Source: Lentzea tibetensis (lineage in GTDB: Bacteria > Actinomycetota > Actinomycetes > Mycobacteriales > Pseudonocardiaceae). Taken from it: a DNA stretch of 64,000 nt. The position numbers and the translations under genes are program-made. The stretch's first letter is position 1. Every line of letters starts with the position of its first letter. The stretch spans positions 166,401 to 230,400 of the forward strand of contig NZ_VOBR01000014.1 of the NCBI RefSeq assembly GCF_007845675.1, in the 5' to 3' direction. The notes beneath the pieces were generated by a model. That model was given only the letters and a program-made list of their open reading frames with translations. It was not told the DNA's origin and did not search any database. Below, in pieces: positions 1 to 64,000 of the stretch.

Positions 1-794
1 AGCAGCGACAGGTCCGGGATGCCGAAGACCGTGTCGGGCAACGCCGGATATCCGAGGTTCCAGCCCTTGGGGTTGGTGCCGCGCGACGGCCCGGCGCTGA
101 CGATCGCCTCCAGCACGATGGCGAGCACGGCGCTGGAGACGATGCCGATGAGGATCGCGCCCTTCACCTTGCGCGCGAACAGCACACCGGTGATCACCAG
201 CCCGAGCACGAACACGAGCGTCGGCCAGCTGGCGATCGACCCGTTGATGCCGAGCCCGACCGGAACGGTCGTGTTCGCGGCGTCCGGCAGCCTGCGCACG
301 AAGCCCGCGTCGACGAACCCGATGAAGCAGATGAACAGGCCGATGCCGACCGCGATCGCCGCTTTCAGCTCGTTCGGCACCGCGTTGAACACCGCGGTGC
401 GCACGCCCGTGACCACCAGGATCAGCACCACGAGCCCGTTGACGAGCACCAGGCCCATGGCCTCTGGCCAGGTCATCTTCGTGGCGACCGCCACCGCGAC
501 GAACGAGTTGATGCCGAGGCCGGTGGCCATCGCGAACGGGTAGTTCGCGACGAGTCCGAAGAGGATGGTCATCACGCCCGCGACCAGCGCCGTCACCGCC
601 GCGACCTGCCCGACCGGCAGGATGTTGCCGAGCACGTCCTTCTTCGCACCCGCGTCGTCGGCGGCGAAGCTGCCGATGATCAACGGGTTCAGCACCACGA
701 TGTAGGCCATCGTGAAGAACGTGACGACACCGCCGCGAACTTCACGACTCACCGTCGACCCGCGCTCGGAAATCTTGAAGAACCCGTCCAGCAT
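1..794 (-). CDS. NCS2/AzgA-type nucleobase permease (partial, C-terminus beyond window)
   Basis: Reading leftward from ATG at 794 there are 264 codons without a stop up to the window edge, so the C-terminus is missing. The N-terminus (MLDGFFKISERGS) is followed by TFFTMAYIVVLNP, a hallmark of the AzgA/GhxP branch of NCS2 permeases, and by many hydrophobic helices. Family members import hypoxanthine, guanine, adenine or xanthine by proton symport; which base is used here cannot be told. An AAGGAG ribosome-binding site lies 6-11 nt upstream of the ATG and fixes the start. It is divergent from the DUF2530 gene with a gap of only 16 bp. Confidence 0.88.
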   Translation of the reverse strand, partial: MLDGFFKISERGSTVSREVRGGVVTFFTMAYIVVLNPLIIGSFAADDAGAKKDVLGNILPVGQVAAVTALVAGVMTILFGLVANYPFAMATGLGINSFVAVAVATKMTWPEAMGLVLVNGLVVLILVVTGVRTAVFNAVPNELKAAIAVGIGLFICFIGFVDAGFVRRLPDAANTTVPVGLGINGSIASWPTLVFVLGLVITGVLFARKVKGAILIGIVSSAVLAIVLEAIVSAGPSRGTNPKGWNLGYPALPDTVFGIPDLSL

Positions 795-810
795 CTGGTC
801 TCCTTACGGC

Positions 811-1074
811 GTGTCCGAACGCGACAACCCGCCCAGTCCACCGCCGCTGCCGCACAGGCTCGCCGATCCGGTGCCGGTGGTGCTCGGAGGTACCGCGTTG
901 TGGTTCCTCGGGTTCCTGCTGGTGCTGATCTTCGACCGCGCCAACGGGACCCTGCTCTGGACGACCTTGTCCGGTGGCGTGCTCGGGATCATCGGGTATG
1001 GAGTGTTCCGCTGGCAACGCCGCGCCGCGCGCCGAGGGTCGCGGACGGCTCAGTCCGGCCTCGAGGACATCTAG
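811..1074 (+). CDS. DUF2530 family small membrane protein
   Basis: An 87-residue protein starting at GTG 811. It has a proline-rich N-terminus (PPSPPPLPHRLADP) and two hydrophobic segments around residues 22-40 and 47-64, ending in a basic, Arg-rich tail. This is the layout of actinobacterial DUF2530 proteins, whose function is unknown. The reading frame is open further upstream, but that part runs through the divergent permease gene, so GTG 811 is preferred although no good ribosome-binding site precedes it. As I recall, the homologue in M. tuberculosis (Rv0879c) lies in the same neighbourhood as DUF3027 and MarR homologues, which agrees with the genes here. Confidence 0.75.
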   Translation: MSERDNPPSPPPLPHRLADPVPVVLGGTALWFLGFLLVLIFDRANGTLLWTTLSGGVLGIIGYGVFRWQRRAARRGSRTAQSGLEDI

Positions 1075-1326
1075 CCGAGACTCGACAGCGCCCCCGAAGA
1101 GCTGCCCGCCGGCGCGCTTTCGCAGGCACGCTCAACACCGGTCCCGCAAGCACGGCCCCGCAAACGCTTTCGCGAGCGCGCTGCCGCAGGCGTCCCCGCC
1201 AGGGGTCCCCTGCTTTCAGAATCCCAGGAGACACCGACAATTCGGGGCGCCCGCGGCGAGCCCTGTGGACAACTCGGACCCTGTGGACAGCCAGCCCAGC
1301 AGCACCGACTAGCCCAGCAGCACCGA
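1075..1326. other. Intergenic region with dispersed repeat copy 1 and 18-bp tandem repeats
   Basis: No credible gene was found. The region holds one copy of a dispersed repeat (about 1186-1290, annotated separately) and the start of an 18-bp tandem repeat that runs into the end of the following minus-strand gene. Confidence 0.6.
1186..1290 (+). repeat. Dispersed intergenic repeat, copy 1, with two DnaA-box-like motifs
   Basis: It shares a common order of blocks with 10897-10985 and 20225-20335: GCAGGCGTCCCCGCC, a GGGGTCCCC-like palindrome, a CACCGACAATTCGG-like block and one or two CTGTGGACA blocks. TGTGGACAA lies at 1264-1272 and TGTGGACAG at 1282-1290, 18 bp apart. The reverse complement TTGTCCACA is the actinobacterial DnaA-box consensus. 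Whether DnaA binds is untested. Confidence 0.7.
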
Positions 1327-1343
1327 CTAGCCCAGCAGCACCG
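1293..1343. repeat. 18-bp tandem repeat spanning a stop codon
   Basis: AGCCCAGCAGCACCGACT occurs at 1293-1310 and 1311-1328, and its first 15 bases again at 1329-1343. The third copy lies inside the end of the sacsin-like gene, so the last codons (VLLG) plus TAG have been duplicated in tandem downstream of the gene. The copies are identical, which suggests a recent slippage or duplication. Confidence 0.85.
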
Positions 1344-4116
1344 CGGGCGTCGGGTCGGTGATCAGAGCGGCGAACGTGTGCCGGTCAGCCCACCGCCCGG
1401 TCGTCCACGCGAGCGCACGGGCCAGCCCCTCGGGCGTGTCCTCGGCGTGCGGCTCACCGCCGACCATCCACCAGGAGACGACCTGCCCGGACACGACCAG
1501 CGAGTCGTGCACCACCACGACCCCGGCAGGCAGCTCGACCTCCAGCAGCTCACACGCCACCCGCACCGCACCGAGCGAGTGCCAGGGCACCGGCTCCCCG
1601 TCCGACGACGGGGTCCCGCCCACCTCCTCGGAGGCGAACGGCAGGTCGAGCAGCTCGGCGAGCTCCTCGGTGGCGACCGCCGAAGCCAGCACCCGCGAAG
1701 GAGGCAGCACACCCAGCAGCCACGGCTGGTCGAGGATCACGACGTCGTCGGCGGGTACGGCCTCACCGGACAGCACCCGCACGCGCTCGCAGTCGAGCAC
1801 ATCGCCCGAAGGCGGCACCTCGGCCAACGCCGCGTGAGCACGCAGAGCCAGCGCGTCCGGGACGGCGCGCGACGGATCGCCGAGCCGCGCGACGAGGTCG
1901 GTCACGTCGTCGTCGCCGCGCAGCACGAGCTCGGACCGCACGCCTGCCGCGACGAGCGCGTGCCGGGGCAGGTCGAGATCGGGCACCGGGTCGTACAGCC
2001 CGAGCAGGTCGGCGGCCTCCGGCAGGCACCACGTCCCCGGCGCCTGGCCGGCGAGCCGCGCGTACTGCGAGATCCACCAGCCGGTGTAGCCGTCGGGTTC
2101 GGTCACCGCGCGCCACGTCACCGGGTCGGCGGCCAGCAGGCGCAGAGCCGCGGGCCAGTCCGCCACGAGGTCGAGGTCGCGCACGCCGATCACGCGCGAC
2201 GGCGGTTCCTCAGCCGAGTCCCACCAGTAGCCCTCGTCGGGCAGGTCGTGGTCCGGCTCGGTCGCCTCGTCGTCGACGACGACCTGGAACCCGTCCAGCA
2301 CGCCGACCGCGGCCAGCGCGGTGCGCGGCCACGCGTCGGCGACGCGCTTGTCCAGCACGGCGAACGCGTCCGGCTCCAGCACCTCGCGCAACGGCGAGTC
2401 CGGCAGCACCAGCTCGTCGGCTCGGCGCCAGTCGCCGGAGGAGTCGCGCAACGCCAGGGCCGAGAGCCACGGCTGCTCACCCGGACGCACCGACGAGCGG
2501 TCGACCAGGCGCAGCACGGTCTCCACCAGCTCGGCACCGTCGAGGCCCGCCTGGGCGTCCTCGACGCTGCGCTGCACGGCCTCGCGCAGACCGGCCGAGT
2601 CCAGCAGTTCCGACGCGCCCGCCTCGACCGCGCCCAGCCGCGTCAGCAGCGGGTGCACGGCGTCCGGGTGCACGATCCGCAGGCCCGGCAACGGTTCGTC
2701 GGCGATCAGCACGGTGCGCGGACCGGTCACGAGGCGGCCGTCGGCCAGCGGGACCGGGAGCGCGGACAACGCCTCGCGCACGTCCGAGGAAACATCAGCC
2801 AGCGGCTCGAAGGCCGCGTAAACGTCGCGCCACCACGCCGGATCGCCACCCACGCCCGACAGGGCAGCGACGACCTCGGCCACCGAGAGACGCGGAACCT
2901 CAAGTGCAGCAAGGGCTTTCGCGTGCGATGGCTCGGACAACGACGCGTCCAGCAGCCCGGGAAGAGCGTCCTCGACGAGCTCGACCAGCTCATCGCTGAC
3001 GACGTCCAGCACCCGAGCAGCCGAAGGCGCGGCCCATTCACCGCTCGCCAACGGCAGCCACGCGGCCGTCCGCAACGACTGCAGCAGCGAGGAACGCAGC
3101 CGCGAGTCCACTTCGGACAGGGGGAAGCCGGGCAGCGGCACCAGAGAAGTCCGCTCGACAGCGGGGATGCGCGCGACCAGCGCCGGGTACAGAGCGGCTG
3201 CCTGGTCCAGCACGAACCACGCCGCCTCGCCGGGCAGGATGCGCCGCCGCGACGGCTCGACCGGCAGCGTGGCCAGCAGCCGTGCGGGCAACGACAGCCG
3301 TTCGTCGGTCGGCGTCGGCGCGTGCAGCACGTCCTCACCCAACGGCGAGTCGAGCGGGTAGGCCCAGGTGACCGTCCACTGAGGACGGGTCTCGACGCCC
3401 TGCACGAACGAGGCGGGCACCTCACCGGACGCACGCTCCACGAGCCAGCGCGTCGAGCCGACGGTGACCACACCGTCGGCGGACTCGGACCGCTCCCACA
3501 CCTGCGAGCCGACCTCGATGCGGCGCAGACCGGGCAGCGCCAGCAGCAGGTCGGGTGCCTGCAGAGCGAAGGAGTCGAGCGACACCTCGCCCGAAACGGG
3601 CAGGCGCACCTCGGTCGCGAACCCGTCCGGCACGTCCTCGACGCAGGGCCACACGAGCCGCAGCACGGGCACGTCACCGCCGCGCTGAGCCGCCAGCTCG
3701 GGCACCTCGTCACGCGTGCGAGCCGCGGAGAACTCCACACCACCGGAAAGAGAAACCACTCGCGGCGCGTCGGTCACGGCGAGCACGGCGGCGAAGCCGA
3801 CGCCGAACTGCCCGACGCCGCTCTCCTTGGCCGACGCGCGCAGCGACGCGAGCGCTGCCACGCCAGCGGTGGTCAGCGGGGCGCCGGTGTTGGCCGCGCG
3901 CAGCTCACCGTCGACCAGCGAGATCCGCAGGAACCCGCCCTCCGGCGGTGCCGCGTCGGCGGCGTTCTGCGCCAGCTCGACGAACAGCCGGTCGCGGTAG
4001 GACCCGATGCGCAGGTCCTCCTCCGCGTTGGCGTCCTCGCGGAACCGGGTCGGGGAGTCGCGCCACGCGGAGAGAACCGCGGCCCTCAGTGCCGCGGTCC
4101 CGAAGGGGTCGGTCAC
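1327..4116 (-). CDS. Sacsin/Hsp90-type ATPase domain protein
   Basis: A 929-residue protein. The first ~140 residues resemble the GHKL (HSP90-like) ATPase fold of sacsin-type proteins: ELAQNAADA (N-box, Asn for Mg-ATP), a glycine-containing segment around GAPLTTAGVAAL, then GVGQFGVGFAAVLAVTD (G2-like lid). The remaining ~750 residues are rich in Leu, Ala, Asp and Glu and have no domain I can name. Homologues in actinobacteria are annotated as sacsin N-terminal ATPase-like or molecular chaperone; no substrate is established. It overlaps the start of the gene upstream (DUF3027) by 4 bp (ATGA), so the two are translationally coupled. The stop is inside an 18-bp tandem repeat. Confidence 0.82.
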   Translation of the reverse strand: MTDPFGTAALRAAVLSAWRDSPTRFREDANAEEDLRIGSYRDRLFVELAQNAADAAPPEGGFLRISLVDGELRAANTGAPLTTAGVAALASLRASAKESGVGQFGVGFAAVLAVTDAPRVVSLSGGVEFSAARTRDEVPELAAQRGGDVPVLRLVWPCVEDVPDGFATEVRLPVSGEVSLDSFALQAPDLLLALPGLRRIEVGSQVWERSESADGVVTVGSTRWLVERASGEVPASFVQGVETRPQWTVTWAYPLDSPLGEDVLHAPTPTDERLSLPARLLATLPVEPSRRRILPGEAAWFVLDQAAALYPALVARIPAVERTSLVPLPGFPLSEVDSRLRSSLLQSLRTAAWLPLASGEWAAPSAARVLDVVSDELVELVEDALPGLLDASLSEPSHAKALAALEVPRLSVAEVVAALSGVGGDPAWWRDVYAAFEPLADVSSDVREALSALPVPLADGRLVTGPRTVLIADEPLPGLRIVHPDAVHPLLTRLGAVEAGASELLDSAGLREAVQRSVEDAQAGLDGAELVETVLRLVDRSSVRPGEQPWLSALALRDSSGDWRRADELVLPDSPLREVLEPDAFAVLDKRVADAWPRTALAAVGVLDGFQVVVDDEATEPDHDLPDEGYWWDSAEEPPSRVIGVRDLDLVADWPAALRLLAADPVTWRAVTEPDGYTGWWISQYARLAGQAPGTWCLPEAADLLGLYDPVPDLDLPRHALVAAGVRSELVLRGDDDVTDLVARLGDPSRAVPDALALRAHAALAEVPPSGDVLDCERVRVLSGEAVPADDVVILDQPWLLGVLPPSRVLASAVATEELAELLDLPFASEEVGGTPSSDGEPVPWHSLGAVRVACELLEVELPAGVVVVHDSLVVSGQVVSWWMVGGEPHAEDTPEGLARALAWTTGRWADRHTFAALITDPTPAVLLG

Positions 4117-4850
4117 TCCGAGTCGTCCAGGACGTCCAGCTGGGCGTCGTCGTAGACCAGGTCGGCGACGGGCACCAGCGGGCTGGCGTCGACCTCGACC
4201 TGGGAGTGCGCGCCGCAGCCGTACTCGACGTGCACGACGTGGCCGTCCGCGGGCGAGATCTCGTTCGCGCAGATGCCGAACGCGGCACCGAACGCTCCGG
4301 CGACCCGCGTGTAGAAACCGCAGGTGGCGCAGTGCGCGGGCGCGCTGCGCGCCATCTCGCTGCGCGGCCCGAAGTCACCGACGGCCCACCGGTCCGCCGC
4401 GTCCAGCCTGCCCTCGCGGGACAGCACGCGCTGGCGGCCGAGACCGATCTCGAGCGCGACCTCCTCGATGGCGGGGTCGTCGGAGTGGACGTAGGCCTCG
4501 ATCAGGCGCGGGTCGTCCTCACGCGTCGGCAGCAGGTCGCCGACGCCGAGGTCACCCGCCCTGACGCGCTCGCTCCACGGCACCCACTCGGGCGCGACGA
4601 GCGCCTCGTTGCCGGGCAGCAGCACGACCTCGCTGACGGACACCGGCGTGCCCTCGCCCGCGTAGGCGACGGTCACCGCCCAGTTCCAGCCGCGGTAGCC
4701 GGCGTGGTCGGCTTCGAACAGGTGGGTCACCGAGTATTCGTCCTCGGCGAGCACCCCGACGTGAGCACCGACGCGTTCCGCGCCTGCTTCGTCCTGCGCT
4801 GCGGCACGAGCGAGGTCAATGGCATCGGCGAGCAAAGTCGTGGCGGTCAC
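4113..4850 (-). CDS. DUF3027 family protein
   Basis: A 245-residue protein from GTG 4850. It is an acidic, soluble protein with Trp-rich segments (YRGWNWAVTVAYAG, PEWVPWSERV) and a C-terminal CATCGFYT...C...GCGAHSQVEV cluster that could bind metal. The pattern matches the actinobacterial DUF3027 family of unknown function. Its end overlaps the start of the sacsin-like ATPase by 4 bp, so both are probably one operon. It is divergent from the glutaminyl cyclase gene with only 10 bp between start codons, so their promoters must overlap coding sequence. Confidence 0.83.
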   Translation of the reverse strand: MTATTLLADAIDLARAAAQDEAGAERVGAHVGVLAEDEYSVTHLFEADHAGYRGWNWAVTVAYAGEGTPVSVSEVVLLPGNEALVAPEWVPWSERVRAGDLGVGDLLPTREDDPRLIEAYVHSDDPAIEEVALEIGLGRQRVLSREGRLDAADRWAVGDFGPRSEMARSAPAHCATCGFYTRVAGAFGAAFGICANEISPADGHVVHVEYGCGAHSQVEVDASPLVPVADLVYDDAQLDVLDDSE

Positions 4851-4860
4851 GAGGTGAATT

Positions 4861-5679
4861 GTGCCGCAGGTCTACGCCGGGACGAAAACTCGTGCCACCC
4901 TCCACGGGGTGCGCCCCCTCCTCTGGCTAGCAGTAGTCGCGTCCCTGGCCGCCTGCTCAGCGGGACCAGCGTCGCAAGAATCCGCTTCCCCGCAGGTCAC
5001 AGTGCTGCAGAAGATCCCGCACGACACGGGTGCGTTCACCCAGGGTCTCGAACTGGTCGACGGAGTTCTCTACGAGGGAACGGGCCTCGAGGGCGAGTCG
5101 ACGATGCGCGCGCTCGATCCGGCGACCGGCGAGGTGCGCAAGAAGGTCGATCTGCCGCAGGAGCTGTTCGGCGAGGGCATCACCGTGGTCGGCCCGCGGA
5201 TCTGGCAGCTGACGTGGCGCAACGGCTTCGCGATCGAACGCGATCGGGGCACGCTCGCCGAGACCCGGCGCATCGCGTACGAGGGCGAGGGCTGGGGTCT
5301 CTGCCTCGCGAACGACCGGCTGATCATGAGCGACGGCTCCGCGAAGCTCGCCTTCCGCGACCCGGCCACGTTCGCCGAAACCGGATCCGTGCAGGTCACG
5401 CGGGACGGCCAGCCGCTGACGCAGCTCAACGAGCTGGAATGCGTGAACGGCGCGGTGTGGGCCAACGTGTGGAAGTCGGACGAGATCGTCCGCATCGACC
5501 CGAAGACCGGAAAGGTGACCACGACGGTGAACCTCGCCTCGCTCCGTCCGTCCGAGACCGGTGAGGAGGACGTGCTCAACGGGATCGCCGCCATCCCCGG
5601 AACTGACGAGTTCCTGGTCACAGGCAAGAACTGGCCTTCCATCTTCCGTGTGCGGTTCACCGGCGTCAGGCAGGATTGA
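4861..5679 (+). CDS. Glutaminyl-peptide cyclotransferase, lipoprotein
   Basis: A 272-residue protein. A hydrophobic stretch ends in LAAC (Cys32), a lipobox, so the mature protein is probably lipid-anchored outside the cell. The body has six-bladed propeller features of the plant/bacterial-type glutaminyl cyclase family: FTQGLEL near the N-terminus, YEGTGLEGES, LNELE and the end motif LNGIA. Such enzymes convert N-terminal Gln to pyroglutamate. The start GTG 4861 has GAGGTG 5-10 nt upstream. GTG 4909 would give a more conventional signal peptide (VRPLLWLAVVASLAAC) and cannot be excluded. Confidence 0.85.
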   Translation: MPQVYAGTKTRATLHGVRPLLWLAVVASLAACSAGPASQESASPQVTVLQKIPHDTGAFTQGLELVDGVLYEGTGLEGESTMRALDPATGEVRKKVDLPQELFGEGITVVGPRIWQLTWRNGFAIERDRGTLAETRRIAYEGEGWGLCLANDRLIMSDGSAKLAFRDPATFAETGSVQVTRDGQPLTQLNELECVNGAVWANVWKSDEIVRIDPKTGKVTTTVNLASLRPSETGEEDVLNGIAAIPGTDEFLVTGKNWPSIFRVRFTGVRQD

Positions 5680-5682
5680 CGT

Positions 5683-7227
5683 GTGACGTGGAACCGGGGC
5701 AGGACGAACGGCGGGAGGCCGGACGAGCCGAAGCGCTACCCGTGGCAGGACGACGAGTACCAGCCGCGTCAGCACGAGCACCGGCTGCAACCACCGCCCC
5801 GGAATCCGCGCCAGGGTCCACCGCAAGGACCGCCCCAGCCGCCGCGCAACACCCGCCCGCTGCCGATCGACGAGCAGGACACGGCACCGACCCCGAAGAT
5901 GCCGAAGAAGCTCACGGTCACGCGGGTCGCGTTGTTCCGCGGCAAGCAGCTCTCGCAGCAGGCCGTCGCCGCGTTCCGCAGGGCCGCGCACGCCGACGGC
6001 GCGAAGAAGTCCGGCATGTCGGCCGTCACCTACGCGGTGATGATGAACTACGCCGCCGACGCCGCGATGGCCGTCGCGCTGGCGAACACGCTGTTCTTCA
6101 GCGCCGCGTCCGCCGAGTCGAAGAGCAAGGTCGCGCTCTACCTGCTGATCACGGTGGCGCCGTTCGCGCTGATCGCGCCGGTGATCGGCCCGCTGCTCGA
6201 CCGCATCCAGCGCGGCCGCCGGATCTCGCTCGCGCTCTCCTGCGTGCTGCGCGTGTTCCTGTCGATCGTGATGGCGCTGAACTTCGACAACTGGCTGCTC
6301 TACCCGGCGGCGCTGGGCAGCATGGTGCTGTCCAAGTCGTTCACCGTGCTCAAGTCCGCGATCACGCCGCGCGTGCTGCCACCGGAGATCACGCTCTCCA
6401 AGACCAACGCCCGGATGACCGTCTTCGGCCTCGCGGCGGGCGCCGTGTTCGGCGCGTTCGCGGCGGGCTTCGCGAAGATCTTCGGTTCGCCGGGCGCGCT
6501 GTGGTTCATGGCCGCGCTGTGCGTCGTGAACGCCGTGCAGTGCATGCGGATCCCGGCCTGGGTCGAGGTGACCGAGGGCGAGGTGCCCGCATCGCTGTCG
6601 CCGAAGCCCGCCAGGCAGCCGATCAGCAGGCACATCGTGGTCTCGTTGTGGGGCAACGGTTCCATCCGCATGCTGACCGGGTTCCTCACGCTGTTCGCTG
6701 CGTTCGTCGTGCGCGCGCAGACCGAGGGCGACGCGGTGCGGCAGTTGCTGCTGCTGGGCAGCATCGCCGCGGCGGCGGGCATCGGCAGCTTCCTCGGCAA
6801 CGCGATCGGCGCGCGTCAGCAGTTCGGCAAGCCGGACGAGGTGGTGATCGGCTGCGTGGCCGCGGCGCTCGCGGCCACGGTCGTCGCGGCCGTCCTGCCG
6901 GGCATCACCACCGCCGCGGTCGTCGGCCTGCTGGGCGCGACGGCCAGCTCGCTGGCGAAGGTCAGCCTCGACGCGGTGATCCAGGACGACCTGCCGGAGG
7001 CGTCGCGCGCGTCGGCGTTCGGCCGCTCCGAGACGATCCTGCAGCTCACCTGGGTGTTCGGCGGCGCGCTCGGCGTGCTGCTGCCGCCGTGGTTCTGGCT
7101 CGGGTTCACCGTGATGTCGGTGCTGCTCGCGGTCGGGCTGGCGCAGACGTGGCTCTACCGCAACGGCACGTCGCTGCGCCAGGTCGTCCTGCGCCCGATC
7201 CGCAGGCCCGCTCCGCTCACCCCGTAG
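5683..7227 (+). CDS. Major facilitator superfamily transporter
   Basis: A 514-residue protein from GTG 5683. A hydrophilic, Pro/Gln/Arg-rich N-terminus of about 70 residues precedes KLTVTRVALFRGKQL, after which come about 12 hydrophobic helices. A DRIQRGRR loop between helices 2 and 3 is the MFS signature position. It starts 3 bp after the glutaminyl cyclase stop. As I recall, its order next to DUF2771 matches Rv0876c/Rv0875c of M. tuberculosis. The substrate is unknown. Confidence 0.82.
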   Translation: MTWNRGRTNGGRPDEPKRYPWQDDEYQPRQHEHRLQPPPRNPRQGPPQGPPQPPRNTRPLPIDEQDTAPTPKMPKKLTVTRVALFRGKQLSQQAVAAFRRAAHADGAKKSGMSAVTYAVMMNYAADAAMAVALANTLFFSAASAESKSKVALYLLITVAPFALIAPVIGPLLDRIQRGRRISLALSCVLRVFLSIVMALNFDNWLLYPAALGSMVLSKSFTVLKSAITPRVLPPEITLSKTNARMTVFGLAAGAVFGAFAAGFAKIFGSPGALWFMAALCVVNAVQCMRIPAWVEVTEGEVPASLSPKPARQPISRHIVVSLWGNGSIRMLTGFLTLFAAFVVRAQTEGDAVRQLLLLGSIAAAAGIGSFLGNAIGARQQFGKPDEVVIGCVAAALAATVVAAVLPGITTAAVVGLLGATASSLAKVSLDAVIQDDLPEASRASAFGRSETILQLTWVFGGALGVLLPPWFWLGFTVMSVLLAVGLAQTWLYRNGTSLRQVVLRPIRRPAPLTP

Positions 7228-7238
7228 GCTCGCTGACC

Positions 7239-7703
7239 GTGCGCCGAGTTCTGACTGTCCTGGCCTGCGCCGCGCTCGTGCTGACGGGCTGCGGCACCCC
7301 GCGCGACCCCGAGGTCACGTTCTACAGCGCGGGCAAGACGATCCGCTTCACGCCGACGTTCTACTGCGACGACGCGCGCGGCGAGCAGAACTGCGGGCAG
7401 CGCGCCGAGCCGGCGACGATGAAGGTCCCGCCGGGCCAGCCGGTGCAGATCTCCGTGCCCGGTCAGCTGGCCGCAGGCCGCTGGGTGGTCACGTTCACCT
7501 ACGTCGACGCGAGCGAGAGCCAGGTCGTCGGCGAGCAGAGCAAGGACATCCTCGGCCGCGGCGAGGACTACACGTACACGGTGACCGTGCCCGACAAGGC
7601 CGACCAGATCACGCAGATCGCGGTGCAGGAGATCGCTGCCGTCGTGCTGGACGACGGCAGCCTCGCTCCCCGTGGCGCCTGGGTCGTCGACGTCGTCGCC
7701 TGA
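7239..7703 (+). CDS. DUF2771 lipoprotein
   Basis: A 154-residue protein from GTG 7239, 11 bp after the MFS gene. A signal sequence ends in the lipobox LTGC (Cys18). The mature part has a Cys pair (YCDD...QNCGQ) and beta-rich segments ending in GAWVVDVVA. This fits the actinobacterial DUF2771 family of exported proteins, function unknown. It is probably co-transcribed with the MFS gene. Its stop abuts the stop of the convergent cold-shock gene with no spacer. Confidence 0.8.
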   Translation: MRRVLTVLACAALVLTGCGTPRDPEVTFYSAGKTIRFTPTFYCDDARGEQNCGQRAEPATMKVPPGQPVQISVPGQLAAGRWVVTFTYVDASESQVVGEQSKDILGRGEDYTYTVTVPDKADQITQIAVQEIAAVVLDDGSLAPRGAWVVDVVA

Positions 7704-8102
7704 CTACGGGTCGAGCTCCCGCGCGACGGCGCGGACGACCTCGGCGATCAGCTTGGTGTTCTTGCGGTCCGGGTAGCGGCCGCGGCGCAGGTCCGGCTGG
7801 ATCTTGGCCTCGAGCAGCTTGATCATGTCCTCGATGAGGCCGTGCAGCTCCTCTGCGGGGCGGCGACGCGCCTCCGCGACGGACGGCACGGGGTCGACGA
7901 GGCGCACGGACAGCGCCTGCGGGCCGCGCCTGCCCTCGGCCATGCCGAACTCGATGCGCTGCCCGGCCTTGAGGCCTTGCACGCCCGGAGGTAGCGCGGA
8001 CTTGCGGACGTAGACGTCTTCGCCACCGTCCTGGGTGACGAATCCGAAGCCCTTCTCCGTGTCGTACCACTTGACCTTGCCGGTCGGCACCGCGCTCACC
8101 AT
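7704..8102 (-). CDS. cspB: Cold-shock domain protein (CspB-like, extended)
   Basis: A 132-residue protein. Residues ~5-65 form a cold-shock domain: [16 protein letters not shown] (RNP1-like KGFGFV) followed by DVYVRKSAL (RNP2 position). Such domains bind single-stranded RNA/DNA. A C-terminal ~65-residue helical extension ([14 protein letters not shown]...) is typical of the actinobacterial CspB branch (135 residues in M. tuberculosis, as I recall). ATG 8102 is used; GTG 8090 ([10 protein letters not shown]) is an equally common annotated start. Confidence 0.9.
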
Positions 8103-8215
8103 TTTCTTTAATCCACACAACGAACGCGCCCCAGGCGTACCCAGGACGCGTCACACCAGCGTATCCAGAACACCGCTGTGAAGGCACCTCCGTTAGCGCG
8201 ACTACGCTCACGCGC

Positions 8216-8416
8216 ATGACCGCTAACAAGGTGATGCCGCTGGCTGTGGGCGTGTTCGCCCTCGGTGTACTCGCGATCGTCGCGGTCTTCGTGCTCTTCG
8301 CGCTCGGCTACTCGGACCTGCCGTGGTGGCTGAACGTCTCCGCGACGCTGCTCGCCCCCATCGGGCTGGCGGTCGGCGTCGCCGCCGCGGTCAGGAACGC
8401 ACGCCGGAAGAGCTGA
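8216..8416 (+). CDS. Small two-helix membrane protein
   Basis: A 66-residue protein from ATG 8216. It is almost entirely two hydrophobic segments (about residues 7-30 and 38-59) followed by a basic tail (RNARRKS), a simple hairpin membrane protein. No family is recognised. Its last 26 bp overlap the end of the convergent HAD phosphatase gene. It is divergent from the cold-shock gene (113 bp between starts). Confidence 0.6.
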   Translation: MTANKVMPLAVGVFALGVLAIVAVFVLFALGYSDLPWWLNVSATLLAPIGLAVGVAAAVRNARRKS

Positions 8417-9005
8417 GCCAGGCCGGGAAGCCGGTCAGGTCGGCCAGCACCACGTCGGCGCCAGCCTCGGCCAGTTCCTCGCCGCTGCACGGTCCGGTGA
8501 GGACACCGACGGCCAGCGCGCCCGCGGCCTTCGCACCGTGCACGTCCCCCACGTGGTCGCCCACGTAGACCGACGCGCCGTGCAGCTTGAGCGCCTCGGC
8601 CTTGCCGGTGGACCAGAGCTCGCCGAAGAGGTGGTCGACCTCCCAGCCGAGCGCCTCGAGGTGCAGCGCGGCGTTCTTGCGGTACTTGCCGGTGACGACC
8701 ATCGTGCGCCCGCCCAGCTCGCGCACCGCGGCAAGCGCTTGCGCGGCACCTGGGAGCGCGACCGTGTTCGGGATGACGAGCTCCGGGTAGAGCGACCGGA
8801 ACAGCGTGACGAGCTCCGGGATCTCCTCCTCCGGCACGCCCATCTCGCGGTAGGTCATGTCGAGAGGCGGGCCGAGGTTCGCGGCGAAATGCTCACCGTC
8901 GAGGTCGTACCCGGTGCGGGTCGCGACCTCGTTGAGGACGGCCGCCATGCCGGGCCTGGGGTCGATGAGCGTCATGTCGAGGTCGAAGCCCACGGTCAGC
9001 GCCAC
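8391..9005 (-). CDS. HAD family hydrolase (phosphatase-like)
   Basis: A 204-residue protein. The N-terminal GFDLDMTLID is HAD motif I (nucleophile and acid/base Asp). Motif II lies near MVVTGKYRK, and GDHVGDVHGAKAAG is motif IV, which binds Mg. A helical cap lies between. Size and layout fit the PGP/GPH-like group of small-molecule phosphatases; the substrate is unknown. ATG 9005 lies 52 bp from the divergent TetR start and close to a TTTACA/TGTAAA inverted repeat that could control both genes. Confidence 0.84.
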   Translation of the reverse strand: MALTVGFDLDMTLIDPRPGMAAVLNEVATRTGYDLDGEHFAANLGPPLDMTYREMGVPEEEIPELVTLFRSLYPELVIPNTVALPGAAQALAAVRELGGRTMVVTGKYRKNAALHLEALGWEVDHLFGELWSTGKAEALKLHGASVYVGDHVGDVHGAKAAGALAVGVLTGPCSGEELAEAGADVVLADLTGFPAWLSSSGVRS

Positions 9006-9022
9006 AATGCGGCACTTTACGT

Positions 9023-9049
9023 CTTTACAACTCCCACTGAGCTGTAAAG
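9023..9049. promoter_or_regulatory. Candidate TetR operator (7-bp inverted repeat)
   Basis: CTTTACA (9023-9029) and TGTAAAG (9043-9049) form a perfect inverted repeat with a 13-bp spacer. It sits between the divergent HAD gene and the TetR gene, 8 bp before the TetR start. The position suggests autoregulation. Confidence 0.5.
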
Positions 9050-9057
9050 CTGATCAG

Positions 9058-9612
9058 GTGAGCGACATCACCTCGCTGTTACTGGACGCAGCCGCTGACC
9101 TGCTCGCCGCACACGGGTTCCAGGGGTTGCGCATGATCGAGGTCGCCAGCCGCGCAGGAGTGAGCAGGCAGACCGTCTACAACGAGTTCGGCAACAAGGA
9201 AGGTCTGGTGCAGGCGGTAGCAGCGCACCGGACCACGGAGTACCTCAAGGGGGTGGCGACCAGGCTCGAGGAGGACGGCGAGCCGTGGGAAGCGATGCGG
9301 TCGGCGTTCAAGTTCACCTTCGAGCAGACCGCGAAGGATCGTCTCGTGTCGGCCGTTCTGACGGGCGCCGACGCCGAAGACCTGCTGCCGTTCCTGACGA
9401 CGCGGGGCATGCCGGTGCTCGAGCCGGCCACCGCGGTCATCGCCGCGCACCTGACGCGCCACTTCCCCGGCGCCGACGTGCACCTGTGCGCGGAGACGAC
9501 CATCCGGCTGGCGCTGAGCCACCTGCTGCTGCCGACCGGGGACATCGACCACGCGATCGACGCCGTGATCACCGTCTCCCGAGCGACCATGGAGGTGACC
9601 TTGTCCCGCTGA
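9058..9612 (+). CDS. TetR/AcrR family transcriptional regulator
   Basis: A 184-residue protein from GTG 9058. The N-terminal helix-turn-helix reads LLAAHGFQGLRMIEVASRAGVSRQTVYNEFGNKEGL across residues ~14-50, the standard TetR DNA-binding domain. The rest is a helical ligand-binding domain with no recognisable ligand type. mntH follows 59 bp downstream on the same strand. An inverted repeat just upstream is a likely operator. Confidence 0.88.
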   Translation: MSDITSLLLDAAADLLAAHGFQGLRMIEVASRAGVSRQTVYNEFGNKEGLVQAVAAHRTTEYLKGVATRLEEDGEPWEAMRSAFKFTFEQTAKDRLVSAVLTGADAEDLLPFLTTRGMPVLEPATAVIAAHLTRHFPGADVHLCAETTIRLALSHLLLPTGDIDHAIDAVITVSRATMEVTLSR

Positions 9613-9637
9613 CCCCTGTTCGCACAGACTGACCCCT

Positions 9638-9658
9638 TGTTGCAAGATACTGGCAACA
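9638..9658. promoter_or_regulatory. Inverted repeat upstream of mntH
   Basis: TGTTGC (9638-9643) and GCAACA (9653-9658) are perfect 6-bp arms around 9 bp, ending 13 bp before the mntH start. This is the expected place for a metal-responsive or TetR operator. No consensus match is claimed. Confidence 0.45.
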
Positions 9659-9671
9659 GAGGGGGTTCGTC

Positions 9672-10877
9672 GTGGTCGCCGTCGGCACACGTTTGCGCGC
9701 GGGTGCCGCGCTGCTCGGACCGGCGTTCGTCGCCGCGATCGCCTACGTCGATCCGGGCAACGTGGCCACCAACACGGCGGCCGGTGCGCGGTACGGGTAC
9801 CTGCTCGTGTGGGTGCTGGTCGTGGCGAACGTCATGGCAGGCCTCGTGCAGTACCTGTCCGCGAAGCTCGGCCTCGTCACCGGCAAGTCACTGCCGGAGG
9901 CCGTGCGCGACGAACTGCCGCGCCCGGTCCGGCTCGCCTACTGGGGCCAGGCCGAGGTCGTCGCGATGGCCACCGACCTCGCCGAGGTGCTCGGTGGCGC
10001 CATCGCGCTGCACCTCCTGTTCGACCTGCCCCTGCTGCTCGGCGGCCTGATCACCGGCGTCGTGTCGACCGTGCTGCTGCTCGTGCAGGACCGCGGCGGG
10101 CAACGCCCGTTCGAGCGCGTCATCACCACCCTGCTGGTCGTGATCGCCGTCGGCTTCGCGGCCGGCCTGTTCGTGGCACCACCTTCCGTGCCCTCCGTGC
10201 TCGGCGGCCTGACACCCCGCTTCGCCGACGCCGACAGCGTCCTGCTCGCCGCGGGCATGCTCGGCGCGACCGTGATGCCGCACGCGGTGTACCTGCACTC
10301 CGCTCTGGCACGTGCCCGCCACGGCCGCGCGCCTCATCTCCTGCCCACCACCAAGGTCGACGTGGTCATCGCGATGGTGCTCGCCGGCGCGGTGAACATG
10401 GCCATGCTGCTGCTGGCCGCTGCCTCGCTGCAGGGTTCGTCCGGTGTGGACACTCTGGAAGGCGCGCACGCGGCGGTCGCGTCCACCTTGGGTGGCGGGA
10501 TCGCGCTGTTGTTCGCGATCGCTTTGCTGGCTTCGGGTTTCGCGTCCACCGCGGTCGGCTGCTACGCGGGTGCCGTCGTGATGGACGGCTTGCTGCGCGT
10601 GCGGATTCCGTTGCTCGTGCGGCGGTTGGTGACGCTCGTGCCCGCTTTGGGGGTGCTGGCGCTCGGTGTCGATCCCACGTGGGCGTTGGTGCTGTCGCAG
10701 GTCGTGTTGTCGTTCGGCATCCCGTTCGCGCTCGTGCCGCTCGTGTGGCTCACCGCTCGCCGGTCCGTGATGGGTGCCTACGCGAACCGGTGCGGGGTGA
10801 CGGTGGGCGCCTCGGTCGTGGCGGTTGCCGTCGTGGTGCTGAACGTGGCGCTGATCTACCTGACCGTCAGCGGCTGA
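9672..10877 (+). CDS. mntH: NRAMP-family divalent metal transporter
   Basis: A 401-residue protein with about 11 membrane segments. The NRAMP signature DPGN is present in helix 1 (AYVDPGNVATN), and the helix 6 signature appears as VMPHAVYLHSA. Both are metal-binding elements of proton-coupled Mn(II)/Fe(II) importers. GTG 9672 is the start. It lies directly downstream of a TetR gene and of an inverted repeat; no MntR/DtxR gene is nearby. Confidence 0.9.
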   Translation: MVAVGTRLRAGAALLGPAFVAAIAYVDPGNVATNTAAGARYGYLLVWVLVVANVMAGLVQYLSAKLGLVTGKSLPEAVRDELPRPVRLAYWGQAEVVAMATDLAEVLGGAIALHLLFDLPLLLGGLITGVVSTVLLLVQDRGGQRPFERVITTLLVVIAVGFAAGLFVAPPSVPSVLGGLTPRFADADSVLLAAGMLGATVMPHAVYLHSALARARHGRAPHLLPTTKVDVVIAMVLAGAVNMAMLLLAAASLQGSSGVDTLEGAHAAVASTLGGGIALLFAIALLASGFASTAVGCYAGAVVMDGLLRVRIPLLVRRLVTLVPALGVLALGVDPTWALVLSQVVLSFGIPFALVPLVWLTARRSVMGAYANRCGVTVGASVVAVAVVVLNVALIYLTVSG

Positions 10878-11008
10878 TGGGCGACACCATGCTCACGCAG
10901 GGGTCCTCGCCAGGGGGTCCCCTGATTTCATTCTCCCACTCGACACCGACAATTTCGGGGCGCGATGACGCAGCCTGTGGACAACTACGCCCGACGCGTT
11001 CGCGCGGG
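10878..11008. other. Intergenic stretch between convergent genes, dispersed repeat copy 2
   Basis: There is no gene. It consists largely of repeat copy 2 (10897-10985). No clear Rho-independent terminator is visible. Confidence 0.6.
10897..10985 (+). repeat. Dispersed intergenic repeat, copy 2, with one DnaA-box-like motif
   Basis: The order of blocks is the same as in copies 1 and 3, including GGGGTCCCCTGATTTCATT, CACCGACAATTTCGG and a single TGTGGACAA at 10976-10984. The second box seen in the other copies is missing. Confidence 0.7.
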
Positions 11009-11977
11009 CTACGCCACCGTCGTGTAGTCGACGCCGATCTGGTGCAGCGCGGCTTCGAGGGTGCGCATGACGGCGAGCGTGTCGTCCAGCGTCATCTCGG
11101 GGCTCTCGGTGTCCCCCGCCGTGACGCGCTCGACGACCTCGCGGATCTGGTGCGTGTAGCCGCCGTCCGCACAGGTGTGCTCGACCCCGTTCACGACGAT
11201 GCGCGTCGGGTTGTAGAACGGGTCCGCGATCTGGATGCGGCCCGCGGTGCCGACGATCTCGGCCTTCGTCTCGTACGTCGCGACGAGCGAGCAGCTCAGC
11301 AGCGCGTGCGCGCCGTGCGGGTAGCTGAGCAGCACGCCCGCGTCGGCGTCCACATCGGTCGGTGCAAGCGCGCCGACCGCGGTGACCGACTCGGGTTCGC
11401 CGAGCAGCGCGTGCGCGAGCGCCACGGGGTAGATGCCGAGGTCGAGCAGTGCGCCGCCGCCGGCTTCCTTGGCCCACAGGCGGTCCTGGGCGTCGAAGTC
11501 GTGCTGGAAGCCGAAGTCCGCGCGGATCGTGCGCACCTCGCCGATCGCGTCGTTCGCCGCGAGCGCGCGGACGTCGCGGATCAGCGGGTTGAAGCGCGTC
11601 CACATCGCTTCCATGAGGAACAGGTTCCGCGCGCGGGCCGTCGCGACCAGGTCCTCGGCCTGCGCGACGGTCAGCGTGATGGCCTTCTCGCACAGAACGT
11701 GCTTGCCCGCTTCGAGTGCGGCCTTGGCGACCTCGTGGTGCTGGCCGTGCGGCGTGGCCACGTAGACGACGTGGACGTCCGGGTCCGCGAGCAGCTCGCG
11801 GTAGTCGCCGTACGCGCGCTCGACGCCGTGCTTCGCGGCGAACTCCCGCGCTCTGGCGAGCTGCCGGGAGGACACCGCGAGCACGTTCACACCAGGCACT
11901 TTCCGCATGTCGGCGGTCACGACGTCGGCGATTCCGCCCGTGGCGACGACTCCCCAGTTCAGCACGTACGGGAGCAT
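11009..11977 (-). CDS. Gfo/Idh/MocA family NAD(P)-dependent oxidoreductase
   Basis: A 322-residue protein from ATG 11977. The N-terminal Rossmann fold (WGVVATGGIADVV) is followed by VVYVATPHGQHHEVAKAALEAGKHVLCEKAITLT, which holds the family EKP-type motif with Ile in place of Pro. The C-terminal alpha/beta domain contains GGGALLDLGIYPV with the expected Asp and Gly. Family members oxidise sugar or inositol-type polyols or dihydrodiols; the substrate is not deducible. It is divergent from the yccF gene with a 6-bp gap. Confidence 0.87.
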   Translation of the reverse strand: MLPYVLNWGVVATGGIADVVTADMRKVPGVNVLAVSSRQLARAREFAAKHGVERAYGDYRELLADPDVHVVYVATPHGQHHEVAKAALEAGKHVLCEKAITLTVAQAEDLVATARARNLFLMEAMWTRFNPLIRDVRALAANDAIGEVRTIRADFGFQHDFDAQDRLWAKEAGGGALLDLGIYPVALAHALLGEPESVTAVGALAPTDVDADAGVLLSYPHGAHALLSCSLVATYETKAEIVGTAGRIQIADPFYNPTRIVVNGVEHTCADGGYTHQIREVVERVTAGDTESPEMTLDDTLAVMRTLEAALHQIGVDYTTVA

Positions 11978-11983
11978 AGGGGT

Positions 11984-12358
11984 ATGCGTCTCATCCTGAA
12001 CGTGGTCTGGCTGGTGCTCGCGGGGTTCTGGCTCGCCGTGGGCTATGCGATCGCCGGTCTCATCTGCTGCGCGCTGATCATCACGATCCCGTGGGGCATC
12101 GCGTCGTTCCGCATCGCGAACTACGCGCTCTGGCCGTTCGGCCGCACGGTCGTCGACAAGCGGGGTGCCGGTGCGGGCTCGCTGCTCGGCAACATCATCT
12201 GGATCATCTTCGCCGGGTGGTGGCTCGCGCTCTCGCACATCGTCACAGGCGTCGCGCTGTGCGTCACGATCATCGGCATCCCGCTGGGCGTCGCGAACTT
12301 CAAGCTCGTGCCGGTGTCGCTGGTGCCGCTGGGCAAGCAGATCGTCGAGGTCGTGTGA
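11984..12358 (+). CDS. yccF: YccF domain inner membrane protein
   Basis: A 124-residue protein with two copies of the YccF motif. Each copy is a hydrophobic segment followed by a conserved IPWGIASFRIANYALWPFG-like or IPLGVANFKLVPVSLVPLG-like stretch. This internal duplication is diagnostic of YccF-domain proteins of unknown function. A homologue sits beside moaA/cspB in mycobacteria (Rv0870c, as I recall). A strong hairpin terminator follows. Confidence 0.87.
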   Translation: MRLILNVVWLVLAGFWLAVGYAIAGLICCALIITIPWGIASFRIANYALWPFGRTVVDKRGAGAGSLLGNIIWIIFAGWWLALSHIVTGVALCVTIIGIPLGVANFKLVPVSLVPLGKQIVEVV

Positions 12359-12361
12359 AAA

Positions 12362-12396
12362 GTCCCCTGCGGGTGTCGGGGGCACCCGCAGGGGAC
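12362..12396. terminator. Bidirectional hairpin terminator
   Basis: A perfect 14-bp stem, GTCCCCTGCGGGTG (12362-12375) with CACCCGCAGGGGAC (12383-12396), has a 7-nt loop. It lies between the convergent yccF and VOC genes. Confidence 0.85.
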
Positions 12397-12410
12397 CATT
12401 CGCACCGCTG

Positions 12411-12803
12411 TCAGGCTCCGTTGTCCGTCAGCTGGTGCAGGCAGAGGATGTTGCCCTCGGTGTCGCAGAACCACGCGGCCTTCTCGCTGCCCATGACCGC
12501 GATGTGGTTGACCGTCTTGAGGTCCGGCAGGTCGTAGTCCGCGAACTTGACGCCCTTGCCCTCCAGTTCGCGGATCTCGGACTCCAGGTCCGGCACCTCG
12601 AAGCTGATCACCGTGTGCTTGGTCTGCGCACCGGCTTCCGCAGGCATCAGTCCCAGCGCGTCGCCCTGACCGAGCTCGAAGATCCTGGTGCCGTCCGGAG
12701 CCGACATGACCGCCTTGAGGCCGAGCAGGTCCGCGTAGAAGTGACTCGCGCGCTCGGGGTCCGAAACGGGCAGCATCGTCGTGGTCCTGGTGGCAGTGAG
12801 CAT
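12411..12803 (-). CDS. VOC/glyoxalase family protein
   Basis: A 130-residue protein. It has two beta-alpha-beta-beta-beta halves typical of vicinal oxygen chelate proteins, with SDPERASHFYADLLGL at the start and FCDTEGNILCLHQ at the end; the Glu/His of the C-terminal half may be metal ligands. ATG 12803 is chosen because AAGGAGG lies just upstream, rather than a longer form. Its function (dioxygenase, resistance or lyase type) cannot be assigned. Confidence 0.82.
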   Translation of the reverse strand: MLTATRTTTMLPVSDPERASHFYADLLGLKAVMSAPDGTRIFELGQGDALGLMPAEAGAQTKHTVISFEVPDLESEIRELEGKGVKFADYDLPDLKTVNHIAVMGSEKAAWFCDTEGNILCLHQLTDNGA

Positions 12804-12867
12804 GGCGCCTCCTTCAACCAGATGGCCTATCGTGCGCCCCGGTCCGCGCGCTGACAAGGGTCTTTCG

Positions 12868-14484
12868 TCAGGCGTGCCTGGTGGCCGCCGCCGCCTCCAA
12901 ACTCAGCAGTCGCACGGCCTCCGCGCGCATCTCGACCTTGCGGATCTTGCCCGTGATCGTCATCGGGAACTCGTCGACGACGTGCACGTAGCGCGGGATC
13001 TTGTAGTGGGCGAGCTTGCCCGTGCAGAACGCCTTCAGCGCCTCCGCGGTCAGCGGCTCGGCGTCCGGGCGCATCCGCACCCACGCCATCAGCTCCTCGC
13101 CGTACTTGACGTCCGGAACGCCGATGACCTGCGCGTCCAGCACGTCCGGGTGCGTGTAGAGGAACTCCTCGATCTCCCGCGGGTAGATGTTCTCGCCGCC
13201 GCGGATGACCATGTCCTTGATGCGGCCGGTGATGTTGACGTAGCCCTCTTCGTCCATCACCGCGATGTCGCCGGAGTGCATCCAGCGCGCGGCGTCGATC
13301 GACTCCCGAGTCTTCTCCGGCTCGTTCCAGTAGCCCAGCATCACGGAGTAGCCGCGCGTGCACAGCTCGCCGGGCGTTCCACGTGGGACGGTGCGGCCCG
13401 TCTCCGGGTCGATCACCTTGACCTCGACGTGCGGCACGACGCGGCCGACCGTCGACACGCGCCGGTCGATGGAGTCGTCCTTGCGGGTCTGCGTGCTCAC
13501 CGGAGACGTCTCGGTCATGCCGTAGCAGATGGCCACCTCGCGCATGCCCATCCGCTCGATGACCTGCTTCATCACCTCGACCGGGCACGGCGAGCCCGCC
13601 ATGACCCCGGTGCGCAGGCTCGAGAGGTCGTAGTCGTCTGACGTGTCCAGCATGGCGATGAACATCGTCGGCACGCCGTAGAGGCTCGTGCACTTCTCCC
13701 GCGCGATCGCCTCCAGCGTCTGCGTGGCGTCGAACGCGGGCGCGGGGATGACGACGCACGCGCCGCGGCTGGTGGCCGCCAGGTTACCCATGACCATGCC
13801 GAAGCAGTGGTAGAACGGGACGGGCACGCAGATCCGGTCGTTCTCCGTGTAACCGCAGAGCTCACCGACGAAGTAGCCGTTGTTGAGGATGTTGTGGTGG
13901 CTCAGCGTCGCGCCCTTGGGGAAGCCCGTGGTGCCTGAGGTGTACTGGATGTTGATCGCCTCGTCGGCGCCGAGCTCCGGCCATTCCCTTCGCTCCGAAG
14001 GCTTCTGCAGATCCGTCCACTCAGGACTGTCGAAGAGGATCGTGTTGCGCAGGTCCGGGCAGTCGGGCCTGACCTGGTCGATCATGGCCGCGTAGTCGGA
14101 GGTCTTGAACTCGCGCGCGGCGATCAGCGTGTGGATGCCCGCCTGGTTGATCACGTACTCCAGCTCGTGCACCCGGTACGCCGGGTTCACGTTGACCATG
14201 ATCGCGCCGATCTTGGCGGTCGCGTACTGGACGAAGTACCACTCCGCGCGGTTCGGCGACCAGATGCCGACGCGATCTCCCACCCGGACACCGAGGTTCA
14301 GCAGGCCCTGCGCGAGCGCGTCGACCTCTCGCGCGACCTCGCGGTAGGTCCATCGGCGGCCGGTGGCGTACTCGACCAACGCCTCGCGGTCGCCGAACGC
14401 GGCGACGGTGCGGTCGAAGTTCTCGCCGATCGTGTCGCCCAGCAGCGGAACGTCCGAAGTGCCAGATGAGTAGCTGACGGTCAT
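12868..14484 (-). CDS. AMP-dependent synthetase (fatty-acyl-CoA synthetase-like)
   Basis: A 538-residue protein. The adenylation-domain core is complete: [12 protein letters not shown] (P-loop), [21 protein letters not shown] and the C-terminal TGKIRK with its catalytic Lys. Sequence style ([32 protein letters not shown]) fits medium/long-chain acyl-CoA ligases of the FadD type, which activate carboxylates as acyl-AMP and transfer them to CoA. ATG 14484 is used; GTG 14502 would add six residues. No beta-oxidation partner lies next to it. Confidence 0.88.
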
Positions 14485-14560
14485 GCCACTCAACGTAGGC
14501 ACGCCGAGTGCGAATGTCTCCCCATACTTCTCCCAGAAAACCTGGCCGGGTTTCGGCCTG

Positions 14561-15133
14561 TCATCGCTCCGGGGCGGCCGTCGACCGCCACAGCGCGCGG
14601 GCGATCGTGCGCCCGTCGCCCGCCTCCGGTTCGTAGCGCTCGGGGTACCCGGACCGCTGGACCTCCTGGCACACCTCGCCGACCGGCGGCGACGTCCACG
14701 AGTCGTCCGGGTAGAGCTGCACCATCTCCTCGAGGAAGGCGTCCGTCGCCCACACCGGGTCCGTGCGCTCCTCGAAGGTGCCCCACGAGTTGATCTGCTG
14801 GAACAGGCCGACGCTGCTGCCGTGGCCGTGGTCGAGGTTGCGGACGTAGGTCTCGACGATCGCGGTCGTGATCGCGATCGTCGCCGCGTGCTCCGGCAGG
14901 CCGCGGAACTCGACCGTGAGCACGACGGCTCTGGCGCAGGCGACGGTCGCGGGTCTCAGGTGCGTGCGCATGAGACCCGTCATCCGCTCGGCGAGCTGCT
15001 CCACGAGCACCTCGTCGTCGGGAGTCGCGAAGGCTGGGCAGCCGAGGTCGGCACCCGCGTCCGCACCGGTCGAGGTGAGGCCGGTGCCGGCAATGGCGAT
15101 GGCGAGCACCAGCGCGGCGATCCTGATCCTCAT
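14561..15133 (-). CDS. Secreted transglycosylase-like protein
   Basis: A 190-residue protein. It starts with a signal peptide ([26 protein letters not shown]) from ATG 15133. The mature part contains [16 protein letters not shown], followed by [13 protein letters not shown] and [17 protein letters not shown]. This layout recurs in a large actinobacterial family of exported lysozyme-like proteins often misnamed heavy metal transporters. The GLFQQ element is that of goose-type/SLT lysozyme folds; Glu in ...AIVETYV may be catalytic, but that is inference. It is likely to act on peptidoglycan. Confidence 0.65.
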
Positions 15134-15193
15134 TCGGTGGAAGGTGCCAGTGCCGTCGCCGCGGCGCACGGCGAGTCACCCCAACGGTGCCGC

Positions 15194-15991
15194 TCAGTAC
15201 GGCAGCGGGACGACCAGGCAGGGACCGCCGCTGTACAGGCCCGCGTCGATGGCGAGGACCTTGTCGTCGGCGTACCGGAACGGCCCGTCGATCTCCTCGG
15301 GCGGGAGACCGACCTGGTCGGCGATGACGCTGTGGCCGTGCACGATGGAACTCCCGCCGAGCACGTCCAGCAGCTCCTCGGCGACGTCACCGCCCTGCGG
15401 CCCGCGGAAGGCGTACCGCGTGGTCATCTTGCGCCAGCACTCCCACCAGTTGCCGAGGTCGTCGTCCTTCAGCACGCCCTCGACCGCCGTGTTGACCTCG
15501 TCGATCGACTGACCCCACTCGAGGTACGCCGTCGTGTCCGAGTGCATCAGCAGGTGGTCGTCCACCAGCTTCAGCACGGGACGCGTCGTCAGCCACTCGA
15601 TGTGCTTGTCCGTCAGCCTGTCCTGGTCGCTGCGCAGCCCGCCGTTGAGCAACCAGCTCCGCGCGAACGACCGCGGGCCGGGACTCTCCGGCACCTGCGT
15701 GTCGCCGAACCGGTGCATGCCCAGCAGCAGCACCTCGTGGTTGCCGATCAGCGAGTCGACCGTGCCGCCCGCCTCACGCGCCTCTTCGCCGAGGCGCATG
15801 ACCAGCTCGATCACGCCGACGCCGTCCGGGCCCCGGTCCACGAAGTCACCGAGGAACCACAGCTCAGCCGTGCCACCGCACCACGACCCCTCCGAGTCGA
15901 TGAGGTTCGCGTTGTGCAGGGCCCTGGCCAGCTCGGCCAGGTGCCCATGCACATCTCCCACGACGTGCAGCGGGCGTCGATCGGTGTCCAC
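15194..15991 (-). CDS. Calcineurin-like metallophosphoesterase
   Basis: A 265-residue protein. The dimetal motifs are present in order: GDVHGH (~12-17), GDFVDRGPDG (~48-57), GNHEVLLLG (~83) and a late GHS (HGHSVI). This is the PPP-type/ApaH-like layout, so a serine/threonine phosphatase or a nucleotide polyphosphate hydrolase is likely. No signal peptide is visible. No operon partner is apparent. Confidence 0.86.
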   Translation of the reverse strand: MDTDRRPLHVVGDVHGHLAELARALHNANLIDSEGSWCGGTAELWFLGDFVDRGPDGVGVIELVMRLGEEAREAGGTVDSLIGNHEVLLLGMHRFGDTQVPESPGPRSFARSWLLNGGLRSDQDRLTDKHIEWLTTRPVLKLVDDHLLMHSDTTAYLEWGQSIDEVNTAVEGVLKDDDLGNWWECWRKMTTRYAFRGPQGGDVAEELLDVLGGSSIVHGHSVIADQVGLPPEEIDGPFRYADDKVLAIDAGLYSGGPCLVVPLPY

Positions 15992-16075
15992 GGACGCGAC
16001 GATAAGCGATCGGGACCGCTTCGGTGCGTCCGCTTCCCAGGGCCCACGCTGTGAGACCGGTCGTGTACTCCCTGA

Positions 16076-16864
16076 TCAGGGGCCGAACGGCTTGGCCGCG
16101 TGGCCGACCAGATCCGCGATCGAGTCGATCACGCGGGTCGGGCGGTACGGGTACATCTCGGCCGTGGAGGCCGCGGAGATGCCGGAGAGCACGAGGATGG
16201 TCTGCAGGCCCGCTTCCAGGCCGGCGCGGACGTCGGTGTCCATGCGGTCGCCGATCATCAACGCCTGCGCGGAGTGCGAGCCCAGCGCGCGCAGCGCGGA
16301 ACGCATCATCAGCGGGTTCGGCTTGCCGACGAAGTAGGGCTCGCGGCCGGTCGCCTGGGAGATGAGCGCGGCCACGGCGCCGGTCGCCGGAAGGGAGCCC
16401 TCACGTGAGGGGCCGGTGGCGTCGGGGTTGGTCGCGATGAACTTCGCGCCCTCCTCGACCAGCCGGATGGCCTTGGTGATCGCGGTGAAGCTGTAGGTGC
16501 GGGTCTCGCCGAGCACCACGTAGTCGGGGTCGCGGTCGGTCAGGACGTAGCCGATCTCGTGCAGCGCGGTCGTCAGGCCCGCCTCGCCGATCACGAACGC
16601 CGAGCCGTTCGGGCGCTGGGAGTCCAGGAACCTGGCGGTCGCGAGTGCCGAGGTCCAGATCGACGACTCGGGGATGTCCAGGCCCGTGCGCTGCAGCCGG
16701 GCACGGAGGTCGCGCGGGGTGTAGATCGAGTTGTTGGTGAGCACCAGGAACGGGGTGTCCGCCGCCCGCAGTTCCGCGACGAACTCGTCGGCGCCGGGGA
16801 TCAGGTGCTCCTCGTGCACCAGAACGCCGTCCATGTCCATGAGGTAGTGCCACTGCTCCGCCAT
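16076..16864 (-). CDS. HAD-IIA family hydrolase (NagD/phosphoglycolate-phosphatase-like)
   Basis: A 262-residue protein. Motif I is YLMDMDGVLVHEE, motif II FLVLTNNS, motif III lies around KPNPLMM, and motif IV is GDRMDTDVRAGLEAG, with the C2-type cap between motifs II and III. This arrangement is typical of the NagD subfamily, which dephosphorylates sugar phosphates or nucleotides. It lies 10 bp downstream of the MarR gene and may be co-transcribed with it. Confidence 0.87.
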   Translation of the reverse strand: MAEQWHYLMDMDGVLVHEEHLIPGADEFVAELRAADTPFLVLTNNSIYTPRDLRARLQRTGLDIPESSIWTSALATARFLDSQRPNGSAFVIGEAGLTTALHEIGYVLTDRDPDYVVLGETRTYSFTAITKAIRLVEEGAKFIATNPDATGPSREGSLPATGAVAALISQATGREPYFVGKPNPLMMRSALRALGSHSAQALMIGDRMDTDVRAGLEAGLQTILVLSGISAASTAEMYPYRPTRVIDSIADLVGHAAKPFGP

Positions 16865-16874
16865 GGAGCAAGTA

Positions 16875-17339
16875 TCAACGCTCGATCACACGCCTGCGGA
16901 ACGTGTCGATCTGCAGGCGGTGGTAGCGGTCGAGCACCTCGCGCTCCTCGGGGGTGAAGTGCTCGAGCACCTCGATGGTCGTCGCGCGGGCGCCTTCGAA
17001 GAGGTGCATGAACTTCTCTATGTCCGCGGGGACGATCTCGACGAGCACCTTGCGGCGGTCGTGCGGGTCGCGGACCCGGCGCACGAAGCCGCCGCGTTCC
17101 AGGCGGTCGATCACGCCGGTCACAGCACCCGTGGACAGGCCGGAGAGCTCGGCGATGCGGCCCGCGGTCACCGGGCCCTCGGCGCGCGCGACCAGGTCGA
17201 GGCACTTCTCGTCGGTCGCGGACAGGCCCATCTGCTCGGCGATGCGCGAGTGGAACATGACGGTCAACGCACTGAGCTCGCGCATGTACCAGGTGAAACG
17301 CTCCAGCACGTCCGGTGGGACCTCGTTAGCACGTTCCAT
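16875..17339 (-). CDS. MarR family transcriptional regulator
   Basis: A 154-residue protein. A winged helix-turn-helix covers about residues 45-110: VTAGRIAELSGLSTGAVTGVIDRLERGG and then the wing RVRDPHDRRKVLVEI, the most conserved MarR signature. ATG 17339 is preferred over 17348 (ATG) or 17357 (GTG) because a 15-bp palindrome at 17348-17362 would otherwise lie within the coding sequence. Homologue position matches Rv0880, as I recall. The ligand is unknown. Confidence 0.87.
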   Translation of the reverse strand: MERANEVPPDVLERFTWYMRELSALTVMFHSRIAEQMGLSATDEKCLDLVARAEGPVTAGRIAELSGLSTGAVTGVIDRLERGGFVRRVRDPHDRRKVLVEIVPADIEKFMHLFEGARATTIEVLEHFTPEEREVLDRYHRLQIDTFRRRVIER

Positions 17340-17347
17340 GTTAAACA

Positions 17348-17362
17348 TCTTAGCCACTAAGA
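17348..17362. promoter_or_regulatory. Candidate MarR operator
   Basis: TCTTAGCCACTAAGA is a perfect 6-bp inverted repeat with a 3-bp centre, 8 bp upstream of the preferred MarR start. TTAG...CTAA palindromes of this size are common MarR-family sites, so autorepression is likely. Confidence 0.6.
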
Positions 17363-17452
17363 GACCTCGTTGTGGGATGAGCCAATCGTCACGCCGCGGT
17401 ATGGCCTATTTGTAGCGACACCCACAAGAGTTCGGGGATTACCCTGGCATGG

Positions 17453-18511
17453 GTGACAGCAGTGGATCTGGGCCTACCCGTCGTGCGGGGCACCCCCGAT
17501 GTGACCGCCCGGCCGGACTCCCCCCTGCTGGTCGACCGCTTCGGCAGGGTCGCCACGGACCTCCGCGTCTCGCTGACCGACCGGTGCAACCTCAGGTGCA
17601 CGTACTGCATGCCCGCCGAGGGGCTCGACTGGCTGCCGAAGTCCGACCAGCTCACCGACGAGGAGCTCGTCCGGCTGATGCGGATCGCCGTCACCGGGCT
17701 CGGGGTCACCGACATCCGCTTCACCGGCGGCGAGCCGTTGCTGCGCAAGGGGCTCGAGCACGTGATCGCGGCGACCGCCGAGCTGCACCCGAGGCCGCGG
17801 ATGTCCATGACCACCAACGGCATCGGCCTCGACCGGCGGGCCGCCGGGCTGAAGGAGGCCGGGCTCAACCGGATCAACGTCTCGCTCGACACGCTCGACC
17901 CCGCCCGCTTCCGCACGCTCACCAGGCGCGACCGGATCTCCGACGTGTTCGCCGGGTTGCGCGGCGCCCGCGAGGCCGGGCTGACCCCGGTGAAGGTCAA
18001 CTCGGTGCTGCTGCGCGGGCAGAACGAGGACGAGGCCGTCCCGCTGCTGAAGTTCTGCGTGGAGAACGGCTACCAGCTGCGGTTCATCGAGCAGATGCCG
18101 CTCGACCCGCAGCACGGCTGGACCCGCACGAACATGGTCACCGCCGCCGAGATCCTCACCGAGCTGGGCACGGCGTTCACGCTCACGCCCGAGGAGGCGC
18201 CGCGCGGTGGCGCGCCCGCCGAGCGGTGGCTGGTCGACGGCGGGCCCGCGGTCGTCGGCGTGATCGCGTCGGTCACCAGGCCCTTCTGCGCCGCGTGCGA
18301 CCGCACCCGGCTGACGTCGGACGGCCAGGTGCGAAACTGCCTCTTCAGCCAGTCGGAGACGGACCTGCGCGGTGCGCTGCGCGCGGGCGCCTCGGACGAC
18401 GAGGTCGCGGATCTGTGGCGCGGCAACTCGTGGGCCAAGGCGGCGGGACACGGCATCAACGACGCCGGGTTCCACCAGCCCGACCGGCCCATGAGCGCGA
18501 TCGGAGGATGA
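17453..18511 (+). CDS. moaA: GTP 3',8-cyclase (MoaA)
   Basis: A 352-residue radical SAM enzyme that starts molybdenum cofactor synthesis by rearranging GTP. The N-terminal cluster CNLRCTYC (Cys45, 49, 52) binds the SAM [4Fe-4S]. The C-terminal FCAACDRTRLTSDGQVRNC supplies the second cluster. The RFTGGEPLLR motif is present. GTG 17453 is the start. moaD follows after 1 bp, so the two are an operon. The other moa genes (moaE, mog, moaC) lie 2.2 kb away on the opposite strand beyond rpfA. Confidence 0.96.
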   Translation: MTAVDLGLPVVRGTPDVTARPDSPLLVDRFGRVATDLRVSLTDRCNLRCTYCMPAEGLDWLPKSDQLTDEELVRLMRIAVTGLGVTDIRFTGGEPLLRKGLEHVIAATAELHPRPRMSMTTNGIGLDRRAAGLKEAGLNRINVSLDTLDPARFRTLTRRDRISDVFAGLRGAREAGLTPVKVNSVLLRGQNEDEAVPLLKFCVENGYQLRFIEQMPLDPQHGWTRTNMVTAAEILTELGTAFTLTPEEAPRGGAPAERWLVDGGPAVVGVIASVTRPFCAACDRTRLTSDGQVRNCLFSQSETDLRGALRAGASDDEVADLWRGNSWAKAAGHGINDAGFHQPDRPMSAIGG

Positions 18512-18512
18512 A

Positions 18513-18758
18513 GTGAAGGTTCGCTACTTCGCGGGTGCCCGCGCGGCCACCGGCACGGCCTACGAGGACATCGAGCTGACCGGTGAGCCGACCGTGGCCG
18601 ACGTGCTCGCGCTCGTCGGCGAGCGCCATGGCGACAAGCTGGGCCGCGTGCTCGCGGCGTCCAGCTTCCTGCTCGACGGGGTCGCCGTCCGCGACCGCCA
18701 CGCCCGCGTGCACGCGGGCGCCGAACTGGACGTGCTGCCGCCCTTCGCCGGCGGCTGA
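18513..18758 (+). CDS. moaD: MoaD/ThiS-like sulfur carrier
   Basis: An 81-residue ubiquitin-fold protein ending in the Gly-Gly tail (PPFAGG) that is thiocarboxylated and delivers sulfur to molybdopterin through MoaE. The beta-grasp start (MKVRYFAGARAATG) is typical of MoaD. GTG 18513 is preceded by GGAGG in the end of moaA. The position directly after moaA supports MoaD over ThiS. Confidence 0.93.
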   Translation: MKVRYFAGARAATGTAYEDIELTGEPTVADVLALVGERHGDKLGRVLAASSFLLDGVAVRDRHARVHAGAELDVLPPFAGG

Positions 18759-18894
18759 TCGTCTCCCCTGATCGCCTCCCCCAGACGTGAGCGGGGCGTC
18801 TCCGATGGCCCAAACCACGTGACGCAAGCCTCACTTTGCGTGATGTATAACGACCAATCTCAGAAAGAAAACGGACCGATAACGGCCCATCTGA

Positions 18895-19827
<933 letters not shown>

Positions 19828-19854
19828 TCTGAGCAGTTGAGCAGGAGCTAGACC

Positions 19855-19893
19855 TAGGGCCCTCACCGCGTCCCCCCGGCGGTGGGGGCCCTA
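19855..19893 (+). terminator. rpfA terminator hairpin
   Basis: TAGGGCCCTCACCGC (19855-19869) pairs with GCGGTGGGGGCCCTA (19879-19893). The stem is 15 bp with one G-T pair and a 9-nt loop, 28 bp after the rpfA stop. Confidence 0.8.
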
Positions 19894-19913
19894 CCTGTCT
19901 CGCGGTGAACGCG

Positions 19914-20660
19914 GGCACGTGTTCGCGGTGGTGTAGGGCCGGCGCTCGCTTCAGGGCGGCAGGCGCACACCCAGCCCGGTGCTGCGCAGGACGTTCGCGG
20001 CGGCGGGGCGAACGTGAGTTCACGCGGGCTGGGCGGCGAACCGGCCAACTCACGAGCTCACCGCATCACTGTTCCGCAAAGCGCTCACCGCCACAGCAGG
20101 CGCGTACGACGTGTTCGCGGCGGTGTGAGCCGGCGCTCGCCGCATGGCGGCAAGCGCACACCCAGCCCATCTACTCGGTCACCACACCGGACAGATCACA
20201 GCTGCCGAGCGAACGCGAGCTCACGCAGGCGTCCCCGCCGGGGGATCCCCTGACTTTCATTCTCCCAGCGAGCACCGACAGTTCGGCGCGCCAACAGCGG
20301 CCCCTGTGGACAACTGGCGCCCTGTGGACAACTCAGGAGAGCTAGGCGCGAACCTGGCCAACTCGAGTGCTCACCGCACCGCTGTTCCGCGAAGCTCACT
20401 GCCACAACAGGCGCGCCTGAGGTGTTCGCGGCGGTGTGGGCCCGTGCTCGGCCTCATGGCGGCAGACGCACACCCGCCCGGTCCGCGCACGAAGGTTCGC
20501 GGCAGCAGCGCGAACGTGAGCTCACGCGGGCAGGCGGCGAACCGCCCAACTCGCGAGCTGACGGCACCACTGGTCCGCGAAGCTCGCCGCCGCAGCAGGC
20601 GCACATGACGTGTTCGCGGCGCGGGGCCACCTGAGCCCCAGGCTCGCACGCGGCCCGCCA
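19914..20660. repeat. Degenerate composite intergenic repeat array
   Basis: This ~750-bp gene-free block is built from recurring modules. Module R (GTGTTCGCGGCGGTGT, then ...GGCGGCAAGCGCACACCC) begins near 19919, 20111, 20422 and, in shortened form, 20610. Module P (CCAACTC-CGAGCTCACCGCA, then CTGTTCCGC-AAGC, then CAGCAGGCGC) begins near 20043, 20357 and 20547. Module S (GCGAACGTGAGCTCACGC) begins near 20010, 20209 and 20509. Dispersed repeat copy 3 is embedded in it. GTGAGCTCAC is a 10-bp palindrome. No reading frame here looks coding. Confidence 0.65.
20225..20335 (+). repeat. Dispersed intergenic repeat, copy 3, with two DnaA-box-like motifs
   Basis: The block order is the same as in copies at 1186 and 10897. 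TGTGGACAA occurs at 20305-20313 and 20323-20331, again 18 bp apart as in copy 1. Confidence 0.72.
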
Positions 20661-20679
20661 CCACCTCAGCCCGCCGGGC

Positions 20680-21105
20680 TCAGGGGCAGTTGACCCACTC
20701 GTCGCTGCCATCGGCGAACACCTGCCGCTTCCACACCGGCAACCGCTTCTTGACCTCGTCGACGAGGTCGGAGCACAACGCGAAGGCCTCCTTGCGGTGC
20801 TCAGCAGCCACCGCGCAAGCCAGCGCGACGTCACCGATCTTCAACGGCCCGACCCGGTGCGACACGGCGAGCGCCCGCACGCCGGGGTAACGGCCAACGA
20901 GGTCAGCGGCCACCGAAGCGACGATGTCCGCCGCACTCGGGTGGCCCTGGTACTCGAGCTCGCGCACCGAACGGCCGCCGTCGTGGTCGCGCACGACGCC
21001 GGAGAACGTCACGACCGCGCCCGCGGCAGCGTCGGCGACCAGTGCGGCGTGCTCCTCGACGGACAGCGGCTCTTCGGTCACGGTCGCCCGCAGTACGACA
21101 CTCAC
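20680..21105 (-). CDS. moaE: Molybdopterin synthase catalytic subunit (MoaE)
   Basis: A 141-residue protein. GAVVTFSGVVRDHDGGRSVRELEYQGH and the later HRVGPLKIGD, EHRKEAFALCSDLVDEVKKRLPVWKRQ contain the conserved His, Arg and Lys residues of MoaE, which uses MoaD-thiocarboxylate to make molybdopterin from cPMP. It overlaps the end of the mog gene by 4 bp. Last gene of the moaC-mog-moaE operon. Confidence 0.95.
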   Translation of the reverse strand: MSVVLRATVTEEPLSVEEHAALVADAAAGAVVTFSGVVRDHDGGRSVRELEYQGHPSAADIVASVAADLVGRYPGVRALAVSHRVGPLKIGDVALACAVAAEHRKEAFALCSDLVDEVKKRLPVWKRQVFADGSDEWVNCP

Positions 21106-21584
21106 TGGTGGTCACCTCCACGCAACTGGTCGACCGCGTGTTCCAGCACGAGGCCGAGCACATCCAAGCCGTCCCGCACCCCGCCGGTGGAGCCGGGGAG
21201 GTTCACGACGAGCGTGCGACCCGCGACCCCCGCCACCCCACGCGAGAGCACCGACGCGGGCACACGGGGCCAACCGGCGCCCCGTACGGCGTCCGCCAGG
21301 CCCGGCACCTCGTAGTCCAGCACCTCGCGGGTGGCTTCGGGTGTCCGGTCTGTCGGGTTGATCCCGGTTCCGCCGGTCGTGATCACCACTGACGCGCCGG
21401 ACGCCACCGCGTCGCGCAGTGCCGAGGCGACCGGTGGGCCGTCCGGTACTACGGCCGCGTCGGGCACGTCGTAGCCGCGGTCGCGCAGCCACGACACGAT
21501 GATCGGGCCGCTGCGGTCCGGGTAGACGCCCGCCGCGGCGCGGTTGGACGCGGTGACCACCCGAGCGATCAAGGTCTCACCCAC
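21102..21584 (-). CDS. mog: MogA/MoaB-type molybdopterin adenylyltransferase
   Basis: A 160-residue protein. VVITTGGTGINPTDRTPEAT is the MoCF-domain signature, and LVVNLPGSTGGVRDGLDVL follows near the C-terminus. The enzyme adenylates molybdopterin before metal insertion. GTG 21584 is chosen (VGETLIARVVTASNRAA), which overlaps the end of moaC by 16 bp; longer forms would be inside moaC. Confidence 0.92.
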   Translation of the reverse strand: MGETLIARVVTASNRAAAGVYPDRSGPIIVSWLRDRGYDVPDAAVVPDGPPVASALRDAVASGASVVITTGGTGINPTDRTPEATREVLDYEVPGLADAVRGAGWPRVPASVLSRGVAGVAGRTLVVNLPGSTGGVRDGLDVLGLVLEHAVDQLRGGDHQ

Positions 21585-22042
21585 AGGCCGGACTTGCCAC
21601 CTTCCTTGCGTTCCACCCGCACGTCGGTCACCGAGGCCGCCGGGTCGACGGACTTCACCATGTCGTGCAGGGTCAGGCCGGCGACCGAGACGGCGGTCAG
21701 CGCCTCCATCTCGACCCCGGTGCGGTCGTTGGTCCGGACCGTCGCGGTGATCAGCACCTCGGCGGGCCCCAGTGCCAGCTCGACGGCGACGCTCGACAGC
21801 GAGATCGGGTGGCACAGCGGGACGAGTTCCCAGGTCCGCTTGGCCGCCATGATCCCGGCGATCCTGGCCGTGGCCAGTGCGTCGCCCTTCGGCAGGTCGT
21901 CCGCGCCGAGCAGGCCGATCACCTCGGCCGTCGTGCGCAGCACCCCGGTGGCCACCGCCGTGCGCGTCGTCGCCTCCTTGCCGGAGACATCGACCATGCG
22001 GGCCGCGCCGCTGGAGTCCAAGTGGGTGAACTGCTTGGTCAT
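21569..22042 (-). CDS. moaC: Cyclic pyranopterin monophosphate synthase (MoaC)
   Basis: A 157-residue protein. FTHLDSSGAARMVDVSGKEATTR at the start, KRTWELVPLCHPISLS and GVEMEALTAVSVAGLTLHDMVK contain the family's active-site residues. MoaC turns the MoaA product into cPMP. First gene of the minus-strand operon with mog and moaE, 64 bp downstream of the malic enzyme gene. Confidence 0.96.
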   Translation of the reverse strand: MTKQFTHLDSSGAARMVDVSGKEATTRTAVATGVLRTTAEVIGLLGADDLPKGDALATARIAGIMAAKRTWELVPLCHPISLSSVAVELALGPAEVLITATVRTNDRTGVEMEALTAVSVAGLTLHDMVKSVDPAASVTDVRVERKEGGKSGLWVRP

Positions 22043-22106
22043 GCGGCGATGTTATGCCTGATCAACCGGGAGCCGCGCTTGCGATCGGCTTTCTTTCCCG
22101 GCGCGG

Positions 22107-23498
<1,392 letters not shown>

Positions 23499-23599
23499 CG
23501 AATCCTCCCACGAAATCTGCTGCTCACGCGGGAAGTGAGCCTAGCCCCGGCCCCTTTGTGGAACTCACGCGACTCGACGAGTCTTAAGGCTGTCCTGAC

Positions 23600-23788
23600 T
23601 CAGGACTTGTTGATCTCCGTGACCGGGTGCGTGTAGCCGATCTCCTCGGCGGGCAGCGGGAACGTCACCATGCCGAACGGCGACAGCGCGCCCTGCATGT
23701 CGCTCGCGAGCTCACTCACCGGGTACCCGCCGTCCGGGCCCTCCGGCCACTGGGGGTCGACCCGCTCCGGGCGTGCGGCCTTGGCCAC
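23600..23788 (-). CDS. Small conserved actinobacterial protein, function unknown
   Basis: A 62-residue protein from GTG 23788, with GAGGAGG upstream at normal spacing. It starts MAKAARPERVDPQWPEG, is acidic and Pro/Gly-rich and ends in LPAEEIGYTHPVTEINKS, with no membrane segment. Its place between the moa/malic enzyme block and the helicase-associated gene matches Rv0863 of M. tuberculosis, as I recall. Much longer readings of this frame to 25300 are antisense to the helicase-associated gene and are rejected. Confidence 0.72.
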   Translation of the reverse strand: MAKAARPERVDPQWPEGPDGGYPVSELASDMQGALSPFGMVTFPLPAEEIGYTHPVTEINKS

Positions 23789-23852
23789 GATTCCTCCTCG
23801 GTGATGCCTGTGTCCGGACAAGTGTGCCTCACGCCCGTATACCGTGGTGCAG

Positions 23853-26099
23853 ATGTCCGGCATCACACTCGCCGACTGGCTGCGCGCACAGGACGACGCC
23901 ACGCTCGTGGCGCTGTTGCGCACGCGTCCCGACATCGCCACGCCCCCACCTGCGGACATGGCCGTGCTGGCCACGCGGATCGGGACGCGGGCGAGCGTCG
24001 CGCGGGCCTGCGAGGAACTCGACACGTTCACGCTGACCGTCCTCGAGGCGCTGGTGGTGCTGGACGCGGACACAGCCCCCGTGTCGTTGAACACACTCAC
24101 CGACCTGCTCAAGCTCAAGCCGAAGCAGGTCAAGCAGGCCGTGCAGCGGCTGCGCGACCGGGCGCTGGCCTGGGGCGAGGACCCGCTGCTGTGCGTGCCG
24201 CCGGTGACGCGCGAGGCGTTCGGGCAGTTCCCCGGCGGCTTCGGCCGCTCGACCGGGCAGCTCGTCGACCTGACCGGCGTGACCGACGCCGAGCGCCGGG
24301 TGCTGGACACGCTGTCCGCCGGTCGCCCGATCGGCGAGACCCGCGACGCGGCGCGCCTGGTCAGCCTGGAGAACGCCGAGACGCCGATCCAGCGGCTGCT
24401 CGCGCGCGGACTGCTCGTCCGCCGCGACCCGATCACCGTCGAGCTGCCCCGCGAGGTGGCGCTCGTGCTGCGCGGCGACCGTCCGATGGGGACGATCCAG
24501 CTCACCGAGCCGAAGCTGCGCACCCGCGACCTCACGCCGTCCGATGTGGACGCGACGGGTGGCGGTGAGGCGCTGGAGCTGGTGCGGCACGTGGAAACCC
24601 TCATCGCGAGCTGGTCCGCGGAACCACCGCCGGTGCTCAAGGCGGGCGGCCTCGGCGTGCGCGAGCTGCGCAAGGTCGCGAAGGACGTCGACGTGGACGA
24701 GCGGCGCGCCGCGCTGCTCGTCGAGCTCGTCGTCAGCGCGGACCTCGTCGGCAACAGCGAGGCGACCGAGCCGGAGTGGGTGCCGACGACGAAGGCGGAC
24801 GTCTGGATCGCCGCGAACGCGGAGAACCGCTGGGCGACGCTCGCGCAGGCGTGGCTCGACCTGCCGCGGCTGCCCGCGCTGGTCGGCCAGCGCGACGACA
24901 GGGACAAGCTGATCAACCCGCTGGCCGACGAGGTCCGCCGCCAGCAGGCGCCGCGCGACCGGCGCTGGGTGCTCGACGCGGTCGCCGCGCTCCCGCCCGG
25001 CACGTCGGTGCCGGACCCGGCCGCGCTCGCCGCCGTGCTGGGCTGGCGCGCACCGCGCCGGGGCGGGCGGCAGCGCGACGAGCTGGTGCGCTGGACGTTC
25101 GACGAGGCCACCGCGGTGGCGATCTTCGCGCACGGCGCGATCACGTCGGCCGGCCGCGTGCTGCTCGACGAGGGCCCCGGCGTCGCCGCCAAGCAGCTCG
25201 CCGAGTCGCTGCCCGCGCCGATCGACCACGTGCTCGTCCAGGCCGACCTCACCGTCATCGCGCCCGGCAGGCTCGAGCCGGAGCTCGCCGACGAGATCAA
25301 GCTCGTCGCGGACGTCGAGTCGGCGGGCAGCGCGACGGTCTACCGGGTCGGCGAGCACACCATCCGGCGCGCGCTCGACGCCGGGCGCACCGCGGACGAG
25401 CTGCACGAGCTGTTCAGGAGCCGCTCACGCACACCCGTCCCGCAGTCGTTGACCTACCTGGTCGACGACACCGCGCGGCGGCATGGGAGGCTGCGCGGCG
25501 GCGCGGCGGCCTCGTTCCTCCGCTGCGACGACCTCGCGCTGGTGAGCGAGGTGCTCGCGCACCCCGCGGCACACCAGCTCGAACTGCAACGCATCGCACC
25601 AACAGTGCTGGTCAGCCCGTTGCCGCTGGCCGACGTGCTGGACGGACTGCGCTCGGCGGGCTTCGCGCCCGCGGCCGAAGGACCGGACGGACGCGTGCTC
25701 GACCTGCGACCCGGCGGACGCCGGATCACGCCGAGGGCCCGCGCCACCCGGCGCCCCCTGTCGCCCTCCGTGCCCGGCGACGAGCAGTTGGGTGAACTCA
25801 TAAGGCTGGTGCGCGCGGGTGATCGTGCGGCTGCGACACCACGGGGTGAACGCATCTCCGTGCCCGCGAACCTCGGTGCGGGGCCGTCGGCCACCCTGTC
25901 GTTGCTCCAGCAGGCGGCGCGGGCGCGACGGAGCGTGCTGGTCGGCTTCGTCGACTCGCACGGCACGGCCGCGCAGCGCGTGATCGAGCCGACGATCGTG
26001 GGCGGCGGCGTCCTCGAAGGCTTCGACCACAGCTACGGCGAGGTACGAAGGTTCCCCCTTCATCGCATCACATCCGCCGCATTGGTTGACGAGGACTGA
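23853..26099 (+). CDS. Helicase-associated (Helicase_C_3/XPB N-like) domain protein
   Basis: A 748-residue protein from ATG 23853 (GTG 23844 also possible). The N-terminal half has repeated winged-helix-like segments ([42 protein letters not shown]). The middle (~residues 450-560) carries [39 protein letters not shown], the Helicase_C_3 / XPB-Ssl2-like region. The C-terminal part ([23 protein letters not shown]) resembles a WYL-like segment. No Walker motifs are seen. In many actinobacteria (Rv0862c) it neighbours XPB; here XPB lies 10.6 kb away. It probably helps XPB-type repair, an inference. Confidence 0.85.
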
Positions 26100-26215
26100 C
26101 GGACAGTCATCCCCCTCTGGAGACGCACGTCCACCCGTGCGTGATCGCTTCGCCACCTAGCGTCGATTGGCGTGAACGTTCCCGACGTTCGCATCGACGA
26201 AGGAGGAGCAGCGCA

Positions 26216-27238
26216 ATGGCCATCACCCGGTGGGCGCGTAGAGCCGTCCTCACCGCCACGGCACTGGCGTTCGCCTTGCCGTTCTCGACCGGCACAGCTC
26301 AGGCTGATCCGATCATCCAGATCCTCGGCGACAACAACGTCAGCGCGAACGTCGCGGTCAGCGGCAACCTGGACTCCGTGCCGGTCGCCGCGAGCCTCGG
26401 TGCGAGCGTCAACACAGGCGGCGGCGTCACGCTCGACCTGGAGGCCAACGCCGGCATCGCCGTCGCGCTGGGTCTCTGCGGCGGAGCGCACGTCGACGCC
26501 TCGGTCGGCCTCGACGCCGGGGTCGACGCGGACGTCAGCGCGGACGTGGACCTCGGTGCGAACGTCGATGCGGATGTCGACGCCTCAGTCGACGCGGATG
26601 TCGATGCGGACGTCGATGCGGATGTCGATGCGGATGTCGACGCCTCAGTCGACGCGGACGTGGATGCGGACGCGTCCGTCGACGCGGACGCCTCGGTGGG
26701 CGCGGACGTGGACGCCGGCATCAGTGCGAGCGTCGACCTCGGCGGCACCGTGGACGGCGTGCTCCACGCGGCGGGCAGCCTGCTGGGCGGGCTGAACGTG
26801 AACGTCGGCGCCAACGTCGATGCGGACGTGGACGCTGATGTGGACGCCTCTGTCGATGCCGACCTCGGTGTGGACGCGGACGTCGATGCCGATGTGGACG
26901 CCTCGGTCGGCGGGATCAACGCCGACGCGGACGTGACGCTCAACCTGGGCAACGGCAACTGGGTCGACCTGGACCTCGGCAACCTGCACGCATCCGCGGA
27001 CGTGGGTGCGGACGTGGACGCGGACCTCGGTGTCGACGCCAGCGTCGATGTCGACGCGGGTCTCGACGTGGACGCGAGCGTCGACGCCGACGCCGACGCG
27101 AGTGTCGGCGTCAACGTGGACAGCAACCTGCTGACCGTCGACGCGGGTGTGGACGCCAGCGTGGACGCGAGCGTCGACCTCGGCAGCGGCGACGTGAGCG
27201 CCAACGCCTACGTCGGCGCCAACCTCACCATCGGCTGA
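26216..27238 (+). CDS. Secreted Asp-Val-Asp-Ala repeat protein
   Basis: A 340-residue protein from ATG 26216 with AAGGAGGAG upstream. A signal peptide ends at AQA-D (~residue 29). The mature part is built almost entirely of Asp, Val, Ala, Ser, Gly, Leu and Asn. The commonest motif is [12 protein letters not shown], in runs at residues ~95-165, ~200-230 and ~260-330, separated by LGG/NVNVG spacers ([17 protein letters not shown]). No Arg or Lys follows the signal peptide, so it is extremely acidic. Alternating acidic/hydrophobic residues suggest beta-strand or calcium-binding solenoid structure; this is inference. No anchor or sortase motif is seen. A cell-surface or matrix role is possible. 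Confidence 0.82.
26560..26700 (+). repeat. Tandem 12-bp coding repeats
   Basis: GTCGATGCGGAT-like 12-bp units run in tandem and encode DVDA. Copies are nearly identical at the base level, so the array can change length by slippage. Confidence 0.8.
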
Positions 27239-27309
27239 TCAACGAGCACACCCACGACGAGAGGACAGCGCCGCTGGACGTTCCCAACTGAATCTGGCCG
27301 CAACAAAGG

Positions 27310-27335
27310 CGCGCACCCCGTGACAGGGGTGCGCG
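27310..27335. terminator. Bidirectional hairpin terminator
   Basis: CGCGCACCCC (27310-27319) pairs with GGGGTGCGCG (27326-27335), a perfect 10-bp stem with a 6-nt loop. GTTTT follows on the plus strand. It serves the repeat-protein gene and the convergent conservon. Confidence 0.82.
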
Positions 27336-27356
27336 TCTCGCGTTTTCAGGTGTTGG

Positions 27357-27962
27357 TCAGCCCGCGCGGACGGACATCCACTGGCGCATCGCGTGCTCCA
27401 CCAGCGTGATGAGCGTCTGCTTCGTCGACTGCCGGTTGCGCGCGTCGCACGTCACGATCGGCACCGACTCGTCGATCGTCAGCGCCTCGCGCACGTCCTC
27501 CAAGCGGTGGTGCAGGAGGCCGTCGAAGCAGTTGACGCCGACGACGTACGGCAGCTGCCGGTCGTCGAAGAAGTCGATCGACGCGAACGCGTCCGCGAGC
27601 CTGCGGGTGTCGACCAGCACGATGGCGCCGATGGCACCCCGCACGAGGTCGTCCCACATGAACCAGAAGCGGTGCTGACCCGGTGTGCCGAACAGGTACA
27701 GGATCAGGTCGCTGTCCAGCGACACACGACCGAAGTCCATCGCGACCGTCGTGGTGACCTTGTTCGGCGTGGCGGAGAGGTCGTCCACCCCCGCGCTGGC
27801 CTCGGTCATCACCGCCTCGGTGGTCAACGGGACGATCTCGGACACCGAGCCGACGAACGTCGTCTTGCCCACACCGAAGCCACCCGCCACCACGATCTTG
27901 GCAGACGTCGTCGGCTTCCGTGCGCCCTCGGCGCCCTGGGGACTAGAGCCTGCGAAGCCCAC
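27357..27962 (-). CDS. cvnD: Conservon GTP-binding protein (CvnD-like)
   Basis: A 201-residue small GTPase. P-loop GGFGVGKTT (residues 27-35), switch region with TTTVAMDFGR, G3 as FGTPGQHRF and a G4-like VGVNCFDG. This is the MglA/Ras-like GTPase of actinobacterial conservons. GTG 27962 gives the usual N-terminus; it overlaps the DUF742 gene by 20 bp. Last gene of a four-gene operon. Confidence 0.93.
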   Translation of the reverse strand: MGFAGSSPQGAEGARKPTTSAKIVVAGGFGVGKTTFVGSVSEIVPLTTEAVMTEASAGVDDLSATPNKVTTTVAMDFGRVSLDSDLILYLFGTPGQHRFWFMWDDLVRGAIGAIVLVDTRRLADAFASIDFFDDRQLPYVVGVNCFDGLLHHRLEDVREALTIDESVPIVTCDARNRQSTKQTLITLVEHAMRQWMSVRAG

Positions 27963-28665
27963 TGAGCACCCTCTCCAGGAATTCAATGGAAGGCCGGTCC
28001 CCCACGACCAAGCCGCCCTGGTGAATCAAAACCAATCCCATGCTTGCCATGTCGCCGATCAACACCCGCACGACGCCAAGTGGCAAGCGTAGGAGTGCCG
28101 CGACCTCGGCCACCGACCGAGTGTCCACACACAGCCCGCAGATGGACCTGTGCTCGGGCAGAACGGCGGCATCCCGCTCCAACCCGCGCTCGCTGGTGGA
28201 CACCAGCGCCTCGATGGCCAGGTCGTAGTCCGGCCTGGTACGCCCGCCGGTGCGAGTGTACGGACGGACCAGCGAGCCTGAATCGGCCGCCGAGCTCTCC
28301 TCGTGCCGCACCGCCGGCTGGGGGCCGGTCGTGTACGGCAGTTGTTCGGGCACCGCCTCGGGGACCTCGTGCTGACCGAAGAGATCAGCTCCGGGGCCAC
28401 CGAACAGCCCGCTGCCGTACCCGTCGATGTCGAACCGGTTCGGCACGTCGTCGTACGGGTACGACGACGAGTCATCCACCTCACGCTGAGACATATCGCC
28501 TAGCCCTTGCCCTGTAACCCGCTCATCGTGGGGTGCGTCCTCGGCTTCCTCGAGTTCGGGGTGGTCGGCTTCCGGCTCGTCGAATTGGAACCCGCCGGCT
28601 GCCCACTCCTGGTAGTTGAAGTTCCTACCGAAGCGACGGCCACCGGCGCCAGGTCTTCCAGCCAT
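27943..28665 (-). CDS. cvnC: DUF742 conservon protein (CvnC-like)
   Basis: A 240-residue protein. The C-terminal ~120 residues are a DUF742 winged-helix-like domain: SLVRPYTRTGGRTRPDYDLAIEALVSTS, then EHRSICGLC, SVAEVAALLRLPLGVVRVLIGDMASMGLV and IEFLERVLSGLRRL. The N-terminal half is acidic and low-complexity (EPEADHPELEEAEDAPHDE), longer than in typical CvnC (about 120 residues). Confidence 0.92.
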   Translation of the reverse strand: MAGRPGAGGRRFGRNFNYQEWAAGGFQFDEPEADHPELEEAEDAPHDERVTGQGLGDMSQREVDDSSSYPYDDVPNRFDIDGYGSGLFGGPGADLFGQHEVPEAVPEQLPYTTGPQPAVRHEESSAADSGSLVRPYTRTGGRTRPDYDLAIEALVSTSERGLERDAAVLPEHRSICGLCVDTRSVAEVAALLRLPLGVVRVLIGDMASMGLVLIHQGGLVVGDRPSIEFLERVLSGLRRL

Positions 28666-28695
28666 TTCCCTCTCACCCCGTACGGTCAGTGAGGT

Positions 28696-29115
28696 CTAGC
28701 GGCGGACGACACCCTGGAGCTGCGCACGCAGTTCCGGGGTGAGTTGTTGTCCGACTCTTTCCACCAGCAGCGTCATCTCGTAGGCCACGAGCCCGATGTC
28801 GCAGTTGGGGGCGGCCAGCACGGCAAGACACGAACCATCGCTGATCGACATCAGGAACAGGTAACCCCGCTCCATCTCGACGACCGTCTGGTTCACCGTG
28901 CCCGCCTCGAAGCAGCGCGCTGCGCCCGCTGTGAGGCTGACCAGTCCGGAAGCAACAGCGGAGAGCTGCTCTGCACGGTCCCTGGGCAGTCCCTGGGAAC
29001 CTGCGAGCAACAGCCCGTCCGCCGACACCACGACGCTGTGTGCCACTCCTGGCACGCGTCGCACGAAGTCGGTGATAAGCCAACCAAAGCTGCCTGGCTG
29101 CGCTGCGGTCGTCAC
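28696..29115 (-). CDS. cvnB: Roadblock/LC7 domain protein (CvnB-like)
   Basis: A 139-residue protein. [52 protein letters not shown] is the roadblock fold typical of conservon CvnB, a partner or regulator of the GTPase. It overlaps the end of the kinase gene by 4 bp (ATGA). Confidence 0.93.
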
Positions 29116-32100
29116 TCCTGCTCCTCGTTCTGCCGGCTCGACTGGTCACCAGCGTATGCGTCAATCAGTGCGTGCCGGCCTCGCCGTACACCGTTCTGAA
29201 GGCTCGACATGCGCCCGCGCACCGCGTCAGCGGTACGAGGCGGCAACGGCGGCCGCTGGGTCTGCTGCTCCGCCGCTGAGGGCTTCGGCGCAGCGGAACC
29301 CGGCACGAGTTGGGCCTTCGGTGTCCGTTTCGGCAATCCCGCGGCCGTCTTCGACTCCGGAGCCTTGTTGAGCAGCTCCCGAGCCGCCTGCCAGCCCTCG
29401 TCGGCAGGCGATTGCCAAGCCGACTCAGAAGCAGTGTGCGCCACCGAGGTGTCCGTTGTCTCGTCGGCCACTGGTTCCGGCTCGACGGACGGCGTTTCCA
29501 CGACGGGCTCCTGCTCGGCAGGTTGCGGGGTTTCCTCGACCGCGGGCTCTGTCTGCTTGCGCGGCTTGCGCACCGGCAGTCCAGCGGACGAAGTGGTCGG
29601 AGCGACGGACGGCACCGGCTTGGGGCTCCGGGTCGGCAGCGCCTGCTCCTCGGTCTTCTGGGGTCGTGCTGCGCCGTTCTGCGCCGGAGCGGCTAACGGC
29701 GGCTCTGTTGTAGCGGGCTCCACCGTCTCGACGGGCGCCGGGGGTGCCTGAGGCGGCGCGGGCTCCGCGGGAGCCGGAGGCACCGCCTGAGCCGCGGAAG
29801 CCGGGGTCTCACTGCCAACGGCCTGGAACCACTGCGACAGCACGGCCTCGTAGATCGGAAGACGCTCGGTCGGCGCGTCCAAGTCGTGCTCGACCTCCTT
29901 GCGAGAGGCTTCGGACGTGCCGTTGCGCTGCGCGTGCTCCTGGTCGACGGGCACCCGCACCACACCGGTGTCCGCACCGTGCCCGCTGTCCGACTCCGCG
30001 GGCGGGATCGGCACGAACTGGGTCGTCTCGTAGCCCGGCTCGAAGGCCATGGCGCCTTCGTCCTCGTGACGGTCCTCGTAGGCCGTGAAGAGGGTGGGCT
30101 CACCGAAGGAGCCCTCCGGCTCCAGCGCGTCGAGCTGGTCCTGCCGCCACGTCAGCGACGGCTGGGAGACCTCGACCGGCGACTCGGCACCGAACACGGG
30201 CACCGAGGTGGCCCCGGCACCGGAGTGCTCGCTCTGCACGAAGCTGACCGGCAGATCCGGGCTGCTGAGGTTGAGGTGCGGGTTGCTGTGCTGCAGGTTC
30301 GGGCTGGACTCCTCGACCCGCGGCATCGCGCCGGTGAAGGCGCCTGCGATGCCGCTCGCCCGCTGGGCGGTGGCCGCGCTGAAGTCCTGCGTGGGCTCGG
30401 CGGGCGTCAGGTACGGCGCGGGGGCCGCACCCGGCGTCGCGACGAGCGTCTCGGGGACGATGACGAGCGCGGTGGTGCCGCCCTCGATGTCCTCGTTGCC
30501 GCGCAGCCGGACCTTGATGTCGTGCCGCTTCGCCAGCCGCGCGACCACGTACAGACCCATGCGGCGGGAGACGGCGACGTCCACGTCCGGCGGGTCCGCC
30601 AGCCGCTCGTTGGCGTCGATGATCTCCTGGTCGCCCATGCCGACGCCGCGGTCCTGGATCTCGATCGCGAGCTCGCCCTTGCGGGTGCGAGCGGTGCGCA
30701 CGGTGACCTTGGTGACCGGGTCGGAGAACGCGGTCGCGTTGTCCAGCAGCTCGGCGACGAGGTGCACGAGGTCGTTGACCGCGCGGCCCTGGACGGTGAG
30801 CTCCGGGGTCTGGCCGACCTGGACGCGGGCGTACTGCTCGACCTCGGACACCGCGGCGCCGAGGACCTCGGCGGCCGGGACGGGCCGCGTGAGGCGCCGC
30901 GAGAGGTCCGTGCCGGAGAGGACCAGCAGGTTCTCGGAGTTGCGCCGCATGCGGGTCGCGAGGTGGTCGAGCTCGAACAGCGAGGCCAGCTGGTCCGGGT
31001 CCTGCTCGTCCTGCTCCAGCCGGTCGATCAGGTTCAGCTGGCGCTCGACGAGCGCCTGGCTGCGGCGGGACAGGTTGACGAACATCGCGTTGACGTTGTC
31101 GCGCAGGAGGGCCTGCTGGGCGGCCAGTCGCACCGCTTCGCCGTGCACCGCGTCGAACGCGCGCGCCACCTGGCCGATCTCTTCGCGGGTGTGCACCGGC
31201 ACCGGTTCGACGGCGCTCTTGGCGGCGTCCTCCGGGTTCGGGTCCGCGAGGATCCGCTCGACCGCGTCCGGCAGACCGTGGTCGGCGACCTCGAGTGCCG
31301 TGCGGCGCAGCGTGCGCAGCGGGCTCAGGACGGAGCGGGCGACGAAGAACGCCATGATCAGCGCGAGGGCGAGTGCGGCGAGCACGATGGCGGACTCGCG
31401 GTACGCGGCCTCCCGTGCGTCGCCTGCCAGCTCGTCCGTGCGGGCCTGCAGCTTCTCGAGCAGCAGGTTCTCCACGTCGCGGGTCAGGTTGACGGTCAGC
31501 GTGGACGCGATGTCCCACTTCTCCGGCGTGAGGCCGGTGAAGTCCTGACCGGCGGCCTGCCGGTTGATCGCGGACTCCTGCATGTCGTTCGCGGTGTCGA
31601 CGATGAGGCCGGTGACGGTGTCGTCGTAGATCTTGGCCTGGTCGGCGGACGCGGACTTGCGGAAGTCGTTGCGCGCGGCCTCGAGCTCGGCGTCGGCGGC
31701 CTGGAGGGACCGCGACTGGCCGGGCGTGAAGGCCTTGCGCTGGAAGACGTCGAGGAGGATGCCGCGCTTGAGCGACTCCTGCTCCTTGATCCGGGCGATC
31801 GCGTTCGTCGACAGGTGCAGTCGCACGAGCTCCGGGTTGTTGATCTCGGAAATCGTCTGCTCACCCAGGTTGAGCAGCGATTCGATCGACTCCGAGTAGG
31901 TCCGCATGACGGCCTCGGACGGGTACTGCGTCTCGCGCACCGCGTTCCGGAGGCTGTTCAGCCGCTCCAGCTGGTCCGCCGCGAGGCGGAACCGCTCCAC
32001 GGCCTCTGGCCGCAGGTCGGAGCTCAGTTCGGTGATCTTGTTGTTGAACGCGACGCTCGTGTCGTTCACGCGCTTCAGCTGGCGCTCGAGCACGACCCGG

Positions 32101-32399
32101 TCGACCTTCTTGCCGGACGCGACGTGGCTGACGCTCAGGTCGCGCTCGCGCTGCAGCTGCTGCACCAGGTCGGCTACGGCGGTCTCCAGCCGGATCTGGT
32201 TCGCGAGCTGGTTGAAGTCGGTCGCGTTCCCCAGGTCCTCACGCACCCGAAGGCCACCGAGCGCGAGCGCGGCGATGGTCGGGATGAGCAGGACGGCGAA
32301 CAGCTTCGTCCGCAGACGCCAGTTCCGAAGCCGCCACCCCGCGGCACGCGCCGACTGCTGCTGCGAATCCGTCTTCGCGGTGACAGTTGTGTCGGTCAC
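29112..32399 (-). CDS. cvnA: Nitrate/nitrite-sensor-type histidine kinase-like protein (CvnA-like)
   Basis: About 1095 residues from GTG 32399. TM1 at ~34-50 ([17 protein letters not shown]); extracellular NIT (nitrate/nitrite-sensing) domain ~60-320; TM2 at ~333-355; HAMP ~355-430; coiled helices with a degenerate kinase core; HATPase ~545-660 with [11 protein letters not shown] (N box) and DRGVGMGD (G1). The last ~430 residues are Pro/Ala/Glu-rich and disordered. No clear phospho-acceptor His box is seen, as in other CvnA proteins. GTG 32468 is an alternative start. First gene of the conservon. Confidence 0.88.
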
Positions 32400-32883
32400 T
32401 TGTTCGTCACCCAGCGCAGCCAGTCCGTCACCCGATTCGGGCCTTTCGGAGCGTGGCGACTTCCCCACGCCAAACTGGCTGGGACCTCTCTCACGTCGGG
32501 CCACTCTGGGCTTCCTCTTCCAGCAGCAGTGTCCCGGTCTCTCCCCAGGACCGAGCATGGACTCGTCAAACGGGCCGAATTGCAGCACAGAGGCGGTTGC
32601 GCCGGTCAGGCGCCCCACCCCCGAGCAGAGGCACGGTGGTCCGCATCGACCTGTGCCACCCGGCTGGGGAGCGTAACGGCCACCCCCTCCTCGGGGGAAG
32701 TCTCCAGAAGCACTCACCGTATCGAGACGGGGTGTCCTTTCATACGTTCAGGTGGTTAACATCCCCGGTCGTCGGCATGCCTCATACCTGTCCGAAGTCC
32801 CTGTTGGGCCCTGGAGAGTATGGCTTGTGGCGACACTCACTGATCAACTCGACACTACTCGAGGCCAACCGGCGAGAGGTGCC
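32400..32883. promoter_or_regulatory. Divergent promoter region of conservon and binding-protein gene
   Basis: About 480 bp between two divergent genes. The kinase frame is open to 32717, but its residues there are low-complexity and unlike the family. No conserved operator or terminator was seen. Confidence 0.5.
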
Positions 32884-33864
32884 ATGGCTACCCGAGCCAA
32901 TGCTCTGCGACTCACCGCAGTGCTCATCACGTGTGCCCTGACCGCGGGCTGCGGCCTGTTCGACAGCTCGTCGGACAACGTCGCGGCCGATGTCGAACGC
33001 ACCAACCTGCGGATCGGCGTCCTGCCCGTGGTCGACGTCGCACCGCTGCGGATCGCGCTGACCGAGAAGCTGTTCGAGAAGGCCGGTTTGCAGGTCACGC
33101 TTGTTCCGCAGTCCAACGAAGCCGACAGCATCAAGCAGCTCGACACCCAGCTCGACCTGACGTGGGCCACGCACGTGAGCCTCTTCCGCGCGGTCGCCGA
33201 GGGAACCGAGCTGCAGCTGCAGGGCGAGGCGTACCAGGCGGGTCCGAACTCGATGGCGCTGGTCACTTCGGCCGCGTCCGACTACGACGACCCCGCCAAG
33301 AAGCCGGCGCCCACGATCGCGGTGAACAACGAGACCGACATCGGCGCGCTGACCACCAGGGCGGTGCTCGACACCGCGGGCGTGGAGAAGCAGCGGATCA
33401 AGTTCAAGACCATGCCGTTCGGCGAGATGGAACAGGCGCTGACCTCAGGAACGGTCGACGCCGCGTTCATGATCGAACCGTTCATCACGAAGGCGCAGCG
33501 AAAAATCGGCGCGAAGATCGTGACCGACACGGCGCGCGGCCCGACACTGGACTTCCCGATGTCCGGTTACGCGTCGTCGAAGAAGTTCGCCGACCAGAAC
33601 CCGAAGACGCTCAAGCTCTTCAGGGACGTGCTGCGCCAGGCGCAGCAGGCGGCCGCGAACAACAAGCTCGGCGTGCAGGACTCGTTGACCGGCTACGCCG
33701 ACGTCGACCAGCCGACCGCCGCGCTCGTGTCCGTGGGCGTCTTCCCGCTGGGTCTGAACCCGATCCGGCTTCAGCGGGTGGCGGACATGATGGACACCGA
33801 GGACGTCCTCTCCGGTCGTCTCGACGTCCAGCAACTGCTGCCACCAGGCACGAACAACAGTTAG
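32884..33864 (+). CDS. ABC-type substrate-binding lipoprotein (nitrate/taurine-type fold)
   Basis: A 326-residue protein with a signal sequence and lipobox LTAGC (Cys23). The mature part has the NMT1/SsuA-like pattern: LRIGVLPVVDVAPLRIALTEKLFEKAGLQVTLV, DLTWATHVSLFRAVAEG, and IEPFITKAQ. Such proteins deliver nitrate, sulfonates or thiamine precursors to an ABC permease; no permease or ATPase lies next to it. Being divergent from a NIT-domain kinase suggests it feeds sensing rather than transport, an inference. GAGAGGTG precedes ATG 32884. Confidence 0.82.
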   Translation: MATRANALRLTAVLITCALTAGCGLFDSSSDNVAADVERTNLRIGVLPVVDVAPLRIALTEKLFEKAGLQVTLVPQSNEADSIKQLDTQLDLTWATHVSLFRAVAEGTELQLQGEAYQAGPNSMALVTSAASDYDDPAKKPAPTIAVNNETDIGALTTRAVLDTAGVEKQRIKFKTMPFGEMEQALTSGTVDAAFMIEPFITKAQRKIGAKIVTDTARGPTLDFPMSGYASSKKFADQNPKTLKLFRDVLRQAQQAAANNKLGVQDSLTGYADVDQPTAALVSVGVFPLGLNPIRLQRVADMMDTEDVLSGRLDVQQLLPPGTNNS

Positions 33865-33878
33865 CCAGGCAGTGCGAA

Positions 33879-33908
33879 AAGGCCTCCCCGGAATCCCGGG
33901 GAGGCCTT
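33879..33908. terminator. Bidirectional hairpin terminator
   Basis: AAGGCCTCCCCGG (33879-33891) with CCGGGGAGGCCTT (33896-33908): 13-bp perfect stem, 4-nt loop, between two convergent genes. Confidence 0.88.
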
Positions 33909-33924
33909 CAGCATGCTCGGATGA

Positions 33925-34704
33925 TCAGGGCTTGGCGCGGCAGATCGTCGTCGCGGGCTGGCTGTACGTGGTGTACCGCTCGCCTTCCTCGCACGCCGAC
34001 TTGTCGACCGCGTTGGCCACCTTGGTGACCTTGTAGGTCGCGGTGGAACTGCAGGTCACCTTGGTCGTCTTGCCCGCGATGAACGAGCCCTCTTCCTTGA
34101 AGCAGTCGCCTTCCTTGGCGTTCAGCATCAGGCAGAGCTTGTAGCCGTTGCTGCGCCTGCCGCTGCTGCGGAACTCGGCGTAGTCGCCGTCCGGGCACGC
34201 GTCGGTGCTGCTGTCGAGGTTCACCGCGACCTTGAACGCGGCCTCCGGCGAGTTGCAGTCGATCTTGTCGACGTCCGCGTTGCTCACCGACGCCGAGTTG
34301 ACCTTGATGCAGTCACCGGCCTTCGCCGAACCGGGGCCGGTGCCCCAGTTCATGACCGCGACGACGCCGATTCCGATCACGATGACCAGCAGCAGACCGC
34401 AGCCGAGGAACTTCGCCGGGCCCGCCTTCTTCGCGGGCGGGGCGGGCATCGGGGCGGCGCCGAACGGCTGGCCCATCGGCGGCGGACCGGGCGGCATGCC
34501 CGGCATTCCCGGCTGACCGGGCATCCCAGGCTGTCCGGGCATCCCAGGCTGACCCGGCATGCCGGGCTGACCGGGCATTCCCGGCTGACCGGGCGCGCCG
34601 GGGAAACCCTGCGGCGGCGTGCCGTACGGCGGCGGCGGGGGCTGGTATCCCGGCGGCGGAGGCCCGTACGGTCCAGGCTGCTGCGGGTAGTTGGGAGGCG
34701 TCAC
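33925..34704 (-). CDS. LppU-like membrane protein with collagen-like N-terminus
   Basis: A 259-residue protein from GTG 34704. N-terminal ~95 residues are cytoplasmic Pro/Gly-rich, including five GQPGMP repeats (residues ~39-68). One TM helix (~98-118) follows, then an extracellular domain with conserved Cys: KAGDCIKV, DCNSPEA, ACPDGDY, LCLML, EGDCF, VTCSS and a final ICRAKP. This pattern recurs in the next three genes. Similar to LppU/SCO3897-type proteins of unknown function. Confidence 0.72.
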   Translation of the reverse strand: MTPPNYPQQPGPYGPPPPGYQPPPPPYGTPPQGFPGAPGQPGMPGQPGMPGQPGMPGQPGMPGQPGMPGMPPGPPPMGQPFGAAPMPAPPAKKAGPAKFLGCGLLLVIVIGIGVVAVMNWGTGPGSAKAGDCIKVNSASVSNADVDKIDCNSPEAAFKVAVNLDSSTDACPDGDYAEFRSSGRRSNGYKLCLMLNAKEGDCFKEEGSFIAGKTTKVTCSSTATYKVTKVANAVDKSACEEGERYTTYSQPATTICRAKP

Positions 34705-34830
34705 TTGCTGCGGTTTCCTCTCGCTTCGCGCGGGCGCGCAGACGCTAGCCCGTCACGAGACCGGCCGCTCGCCACTTGACCAAATAGAAACCGGAGCCGC
34801 GGCGGCGACTCCGGTTCCGGTACAACGGTG

Positions 34831-35367
34831 TTACTGCTGCGGGACGACGCAGTAGGTGAGCTTCGGCTCGGTGAACGAGAAGGCGTTCGCCTCACCGCAG
34901 TCGGCCGCGGGGTCGTCCTTCACGACCTTGGTCACCTTCATGACGGCGGGCGTGCCGCAGTCGACCTTCGGGTAACCGGCTTCATCCTTGAAGCAGCTGC
35001 CCTCGACGTACTTCGGGACCAGGCACAGCTTGGTGTCCGGGCCGCGGCGCTGCTGCTGGGTGAACTCACGCGTGAAGTCGCCGCCACAGGACGCGCTGGT
35101 GGTGGTCAGCACCTTGCCGACGATGACGTTCGCCTCGGCCGAGTCGCACGGCACGGTCTTGTAGTCGGCCGACGTCTCGGTGCCCGTGGCCGAGGCGCAG
35201 TCGCCCGGCTTGGCCTGCGCGACGTCGCTGGTGAAGTAGTTGATGCCGTAGAACGCGACGCCGGCGACCACCAGGCCGACGACGTACATCAGGATGCGCT
35301 TGCCGACGCTCTGCTTCTTCGGCTCCTGCACGGGCTCGCTGGCAGGCGCGACGGACTCAGTGCTCAA
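34831..35367 (-). CDS. LppU-like single-pass membrane protein, paralogue 2
   Basis: 178 residues from TTG 35367, chosen because GGAAAG lies just upstream and it gives MSTES, as in paralogue 4 (TTG 35379 is an alternative). TM at ~26-46. The external domain has KPGDCAS, PCDSAEA, LCLVPKYVEGSCF, VDCGTP, VKVTKVV-like and a final YCVVPQQ. Cys spacing is nearly that of paralogue 3. Confidence 0.7.
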   Translation of the reverse strand: MSTESVAPASEPVQEPKKQSVGKRILMYVVGLVVAGVAFYGINYFTSDVAQAKPGDCASATGTETSADYKTVPCDSAEANVIVGKVLTTTSASCGGDFTREFTQQQRRGPDTKLCLVPKYVEGSCFKDEAGYPKVDCGTPAVMKVTKVVKDDPAADCGEANAFSFTEPKLTYCVVPQQ

Positions 35368-35473
35368 TGGACTTTCCAATGCTTCCGTGGATTCCCCAGA
35401 TGTCCCCCGACACGGGCGACAGGAAAGTAGTCAGACGGAAGCTCGGACCGCACCCGGTTTACCAAACCGTGTT

Positions 35474-35956
35474 CTAACGGCCGTCCCCGCGTTCGAGGCA
35501 GAACGTGACAGCGGGTTCAGGGAAGGTCGCCGAGCGTGCCTTTCCGCAGGCAGCGGGGTCGCTCTTGCCGGTGACGACCTTGGTGACGCGCACCGCGTTC
35601 GGGGTGCCGCAGGTCACCTTCGCGATGCCGGACTCGGGGTTCTGGCCGTAGCAGTTGCCCTCGGCGAAGTTCGGCATGAGGCAGAACGTGGCGTTGCCGG
35701 TGAAGGTCGAGTACGGGGTGCCGCCGGTCGGGCAGGCCCGGTCCTCCCTCGGCAGGACCTTGGCGATCTTCACGTTGGCCTCGTCGGAGGCGCAGGCCGC
35801 CGCCCGGTACTCGGGGCTGTCCTCGACGCCGGTGATGCGCGCGCAGTCGCCGGCTTTCGCCTGGTCCGACGCACTGCCCTGCAGCTGGGACAGCACGAAG
35901 CCGCTCACCAGCACGAGCAGGAAGACAGCGGCGACACCCAGGCCGATCTTCTTCAT
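35474..35956 (-). CDS. LppU-like single-pass membrane protein, paralogue 3
   Basis: 160 residues from ATG 35956. N-terminal TM directly after a short basic start (MKKIGLGVAAVFLLVLVSGFVLS), then KAGDCARI, ACASDEANVKIAKVL, ACPTGGTPY, FCLMPNFAEGNCY, VTCGTPNAVRVTKVV and a final FCLERG. The shortest of the four; no cytoplasmic tail. Confidence 0.72.
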   Translation of the reverse strand: MKKIGLGVAAVFLLVLVSGFVLSQLQGSASDQAKAGDCARITGVEDSPEYRAAACASDEANVKIAKVLPREDRACPTGGTPYSTFTGNATFCLMPNFAEGNCYGQNPESGIAKVTCGTPNAVRVTKVVTGKSDPAACGKARSATFPEPAVTFCLERGDGR

Positions 35957-36005
35957 GGCCTGGGTATCGGCGCCGTCGTCAGATCAACTGACCCGATTCA
36001 CCGGA

Positions 36006-36635
36006 TCAGGGGGTGTCGCCGGTGCCCAGGCAGTAGACGACCTGCGGCTCGCTGAACTGCATGTCCGAGCTCTCACCAGGGCACTCGATCTTCTCGGGCT
36101 TGCCCTCGATGCGCTTGACCACCTTCACGACCGCCTCACCGGTGCAGCCGCCCTTCTTGAACAGGCCTTCGTCGTTGGGCACGTAGCACTTGCCCTCCTC
36201 GAAGTTCGGCATCAGGCACAGCTGCTTGGAGTCCCACGGGGCCGTCTCGTAGAGGCCCTCCTCCGGGCAGACCTCCTGGTCGGAGGCGAGGATCTTCGCG
36301 ACCTTGTACGCCCCGTCGTCGCTCCCGCACGACTGGGACGTCGGCTCCGTCTTGCCGTCTTCGGTCAGCTTGACGCTGGCGCAGTCGCCCACGGCCCAGC
36401 CGGAGGCGCTCCTGGTCAGCAGCCAGATGCCGCCACCGACCAGCACGACCGCCAGCAGACCGACGACCGCGAACTTCACCCAGTTCTTGTTCGCCGGAGT
36501 CTCGTCGTCGTCCAGGTCATCGGAGGACTCGTCTTCGGAGGTCTCCTCCTCGGAGGACTCCTCTTCGGGGGTCTCCTCCGCGGAGGGCTCCTCGGACTCC
36601 ACTGGCTCGACGGACTCGTTCGACTCGGTGCTCAT
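36006..36635 (-). CDS. LppU-like single-pass membrane protein, paralogue 4
   Basis: 209 residues from ATG 36635. The cytoplasmic N-terminus (residues 1-50) is strongly acidic (SEEPSAEETPEEESSEEE). TM at ~53-72. External domain: VGDCASV, SCGSDDGAYKVAKIL, VCPEEGLYE, LCLMPNFEEGKCYVP, GCTGEAVVKVVKRI and a final YCLGTG. It is divergent from the XPB gene (56 bp between start codons). Confidence 0.72.
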   Translation of the reverse strand: MSTESNESVEPVESEEPSAEETPEEESSEEETSEDESSDDLDDDETPANKNWVKFAVVGLLAVVLVGGGIWLLTRSASGWAVGDCASVKLTEDGKTEPTSQSCGSDDGAYKVAKILASDQEVCPEEGLYETAPWDSKQLCLMPNFEEGKCYVPNDEGLFKKGGCTGEAVVKVVKRIEGKPEKIECPGESSDMQFSEPQVVYCLGTGDTP

Positions 36636-36691
36636 GCGCGGGAAGGTACGGGAAGGGATGTGATTTGTGCGTTGTTGAGAGACTGGTGACC

Positions 36692-38332
36692 GTGACCGAT
36701 GGCCCCTTGATCGTCCAGTCGGACAAGACCCTGCTGCTGGAGGTGGACCACCCGCAGGCGGACGAGGCTCGTACCGCGATCGCCCCGTTCGCCGAGCTCG
36801 AACGCGCACCCGAGCACGTGCACACGTACCGGGTGACGCCGCTCGCGCTGTGGAACGCCCGAGCAGCCGGACACGACGCCGAGCAGGTGGTCGACGCGCT
36901 GGTCCGCTTCTCGCGCTACCCCGTGCCGCAGCCCCTGCTGGTCGACGTGGTGGACACGATGAGCCGGTTCGGCAGGCTCGTGCTCCACAACAGCCCCGTG
37001 CACGGGCTGGTGCTCACCTCGCTCGACCGAGCCGTGCTCGAGGAGGTGATGCGCCACAAGAAGATCGCCCCGATGTTCGGCGCCCGGATCGACGACGACA
37101 CGGTCGTCGTGCACCCGAGCGAGCGCGGCAGGCTCAAGCAGCTGCTGCTCAAGATCGGCTGGCCCGCCGAGGACGAGGCCGGGTACGTCGACGGCGAGGC
37201 CCACGCGATCGCGCTCGACGAGAACGGCTGGAAGCTCCGCGACTACCAGCGGCTCGCCGCCCAGGCGTTCTGGGCGGGCGGCTCCGGGGTCGTCGTGCTC
37301 CCCTGCGGCGCCGGGAAGACGCTGGTCGGCGCGGCCGCGATGGCCGAGGCGCAGGCGACGACGCTGATCCTGGTCACGAACACCGTGGCGGGCCGTCAGT
37401 GGAAGCGCGAGCTGGTGGCGCGCACCTCGCTCACCGAGGACGAGATCGGCGAGTACTCGGGTGAGCGCAAGGAGATCCGCCCGGTCACCATCGCGACCTA
37501 CCAGGTGATCACCCGCAAGTCGAAGGGCGAGTACAAGCACCTGGAGCTGTTCGACTCGCGCGACTGGGGCCTGATCGTCTACGACGAGGTCCACCTGCTG
37601 CCCGCGCCGGTGTTCCGGATGACCGCCGACCTGCAGTCGCGCCGCAGGCTCGGGCTGACCGCGACGCTGGTGCGCGAGGACGGCCAGGAGGGCGACGTCT
37701 TCTCGCTGATCGGGCCGAAGCGGTACGACGTGCCGTGGCGCGACATCGAGGCGCAGGGCTGGATCGCGCCCGCCGAGTGCACCGAGGTCCGGGTGACGCT
37801 GACGGACAACGAGCGCCTGAACTACGCGACGGCCGAGCCGGAGGACCGCTACAAGCTGTGCTCGACCGCGGCCACGAAGATCCCGGTGGTCAAGCGGATC
37901 CTCGACCGGCACCCGGACGAGCCGACGCTGGTGATCGGCGCGTACCTGGACCAGCTCGACGAACTGGGTGAGGCGCTGAACGCGCCGGTGATCCAGGGTT
38001 CGACGAAGAACAAGGAGCGCGAGCAGCTGTTCGACGCCTTCCGGCGCGGCGAGCAGCGCGTGTTGGTGGTATCCAAGGTCGCGAACTTCTCGATCGACCT
38101 GCCGGAGGCGTCGGTGGCCGTACAGGTGTCGGGCACGTTCGGTTCGCGCCAGGAGGAGGCGCAGCGGCTGGGCAGGCTGTTGCGACCCAAGGGCGACGGC
38201 CGGCAGGCCCACTTCTACTCGGTCGTCTCGCGCGACACCCTCGACACCGACTACGCGGCGCACCGGCAGCGGTTCCTCGCCGAGCAGGGCTACGCGTACA
38301 AGATCGTCGACGCGGACGACCTGGTCGGATGA
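36692..38332 (+). CDS. DNA repair helicase XPB
   Basis: A 546-residue SF2 helicase. N-terminal XPB-like damage-recognition region (residues ~5-160), then LRDYQRLAAQAFW, Walker A PCGAGKT, DEVH (298-301), motif III GLTATL (Thr-Ala-Thr), and C-terminal motif VI QEEAQRLGRLLRPK. RED-like loop VREDGQ follows GLTATL, a mark of XPB. Size agrees with M. tuberculosis XPB (542, as I recall). GTG 36692 gives the usual start VTDGPLIVQSD. Unwinds DNA 3' to 5' in repair. Confidence 0.94.
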   Translation: MTDGPLIVQSDKTLLLEVDHPQADEARTAIAPFAELERAPEHVHTYRVTPLALWNARAAGHDAEQVVDALVRFSRYPVPQPLLVDVVDTMSRFGRLVLHNSPVHGLVLTSLDRAVLEEVMRHKKIAPMFGARIDDDTVVVHPSERGRLKQLLLKIGWPAEDEAGYVDGEAHAIALDENGWKLRDYQRLAAQAFWAGGSGVVVLPCGAGKTLVGAAAMAEAQATTLILVTNTVAGRQWKRELVARTSLTEDEIGEYSGERKEIRPVTIATYQVITRKSKGEYKHLELFDSRDWGLIVYDEVHLLPAPVFRMTADLQSRRRLGLTATLVREDGQEGDVFSLIGPKRYDVPWRDIEAQGWIAPAECTEVRVTLTDNERLNYATAEPEDRYKLCSTAATKIPVVKRILDRHPDEPTLVIGAYLDQLDELGEALNAPVIQGSTKNKEREQLFDAFRRGEQRVLVVSKVANFSIDLPEASVAVQVSGTFGSRQEEAQRLGRLLRPKGDGRQAHFYSVVSRDTLDTDYAAHRQRFLAEQGYAYKIVDADDLVG

Positions 38333-38766
38333 CGTTCTGGTGGATGTGGAACCCGTCGGCGCCGCGTCCGGCGGGCCGGCGGTTCTTCCGCCCCTCCGAG
38401 GCGTCGCTGGCGGCGTCCGCGCCCCCTGAACAGGTGGTGCGGAGCAGCGACTTCACGTGTCCAGCCCAGCTCCGCAGGGCCACGTCGATCCGCGCGGACT
38501 TCCTGACCGTCTCGGGTGACCCGGCGCAGCTCGCGATCGTCGAACGCCGCCTGTGGACGTTGCTCGTCGCGCTGCGCCGGTCGCTGCCCATCCGCGACGC
38601 GCTGACCGCGGCGGGCAACCGTCCCGGCCGTGCGGCGCTCGTGGCCGAGCCGTCGCGCGAGCTGATGGAGCTGGACCGCCGGCTCGACCGGTTCGGCGAC
38701 GCGCTGCACGTGCTCGCCACGTCGCCGTCGCCCGAGCAGCTGCGGCACACCGCGGCGCTGGACTGA
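38329..38766 (+). CDS. Unknown protein translationally coupled to XPB
   Basis: 145 residues; ATG overlaps the XPB stop (ATGA). MTFWWMWNPS start, an Arg/Ala-rich helical body with RRLWTLLVALRRSLPIRDALTAAGN and LMELDRRLDRFGDALHVLA. No domain recognised. Overlap suggests a partner of the helicase. The last 14 bp including the stop are duplicated in tandem just after the gene. Confidence 0.65.
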   Translation: MTFWWMWNPSAPRPAGRRFFRPSEASLAASAPPEQVVRSSDFTCPAQLRRATSIRADFLTVSGDPAQLAIVERRLWTLLVALRRSLPIRDALTAAGNRPGRAALVAEPSRELMELDRRLDRFGDALHVLATSPSPEQLRHTAALD

Positions 38767-38782
38767 CTGCGCTGGACTGACT
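38755..38782. repeat. 14-bp tandem duplication across a stop codon
   Basis: GCGCTGGACTGACT occurs at 38755-38768 and 38769-38782. The first copy holds the last codons and stop of the upstream gene; the second touches the stop of the convergent HAD gene. Confidence 0.85.
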
Positions 38783-39432
38783 CAGACGCCGAGCAGCTCC
38801 GGCAGCCCGGCGACGCTCGGCAGCAGGTGCGTGTGCCGCACGACGCCCAGTTCCTCGGCGTCGTGCCCGCCGCTCAGCACCCCGACCACGTACGCGGCCC
38901 CGGCGTTCACGCCCGCCTCGAGGTCGCGCGTGGTGTCCCCGGCGACCAGCACCTCGGCGACCGACCGGACGCCGGTCAGCTCCATCGCCCGGAAGATCAT
39001 GTACGGCGCGGGCCTGCCCGCGGGCACGTCGGAGACGCACACGACGGCGTCCAGCACCGAGGAGTCCCACCCGAGCGTGCCGAGCAGCCCGTCGACGACG
39101 GCCCGGTCGAACCCGGTGGTGAGCGCGACCTTGACGCCCGCGGCGCGCAGCTTCGCCAGCGCCTCCGGCACACCGGGCAGCGGTTCGGGCGGAACGGCCT
39201 CGTAGGCTGCCGCCAGCCGTCGCCGGAAGTCGGCGAACGCGGCGTCCACAACGTCTACTTCGGACTGTCCGAGCATGGCGGCGATGGCTTCCCGCTTGGA
39301 CGCGCCCATCCACCGGTGCACGTCGCCCGCGTCGCCGCCCGCCGCGACGACCGCGTCCCGCAGCGCGTCGTACACGGCGCCGTGCTCCTGCACGGTCGTC
39401 CCCGCGACGTCCAGCACGACGAGTGAGATCAC
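38782..39432 (-). CDS. Phosphonatase-like HAD hydrolase
   Basis: A 216-residue protein. Motif I is VVLDVAGTTVQEHG, in which the second Asp of DxD is replaced (DVAGTT), as in phosphonoacetaldehyde hydrolase (PhnX). HRWMGASKREAI, TTGFDRAVV (motif II) and AGDTTRDLEAGVNAG (motif IV) follow. Fits the phosphonatase-like family (TIGR03351) linked to phosphonate loci; probably cleaves a C-P bond of phosphonoacetaldehyde-like compounds. GTG 39432 overlaps the GntR stop by 4 bp. Confidence 0.85.
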   Translation of the reverse strand: MISLVVLDVAGTTVQEHGAVYDALRDAVVAAGGDAGDVHRWMGASKREAIAAMLGQSEVDVVDAAFADFRRRLAAAYEAVPPEPLPGVPEALAKLRAAGVKVALTTGFDRAVVDGLLGTLGWDSSVLDAVVCVSDVPAGRPAPYMIFRAMELTGVRSVAEVLVAGDTTRDLEAGVNAGAAYVVGVLSGGHDAEELGVVRHTHLLPSVAGLPELLGV

Positions 39433-40175
39433 GACGCCCTCCAGTCCCGCAGCAGAGCTGGTCGCGCCTGCTGGGAGTTCTCGATCGAGAAGCTGACCAT
39501 GTCCGGCCGGTAGCGGTCGTCCGAGTACTCGACGGGCCGGCCGTCCACACCGGACGCCCGGCGGCGTTCCCTCAGCAGCGGTGCGCCGACCGGGACGTCC
39601 AGCAGCGAGCTGTCCACCTCGTCCGCCGCGACCGCGTCGATCTGGTGCCGCGCAACGGACATGTCGACGCCGCACGACCCGAGGTGCGCGTACAACGAGC
39701 CCGAGTCGCAGTCGAAGTCGAGCAGCAACCGCCCGACCGGCTCGACGAAGGTCGTGCGCTCCAGCATCGTCGGCCGCCCGTCGATCGACCGCTGCCGCAG
39801 CAGCTGGACGACCTGCGCGCCCTCCTCGAGCCCGAGCGCGTCGGCCACCTCCGCCGACGCGGGCCGCAACGCGATCTCCAGCGTCCGCTGGCCGGGGGTG
39901 TGCCCCATCCCGGCCGCCCAGCTGGAGAACGACAGGAACGTCTCGAACGGCTGACTGAGCGCCTGCATCCGCACGACAGCGGGCTTGCCGCGACCACCGC
40001 CGATCATGCCCTCGGCCCGCAGCGCGGACAGCGCCTGGCGCACCGGCGCGCGGGAGGCGTTCCACATCGCGCTCAGCTGCGACTCGGACGGCACGGGGTC
40101 GCCCACCGCGAGCTCGCCGGACGCGATGGCCCGGCGCAGGTCGGCGGCGATGCGCTCGTGCAGCGGTGTCTCCAT
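39429..40175 (-). CDS. GntR/HutC-type transcriptional regulator
   Basis: A 248-residue protein from ATG 40175. N-terminal winged helix (ERIAADLRRAIASGELAVGDPVPSESQLSAMWNASRAPVRQALSAL), C-terminal UTRA ligand domain (~90-248). Divergent from the phosphonate uptake operon, with TGTCATGACA palindromes near both starts; likely a PhnF-like regulator of both arms. Confidence 0.88.
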   Translation of the reverse strand: METPLHERIAADLRRAIASGELAVGDPVPSESQLSAMWNASRAPVRQALSALRAEGMIGGGRGKPAVVRMQALSQPFETFLSFSSWAAGMGHTPGQRTLEIALRPASAEVADALGLEEGAQVVQLLRQRSIDGRPTMLERTTFVEPVGRLLLDFDCDSGSLYAHLGSCGVDMSVARHQIDAVAADEVDSSLLDVPVGAPLLRERRRASGVDGRPVEYSDDRYRPDMVSFSIENSQQARPALLRDWRAS

Positions 40176-40190
40176 GAACCGAACCCTACC

Positions 40191-40200
40191 TGTCATGACA
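40191..40200. promoter_or_regulatory. Candidate GntR operator 1
   Basis: TGTCATGACA, a perfect 10-bp palindrome followed by AGT, 15 bp upstream of the GntR start. The same 13 bp recur at 40269-40281. Confidence 0.68.
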
Positions 40201-40268
40201 AGTCTGAACACCACATGAACACGTCACCATCGGCGTTGACGAACTCCGCCTGGCCAGCTGAGAGTACA

Positions 40269-40278
40269 TGTCATGACA
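40269..40278. promoter_or_regulatory. Candidate GntR operator 2
   Basis: TGTCATGACA again, overlapping the ATG (40273) of the oxidoreductase gene. A regulator bound here would block transcription or translation start. Confidence 0.68.
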
Positions 40279-41364
40279 AGTGACCTGGTCGTGGTCGGCG
40301 CCGGGATCGTGGGGCTGGCGCACGCGTTCGACGCGGTCGAGCGCGGCCTCTCCGTCACCGTGGTCGAGCGCGACGCGCACGCGACCGGGGCGTCGGTCCG
40401 CAACTTCGGGCACGGCTGCTTCACCGCGCAGGACGGCGTCGCGCTCGACTACGCGCTCGTCGCCCGCGAAGCGTGGCTGCGGCTCGCGAAGGAAGCCGGG
40501 TTCTGGTTGCGCGACAAGGGAACGCTCGTCGCCGCTCGCGCCGACGACGAACTGGCCGTGCTGCGGGAGTTCGCCGAGATCCGCGATGTGCGGCTGCTCT
40601 CACCGCGCCAGCTGCCGGTGCCGCTCGACGGCGTCCTCGGCGCGGCGCTGCTGCCGCTGGACATCAGGGTGGACCCGCGCGAAGCGGTGCACCGGATCGC
40701 CCGGTACCTCGCGGAACGGGGCGTGCGGTTCCACTGGTCCACCAGCGCGCACACCATCGAGCCCGGACTGGTGCGCACCAGCCGCGGCCCGCTGGCGGCG
40801 CGCAAGATCGTGGTGGCCGTCGGCCACGACGTCGACCGGCACTTCCCCGGCACCGCCGAACAACACGACGTGCGGCGCTGCGAACTGCGCATGCTGCGCG
40901 TCGCCGACCCGCACGGCACGACCGTCGAGCCGGCCGTGCTGACCGGCTTCTCCCTGTTGCGCTACAACGGTTTCGCGCGCTGTCCCAGCCACCCGCTCGT
41001 CCGGGAGCGGCTCGCGCGCGAGCACCCCGAGCTCGTCGAGATCGGGCTCAACCTGATGTTCACCCAGCTGCCCGACGGCTCGCTGACCATCGGCGACACC
41101 CACGCCTACGGGCAGACCGTCGAGCCGTACCGCACCGAGGAGCTGGACGAGCGCGTGCTCGCCGAGACCGCGCGGCTGCTCGGTGTGCCGCGCCTGACCG
41201 TGCTCGAGCGCTGGCGCGGTGTCTACGCGTCCGCGCCCGGCCCGTTCCTGGTGGCCACGCCCGCCGACGACGTCCGGGTGGTCTCGGTGACCTCCGGCAT
41301 CGGCATGACCACCGCGCTCGGACTCGCTCCGACCGTGATCGACGACCTCTTCCAGGAGCTGTGA
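40273..41364 (+). CDS. FAD-dependent oxidoreductase of phosphonate loci (TIGR03364-like)
   Basis: A 363-residue protein of the DAO (glycine/sarcosine oxidase) superfamily. N-terminal dinucleotide-binding VVGAGIVGLAHAFDAVERGLSVTVVERD, then GASVRNFGHG, and C-terminal TSGIGMTTALG. The family travels with phosphonatase-like HAD enzymes and PhnCDE; related enzymes oxidise N-alkylated 2-aminoethylphosphonate. Here it would feed the HAD enzyme encoded on the other arm. First gene of a tightly overlapping operon. Confidence 0.83.
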   Translation: MTSDLVVVGAGIVGLAHAFDAVERGLSVTVVERDAHATGASVRNFGHGCFTAQDGVALDYALVAREAWLRLAKEAGFWLRDKGTLVAARADDELAVLREFAEIRDVRLLSPRQLPVPLDGVLGAALLPLDIRVDPREAVHRIARYLAERGVRFHWSTSAHTIEPGLVRTSRGPLAARKIVVAVGHDVDRHFPGTAEQHDVRRCELRMLRVADPHGTTVEPAVLTGFSLLRYNGFARCPSHPLVRERLAREHPELVEIGLNLMFTQLPDGSLTIGDTHAYGQTVEPYRTEELDERVLAETARLLGVPRLTVLERWRGVYASAPGPFLVATPADDVRVVSVTSGIGMTTALGLAPTVIDDLFQEL

Positions 41365-42242
41365 TGCGCCTGCTGGCCGCAACGATGACCGCCGCCGTCC
41401 TGCTGACCGCGTGCGGATCCCTCACCGACACCAGCGCCGGGACGTGCCCCGGCGGCCAGATCCGGTTCGGCGTCGAACCGTACGAGGACCCCGCGAAGCT
41501 CAAGCCCGCCTACGAGGTGCTGGCGAAGGCGTTGCAGGGCGCGCTGAACTGCCCGGTCGAGCTCCAGGTCGTCGACGACTACGCCGCCGAGGTGCTCGCC
41601 ATGCGCAACGGCAGGCTCGACATCGCCCAGTTCGGGCCGCTCGGGTACGTGTTCGCCAGCACCAAGGCGAAGGCCGAGCCGCTGGTGTCCTTCGGCGACG
41701 CCAAGGGCGCACTCACCACGTACACGGCCGCGATCTGGGTGCCGAAGGACTCACCGGTCAAGAGCGTCAAGGACCTCGACGGCAAATCGCTCGCGTTGAG
41801 CAGCATCGGCTCGACCTCGGGTGACGCGCTGCCCCGGTACGCGCTGCGGCAGGCGGGCGTGACGGCGAGGCTCGACTACGCGGGCGGGCACCCGGAGGCG
41901 ATGCTGGCGCTCACCAACGGCAAGGTCGAGGCCGCCGAGATCAACAGCCAGCAGCTCGCGACGGCCAAGGCGGCGGGTGCGTTCGACGAGACGCGGTTCC
42001 GCGCGGTGTGGACGTCCGAGCCGATCCCGAACGACCCGATCACCGTGCGCGGCGACCTCGACCCGGCGTTCAAGGACCGGGTGCGCAAGGCGTTGCTGCA
42101 GCTGGGCCCCGCGGACGTCGCGAAGGTCGGCGCGCTGCTCGACGTCGACCCGCCCGGTCCGCTGGCCGCGGTCACGAAGGACACCTATCGGCCGCTGTTC
42201 GACCTCGCTGCCACGCTCGGGCTCACCGAAGAGGACGTCTGA
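41364..42242 (+). CDS. phnD: Phosphonate ABC transporter substrate-binding lipoprotein
   Basis: 292 residues; lipobox LLTAC (Cys17). PhnD-like features: IRFGVEPYEDPAKLKPAYEVLAKAL, DYAAEVLAMRNGRLDIAQFGPLGYVFAS and SIGSTSGDALPRYAL. Start overlaps the previous stop (TGATG). Confidence 0.9.
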   Translation: MRLLAATMTAAVLLTACGSLTDTSAGTCPGGQIRFGVEPYEDPAKLKPAYEVLAKALQGALNCPVELQVVDDYAAEVLAMRNGRLDIAQFGPLGYVFASTKAKAEPLVSFGDAKGALTTYTAAIWVPKDSPVKSVKDLDGKSLALSSIGSTSGDALPRYALRQAGVTARLDYAGGHPEAMLALTNGKVEAAEINSQQLATAKAAGAFDETRFRAVWTSEPIPNDPITVRGDLDPAFKDRVRKALLQLGPADVAKVGALLDVDPPGPLAAVTKDTYRPLFDLAATLGLTEEDV

Positions 42243-42877
42243 TGTCGCTGGAGATCCGCGGCCTGCGCAAGTCGTACGACGGCCGCACGGTGCTCGACGG
42301 GTTCGACCTCGACGTGCGGCCCGGTGAGTTCGTGGCGCTGCTCGGCCCGAACGGGTCCGGCAAGTCGACCGCGCTGCGCTGCGCCGTCGGGCTCGAACGG
42401 CCGGACGCCGGCGAGATCACCTCGGCCCCGGCGGCGATGGTGTTCCAGGGCATCCACCTGGTGCGCAGGCGAACCGCGCTGGACAACGTCTGCACGGGCG
42501 CGCTCGGCAGGCTGCCGCTGCGCCGGTCCTTCTTCTTCCCCAACACTTTGCGGTCCGAAGCGATGGAGTGTCTGGACCGGGTCGGGCTCGCCGACCGCGC
42601 GGCTGAGCGGTGCGCGCGGCTGTCCGGCGGACAGCAGCAGCGCGTCGCCATCGCACGGGCGCTGTGCCAGCGCGCGGAGGTGATCCTGGCCGACGAACCG
42701 GTGTCCGCGCTCGACCCGGCCGCCGCCGCACAGGTCGTGGAGTTGTTGCGGCAACTCGCTTCCGACGGCCTGGCCGTGGTCGCGGTGCTGCACCAGCCCG
42801 AGCTGGCCCACTGCTACGCGCACCGGATCGTGGCTCTGCACAACGGCAAGGCCGCTTCACCGGAGGTGACGCGATGA
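42242..42877 (+). CDS. phnC: Phosphonate ABC transporter ATPase
   Basis: 211 residues. Walker A GPNGSGKS (35-42), Q-loop VFQGIHL, signature LSGGQQQRVAIARAL, Walker B VILADEPVSALD. Overlaps phnD by 1 bp (TGATG) and phnE by 4 bp. Confidence 0.92.
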   Translation: MSLEIRGLRKSYDGRTVLDGFDLDVRPGEFVALLGPNGSGKSTALRCAVGLERPDAGEITSAPAAMVFQGIHLVRRRTALDNVCTGALGRLPLRRSFFFPNTLRSEAMECLDRVGLADRAAERCARLSGGQQQRVAIARALCQRAEVILADEPVSALDPAAAAQVVELLRQLASDGLAVVAVLHQPELAHCYAHRIVALHNGKAASPEVTR

Positions 42878-43659
42878 CGCTCGCACCTCCACGCCGAAGG
42901 GCACCGTCGAAGCTCGCGATCGCCATCGCACTGGTCGTCGTGACCGCGCACGTGCTCGCCTGGCGCGCCACGGACATCTCACCGTCCACATTGGTCTCAG
43001 GTTGGCGAGGCATGGCCGACTTCCTCGCGTCGTCCCTGCCGCCCGACCTGTCCGTGCTGGGCGCGGGACTCGACGCCGCGGTCGTGACCCTCTACATGGG
43101 ACTGCTGGGCACGACGCTGTCGATCCCGTCCGCTTTGGCGCTGGCGTTGCTGTCTTCTCGCGCGACGACGCCTGGTTCGGTGACCGCCCAGGCGGCGCGC
43201 TCGGTCCTGTCGTTCCTGCGCTCGGTCCCGGACGTGGTGTTCGCGCTGATCTTCGTGACGGCCGTCGGACTCGGCCCGTTCGCCGGCGTGCTCGCGCTGG
43301 TGTGCCACAACACCGGCGTGATGGGCAAGCTGTGGGCCGAGTCGATGGACGAGAGCGATCGCGGCCCGCGCGACGCGCTGCGCGTCGCCGGCGCGTCCCG
43401 CGCCCAGGTCGCGGTCAACGCGGTGCTGCCGACCGTGCTGCCGTCGCTGGCCGGCCTGCTGCTCTACCGGCTGGACGTGAACGTGCGGTCGTCGCTCGTG
43501 CTCGGCCTGGTCGGCGCGGGCGGCATCGGCTTCCTCATCAACCAGTCGATCAAGCTGTTCCGCTTCGACGAGATGGTCACGCACATCCTGGTGGTGCTCG
43601 TGCTGGTCGTCGCGGTGGACCAGCTGTCCTCGTTCGTCAGGCGGCGGCTCGGCGTGTGA
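42874..43659 (+). CDS. phnE: Phosphonate ABC transporter permease
   Basis: 261 residues with about six TM helices and the EAA-like loop DALRVAGASRAQVAVNAVLPTVLPS, typical of PhnE. A single permease implies a homodimer. Last transport gene of the operon. Confidence 0.9.
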   Translation: MTLAPPRRRAPSKLAIAIALVVVTAHVLAWRATDISPSTLVSGWRGMADFLASSLPPDLSVLGAGLDAAVVTLYMGLLGTTLSIPSALALALLSSRATTPGSVTAQAARSVLSFLRSVPDVVFALIFVTAVGLGPFAGVLALVCHNTGVMGKLWAESMDESDRGPRDALRVAGASRAQVAVNAVLPTVLPSLAGLLLYRLDVNVRSSLVLGLVGAGGIGFLINQSIKLFRFDEMVTHILVVLVLVVAVDQLSSFVRRRLGV

Positions 43660-43669
43660 AGATCGGTCC

Positions 43670-44611
43670 GTGTCCTTCGTCTACTCGATCCCGATGCGCA
43701 ACCGGTTCCGCGGCATCACCGTCCGGTCGGGCCTGCTGTTCGAGGGACCCGCGGGGTGGGGCGAGTTCTGCCCGTTCCTCGACTACTCCGACGCCGAGTG
43801 CGTGCCGTGGCTGGCCTGCGCACGCGAGGCGGCGTTCGAGGGGTGGCCCGCGCCGGTGCGGTCGCGCATCCCGGTGAACTGCACGGTTCCGGTGGTCTCC
43901 GCCGCACGGGCGTTCGAGATCGTCGCCGCCTCCGGCTGCTCGACGGCCAAGGTGAAGGTCGCGGAGTCCCCGCTCGCCGAGGACTGCGAACGCCTGGAAG
44001 CGGTGCGGGCCGCGCTGGGCCCGTCCGGCTTCATCCGGGTCGACGCGAACATGATGTGGGACGTCGACCAGGCCGTCGTGGCGATCCGCGCTCTCGACCG
44101 GGCGGCAGGCGGCCTGCAGTACGTGGAGCAGCCGTGCCCGACGATCGAGGACCTGGCCGCCGTCCGCAGGCGCGTCTCGGTGCCGATCGCGGCCGACGAG
44201 TCGATCCGGCGGGCGGAGGACCCGCTGAAGGTGGCCGTCGCCGGTGCCGCGGACATCGCGGTGATCAAGGTGGCACCACTGGGCGGGGTGCGGCGGGCGT
44301 TGCGGGTCGCCGAGGCCTGCGGGCTGCCGTGCGTCGTGTCGTCCGCGGTCGAGACGTCGGTCGGGCTGGCCGCTGGACTGGCGCTGGCGGGCGCGCTGCC
44401 GACGTTGGACTACGCCTGCGGACTGGCCACGATGGCGCTGATGACCGGGGACGTGACGGACTCGTCCCTGGTGCCGGTCGACGGTTTCATACCCGTCCTG
44501 AGCACACCACCGGTGCCGAACGACGCGTTCGCGGCCGACGAGGAGACCGCGGAGTTGTGGCGTTCCCGACTCCAACGCGTTTCTGACACAAGTGAGCTAA
44601 ATCCCCGGTAG
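43670..44611 (+). CDS. menC: o-Succinylbenzoate synthase (MenC)
   Basis: 313-residue enolase-superfamily enzyme. Catalytic Lys in TAKVKV, metal ligands in RVDANMMWD, YVEQPC and AADES, second Lys in VIKVAPLGGV. The pattern is that of actinobacterial MenC, dehydrating SHCHC to OSB for menaquinone. GTG 43670 is 10 bp after phnE. No other men gene is nearby; a dipeptide epimerase is a less likely alternative. Confidence 0.85.
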   Translation: MSFVYSIPMRNRFRGITVRSGLLFEGPAGWGEFCPFLDYSDAECVPWLACAREAAFEGWPAPVRSRIPVNCTVPVVSAARAFEIVAASGCSTAKVKVAESPLAEDCERLEAVRAALGPSGFIRVDANMMWDVDQAVVAIRALDRAAGGLQYVEQPCPTIEDLAAVRRRVSVPIAADESIRRAEDPLKVAVAGAADIAVIKVAPLGGVRRALRVAEACGLPCVVSSAVETSVGLAAGLALAGALPTLDYACGLATMALMTGDVTDSSLVPVDGFIPVLSTPPVPNDAFAADEETAELWRSRLQRVSDTSELNPR

Positions 44612-44621
44612 TCTGGTCGGC

Positions 44622-45440
44622 ATGATCAGGGCGCTGGTGGGGACCGCCGTGATGGCGGTGGGGCTCGGAGTCGCGGGAGCCGTGGGCGACAGGTGGCTCA
44701 CCGCGGTCGTCTGCTTCGCGATCGTGGTGCCGCTCATCCTGCTGCTGCGCCGCTTCGCGGACCGCGCGCCGCTGCGCACCCTCGGGCTCGTCCGGCCAGG
44801 TCTGGTGGTGCTCGGTGCCGGGGTGACGCTGCTGTCCGCGGCGATCGTGTTCGGCGCGGGTACAGCGCTCGGCTGGCTGCGGTGGGGCACGCCGGACTGG
44901 CCGCAGCTGGCGTTGTTCCTGCTCACCAACACCGTGATCGCGTTCCTGCTGGAGGCGATGCCGGAGGAGCTCGTCTTCCGCGGCTACGTGTTCACCGCCC
45001 TGCCGCGTGGCCTGAAGTTCGCCGGCACGCTGGCGCTGTTCACGTGCGCCGCGCTGACGTCGAACGCGGTGCGGCACCTGATCGACCCCGCGCACCCGCT
45101 GACGTTCGCGCCGGCGGGCGAGGACCCGGTGGCCTACGCGGTGCTCATGGCGGTCTTCGGCATCACGCTGCTCGTCGCCCGGATCCGCACCGGGTCGCTG
45201 TGGACGTGCGTCGGGCTGCACCTCAGCTTCCTGGCGGTCAACCGGGTCGTGCTGTTCGGCGACACGCGCGGAGCCGGGTGGTCCGCGGAGCTGGTCGCGC
45301 CCGACGCGGTGCTGCTCGTCCCCGCCTACCTCCTGCTGACCGCAGTGGTCCTGGCCCTGATCCCGCGAGCGTCCTCCGTGCGGCCGGGACGGCTCAGGGC
45401 TTCCCGCGCGTCAGGCCTGCACCCATCGCACCCATGCTGA
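44622..45440 (+). CDS. CPBP family intramembrane metalloprotease
   Basis: 272 residues, about eight hydrophobic helices. AMPEELVFRGYVF is the EExxxR motif of CPBP (Abi/CAAX protease) proteins, with later His motifs (AVRHLIDP, GLHLSFLAVN). Starts 10 bp after menC. The last 47 bp overlap the convergent CapA-like gene. Confidence 0.86.
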   Translation: MIRALVGTAVMAVGLGVAGAVGDRWLTAVVCFAIVVPLILLLRRFADRAPLRTLGLVRPGLVVLGAGVTLLSAAIVFGAGTALGWLRWGTPDWPQLALFLLTNTVIAFLLEAMPEELVFRGYVFTALPRGLKFAGTLALFTCAALTSNAVRHLIDPAHPLTFAPAGEDPVAYAVLMAVFGITLLVARIRTGSLWTCVGLHLSFLAVNRVVLFGDTRGAGWSAELVAPDAVLLVPAYLLLTAVVLALIPRASSVRPGRLRASRASGLHPSHPC

Positions 45441-46485
45441 GCAGCACACCTTCGGTCCGCTTGATCGCCTCGGTGCGCCGCGGCGACTCGGGCATCCGCG
45501 TCAGGTCCACCAACCGGATGGGCGGCCCCAACTCGACGAGCGTGGGCACGTACTCGGCCGTCTCGACCTTCCAGCCCTGGGGTCCCTGCACGAACTTGAA
45601 GCGCGCGATCGCGCCCTCCTCGGTGACGCCGCGCGGCTCTGAGTGCCGGGCGACCTCGTTGCCGAGGCCGTAGGCGACCCACTTGCCGCCGATGTTCTCG
45701 AACGGCTGCACCACGTGCACGTGCGTGCCGATGATCAGGTCGACGGCCGGGTCGGCCAGGATCTGGCGGGCCAGCGACTTCTGCTCGTCCGTCGCCTCGT
45801 GCTGGTACTCCGCGCCCCACTGCACGGACAGCACGACGACCTCGGCACCGGCGGCACGCGCCGCGCGGGCATCGGCCAGGATCTTCGGCACGTTGATCTG
45901 GTTCGCCATCCACGGCTGCGGCAGCGGGATGCCGTTGAAGCCGTAGGTGAACGACAGCTGCGCCACTTTCACGCCACCGGCGTCCAGGATCAGCGGCGCG
46001 GCGGCCTCCTCGGGCGTGCGGAACGAGCCGGTGTGCTTCAGCCCGACGGCGTCGAGTGCGTCCAGGGTCGTCTGGATCGCGGACGGGCCGCGGTCGAGCG
46101 TGTGGTTGGACGCGGTCGAGCAGCTGTCGTAACCCAGGTCCTTCAGGCCGCGAGCCACCTCGGGCGGCGCCAGGAAGGACGGGTAGCCGAAGAACGGGCC
46201 CTCCGGCTTGCCGAGCGGCACCTCCAGGTGGCACAGCGACACGTCCGCGTCGACGGCCCTGCGCACGCCGTCGAAGAGCGGCAGGAAGTTGCGGCCACCG
46301 CCGCCGTCGGCGACGGCCTGGTCGGTCAGCGCCGGGTGGATCAGGATGTCGCCGCCCGCGGCCAGCGTGAACGAGCGCGGTGGCGGTGGCGAGTCCGACG
46401 ACGTGGAGGACGGCGGCGCGGGCACCGGCGTCATGACGACGGGTGAGCCGGTGCACGCGGACGCGAAGAACCCGGCGGCCAGCAC
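45394..46485 (-). CDS. CapA family lipoprotein (metallophosphatase fold)
   Basis: 363 residues from GTG 46485. Lipobox FASAC. Then AAGGDILIHPAL, HLEVPLGKPEGPFFGYPSFLAPPEVARGLKDLGYDSCSTASNHTLDRG and IIGTHVHVVQPFENIGGKWVAYGLGN, the CapA/PGA_cap metallophosphatase pattern. GTG gives a signal peptide without basic residues; a CTG at 46515, overlapping the coxG stop, would give MNLVTRRLALVLAAGFFASAC, which is much better. Last gene of the cox-like operon. Confidence 0.85.
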   Translation of the reverse strand: MLAAGFFASACTGSPVVMTPVPAPPSSTSSDSPPPPRSFTLAAGGDILIHPALTDQAVADGGGGRNFLPLFDGVRRAVDADVSLCHLEVPLGKPEGPFFGYPSFLAPPEVARGLKDLGYDSCSTASNHTLDRGPSAIQTTLDALDAVGLKHTGSFRTPEEAAAPLILDAGGVKVAQLSFTYGFNGIPLPQPWMANQINVPKILADARAARAAGAEVVVLSVQWGAEYQHEATDEQKSLARQILADPAVDLIIGTHVHVVQPFENIGGKWVAYGLGNEVARHSEPRGVTEEGAIARFKFVQGPQGWKVETAEYVPTLVELGPPIRLVDLTRMPESPRRTEAIKRTEGVLLSMGAMGAGLTRGKP

Positions 46486-46511
46486 CAGGGCCAGCCGCCG
46501 GGTGACGAGGT

Positions 46512-47108
46512 TCAGCGGTTCCGCCTGCGCCGCAGGACGAAGACGATCACGACGAGCGCGACCGCCAGCACCGGTAGCAGGCGTTTCAGCACCGGAACGC
46601 CGGCGGTGCCGATGAGATCGATGGGTTCGGGCTCATCGCGGACGACTCGGAGATGCTGTTGCTGCACATCGCCAGCTTCCCCCGGCTCGAGCTCCGTCGC
46701 CAGGGATTCCGCGAACTGCGCCACGATCTTCCCGCCCACTTCGGCGATCAGGCCCCGTCCGAGCTGGGCCGGACGGCCGGTGATGCTGAGGTCCGTTTCG
46801 ACCCGCACCTCCTCGTCGACGTGCACCGTCACGGTCGCTCTGGCCGTGCCGTTGCCGCGCGTGTCCTTGCCCGAGGCGCGCAGCACCAGCGAATGCGCGA
46901 CCGGGTCGATGTCGACGAACTCGCCGGTGCCCCGGTAGAGCAGGTTCACCGGCCCGAGCTTGACCTTCACCGTCCCGCTGAACGTCTTGCCGTCGACCCC
47001 GGACAGGGTGGCGCCCGGCATGCAGGGCGCCACCCGTTCCGGATCCAGCAACGCCTCCCACACCTGGTCGAGCGGTGCGGGGACGGTGAACCGGTGTTCC
47101 AGCTTCAT
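46512..47108 (-). CDS. coxG: CoxG/SRPBCC family protein with C-terminal membrane anchor
   Basis: 198 residues. SRPBCC fold with MKLEHRFTVPAPLDQVWEALLDPERVAPCMPGATL, the typical CoxG start, and GRPAQLGRGLIAEV. A TM helix at ~170-190 and RRRRNR tail anchor it to the membrane. Overlaps the medium subunit gene by 4 bp. Confidence 0.88.
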   Translation of the reverse strand: MKLEHRFTVPAPLDQVWEALLDPERVAPCMPGATLSGVDGKTFSGTVKVKLGPVNLLYRGTGEFVDIDPVAHSLVLRASGKDTRGNGTARATVTVHVDEEVRVETDLSITGRPAQLGRGLIAEVGGKIVAQFAESLATELEPGEAGDVQQQHLRVVRDEPEPIDLIGTAGVPVLKRLLPVLAVALVVIVFVLRRRRNR

Positions 47109-47941
47109 GCGGTGACCGCCGAGGTCAGCGCGCGCCCGCAGAGCACTCGGGCGAGGTTCTCCTTGTAGTCGTCACCGACGGACGTGCCCTCCGCGGCCCG
47201 TTCGGCCGCGGCGTTGATCGCCTCCGGTGTCGCCGGCTGGCCGACCAGCGCGTCCTCGACGGCACGCGCGCGGACCGGCGTCGAGCCCATGTTCGTCAGC
47301 CCGACCCGAGCCTGCGTGATCGCGCCGCCCGAGACCTGCACGGCCGCGGCGACCGCGACGATCGACCACGCCTGCGCGACCCGGTTGAGCTTCTCGTAGT
47401 GCGCGCCCCACCCGCTGCACTTCGGGACGCGGACGTCGAGCAGCAGCTCGTCCGGAGCCAACGCGGTCGTGAAGTAGTCGACGAAGAACTCCGCCGCGGG
47501 CACCTCGCGCCTGCCGTTCGGGCCCGCGATGATCATCACGGCGTCCAGCGCGAGCACCGGGGCCAGCAGGTCGCCCGCCGGATCGGCGTGCGCCAGCGAG
47601 CCGCCGAACGTGCCGCGGTGCCGCACCTGCGGGTCCGCGACCGTGTTCGTCGCCGCGAACAGCAACCGGGCGTGCTCGTGGACCAGGTGGTCGCGCTGCA
47701 CCTCGTAGTGCGTGGTCATCGCACCGATCAGCAGCGAGTCACCGTCGTCGCGCACGCCGGTCAGCTCCGTCAACGCGGACAGGTCGATCAGCACCGACGG
47801 CGCGGCGAGCCGCATCCGCAGCACCGGGATCAGGCTCTGCCCACCGGCCAGCACCTTCGCGTCCTCGCCCGCGTCGGCGAGCATCCGGATCGCTTCGTCC
47901 ACAGAGGACGGACATTGGTAGTCGAACTCCGCGGGGATCAC
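47105..47941 (-). CDS. coxM: Molybdenum hydroxylase FAD-binding medium subunit (CoxM-like)
   Basis: 278 residues. FAD motifs AGGQSLIPVLRMRLAAP and TVADPQVRHRGTFGGSLAHADPAGDL are both intact. GTG 47941 overlaps the large-subunit stop by 4 bp. Passes electrons from the Fe-S subunit to the acceptor. Confidence 0.93.
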   Translation of the reverse strand: MIPAEFDYQCPSSVDEAIRMLADAGEDAKVLAGGQSLIPVLRMRLAAPSVLIDLSALTELTGVRDDGDSLLIGAMTTHYEVQRDHLVHEHARLLFAATNTVADPQVRHRGTFGGSLAHADPAGDLLAPVLALDAVMIIAGPNGRREVPAAEFFVDYFTTALAPDELLLDVRVPKCSGWGAHYEKLNRVAQAWSIVAVAAAVQVSGGAITQARVGLTNMGSTPVRARAVEDALVGQPATPEAINAAAERAAEGTSVGDDYKENLARVLCGRALTSAVTA

Positions 47942-50370
47942 GACTGCCCTCCCTGCGCGTCGATGGAACCGAGCCCGCCCGCGGCTTCCGGCGCGGTCGA
48001 GCCGCCGTCCGAGCTCCCGCGAACGGCACGCCACACGCGTTCCGGCGTGCACGGCATCTCGATGTCCGAGACGCCGAGGTGCCGCACCGCGTCGATGATC
48101 CCGTTCACGACAGCGGGAGTGGACGCGATCGTGCCCGCCTCGCCGACACCCTTGACTCCCAAGGGGTTCGACGTCGCGGGTGTCGCCGTGCGGGCGGTGG
48201 TGAAGCTGGGCAGGTCGGCCGCGGACGGCACCAGGTAGTCGGCGAGCGTCGCCGTGGTCAGCGTGCCGTCCTCGTCGTGCACGGCCTCCTCGAACAAGGC
48301 CTGCGCGATGCCCTGCGCGATGCCGCCGTGCACCTGGCCGTCGACGATCAGCGGGTTGACGACCGTGCCGACGTCGTCGACCGCCACGTACGACCTGATC
48401 TTGACCTGACCGGTCTGCGTGTCGACCTCCGCGGCGCACAGGTGGGTTCCGTGCGGGTAGGAGAAGTTGTCCGGGTCGAACGTGGCGTCCGCGTCCATGC
48501 CGGGCTCCATGCCGTCCGGCAGGTCGTGCGCGACGTGCGCGGCGAGCACCACGTCACCGAGCGCGCGGCTGGTTCCCGTGCCGCGCACGGAGAACTGGCC
48601 TGCGGTGAAGTCCACGTCGCCCTCGTCGCACTCCATCATGTGCGCGGCGAGCGTGCGGGCCTTCGCCAGCACCTTGTCCGCGGCCCGCACCAGCGCGGTG
48701 CCGCCGACGGCGAGCGAGCGGGACCCGTAGCTGTCCATGCCCTTGTGCGACGACGCCGTGTCGCCGTGCAGCACCTCGACGTCCTCGAACGGCACGCCGA
48801 GCCGGTCGGCGACGATCTGGCTCCACACCGTCTCATGGCCCTGGCCGTGCGGCGACGTCCCGGTGATCACCTCCACCTTGCCGGTGGGCAGCATCCGGAT
48901 CGACGCGTGCTCCCAACCGCCTGCGGCGTAACGAAGTGCGCCGAGGATGCGGGACGGCGCGAGGCCGCACATCTCGGTGTAGGTGGAGATGCCGATGCCG
49001 AGCTGCACCGGGTCTTTCGACGCGCGCCGCTCGGCCTGCTCCGCGCGCAGCGCGTCGTAGCCGAACAGCTCCAGCGCCCGCGCGGTCGCGGCCTCGTAGT
49101 TGCCGGAGTCGTAGGTGAGCCCGGCGACCGTGGTGAACGGGAACTCCTCGTGCTTGATCCAGTTCTGCTGCCGGAGCTTCATCGGGTCGACGCCCAGCTC
49201 GGCCGCGAGCTCGTCCATCATCCGCTCGATCGCGAACGTGGCCTCCGGGCGACCGGCGCCGCGGTAGGCGTCCGTCGGCACCTTGTTGGTGAACACGTTG
49301 GTGCAGACGAACCGGTAGGACGGGAACTTGTAGATCGCGTTGTACATGAACGCGCCGAGGATCGGGATGCCCGGCGTGACCAGGCGCAGGTACGCGCCCA
49401 TGTCCGCGAGCAGCTCGACCTTCAGGCCGGTGACCGTGCCGTCGCGCCGCGCGGACAGCGTGATCTTCTGGATCTGGTCGCGGCCGTGGTGCGCGCACAG
49501 CATCGACTCGGTGCGCGACTCCGTCCACTTCACCGGGCGGCCCATCCGCCGCGCGGCCAGCACGCAGAGCACCTCTTCCGGCGTGACCTGGAGCTTGCCG
49601 CCGAACCCGCCGCCGACGTCCGGCGCGATGACGCGGATCTTGTGCTCAGCGATGCCCAGCACGGCGGACAGCATCCAGCGCAGGATGTGCGGGATCTGCG
49701 TCGCGGACGTGACCGTGAACATGTCGTTCGACGGGTCGCACACGACCGAGCGCGGCTCCATGAACGCCGGGATCAGCCGCTGCTGGCGGAACGTCCGCTC
49801 CAGCACGACCTCGGCGTCGGCGATGGCCTGCTCGACGTCGCCACCCGACCCCGCGTCCGCGGAGTCGAACACCCACGTGGCGCTCTTGTTCGTGCCGAGG
49901 TCGGGGTGCACGAGGTCGGCGTCCTCGGCGAGCGCCTGGTTCATGTCGAGCACGACGGGCAGCTCGTCGTAGTCGACGTCGATCGCCGCGAGCGCGTCCA
50001 CCGCGCGATAGGCGTTGTCCGCGATGACGACGGCGACGGCCTCGCCCGCGAAGTTGACCTGGTCGACTGCCAGCGCGGGCGCCGGCGGTGCCTTCATGTC
50101 CTCGGTGATCGGCCACGCGCACGGCAGGCTGCCCTGCTCGGCGGCGAGGTCCTCACCGGTGAGGACGACGAGCACACCCGGCATGGCGACGGCCTGCGTG
50201 ACGTCGATGCCGCGGATGCGCGCGTGCGCCATGGGACTGCGCAGGACGGCCATGTGCAGCAGGCCGGTCAGCTGGACGTTGTCGGTCCACGTGGTCCGGC
50301 CGGTGATGAGCCGTGCGTCCTCCTTGCGGAGCCGGGCCCTGCCTACCTCGGGCTCCGCCGTGGCGGTCAT
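47938..50370 (-). CDS. coxL: Molybdenum hydroxylase large subunit (CoxL-like, AYRGAGR type)
   Basis: 810 residues binding the Mo-pterin. [18 protein letters not shown] (368-374), [17 protein letters not shown] and [11 protein letters not shown] (catalytic Glu) are present. Form I CO dehydrogenases have AYxCSFR; AYRGAGR marks form II and other hydroxylases, so CO need not be the substrate. Translationally coupled to both neighbours. Confidence 0.93.
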
Positions 50371-50897
50371 TCGCCACCCACCACGTGGTGCGCGCGTGCC
50401 TCGTCCTGCACGCGTTCGGCGTCGGGCCCCGCGCCGGGCCTCATGCGGTGCGCCGCGTCCTGGACCGCGCGGACGATGTTCTGGTAACCGGTGCAGCGGC
50501 ACAGGTTGCCCTCGAGGCCCTTGCGCACGGCCTCGTCGTCCGGACTCGGGTCGTCGGCGATCAGGTCGATCGCCTGCATGATCATTCCTGGAGTGCAGAA
50601 CCCGCACTGGAGCGCGTGGTTGGCGTGGAACGCCTCCTGCACCGGGTGAAGCTTCCCGTCACGGGCGAGACCTTCGATGGTCGTGATGTCGTGCCCGTTC
50701 GCCTGTACCGCGAGCACCGAGCACGACTTCACGCTGTGTCCGTCGAGGTGCACCGTGCAGGCACCGCAGTTGCTCGTGTCGCAGCCAACCACCGTGCCGG
50801 TCTTCCCCAGCCGCTCGCGCAGGTAGTGCACGAGCAGCATGCGCGGTTCCACCTCGTCGGCGTGCCTCACTCCGTCGACGTTGACCGAGATGTGCAT
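50367..50897 (-). CDS. coxS: Molybdenum hydroxylase [2Fe-2S] small subunit (CoxS-like)
   Basis: 176 residues. Plant-type cluster Cys39/44/47/59 ([16 protein letters not shown]) and second cluster Cys98/101/133/135 ([18 protein letters not shown]). Overlaps the large-subunit gene by 4 bp; 71 bp from xdhC, so a second promoter may lie there. Confidence 0.95.
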
Positions 50898-50968
50898 GAA
50901 CCCTCCCAGGGGGCTGTGTGACGAGGGTCACCCCAGCCTCCACCCGGTTGAGCCTTCACACAACCCGA

Positions 50969-52051
50969 TCAGCGGTGGATCGGCAGGCTCAGCTCGCTGA
51001 GCCGCGAACCACTTCCGTTCCACCGCCGGGAGATGATCTCCGCGGCGATCGACACCGCGGTCTCCTCCGGTGTGCGCGCGCCGAGATCGAGCCCGATCGG
51101 TGAGCTCAACGTCGCCAGTTCGCTCTCGGTCAGCCCGGCTTCGCGCAGCCGCGCGAGGCGATCTTCGTGCGTTCGCCGCGAGCCCATCGCGCCGACGTAG
51201 CCGACCTTGAGCCGCAACGCGACCTCCAGCAGCGGCACGTCGAACTTCGGGTCGTGCGTCAGCACCGCGATGACGGTGCGCTCGTCGAGCTTGTCCGCGA
51301 TCTTCGCCAGATACCGGTGCGGCCAGTCGACGATCACCTCGTCGGCCTCCGGAAAACGCGTCTTCGTCGCGAACACCGGCCGCGCGTCGCACACCGTGAC
51401 CCGGTAGCCGAGGAACGAGCCGAGCCTGGCCATCGCGGCCGCGAAGTCGATCGCGCCGAACACCAGCAGCCGCGGCGGCGGCTCGAACGAGTTGACGAAG
51501 ACGTCCATGCCCTCGCCCCGGCGCTGCCCGTCCGGCCCGTAGTGGAGCACCCCGCTGCGGCCGCTGGCGAGCATGCCGCGCGCGTCGTCGGTGACCGCGT
51601 CGTCGGCCCGTGCCGAGCCGAGAGTGCCCGCCCTGCGGTCCGGCCAGATGACCATGCGACGGCCGGGGCTCGTGATGACGGTGGCGATCGCGACCGGCTG
51701 CTCGGCCCGGACGGTCTCAACGACGTCGGGTAGTTCCGGGAAGTTCTCCCGGTTGATCTTCTCGACGTAGATGTCGATGATCCCGCCGCAGGTCAGGCCG
51801 ACCGCGAACGCGTCGTCGTCGCTCACGCCGTAGCGCTGGAGCACCGGGGTCTCACTGCCCTGTGCCAGCTCGTAGACCGCGCCCTCGACGCACCCGCCGG
51901 ACACGCTGCCGGTGACCGTGCCGTCCGGCGCGACGAGCATCGCCGCTCCCGGTGGCCGCGGGGCGGAGCTGAACGTCGCGACGACCGTGCCGACCCCGAC
52001 CGTCTCGCCGCAGTCGACCCGTTCGGCCAGCTCGAACAACACGTCACGCAC
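50969..52051 (-). CDS. XdhC/CoxI family cofactor-maturation protein
   Basis: 360 residues. N-terminal XdhC domain (GTVTGSVSGGCVEGAVYE) and C-terminal Rossmann part (LLVFGAIDFAAAMARLG, THDPKFDVPLL, YVGAMGSRRTHEDRLARL). XdhC proteins bind and sulfurate Moco before insertion. GTG 52051 is used; GTG 52063 is possible. Overlaps the VWA gene. Confidence 0.9.
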   Translation of the reverse strand: MRDVLFELAERVDCGETVGVGTVVATFSSAPRPPGAAMLVAPDGTVTGSVSGGCVEGAVYELAQGSETPVLQRYGVSDDDAFAVGLTCGGIIDIYVEKINRENFPELPDVVETVRAEQPVAIATVITSPGRRMVIWPDRRAGTLGSARADDAVTDDARGMLASGRSGVLHYGPDGQRRGEGMDVFVNSFEPPPRLLVFGAIDFAAAMARLGSFLGYRVTVCDARPVFATKTRFPEADEVIVDWPHRYLAKIADKLDERTVIAVLTHDPKFDVPLLEVALRLKVGYVGAMGSRRTHEDRLARLREAGLTESELATLSSPIGLDLGARTPEETAVSIAAEIISRRWNGSGSRLSELSLPIHR

Positions 52052-53051
52052 GACGCACCTCACTCAGCAGTTCTCGCAGCGCTTCCAGGCTGTGACCGGC
52101 GACGAGCCGGTCGACGTGCGGCAGTGCCGCCAGGATGCCCGACTGCACCGGCTCGTACCCCGGCTTGCCCGCGTGCGGGTTGGCCCAGATGACGGCGTGG
52201 GAGGTTCTTCTGATTCTTCGGATCTGCTCCGCCAGCAGTTGTGGATCACCACGTTCCCACCCGTCGGAGAACAGGACGACGACGGCCCCGCGCTGCCGCC
52301 ACTGCCGGGTGAACGCCTGGAGCGTCTCACCGAGCCGGGTGCCGCCCTCGTAGTCCGGCACGGCCCTGGCGACGGCCCGCATGGCCTGCTCGGGGTCGCG
52401 TTCCCGCAGCTGGCGCGTCACGCGGGTCAGCCGGGTGCCGATCGTGTGCACCTCGACGGGCATCGACCTGGCCAGCACGTGCGCGAACCTGATGAGGCCG
52501 TCGGCGTAGGCGCTCATCGAGCCGGACACGTCGATCAGCAGCACCACCCGGCGCGGCTTGCGCGTCCTCCTGCGGTGTTCGGGCAGGACGATCTCGCCAC
52601 CGGCCTCGATCATCTTCCGGATCGTGCGGCGCGGGTCGACCGGTCCCTTGGCCGCCTTGCGCATCCGGCGCGCCCTGCGCTTCGGCGGTACCGGGCGCAG
52701 CTGTTTCAGCAGCTGCCGGAACGCTTCCCGCTCCCGCGGGTTCAGTTCGGAGAAGTCCTTGTGCCGCAGCACTTCCACGTCACTGGCCGCGAGACCGAGC
52801 CGCAGCTGCTCGACGGTGACCTCGATCCTGGGACGCATCCGCGGTCGTTCGCCGCCGAACCACGCCTGGAACGCCTTGTCGTAACGCGGCAGGTCGTCCG
52901 GGTCCGCGCACAGCGTCAGCCTGCCCGCCCAGTAGAGGTCGACGTGCCCGGCCGCGCGCAGGTACGCCTGCACCCGGTCCGGGCCGCAGGCGAGGCCGGC
53001 CGCGCGCAGCACGCGGGTGAAGCCCACGCAGACGGAGAGCGCGTCGCTCAT
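52044..53051 (-). CDS. coxE: CoxE-like VWA domain protein
   Basis: 335 residues. MIDAS motif DVSGSMS (174-180), with TRLGET and FSDGWERGD as the other MIDAS loops; basic linker PPKRRARRMRKAAKG. Works with the MoxR ATPase gene upstream in maturing the Mo enzyme. Confidence 0.9.
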   Translation of the reverse strand: MSDALSVCVGFTRVLRAAGLACGPDRVQAYLRAAGHVDLYWAGRLTLCADPDDLPRYDKAFQAWFGGERPRMRPRIEVTVEQLRLGLAASDVEVLRHKDFSELNPREREAFRQLLKQLRPVPPKRRARRMRKAAKGPVDPRRTIRKMIEAGGEIVLPEHRRRTRKPRRVVLLIDVSGSMSAYADGLIRFAHVLARSMPVEVHTIGTRLTRVTRQLRERDPEQAMRAVARAVPDYEGGTRLGETLQAFTRQWRQRGAVVVLFSDGWERGDPQLLAEQIRRIRRTSHAVIWANPHAGKPGYEPVQSGILAALPHVDRLVAGHSLEALRELLSEVRRA

Positions 53052-53070
53052 CCCTCGATTGTGCGCCTAG

Positions 53071-53913
53071 TCAGCCGGCCAGACCGGCGCGGAGAGCGCG
53101 TTCGGCGTCCTCGCGGTACTTGAGAACCGCGCCCAGGGTCGCCGCCGCGGACTCGGTGTCCAGGGTGTCGCGGCCGAGAGCCAGCAGCGCCTGCGCCCAG
53201 TCCAGCGACTCGGCCACCCCCGGCGGTTTCACCAGGTCCATCGCCCGCAACCGGTGCACGGCGGCCGCGACCTGCGCGGCGAGCCGTTCCGACAGATCCG
53301 GCAACCGCCGCCGCAGGATCGCCACTTCACGATCCAACGTGGGGTGCTCCAGCCAGTGGTAGAGGCACCGCCGCTTCAACGCGTCGTGCACCTCGCGCGT
53401 GCGGTTGGACGTGAGCACGACCAGCGGCGGCACCGAGGCGCGCACCTCACCGAACTCGGGGATCGACACGGCGTTCTCCGAGAGCACCTCCAGCAGGAAC
53501 GCCTCGAACTCGTCGTCCGCCCGGTCGATCTCGTCGACCAGCAGCACGCACGGCGCCGACTCCAGCGCCTGCAGCAGCGGCCGCGCGAGCAGGAACCGTC
53601 GCGTGTAGAGCGACGCCTCGTCGACCGAACCGGACGACTCCAGCACCCGCAGGTGCATCAGCTGACGCGGGAAGTCCCAGTCGTACAGCGCCTGCGTGGC
53701 GTCGATGCCCTCGTGGCACTGGAGCCGGATCAGCGGCACGTCCAAAGCCGACGACAGGGCCAGTGCCAGCGACGTCTTGCCGGTGCCCGGCTCGCCCTCG
53801 AGGAACAGCGGCCGCCCCATCGCGACGGCGAGGAACGCCGCCGTCGCGATGCCGCCGTCCGGCAGGTACCCGGTGGCCGAGAGCCCTGAGGCCAGCTCCT
53901 CGGGGGTGTCCAT
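53071..53913 (-). CDS. coxD: MoxR family AAA ATPase (CoxD-like)
   Basis: 280 residues from ATG 53913. Walker A GEPGTGKT (40-47), Walker B VLLVDEIDRAD, sensor VLTSNRTREV. Size, neighbours and ATPase type match CoxD, needed for Mo-S-Cu site building in CODH. First gene of the operon. Confidence 0.9.
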   Translation of the reverse strand: MDTPEELASGLSATGYLPDGGIATAAFLAVAMGRPLFLEGEPGTGKTSLALALSSALDVPLIRLQCHEGIDATQALYDWDFPRQLMHLRVLESSGSVDEASLYTRRFLLARPLLQALESAPCVLLVDEIDRADDEFEAFLLEVLSENAVSIPEFGEVRASVPPLVVLTSNRTREVHDALKRRCLYHWLEHPTLDREVAILRRRLPDLSERLAAQVAAAVHRLRAMDLVKPPGVAESLDWAQALLALGRDTLDTESAAATLGAVLKYREDAERALRAGLAG

Positions 53914-53993
53914 GAGTCCGATGCTAAGGCTCAGGGTCGGGTTCCGGGTGGTCACCGATGTGCCGGGGCTCCGAAATCACGAGCATTGATGCC

Positions 53994-54218
53994 ATGACGA
54001 ACGACGCTTTCGCCAACGCGACCACCGAGATCAAGAAACTCCGCCGCAGCCGCAGCGACAAGATGGTCGCCGGTGTCTGCGGTGGTGCCGCCAAGCTGCT
54101 CGGCGTGGACGCCGCGCTCATCCGCATCGGCCTCGTGGCCGCCACCCTCCTCGGCTTCGGCACGGGGGCGGTGCTCTACATCGCCGCGTGGATCCTCATG
54201 CCGGAGGAAGAGGTGTGA
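53994..54218 (+). CDS. PspC domain protein
   Basis: 74 residues. KLRRSRSDKMVAGVCGGAAKLLGVDAALIRIGLVAATLLG...YIAAWILMPEE is the PspC domain: an amphipathic start and one or two TM segments. Divergent from the MoxR gene. Possibly envelope stress related. Confidence 0.9.
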   Translation: MTNDAFANATTEIKKLRRSRSDKMVAGVCGGAAKLLGVDAALIRIGLVAATLLGFGTGAVLYIAAWILMPEEEV

Positions 54219-54230
54219 CCCCAGGGGGAA

Positions 54231-55613
54231 CTAACGGGGGAAGCCGGGGACGCCGGGCATCGTCTGCCAGGGGTGGGGGCCGGACAGGGGCCGGTACTCC
54301 ACGCCGAGCGCGTCCAGGCGGGGGAGGTGGTGTGCGGTCAGCCGCTCGAGGAAACCGGGGTCCTTCTCCGGCGGGCTCCACACCACCTCCGCGAACGCCG
54401 CGAGCCGGGGGAACGCGGCGTAGTCCAGGCGCCGCGCCGAGTCGAGGTGCTCGGTCCACAGGTTCGCCTGCGCGCCGAGCACGCGGCCCGGTTCCGAGCC
54501 GGTGACCGACCGCGGCACCGGCTCGAAGGCGTACACGTCCTCCAGCGACAGCACGGTCCCGACCGGGATCGGCTCGTCGGGCGAGGACGACTGCCGGTAG
54601 TCCAGGTACACCGAGGACTCCGGGCACATCACGACGTCGTGCCCGTCGCGCAACGCGACCAGCCCGCCGTCGACACCGCGCCACGACGCCACGACCGTCC
54701 CGGTCGGCAACGGGCCTGCCTCGACGACCTCGTCCCACCCGTACGGCCGCCGGCCGCGCCGCACCAGGTGCTTCGCGATCTGCCGGACGAACTCGCCGTC
54801 ACCACCGGGCGCCTCGTCGCCGCCGAACCCGATCACCGGTGACACGAAGACGTCCATCAGCTCGTCGAACACGTCGCGATAGAAGTCCAAAGTGGACGAT
54901 TTGTCGTTGAGGACGCGCGGGTTGACGCCCCAGTCCGTCCACACGCCACCGCCATCGGTGCCCAGCTCCGGGTAGGCCGCGATCGCCGCCTGACTGTGGC
55001 CGGGCACGTCGATCTCGGGCACCACGGTCACGTGTCTGCGCGCCGCGTACTCGACGATCTCACGCAGGTCGTTCTGCGTGTAGTAACCGCCGTGCGGCCG
55101 GTCCGTCGACAGCTTCGCCCGCCGGTCGCCATAACGCGAGGTCGGCCGCCAGCCGCCGACCTCGGTCAACCGCGGGTACTTCTGCACCTCGAAGCGCCAG
55201 CCCTGGTCGTCGGTCAGGTGCAGGTGCAGGACGTTGAGCTTGTGCGCCGCCAGCAGGTCCACGTACCGCAGCAGGTCGTGCTTGGGCAGGAAGTGCCGCG
55301 CCACGTCGATCATGCAGCCGCGCCACGCGAACCGCGGGTGGTCGACGACCGTGCACGCGGGCAGCACCCACTGCTCATCATGGATCGGCGCCGCGCGCAA
55401 CGCGTCCGGCCCGAGCAGCTGCTTGATCGTCTGCCACGCGTAGAACACGCCCGCCTCGTCGGAGGCCTCGATGTCCACCTCGGACGGCGTGACCGTCAGC
55501 CGGTAGCCCTCCGGCGGACCCGAGGTCACCCGGATGCGCGGCCGCACGGCGTCGTCGCTGCGGTACTCCCCTTCGCCTCTCGTGAACGAGACCGGGCGCG
55601 GCAGCAGCGTCAT
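54231..55613 (-). CDS. dasD: GH20 beta-N-acetylhexosaminidase (DasD-like)
   Basis: 460 residues, no signal peptide, so cytoplasmic. GH20 features: MIDVARHFLPKHDLLRYVD, NVLHLHLTDDQGWRFE, VPEIDVPGHSQAAIAAYPEL and GGDE with the catalytic Asp266-Glu267 pair; GTVVASWRG follows. The family His two before GGDE (HxGGDE) is Gly here (GFGGDE). Would cleave imported chitobiose to GlcNAc. Coupled (ATGA) to the permease gene; order matches dasABC-dasD of Streptomyces. Confidence 0.88.
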   Translation of the reverse strand: MTLLPRPVSFTRGEGEYRSDDAVRPRIRVTSGPPEGYRLTVTPSEVDIEASDEAGVFYAWQTIKQLLGPDALRAAPIHDEQWVLPACTVVDHPRFAWRGCMIDVARHFLPKHDLLRYVDLLAAHKLNVLHLHLTDDQGWRFEVQKYPRLTEVGGWRPTSRYGDRRAKLSTDRPHGGYYTQNDLREIVEYAARRHVTVVPEIDVPGHSQAAIAAYPELGTDGGGVWTDWGVNPRVLNDKSSTLDFYRDVFDELMDVFVSPVIGFGGDEAPGGDGEFVRQIAKHLVRRGRRPYGWDEVVEAGPLPTGTVVASWRGVDGGLVALRDGHDVVMCPESSVYLDYRQSSSPDEPIPVGTVLSLEDVYAFEPVPRSVTGSEPGRVLGAQANLWTEHLDSARRLDYAAFPRLAAFAEVVWSPPEKDPGFLERLTAHHLPRLDALGVEYRPLSGPHPWQTMPGVPGFPR

Positions 55614-56443
55614 CCCTTCACCGCCCCGGCGAGCCCGGACACGAGGTTCCGCTGCACCAGCACGAAGAACACCAGCACCGGAATGGTCATCAGGGTCGAA
55701 CCAGCCATGATCGCGCCCCAGTCGTTCTGGTCGGGCTTGACGAAGACCTGCAGCGCCAGCGGGAGCGTCTGGTTCTCCGCGGCGGAGATGATGAACGTCT
55801 TGGCGAACAGGAAGTCGTTCCAGGCGTGGATGAACGACAGCACCGACGTCGCCACCAGACCAGGCGCCACCAGCGGGAAGAGCACCTGCCACAGGAAGCG
55901 GAACCGCGAGGCGCCGTCGAGCGTGGCGGCCTCCTCCAGCTCGACCGGCACGGCCGCGACGAAGCCGCGCAGCATCCAGATCGCGAACGGCAGGCTGAAC
56001 GCCAGGTGCACCAGCACGAGCGAGCCGAGGTGGTTCAGCCCGAACCACGGCACGGCGTCGCCGACCGACCGCATCAGGAAGAACAGCGGCACCGTCAACG
56101 CCTCGACCGGCACCATCTGCACGACCAGGAGCATGATCAACAGCGTGGTGCGCGACCTGAACCGGAAGCGCGTCAACGCCGTCGCCGCGAGAAATGAGAT
56201 CAACAGGCTCAGCGCCACCACGATCAGCGCCACGACCACGCTGTTCACGAAGTAGCGCCCGAAGCTCTGCACGGTCAGCGCGCGGGTGAAGCTGTCCAGC
56301 GAGGGCCGCAGCGTCCACGGGCGCGGGTCGGCCGAGATGACCTCGTCCTCCGGCTTGAACGCGCTCAGCACCATCCAGAACAGCGGGAACGCCACGACGC
56401 CCGCGATCACGACGGTGATCGACTCCAGCACCCCGCGCCTCAC
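55610..56443 (-). CDS. dasC: Sugar ABC transporter permease (DasC/MalG-like)
   Basis: 277 residues, six TM helices; EAA loop ELEEAATLDGASRFRFLWQVLFPLVAPGL and start ITVVIAGVVAFPLFWMVLSAFKPEDEV, typical of the MalG group. GTG 56443 overlaps the preceding permease gene by 4 bp. Confidence 0.88.
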   Translation of the reverse strand: MRRGVLESITVVIAGVVAFPLFWMVLSAFKPEDEVISADPRPWTLRPSLDSFTRALTVQSFGRYFVNSVVVALIVVALSLLISFLAATALTRFRFRSRTTLLIMLLVVQMVPVEALTVPLFFLMRSVGDAVPWFGLNHLGSLVLVHLAFSLPFAIWMLRGFVAAVPVELEEAATLDGASRFRFLWQVLFPLVAPGLVATSVLSFIHAWNDFLFAKTFIISAAENQTLPLALQVFVKPDQNDWGAIMAGSTLMTIPVLVFFVLVQRNLVSGLAGAVKG

Positions 56444-57321
56444 AGCACCTCCCCCTGTCGCTTGAGCGCCCGCAGGTAGAACACGGTGATCGCGAGCAGC
56501 ACCGCGGTCATGACGACGCCGATCGCCGCGCCCAGCCCGTACTCCGACGCCGCGAACGCCTGCTGGTAGGCGTAGACGTTGAGCACGAGGTTGCGCCCGG
56601 CGATGCCGCCGCCGTTCGTCATGACGTAGATCTGCGTGAACACCTTGAAGTCCCAGATGATCGACTGGATCGTCACGACGATCAGCAGCGGCTTCAGCAG
56701 CGGCAGCGTCACGCTCACCGCGGTGCGCGCCGTCGACGCGCCGTCCAATGCGGCCGCCTCCAGCACCTCGGTCGGGATCGCCTTGATGCCCGCGTACAGC
56801 GTCACCATGACGAACGGGAACGAGCACCAGATCACCTGCGCCGCGACGAGCCCGAACGCCGTCCACTTGTCGAAGGTCCACGAGAACCCGGTCGTGCCGA
56901 GCACCTCGTTGACGAACCCGAAGTTCGCGTCGAACAGGAACAGCCAGATCGTCGACCCGGCGACCGCGGGCGTGGACCACGCGCCGAGAGCCGCGAGGAA
57001 CAGCACCATCCGCGCCCACGTGCGCACCCGCGTGCACAGGATCGCGAGCGCAGTCCCGACGAGCAGTGAGCCGACCACGCAGACCGCCGCGAAGCCGACG
57101 GTCTGCCCGAGCACGGTCCAGAACTGCTGCTGCCCCAACAGCGTCCGGTAGTTCCCCAGGCCGAGGAAGGTCAGCGGCGCACCGCCGCTGACCTGCTCCT
57201 GGCCGTAGTCGAACAGCGAGATCAGCACCAGCTGGTAGATCGGGTAGGCCAGCAGCCCGCCGAGCACCAGCAGCGCCGGGGTCAGGTAGCCGTACGCGAC
57301 CCGCCCCTGGTTGCGCATCAC
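56440..57321 (-). CDS. dasB: Sugar ABC transporter permease (DasB/MalF-like)
   Basis: 293 residues, six TM helices. LTPALLVLGGLLAYPIYQLVLISLFDY start and EAA loop VLEAAALDGASTARTAVSVTLPLLKP. GTG 57321 is followed by ATG 57318; overlaps the binding-protein gene by 4 bp. No ATPase in the operon, so a shared ATPase such as MsiK is expected. Confidence 0.88.
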   Translation of the reverse strand: MMRNQGRVAYGYLTPALLVLGGLLAYPIYQLVLISLFDYGQEQVSGGAPLTFLGLGNYRTLLGQQQFWTVLGQTVGFAAVCVVGSLLVGTALAILCTRVRTWARMVLFLAALGAWSTPAVAGSTIWLFLFDANFGFVNEVLGTTGFSWTFDKWTAFGLVAAQVIWCSFPFVMVTLYAGIKAIPTEVLEAAALDGASTARTAVSVTLPLLKPLLIVVTIQSIIWDFKVFTQIYVMTNGGGIAGRNLVLNVYAYQQAFAASEYGLGAAIGVVMTAVLLAITVFYLRALKRQGEVL

Positions 57322-58595
57322 GACGCGAAGGCCGCGTTCATCGCATCGGCGGCGGTCTTGGTCGCGGCGTTCACGTCCTTCGCGCCGGTGACGACCTCCT
57401 GGATCATCGTCGGCAGCACGGCCTGCGCCTCGATCTTCGCCCAGCTCGGCGTGACCGGGACGAACTTCGTGCCGGACTTCAGCGTCGCCGTGAACGGCTC
57501 CAGGAACTTGTCGGACTCGGCGACCTGCTGCTGCACGTCGCTGAACGTCGGCAGGTTGCCCATCGCCGCGTACATCTTCTGCTGGTACTTCTTGCTGGCC
57601 AGCAGCTGCACGAACTCGGTCGACAACGACTTGCGCTGGGTGCCCTTGAGCACGCCGAGCAGGTTGCCGCCGGCGAACGCGGGCGCGATCGAGCCCTCGG
57701 TCTTGCCGGGCAGCGGGACCACTCCGTACTTGCCTGCGGCCGCGCTGGCGTCGACGGACTTGCGGTTGAAGTCGCCGCCGATCGTCATGGCCGCCTTGCC
57801 GGTGCGGAAGCCCTCGACGCTCGCGTCACCACCGTTGCCCGCGCACTGCGCAGGCGGGCAGATGTCGTCCTTGACCAGCTCGGCGTACTTCGCGACGCCC
57901 GCCTTCGCCTGCTCGCTGTCCACAGTGGACGTGAACTTGCCGCCGTCGGACTTGGCGATGTCGCCGCCCTGCGCCCAGATGAACGGCAGCGCGGCGAAGA
58001 GGTACTTGCCGCCCGCCGAGATGCCGAGCATGTCCGGCTTGGCCTGGCGGATCCTGCGCGCGATGGGAGCGATCTCGTCGAGCGTCTTCGGCGGCTGGAT
58101 GCCCAGCTCGGCGAACACGTCCGTGCGGTAGTACAACGCGCGCACGCCGACGAACCACGGCACGCCGTAGACCTTGCCGTCGACCTTCGCGGTGTCCAGC
58201 ACGGTCGGCACGAGGTCCTTGCTCTCGCCCCACTTGGACAGGTCGAGATCCGAGAACCCGCCCGCCGACACGTACCCCGCGAGGTCGGTGTTGCCGAACT
58301 CGGCGACGTCCGGCGCGCTCTTCGGGTCGCTGAACGCGGCTTTGAAGCGTTCCGCCCGCGTCTGCACCTGGATGTACTGCACGTCGACCGTGACACCGGA
58401 GTGCGCGGACTCGAACTCGGCGATGGCGTCCTTCACCACCGCCTCCTTCGGACCGCGGTTGACCTCGTCGAACAGCCACACCCTCAGCTGCCCGGTCTTC
58501 TCGTCCGCACCAGAGCTCGACGGTCCCGACTGCACCGGCGCGCAGGCGACGACCGCACCCACGCCCAGTACGGCCACGAATCGCTTAAGCCGCAT
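57318..58595 (-). CDS. dasA: Sugar-binding lipoprotein (DasA-like)
   Basis: 425 residues from ATG 58595, GAGGGG upstream. Lipobox VVAC (Cys18). ABC sugar-binding (family 1) fold: LRVWLFDE, YIQVQTRAERFKAAF, PDVAEFGNTDLAGYVSAGGFSDL. With GH20 in the operon and dre-type sites upstream, chitobiose/GlcNAc oligomers are the likely ligand. Confidence 0.86.
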   Translation of the reverse strand: MRLKRFVAVLGVGAVVACAPVQSGPSSSGADEKTGQLRVWLFDEVNRGPKEAVVKDAIAEFESAHSGVTVDVQYIQVQTRAERFKAAFSDPKSAPDVAEFGNTDLAGYVSAGGFSDLDLSKWGESKDLVPTVLDTAKVDGKVYGVPWFVGVRALYYRTDVFAELGIQPPKTLDEIAPIARRIRQAKPDMLGISAGGKYLFAALPFIWAQGGDIAKSDGGKFTSTVDSEQAKAGVAKYAELVKDDICPPAQCAGNGGDASVEGFRTGKAAMTIGGDFNRKSVDASAAAGKYGVVPLPGKTEGSIAPAFAGGNLLGVLKGTQRKSLSTEFVQLLASKKYQQKMYAAMGNLPTFSDVQQQVAESDKFLEPFTATLKSGTKFVPVTPSWAKIEAQAVLPTMIQEVVTGAKDVNAATKTAADAMNAAFAS

Positions 58596-58615
58596 GACCC
58601 CGCCCCTCATCTTGC

Positions 58616-58632
58616 GTTGCACTATCTGCAAC
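58616..58632. promoter_or_regulatory. Inverted repeat upstream of dasA-like gene
   Basis: GTTGCACTATCTGCAAC: 6-bp arms, 5-bp centre, 21 bp upstream of the ATG. Distinct from the dre-type sites; may bind a second regulator. Confidence 0.45.
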
Positions 58633-58678
58633 AGCTATTTCGTAGGAAGCAACGAGCATGCTAGAACTGTCTGCGGCA

Positions 58679-58692
58679 AGGGTCTAGACCAG
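58679..58692. promoter_or_regulatory. dre-type (DasR) site 1
   Basis: The core GGTCTAGACC (58681-58690) followed by A matches the dre consensus TGGTCTAGACCA at 11 of 12 positions. It overlaps the cutC stop and lies 84 bp upstream of dasA. Confidence 0.72.
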
Positions 58693-59343
58693 ACGATCCA
58701 CCCATTCCCGGACAGCCACCGCTGAGACCGGCGAGTCCCAGCCGGACCGCACCGCGCTGCCCACGTGGAACCCCGTCACGCCCGCCGCGCGCAGCTCGTC
58801 CAGGTGCGCCAGCTTCAGCCCGCCGCCGACGAGCAGCCGCACGCGGTCCTGCTGCGCCGCCAGTTCGCGCAACACCGGAAGTCCATCGGCGACACCGCGC
58901 GGACTGCCGGCCGCGAGCACCGTGTCGCAGCCCAGCCCGGCGACGGTCTGCCACGACCGGCGCACGTCCGCGGAGTTGTCCAGCGCGCGGTGGAACGTCC
59001 AGCGGCAGCCGTCCAGCTCGGCGAGCAGGTTGAGGCAGACGCCCTCGTCGATCTCGTCGCCCGCGTCGAGGAAACCGAGCACGAACTCGGATGCACCCGC
59101 CTCCCGCAGCTCGGCCGCGGTGCGCCGCAGCTCCTTCAGGTCCTTGGGTGCGAAGCCGGTCGTGTCGCGCAGCATCACGCGGACCGGCAGATCGGTGGCG
59201 GACAGGACGTCGCGAAGCGTCTCGGCCGACGGGGTGAGCCCGTCCGAGTCCATGTCCGCGACGAGCTCGAGCCGGTGCGCCCCACCGGCCTGCGCGGCCT
59301 CGGCGTCCGCGGCGTCCAGTGCGATCACTTCGAGGAGATCCAT
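58684..59343 (-). CDS. cutC: CutC family TIM-barrel protein
   Basis: 219 residues. LEVIALDAADAEAAQAGGAHRLELVADMDSDGLTPS, VRVMLRD, FHRALDN and LLVGGGL are CutC signatures. Linked to copper homeostasis in E. coli, but the role is disputed. Here DasR-type sites at both ends tie it to the aminosugar operon downstream, perhaps as a sugar enzyme (inference). Confidence 0.87.
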   Translation of the reverse strand: MDLLEVIALDAADAEAAQAGGAHRLELVADMDSDGLTPSAETLRDVLSATDLPVRVMLRDTTGFAPKDLKELRRTAAELREAGASEFVLGFLDAGDEIDEGVCLNLLAELDGCRWTFHRALDNSADVRRSWQTVAGLGCDTVLAAGSPRGVADGLPVLRELAAQQDRVRLLVGGGLKLAHLDELRAAGVTGFHVGSAVRSGWDSPVSAVAVREWVDRLV

Positions 59344-59355
59344 GGTCTAGACCAT
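59342..59355. promoter_or_regulatory. dre-type (DasR) site 2
   Basis: ATGGTCTAGACCAT, a perfect 14-bp palindrome containing the full TGGTCTAGACCA core of DasR sites. It covers the cutC ATG. Confidence 0.82.
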
Positions 59356-59495
59356 ACTGGAACTGCAATTTGCTTTGGCGAAACGGTGAACGGGACGCGG
59401 TTCGCGAACGTCTCACACGCATCTGTATCTGCGTCTCAGTTGACTGCTCTGAACAGGTAAGCCGGCCTCGAATGTCGGCCTAAGGAGGGGTAACG

Positions 59496-59675
59496 ATGAG
59501 TGAGCAAACGCTGACCGAGCAGATCCCCGGCTACGCCCCACCGGTGAAGACCTGCCCGAACTGCCCCTACTGCCCAGAGGGGTGGGTGGTTGGCCCCAAC
59601 GGTCACCACGAAACCAATGGTGGCGGCACGACGACGACCGGCCACCACGAGACCAACGGCGGTCCGGTCGCCTGA
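59496..59675 (+). CDS. 59-residue Cys-motif/repeat peptide
   Basis: Small gene with a strong ribosome-binding site (AAGGAGGGG, 6 nt before ATG 59496). Residues 1-18 hydrophilic (MSEQTLTEQIPGYAPPVK); residues 20-29 CPNCPYCPEG with Cys20, 23, 26; then two copies of GHHETNGG (36-43, 49-56) joined by GTTTT. No signal peptide or TM. No family recognised. It could be a metal-binding peptide, a modified-peptide precursor, or a substrate of the CHAT protease encoded 1.4 kb downstream. Confidence 0.72.
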   Translation: MSEQTLTEQIPGYAPPVKTCPNCPYCPEGWVVGPNGHHETNGGGTTTTGHHETNGGPVA

Positions 59676-59732
59676 GAAAACCGGCGAGGTGAGCGATCGG
59701 TTCGAGGGGTCCGATCGCAAGCTCCCGCCACG

Positions 59733-59767
59733 ACGGCCCGTGATGACGAGGGGGAGTCACGGGCCGT
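59733..59767 (+). terminator. Hairpin between peptide gene and sigma-factor gene
   Basis: ACGGCCCGTGA (59733-59743) with TCACGGGCCGT (59757-59767): perfect 11-bp stem, 13-nt loop, no T-run. It may terminate the peptide mRNA or attenuate read-through. Confidence 0.65.
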
Positions 59768-59905
59768 TGGCGTTCTCGGAGGAAGATGAACTCAGCGGCG
59801 GTCTGATACTGCTCCATTCGAGTGAATCACGTATCTACCGCCCAGTTAGTTCCTCCTGAGTTGGCGGACGGCGCTGACCAGGGCGGCCGATCGGAGGTGT
59901 TGGGC

Positions 59906-60511
59906 GTGGGCGAGCTGCACACGGCAGACGAACACCCGCCGTGGGACGGATTGGAAGGCACCGAACGCCACGCCGTGTGCATCGAGGCGGCCAGGGACGG
60001 CAACCGGCTCGCACTGGACGTGCTGGTCGCGGAGCTGACACCGCTGGTGTGGCACGTGGCGCGCGGACAGGGTCTCGACCGGAACGTCGCAGAGGACGTC
60101 GTGCAGACGGTCTGGCTGGCTCTGCTGCGCAACCTCGGGAACCTGCACGAGCCGCGTGCGCTCGTGGGGTGGCTCGTCGTCACAACGAGGCGTGAAGCGC
60201 GGCGAACCTGGCAACCCAACAAGCGTGAGACAGCGCTGTCGGACGAGTTCGCCGAGCAACTGGAGTCCGAGACGGGACTTCCGGAGGACGTGACGCTCAT
60301 CGACGACAGGGACCGTCGCCTGTGGGCTGCTTTCGGGCGGCTGAACAGGCGCTGCCAGGAACTGTTGCGGCTCACCGTGCTCGCGGGGCGCGCCGAGTAC
60401 CGAGCGGTCGCCGAGGCGCTGTCCATGCCGCACGGCAGCATCGGCCCGACCAGGGGACGGTGCCTGACCCTGTTGCGGGGCTATCTGGAAACGGAAGGAG
60501 GATCGCGGTGA
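59906..60511 (+). CDS. ECF-type RNA polymerase sigma factor
   Basis: 201 residues from GTG 59906, with GGAGG 8 nt upstream; GTG 59822 would add 28 residues. Region 2: ALDVLVAELTPLVWHVARGQGLDRNVAEDVVQTVWLALLRNLGNL...LVGWLVVTTRREARR. Region 4: LNRRCQELLRLTVLAGRAEYRAVAEALSMPHGSIGPTRGRCLTLLRGYL. No classical zinc anti-sigma follows; the next gene overlaps by 4 bp. Confidence 0.88.
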   Translation: MGELHTADEHPPWDGLEGTERHAVCIEAARDGNRLALDVLVAELTPLVWHVARGQGLDRNVAEDVVQTVWLALLRNLGNLHEPRALVGWLVVTTRREARRTWQPNKRETALSDEFAEQLESETGLPEDVTLIDDRDRRLWAAFGRLNRRCQELLRLTVLAGRAEYRAVAEALSMPHGSIGPTRGRCLTLLRGYLETEGGSR

Positions 60512-60993
60512 ACGACATCGACCCGCGCGACAACCGTAGAGGCCAAGAGGACACCGCTGTCCTCTCCGAACTGAACAGGCTGGTGGACGAAATCGATCCG
60601 CCGCCCGCGGACCTCTTGGACCGCGTCAAGTTCGCGATCGCGCTGGAGGATCTGGACGTCGAGGTCGCACGCTGGGAGCGCGCCGGATCGTTCGCGGGCG
60701 TGCGCGGCGGCCAGACGGGCACGATCACGTTCACCGTCGACAACCTGACGCTGATGGTCAACTTCACGTCGACCGGCTCCCGCCACCGCATCGACGGCTG
60801 GCTGGTACCCGCGGGCGAGCACACGGTCGAGGTACGCGTGGCCGACCACCAGTCGAGCACGACGAAGGCCGACGACGGCGGCCGTTTCGTGCTGGCGGAC
60901 GTGCCGACCGGCACGACCCAGATCCTGGTGCACCTGGTCAACTCCCGCGGCGAACCCGGCAGAACGGTAGTCACCCCGACGATCATGTTGTGA
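60508..60993 (+). CDS. Unknown protein between sigma factor and CHAT protease
   Basis: 161 residues from GTG 60508, AAGGAGGA upstream, coupled (GTGA) to the sigma gene. Residues ~15-55 are helical (ELNRLVDEIDPPPADLLDRVKFAIALEDLDVEVARW); the rest is beta-rich with TGTITFTVDNLTLMVNFTS and GGRFVLADVPTGTTQILV, like carboxypeptidase-regulatory/transthyretin folds. No TM. It may hold the sigma factor or signal to it (inference). Confidence 0.7.
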   Translation: MNDIDPRDNRRGQEDTAVLSELNRLVDEIDPPPADLLDRVKFAIALEDLDVEVARWERAGSFAGVRGGQTGTITFTVDNLTLMVNFTSTGSRHRIDGWLVPAGEHTVEVRVADHQSSTTKADDGGRFVLADVPTGTTQILVHLVNSRGEPGRTVVTPTIML

Positions 60994-61069
60994 ACGTGAC
61001 CCGATCGGGCTAGGAACAGGGCCCTTTGGAAGGCGCACCGGACCTACTCGGTGTGTTGCCATTGGGTAC

Positions 61070-63670
61070 GTGCCTCGTACTCATCACTCGCTGGTCGTGC
61101 CCCAACAGGCCCGCGCAGTGCTGACGGAGGGCGTCGAGGCAGCTGCCGCACTGCGCGAACGTGCCAGGAAGACAGCCGCACAGGGCCGTCCGGCCGAGGC
61201 CGTGCGCCTGCTCAGACAGGCCTTGCGCACCCTGCCCGTGAGCACCGGCGACCACGAGGCCATCGCCGTCCGCGTCCGAGTCCTCTGCACCCTGGCCTAC
61301 GCCGAGGCGGAGATCGCCTCGGTGGCCGACGGCCTGGTCCACCTGGGCACAGCCGCAGACCTGCTGCACGCCGTGCCCAAGGGCCCCGCCCGCGCCGAGC
61401 TCGAGGGCTTGGTCCACAGCCAGCACGCCCTGGTCCTGCTGCGCGCCCTGCGCATCACCGAGGCCCTGTCCCTGTTCGACAAGGCAGTCCCCCTCTTCGA
61501 ACAGGCGAGAGCAGCAGGCGTGGGCGATCCCGCGGTCCTGATCCGCACGATCCTCAACCGCGGCCGCAGCTACATCGACAACGGCCAGATCACCGAGGCC
61601 GAGCAGGACATGCGCCGCAGCCAGGACCTGGCCGAACAACACGGCCTGGAAGTACTGCAGGCCAAAGCCCTGGGCAACCTGGGCGACATCGCCCAACTGC
61701 AGGGCGACATCCCAGGCGCCCTGGACTTCCACGAACACGCCGAACGAATCTTCCGCCGCCTGGCCCCGGACCTGGTCCCCCGCACCCAGATCGACCAGGC
61801 AAGAGCCCTGCTAGCCGCAGGCCTCCCACAGGAAGCGGCAGACCACCTCGACGAGGCCCTCCCAGAACTGCGCAAGAACCGAGCCTCCCAAGACCTGGCC
61901 GAGGCCGAACTGGCCCGAGCCGCAGCAGCCCTACTACTGGGCGACCTCCCACTGGCCCGCACCATGGCAGGCGCGGCGAGGGCCCGCTTCGCCCGCAGAG
62001 GAAGCGGCGCCTGGGCCGAGGTAGCAGCACTGACCCGCATGCGCGCAGACGCCCTGATCGCACTGGCCGGCACCCCGTCCCGCTCAGCGTCCCCGAGCAA
62101 GGCCACAGCCCTGGCCGACCGCTTGGCGTCCAAGGGCCTCTCCGACGAGGCGTCGATGGCGAGAATGCTGGCCGTACGCCTGGCCTGCCGCAGAGGCTCC
62201 CTGAAAATCGCAAGGGCCCTGGTGGCCACCGTCCCGTCCCCAGGCCCGCACACCCCGATCGACCACCGCATGCTCCTGCGCCTGTGCCGGGCAGAACTGG
62301 CCACCACTCCACAACGAGCCCTGGCCGAGGCGAACGCAGGAATGACCGAACTGTCCCAGGTCCGCGACAGAATGGGCGGCCTGGACCTCCTCTGCGGCAC
62401 CGCAGTACACGGCCGCGAACTCGGCGAACTGGCAGTGGGCCTGGTCCTGTCCTCAGGCGATCCCCACGAGATCTTCAACTGGGTGGAACGAACCCGAGCC
62501 CAGGTCTACCGCTACGAACCACTCCCGGTGATAGACGATCCCACCCTGGCCTCACGGGTGACCGAACTCCGCTCCCTGGCGAGAACAATGCAACAGGCCC
62601 GCCTGGAGGGCCGCCCAGTAGCAGCCCAGGAATCCCGCTTCGACGCGCTACGCCGAGAGGTGGCCCGCCTGGGCTGGCACACGTCCCCGTGGGGCCGCCC
62701 CCGCCCGGTGACGACACTCCCAGACGTGATCACCGCCCTGGCCGACCGAGCTCTGGTGACCTTCGTGGTCCACGACGACTCACTGGCCGCAGTGGTGGTC
62801 TCCGCAGGCTCAGTCTCCTTGGTACGCCTGGGCTCCGCCCTGACAGCAGCAGAAACAGCCCGCCAACTCCACGCCGACCTGGACGTACTGGCACCGGACC
62901 ACCTACCCCCGATGCTGGTGGACGCGGTAACCACATCCGCATCCCGCCGAGCCGCACTTCTCGACGCCCAACTCATCTCCCCGCTGCACCAGGTGATCGG
63001 CACCCGCGACCTGGTGGTGGTTCCGACCGGCGAGCTGTACGCAGTCCCTTGGGGCGCTTTGCCTTCACTGCACGGCCGCCCAGTGGTGGTAGCTCCGTCA
63101 GCAACGGCCTGGCTGGCCGCGTCCGAGGCAGTGCCCTCCGCAACCCGCGTAGTTCTGGTAGGCGGCCCAGACCTGCCCGAAAGCCTCGGCGAGGTCCGCC
63201 GCCTGCGCACCACGTACCCATCAGCGGTACTGCTGGAAGAAGCCACCACCGAAACCGTTCTGCACGAGCTGGACGGTGCCCGCCTGGCTCACATAGCGGC
63301 CCACGGCGTACACGCGGCGGACAACGCGTTGTTCTCCCGCCTGGAACTGTTCGACGGCCCCCTGTTCGCCCACGAAACAGCACGCCTAGGACGCCCCCCG
63401 GAGCAGGTAGTCCTAGCCGCCTGCGAACTGGCGCTCGCACACATCCGCCCAGGCGACGAAGCCCTGGGCTTCGCAGGCGCATTGCTGGCCAGCGGCTCAC
63501 ACACAGTGGTAGCAGCGGTGAACAAGGTGGGCGACAGAGCAGCAGCACTGACGATGGATGACTTCCACAAACTCCTGTCAGAGGGCAAACCCATCGCCCG
63601 AGCACTGGCAGAGGCAACAGCGGTAGACCCACTACACCGCCCATTCGTCTGCTTCGGCTCAGGCCACTGA
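61070..63670 (+). CDS. TPR-CHAT caspase-like protease
   Basis: 866 residues from GTG 61070. Residues ~25-450 are tetratricopeptide-like helical pairs (GRPAEAVRLLRQALRTL, GQITEAEQDMRRSQDLAEQHG, GDIPGALDFHEHAERIF). Residues ~560-866 are a CHAT domain: LVVVPTGELYAVPWGALP, AHIAAHGVH with His745 and VVLAACELA with Cys785, the catalytic dyad, then GFAGALLASGSHTVVAAV. Homologues are caspase-like proteases that cleave partner proteins. Codon use in the second half shows unusually many CCA/GCA/GTA codons compared with neighbours. Likely same operon or regulon as the sigma factor. Confidence 0.92.
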   Translation: MPRTHHSLVVPQQARAVLTEGVEAAAALRERARKTAAQGRPAEAVRLLRQALRTLPVSTGDHEAIAVRVRVLCTLAYAEAEIASVADGLVHLGTAADLLHAVPKGPARAELEGLVHSQHALVLLRALRITEALSLFDKAVPLFEQARAAGVGDPAVLIRTILNRGRSYIDNGQITEAEQDMRRSQDLAEQHGLEVLQAKALGNLGDIAQLQGDIPGALDFHEHAERIFRRLAPDLVPRTQIDQARALLAAGLPQEAADHLDEALPELRKNRASQDLAEAELARAAAALLLGDLPLARTMAGAARARFARRGSGAWAEVAALTRMRADALIALAGTPSRSASPSKATALADRLASKGLSDEASMARMLAVRLACRRGSLKIARALVATVPSPGPHTPIDHRMLLRLCRAELATTPQRALAEANAGMTELSQVRDRMGGLDLLCGTAVHGRELGELAVGLVLSSGDPHEIFNWVERTRAQVYRYEPLPVIDDPTLASRVTELRSLARTMQQARLEGRPVAAQESRFDALRREVARLGWHTSPWGRPRPVTTLPDVITALADRALVTFVVHDDSLAAVVVSAGSVSLVRLGSALTAAETARQLHADLDVLAPDHLPPMLVDAVTTSASRRAALLDAQLISPLHQVIGTRDLVVVPTGELYAVPWGALPSLHGRPVVVAPSATAWLAASEAVPSATRVVLVGGPDLPESLGEVRRLRTTYPSAVLLEEATTETVLHELDGARLAHIAAHGVHAADNALFSRLELFDGPLFAHETARLGRPPEQVVLAACELALAHIRPGDEALGFAGALLASGSHTVVAAVNKVGDRAAALTMDDFHKLLSEGKPIARALAEATAVDPLHRPFVCFGSGH

Positions 63671-63711
63671 CAACAGTGAAGCCGCAGGCGAGCCGACCAA
63701 GAAAACCAGTG

Positions 63712-63842
63712 GGTGGTGGGGTCTCCGTACGGCGCAGGCGAAGCCCTGCCATATTTTTAGGGCGGGGTCAAGACGTCTTTTGTCTTGACCCCGCCCTAAA
63801 AATGCGGCTGCCTCTGGTGCGCCGTACGGAGACCCCACCACC
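63712..63842. repeat. 131-nt nested perfect inverted repeat
   Basis: Outer arms 63712-63736 and 63818-63842 are perfectly complementary (25 bp). Inner arms 63754-63774 and 63782-63802 are perfectly complementary (21 bp) with a 7-nt loop and end in TTTTT/AAAAA. The unpaired parts between them differ (17 and 15 nt). It may end CHAT transcription or be a MITE-like element. Confidence 0.85.
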
Positions 63843-63953
63843 AAAGCAACCATCTACGAAAAGCAACCAGGGACCTCCGGTGGTGCCGGGGTCCGGGGCG
63901 GAGCCCAGGCGGGGGCAAGGGGCGGATTCGAGGGATCGTTGCAACACGCATGA
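63843..63953. other. Intergenic region, GC-rich
   Basis: No gene found. G-rich runs (GGGGTCCGGGGCGGAGCCC) at about 63885-63905; GTTGCAAC at 63939-63946 may be part of an insertion-sequence end. Confidence 0.4.
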
Positions 63954-64000
63954 TCAACTGGCTTCGGTCAGGAGCTTAGCCAGGCGCTCGGCTGGGGTGT
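63954..64000 (-). CDS. C-terminus of a possible IS30-like transposase (partial)
   Basis: Only 14 codons and TGA are inside the window, reading TPAERLAKLLTEAS. IS30-family transposases often end in GW-TPAE-L--LL, so this is a plausible tail. GTTGCAACGATC just beyond the stop would be the element's end. Too short to be sure. Confidence 0.3.
   Translation of the reverse strand, partial: TPAERLAKLLTEAS

Follow-up and report, generated by a model that had tools for sequence, protein, structure and literature searches.

The locus at positions 59496 to 63670 of the window (i.e., the whole 64,000-nt stretch of DNA that was analyzed, from the soil actinobacterium Lentzea tibetensis) is tentatively best explained as two joined modules, namely, a small acidic peptide with a caspase-like TPR-CHAT protease and an ECF54-like sigma factor with a 161-aa regulator (here also called beta). 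Among related genomes, the peptide gene mostly tracks CHAT (exceptions, L262 and L265), and the 161-aa protein tracks sigma. Since peptide-CHAT pairs occur without sigma-beta and sigma-beta pairs occur without both, the peptide fits best as the partner of CHAT, either substrate or inhibitor, and the 161-aa protein fits best as the partner of sigma.

Four same-strand (forward) ORFs were confirmed, encoding the peptide, sigma, the 161-aa protein, and CHAT, and all four genes listed in the first-pass annotation are thus real. The entire gene order was found again in Lentzea sp. NBRC 105346 (L031), whose CHAT is 85% identical; this recurrence, together with a dN/dS of 0.15 between the two peptides, places the gene order above chance. 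None of the four proteins matched the anti-phage defense models of PADLOC-DB 2023, and a scan of positions 58600 to 61200 gave no Rfam match at E values up to 1. A nested palindromic element of a repeat family (63712 to 63842) lies 3' of CHAT, outside the system.

The 866-aa CHAT protein (61070 to 63670) matched PF12770 (E = 2.4e-30) and TPR_12 (E = 8.7e-15). Its His745 and Cys785, described earlier as intact, are kept in all 85 aligned proteins (80 loci and 5 copies from its own genome), so that the protein combines a CHAT domain with the His/Cys pair that marks a CHAT protease. The start at 61070 is uncertain, with no clear ribosome site. Five CHAT loci are present in the L. tibetensis genome; four have a neighboring sigma gene, three of these also a subtilase gene, and a sigma factor beside TPR-CHAT is therefore not unique to the window locus.

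The sigma ORF, first listed from 59822 to 60511, matched TIGR02937 (E = 5.8e-16; residues 64 to 220 of the longer ORF) and Sigma70_r2 (E = 1.4e-8), and its product has sigma-70 regions 2 and 4 only, with no region 1 or 3, as expected of an ECF sigma factor. The assigned identity stands, but the start at 59822 is probably wrong: translation most likely begins at GTG 59906 (59906 to 60511; 201 aa), which is preceded by a GGAGG ribosome site at 59893 to 59897. The segment from 59822 to 59905 contains frame-shifting indels that distinguish same-genus relatives, and the opening 29 residues of the longer ORF belong to a different frame in L148 and L150.

The gene for the 161-aa protein (60508 to 60993; aligned with orthologs) overlaps sigma by 4 nt (GTGA), and its product is probably the partner of sigma. 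As in the earlier description of a coupled small protein with no known domain, no family scored above its cutoff; a CarboxypepD_reg-like segment was sub-threshold (E = 0.015), and a sequence search of solved structures found no kinship (best E = 0.4). A single-sequence search of its own genome returned one significant paralogue (C77), while the copies C28 and C66 rest on sigma-coupled position and alignment. The protein had one match each in the plasmid and phage collections, to a Nonomuraea record of chromosome size and a 7.5-kb record without annotation. A mobile island is not favored, given the few matches in these collections (the 161-aa protein being the only one searched) and the many loci at fixed chromosomal positions (i.e., cutC-groEL and gatCAB).

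The 59-aa peptide (59496 to 59675; ribosome site, AAGGAGGGG) contains CPNCPYCP and two copies of GHHETNGG. It had no match above cutoff in Pfam, NCBIfam, or PADLOC (one NCBIfam match, E = 0.094) and none to the chagasin-type inhibitor family I42. Such small genes were also unnamed by Pfam and NCBIfam in the examples scanned (ten sequences, one of which, from L097, is a neighboring ORF and not the peptide). Among 26 hand-picked pairs of close peptides, dN/dS was <1 in 24 and <0.6 in 21. All 81 peptides analyzed are acidic and have no hydrophobic segment; the ORF picker rewards acidity and accepts at most 130 aa, so that acidity and length range are partly built in, and the true ORF of the L033 peptide (about 170 aa) exceeds this maximum. 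A strict repeat is present in 18 of the 81, a Cys pair in 41, and neither in 22. Tandem cassettes are exemplified by GPVAHANGIPQAETIE in L033, GPVHHE in L035, and GGPYKPTGDP in L055, and Cys-type peptides stand immediately before CHAT in L059, L074, L097, and L107. Reading by eye the 25 most recurrent neighbor clusters of 80 loci (including gatCAB, M14, cutC, groEL, and sigma, with several unnamed), we recognized no modification, transport, or export gene that would indicate RiPP maturation. The peptide is small and acidic, and it is probably unstructured and cytosolic.

Eighty related loci have a short ORF ahead of CHAT or of sigma-beta-CHAT. An ORF caller that scored the start codon, ribosome site, ORF length, and GC by codon position, with no acidity or motif criteria, detected a peptide ORF 5' of CHAT in 58 of the 61 sigma-less loci, compared with 45 positives among 446 control ORFs. 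The peptide is kept before CHAT in 65 of the 80 loci with the coupled sigma-beta pair absent. Conversely, in all seven same-genus loci that were re-read, sigma-beta is kept beside cutC with both peptide and CHAT missing: the caller found no ORF in the cutC-sigma interval of L269 to L275, where it finds the peptide in the window. Open frames obtained by a loose motif search in L270, L271, and L275 are considered spurious, because no ORF was called between cutC and sigma. Among seven other loci, two (L262 and L265) retain a peptide and sigma-beta but lack CHAT. The L265 peptide (39 aa; called as an ORF) resembles those of L203 and L204 and lacks the HHQ motif, and the L262 peptide, missed by the caller, was identified by motif alone. 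One peptide type is present in 7 of 200 genomes, always directly 5' of a listed CHAT; the window's type is present in 2 of 200.

The 161-aa protein and CHAT share an identical set of 99 of the 200 family genomes (24 of 46 genera; uncorrected for relatedness). Judged by coordinates, 63 of these 99 genomes have a CHAT gene no more than 5 kb from the 161-aa gene. The remaining 36 "unlinked" genomes are an upper bound, as the search scored at most four CHAT candidates per genome. The 20 unlinked loci examined showed no CHAT in the flank read, which ends with the contig about 640 bases (L145/L269) and 530 bases (L149) past the 161-aa gene. Sixteen same-genus and Saccharothrix-like loci were checked as having sigma-beta without a neighboring CHAT. 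The possibility that CHAT genes never adjoin the sigma/161-aa pair elsewhere, which would have counted against a functional link, was not borne out, given the 63 linked genomes and the sigma-associated CHAT loci of the L. tibetensis genome. The interpretation in the first-pass annotation, that CHAT processes the peptide or the 161-aa protein and thereby frees sigma, is partly supported; its peptide version is weakened by the 65 peptide-CHAT loci with no coupled sigma-beta and by the survival of sigma-beta without both partners.

A putative promoter element, the motif [TC]GTATC[TC], was found within 300 nt 5' of the peptide gene in 13 of 16 sigma-type loci versus 0 of 65 sigma-less loci, and on this basis sigma probably drives its own operon. 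In the window, the element occurs as TGTATCT at 59424 to 59430, 65 nt 5' of the peptide gene, and as CGTATCT at 59830 to 59836, 5' of sigma within a genus-conserved block (both on the forward strand); the extended form TGTATCTRC occurs once in the 64 kb, with 0.07 expected. The motif is absent from 29 of 92 sigma loci, including most subtilase-type loci, in a count where some species are represented repeatedly (L031/L144/L173, L079/L165/L174, and others). Control of the solo peptide-CHAT genes by sigma in trans was also considered; the motif is absent there. Because those 65 loci have neither coupled sigma-beta nor the motif, the usual output of the peptide-CHAT pair need not be sigma. A terminator-like hairpin (59733 to 59768; arms, 59733 to 59744 and 59756 to 59768) separates peptide and sigma in a region (59676 to 59821) with a z score of -2.61. 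With a threshold set from mononucleotide shuffles, a strong hairpin was located after the peptide gene in 64 of the 81 loci and before it in 2.

In other loci, the slot of the peptide is occupied by a subtilase gene or by genes for a papain-type protease and a chagasin-type inhibitor (Inhibitor_I42; E = 2.9e-16), the latter two lying 5' of sigma in related sigma-beta-CHAT loci. In L276, L277, and L279, which lack CHAT, papain or chagasin genes are still found with sigma-beta. A single subtilase-to-peptide swap was rejected, because at least three changes of the peptide label are needed after the addition of 29 family loci; the first tree, built before that addition, allowed a single swap. The trees were made with FastTree and have long branches.

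In the explanation that we tentatively prefer, for which we infer the signal and the cleavage, binding, and release steps, the TPR part would read a cytosolic signal and activate CHAT. The peptide, perhaps made in excess since a hairpin follows its gene, would serve as a dedicated substrate or competing inhibitor and would be consumed or cut. The 161-aa protein, a translationally coupled soluble regulator, would hold or tune sigma, which would be released directly or following cleavage of the 161-aa protein. Free sigma would then act at [TC]GTATC[TC] promoters to transcribe its own operon, so that peptide, sigma, and CHAT are replenished.

The model of the first-pass annotation, which is close to that of Craspase/CASP, divides the roles differently: the 161-aa protein would act as an anti-sigma factor that CHAT cleaves upon a signal, freeing sigma, with the peptide as an accessory. 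Csx29, a TPR-CHAT protease, cleaves Csx30, an inhibitor of CASP-sigma (PMC10028731), and, according to a 2022 review, neighboring carboxypeptidase, subtilase, and CHAT genes led to the proposal that group ECF54 is under proteolytic control (PMC8999054). The window resembles the former (Craspase/CASP; type III-E CRISPR) in having a TPR-CHAT, an ECF sigma factor, and a third protein that may be both inhibitor and substrate, and cleavage of the 161-aa protein in this manner is possible. It differs in that its four proteins include no CRISPR effector, its 161-aa protein has no detected kinship to solved structures, and its peptide gene has no counterpart mentioned for Csx29 in the available part of that source; moreover, CHAT scored only 12.9 bits against the Csx29 model (cutoff, 300; E = 0.035), and membership was rejected. 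The likeness to ECF54, as far as the available part of the review describes it, comprises an ECF sigma gene adjoining TPR-CHAT, subtilase in three own-genome paralogous loci and in class-level relatives, and the sub-threshold carboxypeptidase-regulatory-like segment, and the window locus differs in having a 59-aa peptide and no subtilase; M14 was found only 3' of solo CHATs, such as C59. The gene overlap with sigma and the 99 shared genomes fit this model. The 16 sigma-beta loci with no neighboring CHAT, the 65 peptide-CHAT loci, the lack of sequence kinship of the 161-aa protein with solved structures, and the low Csx29 score of CHAT count against it, and we regard this alternative as rather unlikely.

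The slot pattern raises the improbable alternative that the peptide is a dedicated CHAT inhibitor in the place of chagasin, restraining a cell-damaging effector in a toxin-antitoxin-like arrangement. I42 usually targets papain-type proteases. The relatives' inhibitor-protease pair, the joint loss of peptide and CHAT in seven of seven loci, and a hairpin that could keep the peptide in excess are consistent with it; yet I42 accompanies a papain-type protease there and is kept beside sigma-beta in L279, a locus that lacks CHAT, many loci hold fixed chromosomal positions, and L262 and L265 carry the peptide without CHAT. Slightly more improbable still, the peptide may be a multi-copy precursor that CHAT cuts between cassettes into intracellular signal peptides, some of them read by the TPR domain. 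Tandem cassettes in several peptides (L033, L035, L055, and the window) and the uniformly acidic, nonhydrophobic composition (acidity being favored by the picker) agree with this, but the strict repeat is confined to the 18 peptides noted above, and no modification or export gene was recognized among the recurrent neighbors. Peptide-sensing TPR regulators are known from the Rap/Rgg type. The window locus likewise has a short ORF for a peptide close to a gene for a TPR protein, and the CHAT profile matches the TPR of RapH (E = 3.2e-4; many other TPRs matched likewise); it differs in that its type of peptide has no hydrophobic export-like segment and its TPR is fused to a protease.

An ECF sigma factor beside proteases and without a known anti-sigma factor is an open problem, and comparative genomics here largely sorts the protease-linked gene (the peptide) from the sigma-linked one (the 161-aa protein). 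What looks new in the locus is its first gene; the peptide seems to be mainly CHAT's, which suggests an undescribed peptide-controlled proteolytic switch. It is conceivable, though we hold it doubtful, that actinobacteria use a two-gene switch in which the caspase-like TPR-CHAT has an intracellular peptide of its own that changes fast and often carries several cassettes; the slot of this peptide on a conserved sigma-beta-CHAT core would swap with subtilase or papain-chagasin, and its window version would control an autoregulated sigma factor. If the peptide is a substrate or inhibitor of CHAT, the two would constitute an undescribed peptide-protease pair, repeated in many Pseudonocardiaceae genomes.

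The four-gene set described in the first-pass annotation, i.e., a 59-aa peptide (59496 to 59675), a sigma factor, a 161-aa protein (termed beta here), and a TPR-CHAT protease (61070 to 63670), was present as stated. Pfam and NCBIfam supported the ECF-type identity of the second gene and the TPR-plus-CHAT composition of the fourth, and the catalytic residues described as intact (His745 and Cys785) were found in all 85 CHAT proteins aligned. The gene description held apart from the sigma start, which on sequence comparison should probably be moved to the GTG at 59906, because frame-shifting indels occur upstream of this position in relatives, the N-terminal piece can sit in another frame, and a GGAGG is located 8 nt before it. 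Searches of Pfam and NCBIfam returned a single NCBIfam match for the peptide, far under the cutoff (E = 0.094), and subthreshold matches for the 161-aa protein (best, a carboxypeptidase-regulatory domain; E = 0.015), while PADLOC gave zero matches for any of the four proteins. A distant relative of the 161-aa protein (34%; MT838002.1:1732-2172) lies in a 7.5-kb record from human feces that is labeled "Bacteriophage sp.," lacks annotation, and may be bacterial DNA.

Named genomes were scanned with a five-paralogue CHAT alignment, and the best 80 of 355 relatives, nearly all from the Pseudonocardiaceae, were retained. The proposed search for the same gene order elsewhere yielded the complete peptide-sigma-beta-CHAT order in the nearest relative, Lentzea sp. 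NBRC 105346 (CHAT, 85% identical), and sigma-beta-CHAT in 15 of these best 80 loci. CHAT lacked a coupled sigma-beta pair in 65 of the 80, including four with a different sigma arrangement upstream (L059, L074, L097, and L107). Immediately 5' of the peptide-CHAT pair, two of these four loci (L059:4519-7379; L107:5476-7352) encode a sigma factor extended by an additional C-terminal segment and then a 298- to 410-aa protein; the L059 copy of the latter protein has subthreshold similarity to CHAT (E = 0.014). By a refined picker and reading, a small ORF was located upstream of CHAT or sigma-beta-CHAT in 80/80 of the best 80 loci. When picking relied solely on ORF length, start, ribosome site, and GC by codon position, 58 of the 61 sigma-less loci were positive, compared with 45 of the 446 remaining long ORFs in those loci.

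The picked peptides (47 to 118 aa, with a picker limit of 130 aa; that of L033 is about 170 aa) contain no hydrophobic segment, and some carry tandem cassettes and others Cys pairs. All 81 have a net negative charge, which is partly a selection effect, and nine examples scanned matched no Pfam or NCBIfam family above the cutoff. Over 26 hand-picked close pairs, dN/dS ranged from 0.06 to 1.14 (<1 in 24), suggesting that most of the peptides are probably translated and constrained, yet fast-changing.

The peptide appears to travel mostly with CHAT, because both are missing from the sigma-beta loci of nine congeners, 65 of the best 80 loci pair peptide and CHAT without a coupled sigma-beta, and one Amycolatopsis-type peptide (7 of 200 family genomes) lies immediately 5' of a CHAT each time. 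The 161-aa protein was retained at 91 to 93% identity, preceded by sigma, in 9 of 11 same-genus genomes, and the short flanks in these nine contained neither CHAT nor peptide. Longer stretches from seven of the nine gave the order cutC-sigma-beta, with groEL following in six and the contig running out in the seventh; CHAT was again absent, and a caller that recovers the window's peptide showed no ORF between cutC and sigma. Seven more Saccharothrix-like sigma-beta loci lack CHAT, and the peptide is kept in two (L262, found by motif, and L265, found by the caller, with the motif degraded). The L265 ORF (39 aa; 2974 to 3093 in the sigma orientation) lies beside sigma-beta and resembles the L203 and L204 peptides but lacks the HHQ motif; it is perhaps a peptide decaying after CHAT loss. 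The window's peptide was found in the window genome and one other (G487) among 200 family genomes. Of these 200, 99 have the 161-aa protein (E up to 1e-8), and exactly the same 99 have CHAT (E up to 1e-150); the two lie within 5 kb of each other in 63. This co-occurrence, uncorrected for ancestry, fits action in trans.

The L. tibetensis genome encodes five full CHAT paralogues, and a sigma paralogue adjoins CHAT in four, i.e., in the window (the terminal part of contig C16) and on contigs C77, C28, and C66, with CHAT on the opposite strand in the last two. A coupled third ORF follows each of these sigma genes; with the window's 161-aa protein as query, the C77 copy alone is recovered, those of C28 and C66 being assigned by position and alignment. 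C77, C28, and C66 also encode a subtilase (S8 in Pfam; E = 1e-17 to 7e-23), and their genes are so tightly spaced that there is no space for a peptide. The fifth CHAT (C59) lacks sigma, has a 67-aa peptide ORF immediately 5', and adjoins gatB and an M14 zinc carboxypeptidase (E = 2.7e-23). An M14 gene immediately 3' of solo CHAT genes (e.g., L027:4880-7378) forms a recurrent cluster in 23 of the best 80 loci and may correspond to the "carboxypeptidase" noted among ECF54 neighbors.

The slot occupied by the peptide varies in content and may be swappable. At the class level, 41 matches outside the L. tibetensis genome were listed, and 29 of these CHAT loci were retrieved. Profile searches placed a subtilase next to CHAT in 28 of the 29, and reading a longer stretch revealed one in the remaining locus; in 11, the short flanks include sigma and beta. 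Subtilases are absent from all 60 of the family regions surrounding sigma; a papain-type protease occurs together with a chagasin-type inhibitor in 20 (in L213, Pfam C1, 3.1e-39, and I42, 2.9e-16), the protease alone in four, and the inhibitor alone in two. By eye, the remaining 34 contain a peptide-type small ORF (24), a small membrane-protein ORF (6), or nothing clear (4). The membrane-protein ORF replaces the peptide 5' of sigma in six related loci (L205 to L210). S8, C1, and I42 were absent from the stretches read of the best 80 loci. Trees group the slot states but require several changes. In L276, L277, and L279, which lack CHAT, papain or inhibitor genes persist beside sigma-beta; this argues against a strict CHAT link.

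Of 92 sigma loci, 63 have the motif [TC]GTATC[TC] 5' of sigma, against an expectation of 0.05 per 960 bp; some species are repeated in this count, and most subtilase-type loci lack the motif. Upstream of the peptide, 13 of the 16 sigma-type loci and 0 of the 65 sigma-less loci carry it, and it occurs twice in the window (59424 and 59830). This distribution points to a candidate promoter element of the window sigma, which we infer uses it. Of 81 loci, 64 have a strong hairpin 3' of the peptide (59733 to 59768 in the window) and 2 have one 5' of it; since the hairpin is retained in same-genus species that lack the peptide, it is not just a peptide terminator. The 230-nt leader 5' of sigma (59676 to 59905), which contains this hairpin, is well conserved within the genus and could be a regulatory RNA; an Rfam search of this region gave no match. 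Directly 3' of CHAT is a nested palindromic element (63690 to 63850) whose 25-nt arms show 100% and 27-nt inner arms 93% complementarity, and its 46 own-genome alignments, on both strands and including itself, indicate a repeat family.

In published work, proteolytic control is stated to have been proposed for ECF54 owing to its carboxypeptidase, subtilase, and CHAT neighbors (PMC8999054), the TPR-CHAT protease Csx29 cuts Csx30, an inhibitor of CASP-sigma (PMC10028731), and caspase systems containing ECF sigma and TPR genes are described (PMC8195603). Among the matches listed for the terms used in the open literature (titles and abstract openings), none concerned a peptide-CHAT pair or chagasin with these sigma factors. 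The window locus is real and conserved, and the adjacency of sigma and CHAT is its already known part. The new part, for which the mechanism is a proposal, would be a peptide mostly paired with a CHAT protease, in a slot that is filled by proteases or an inhibitor in other lineages.
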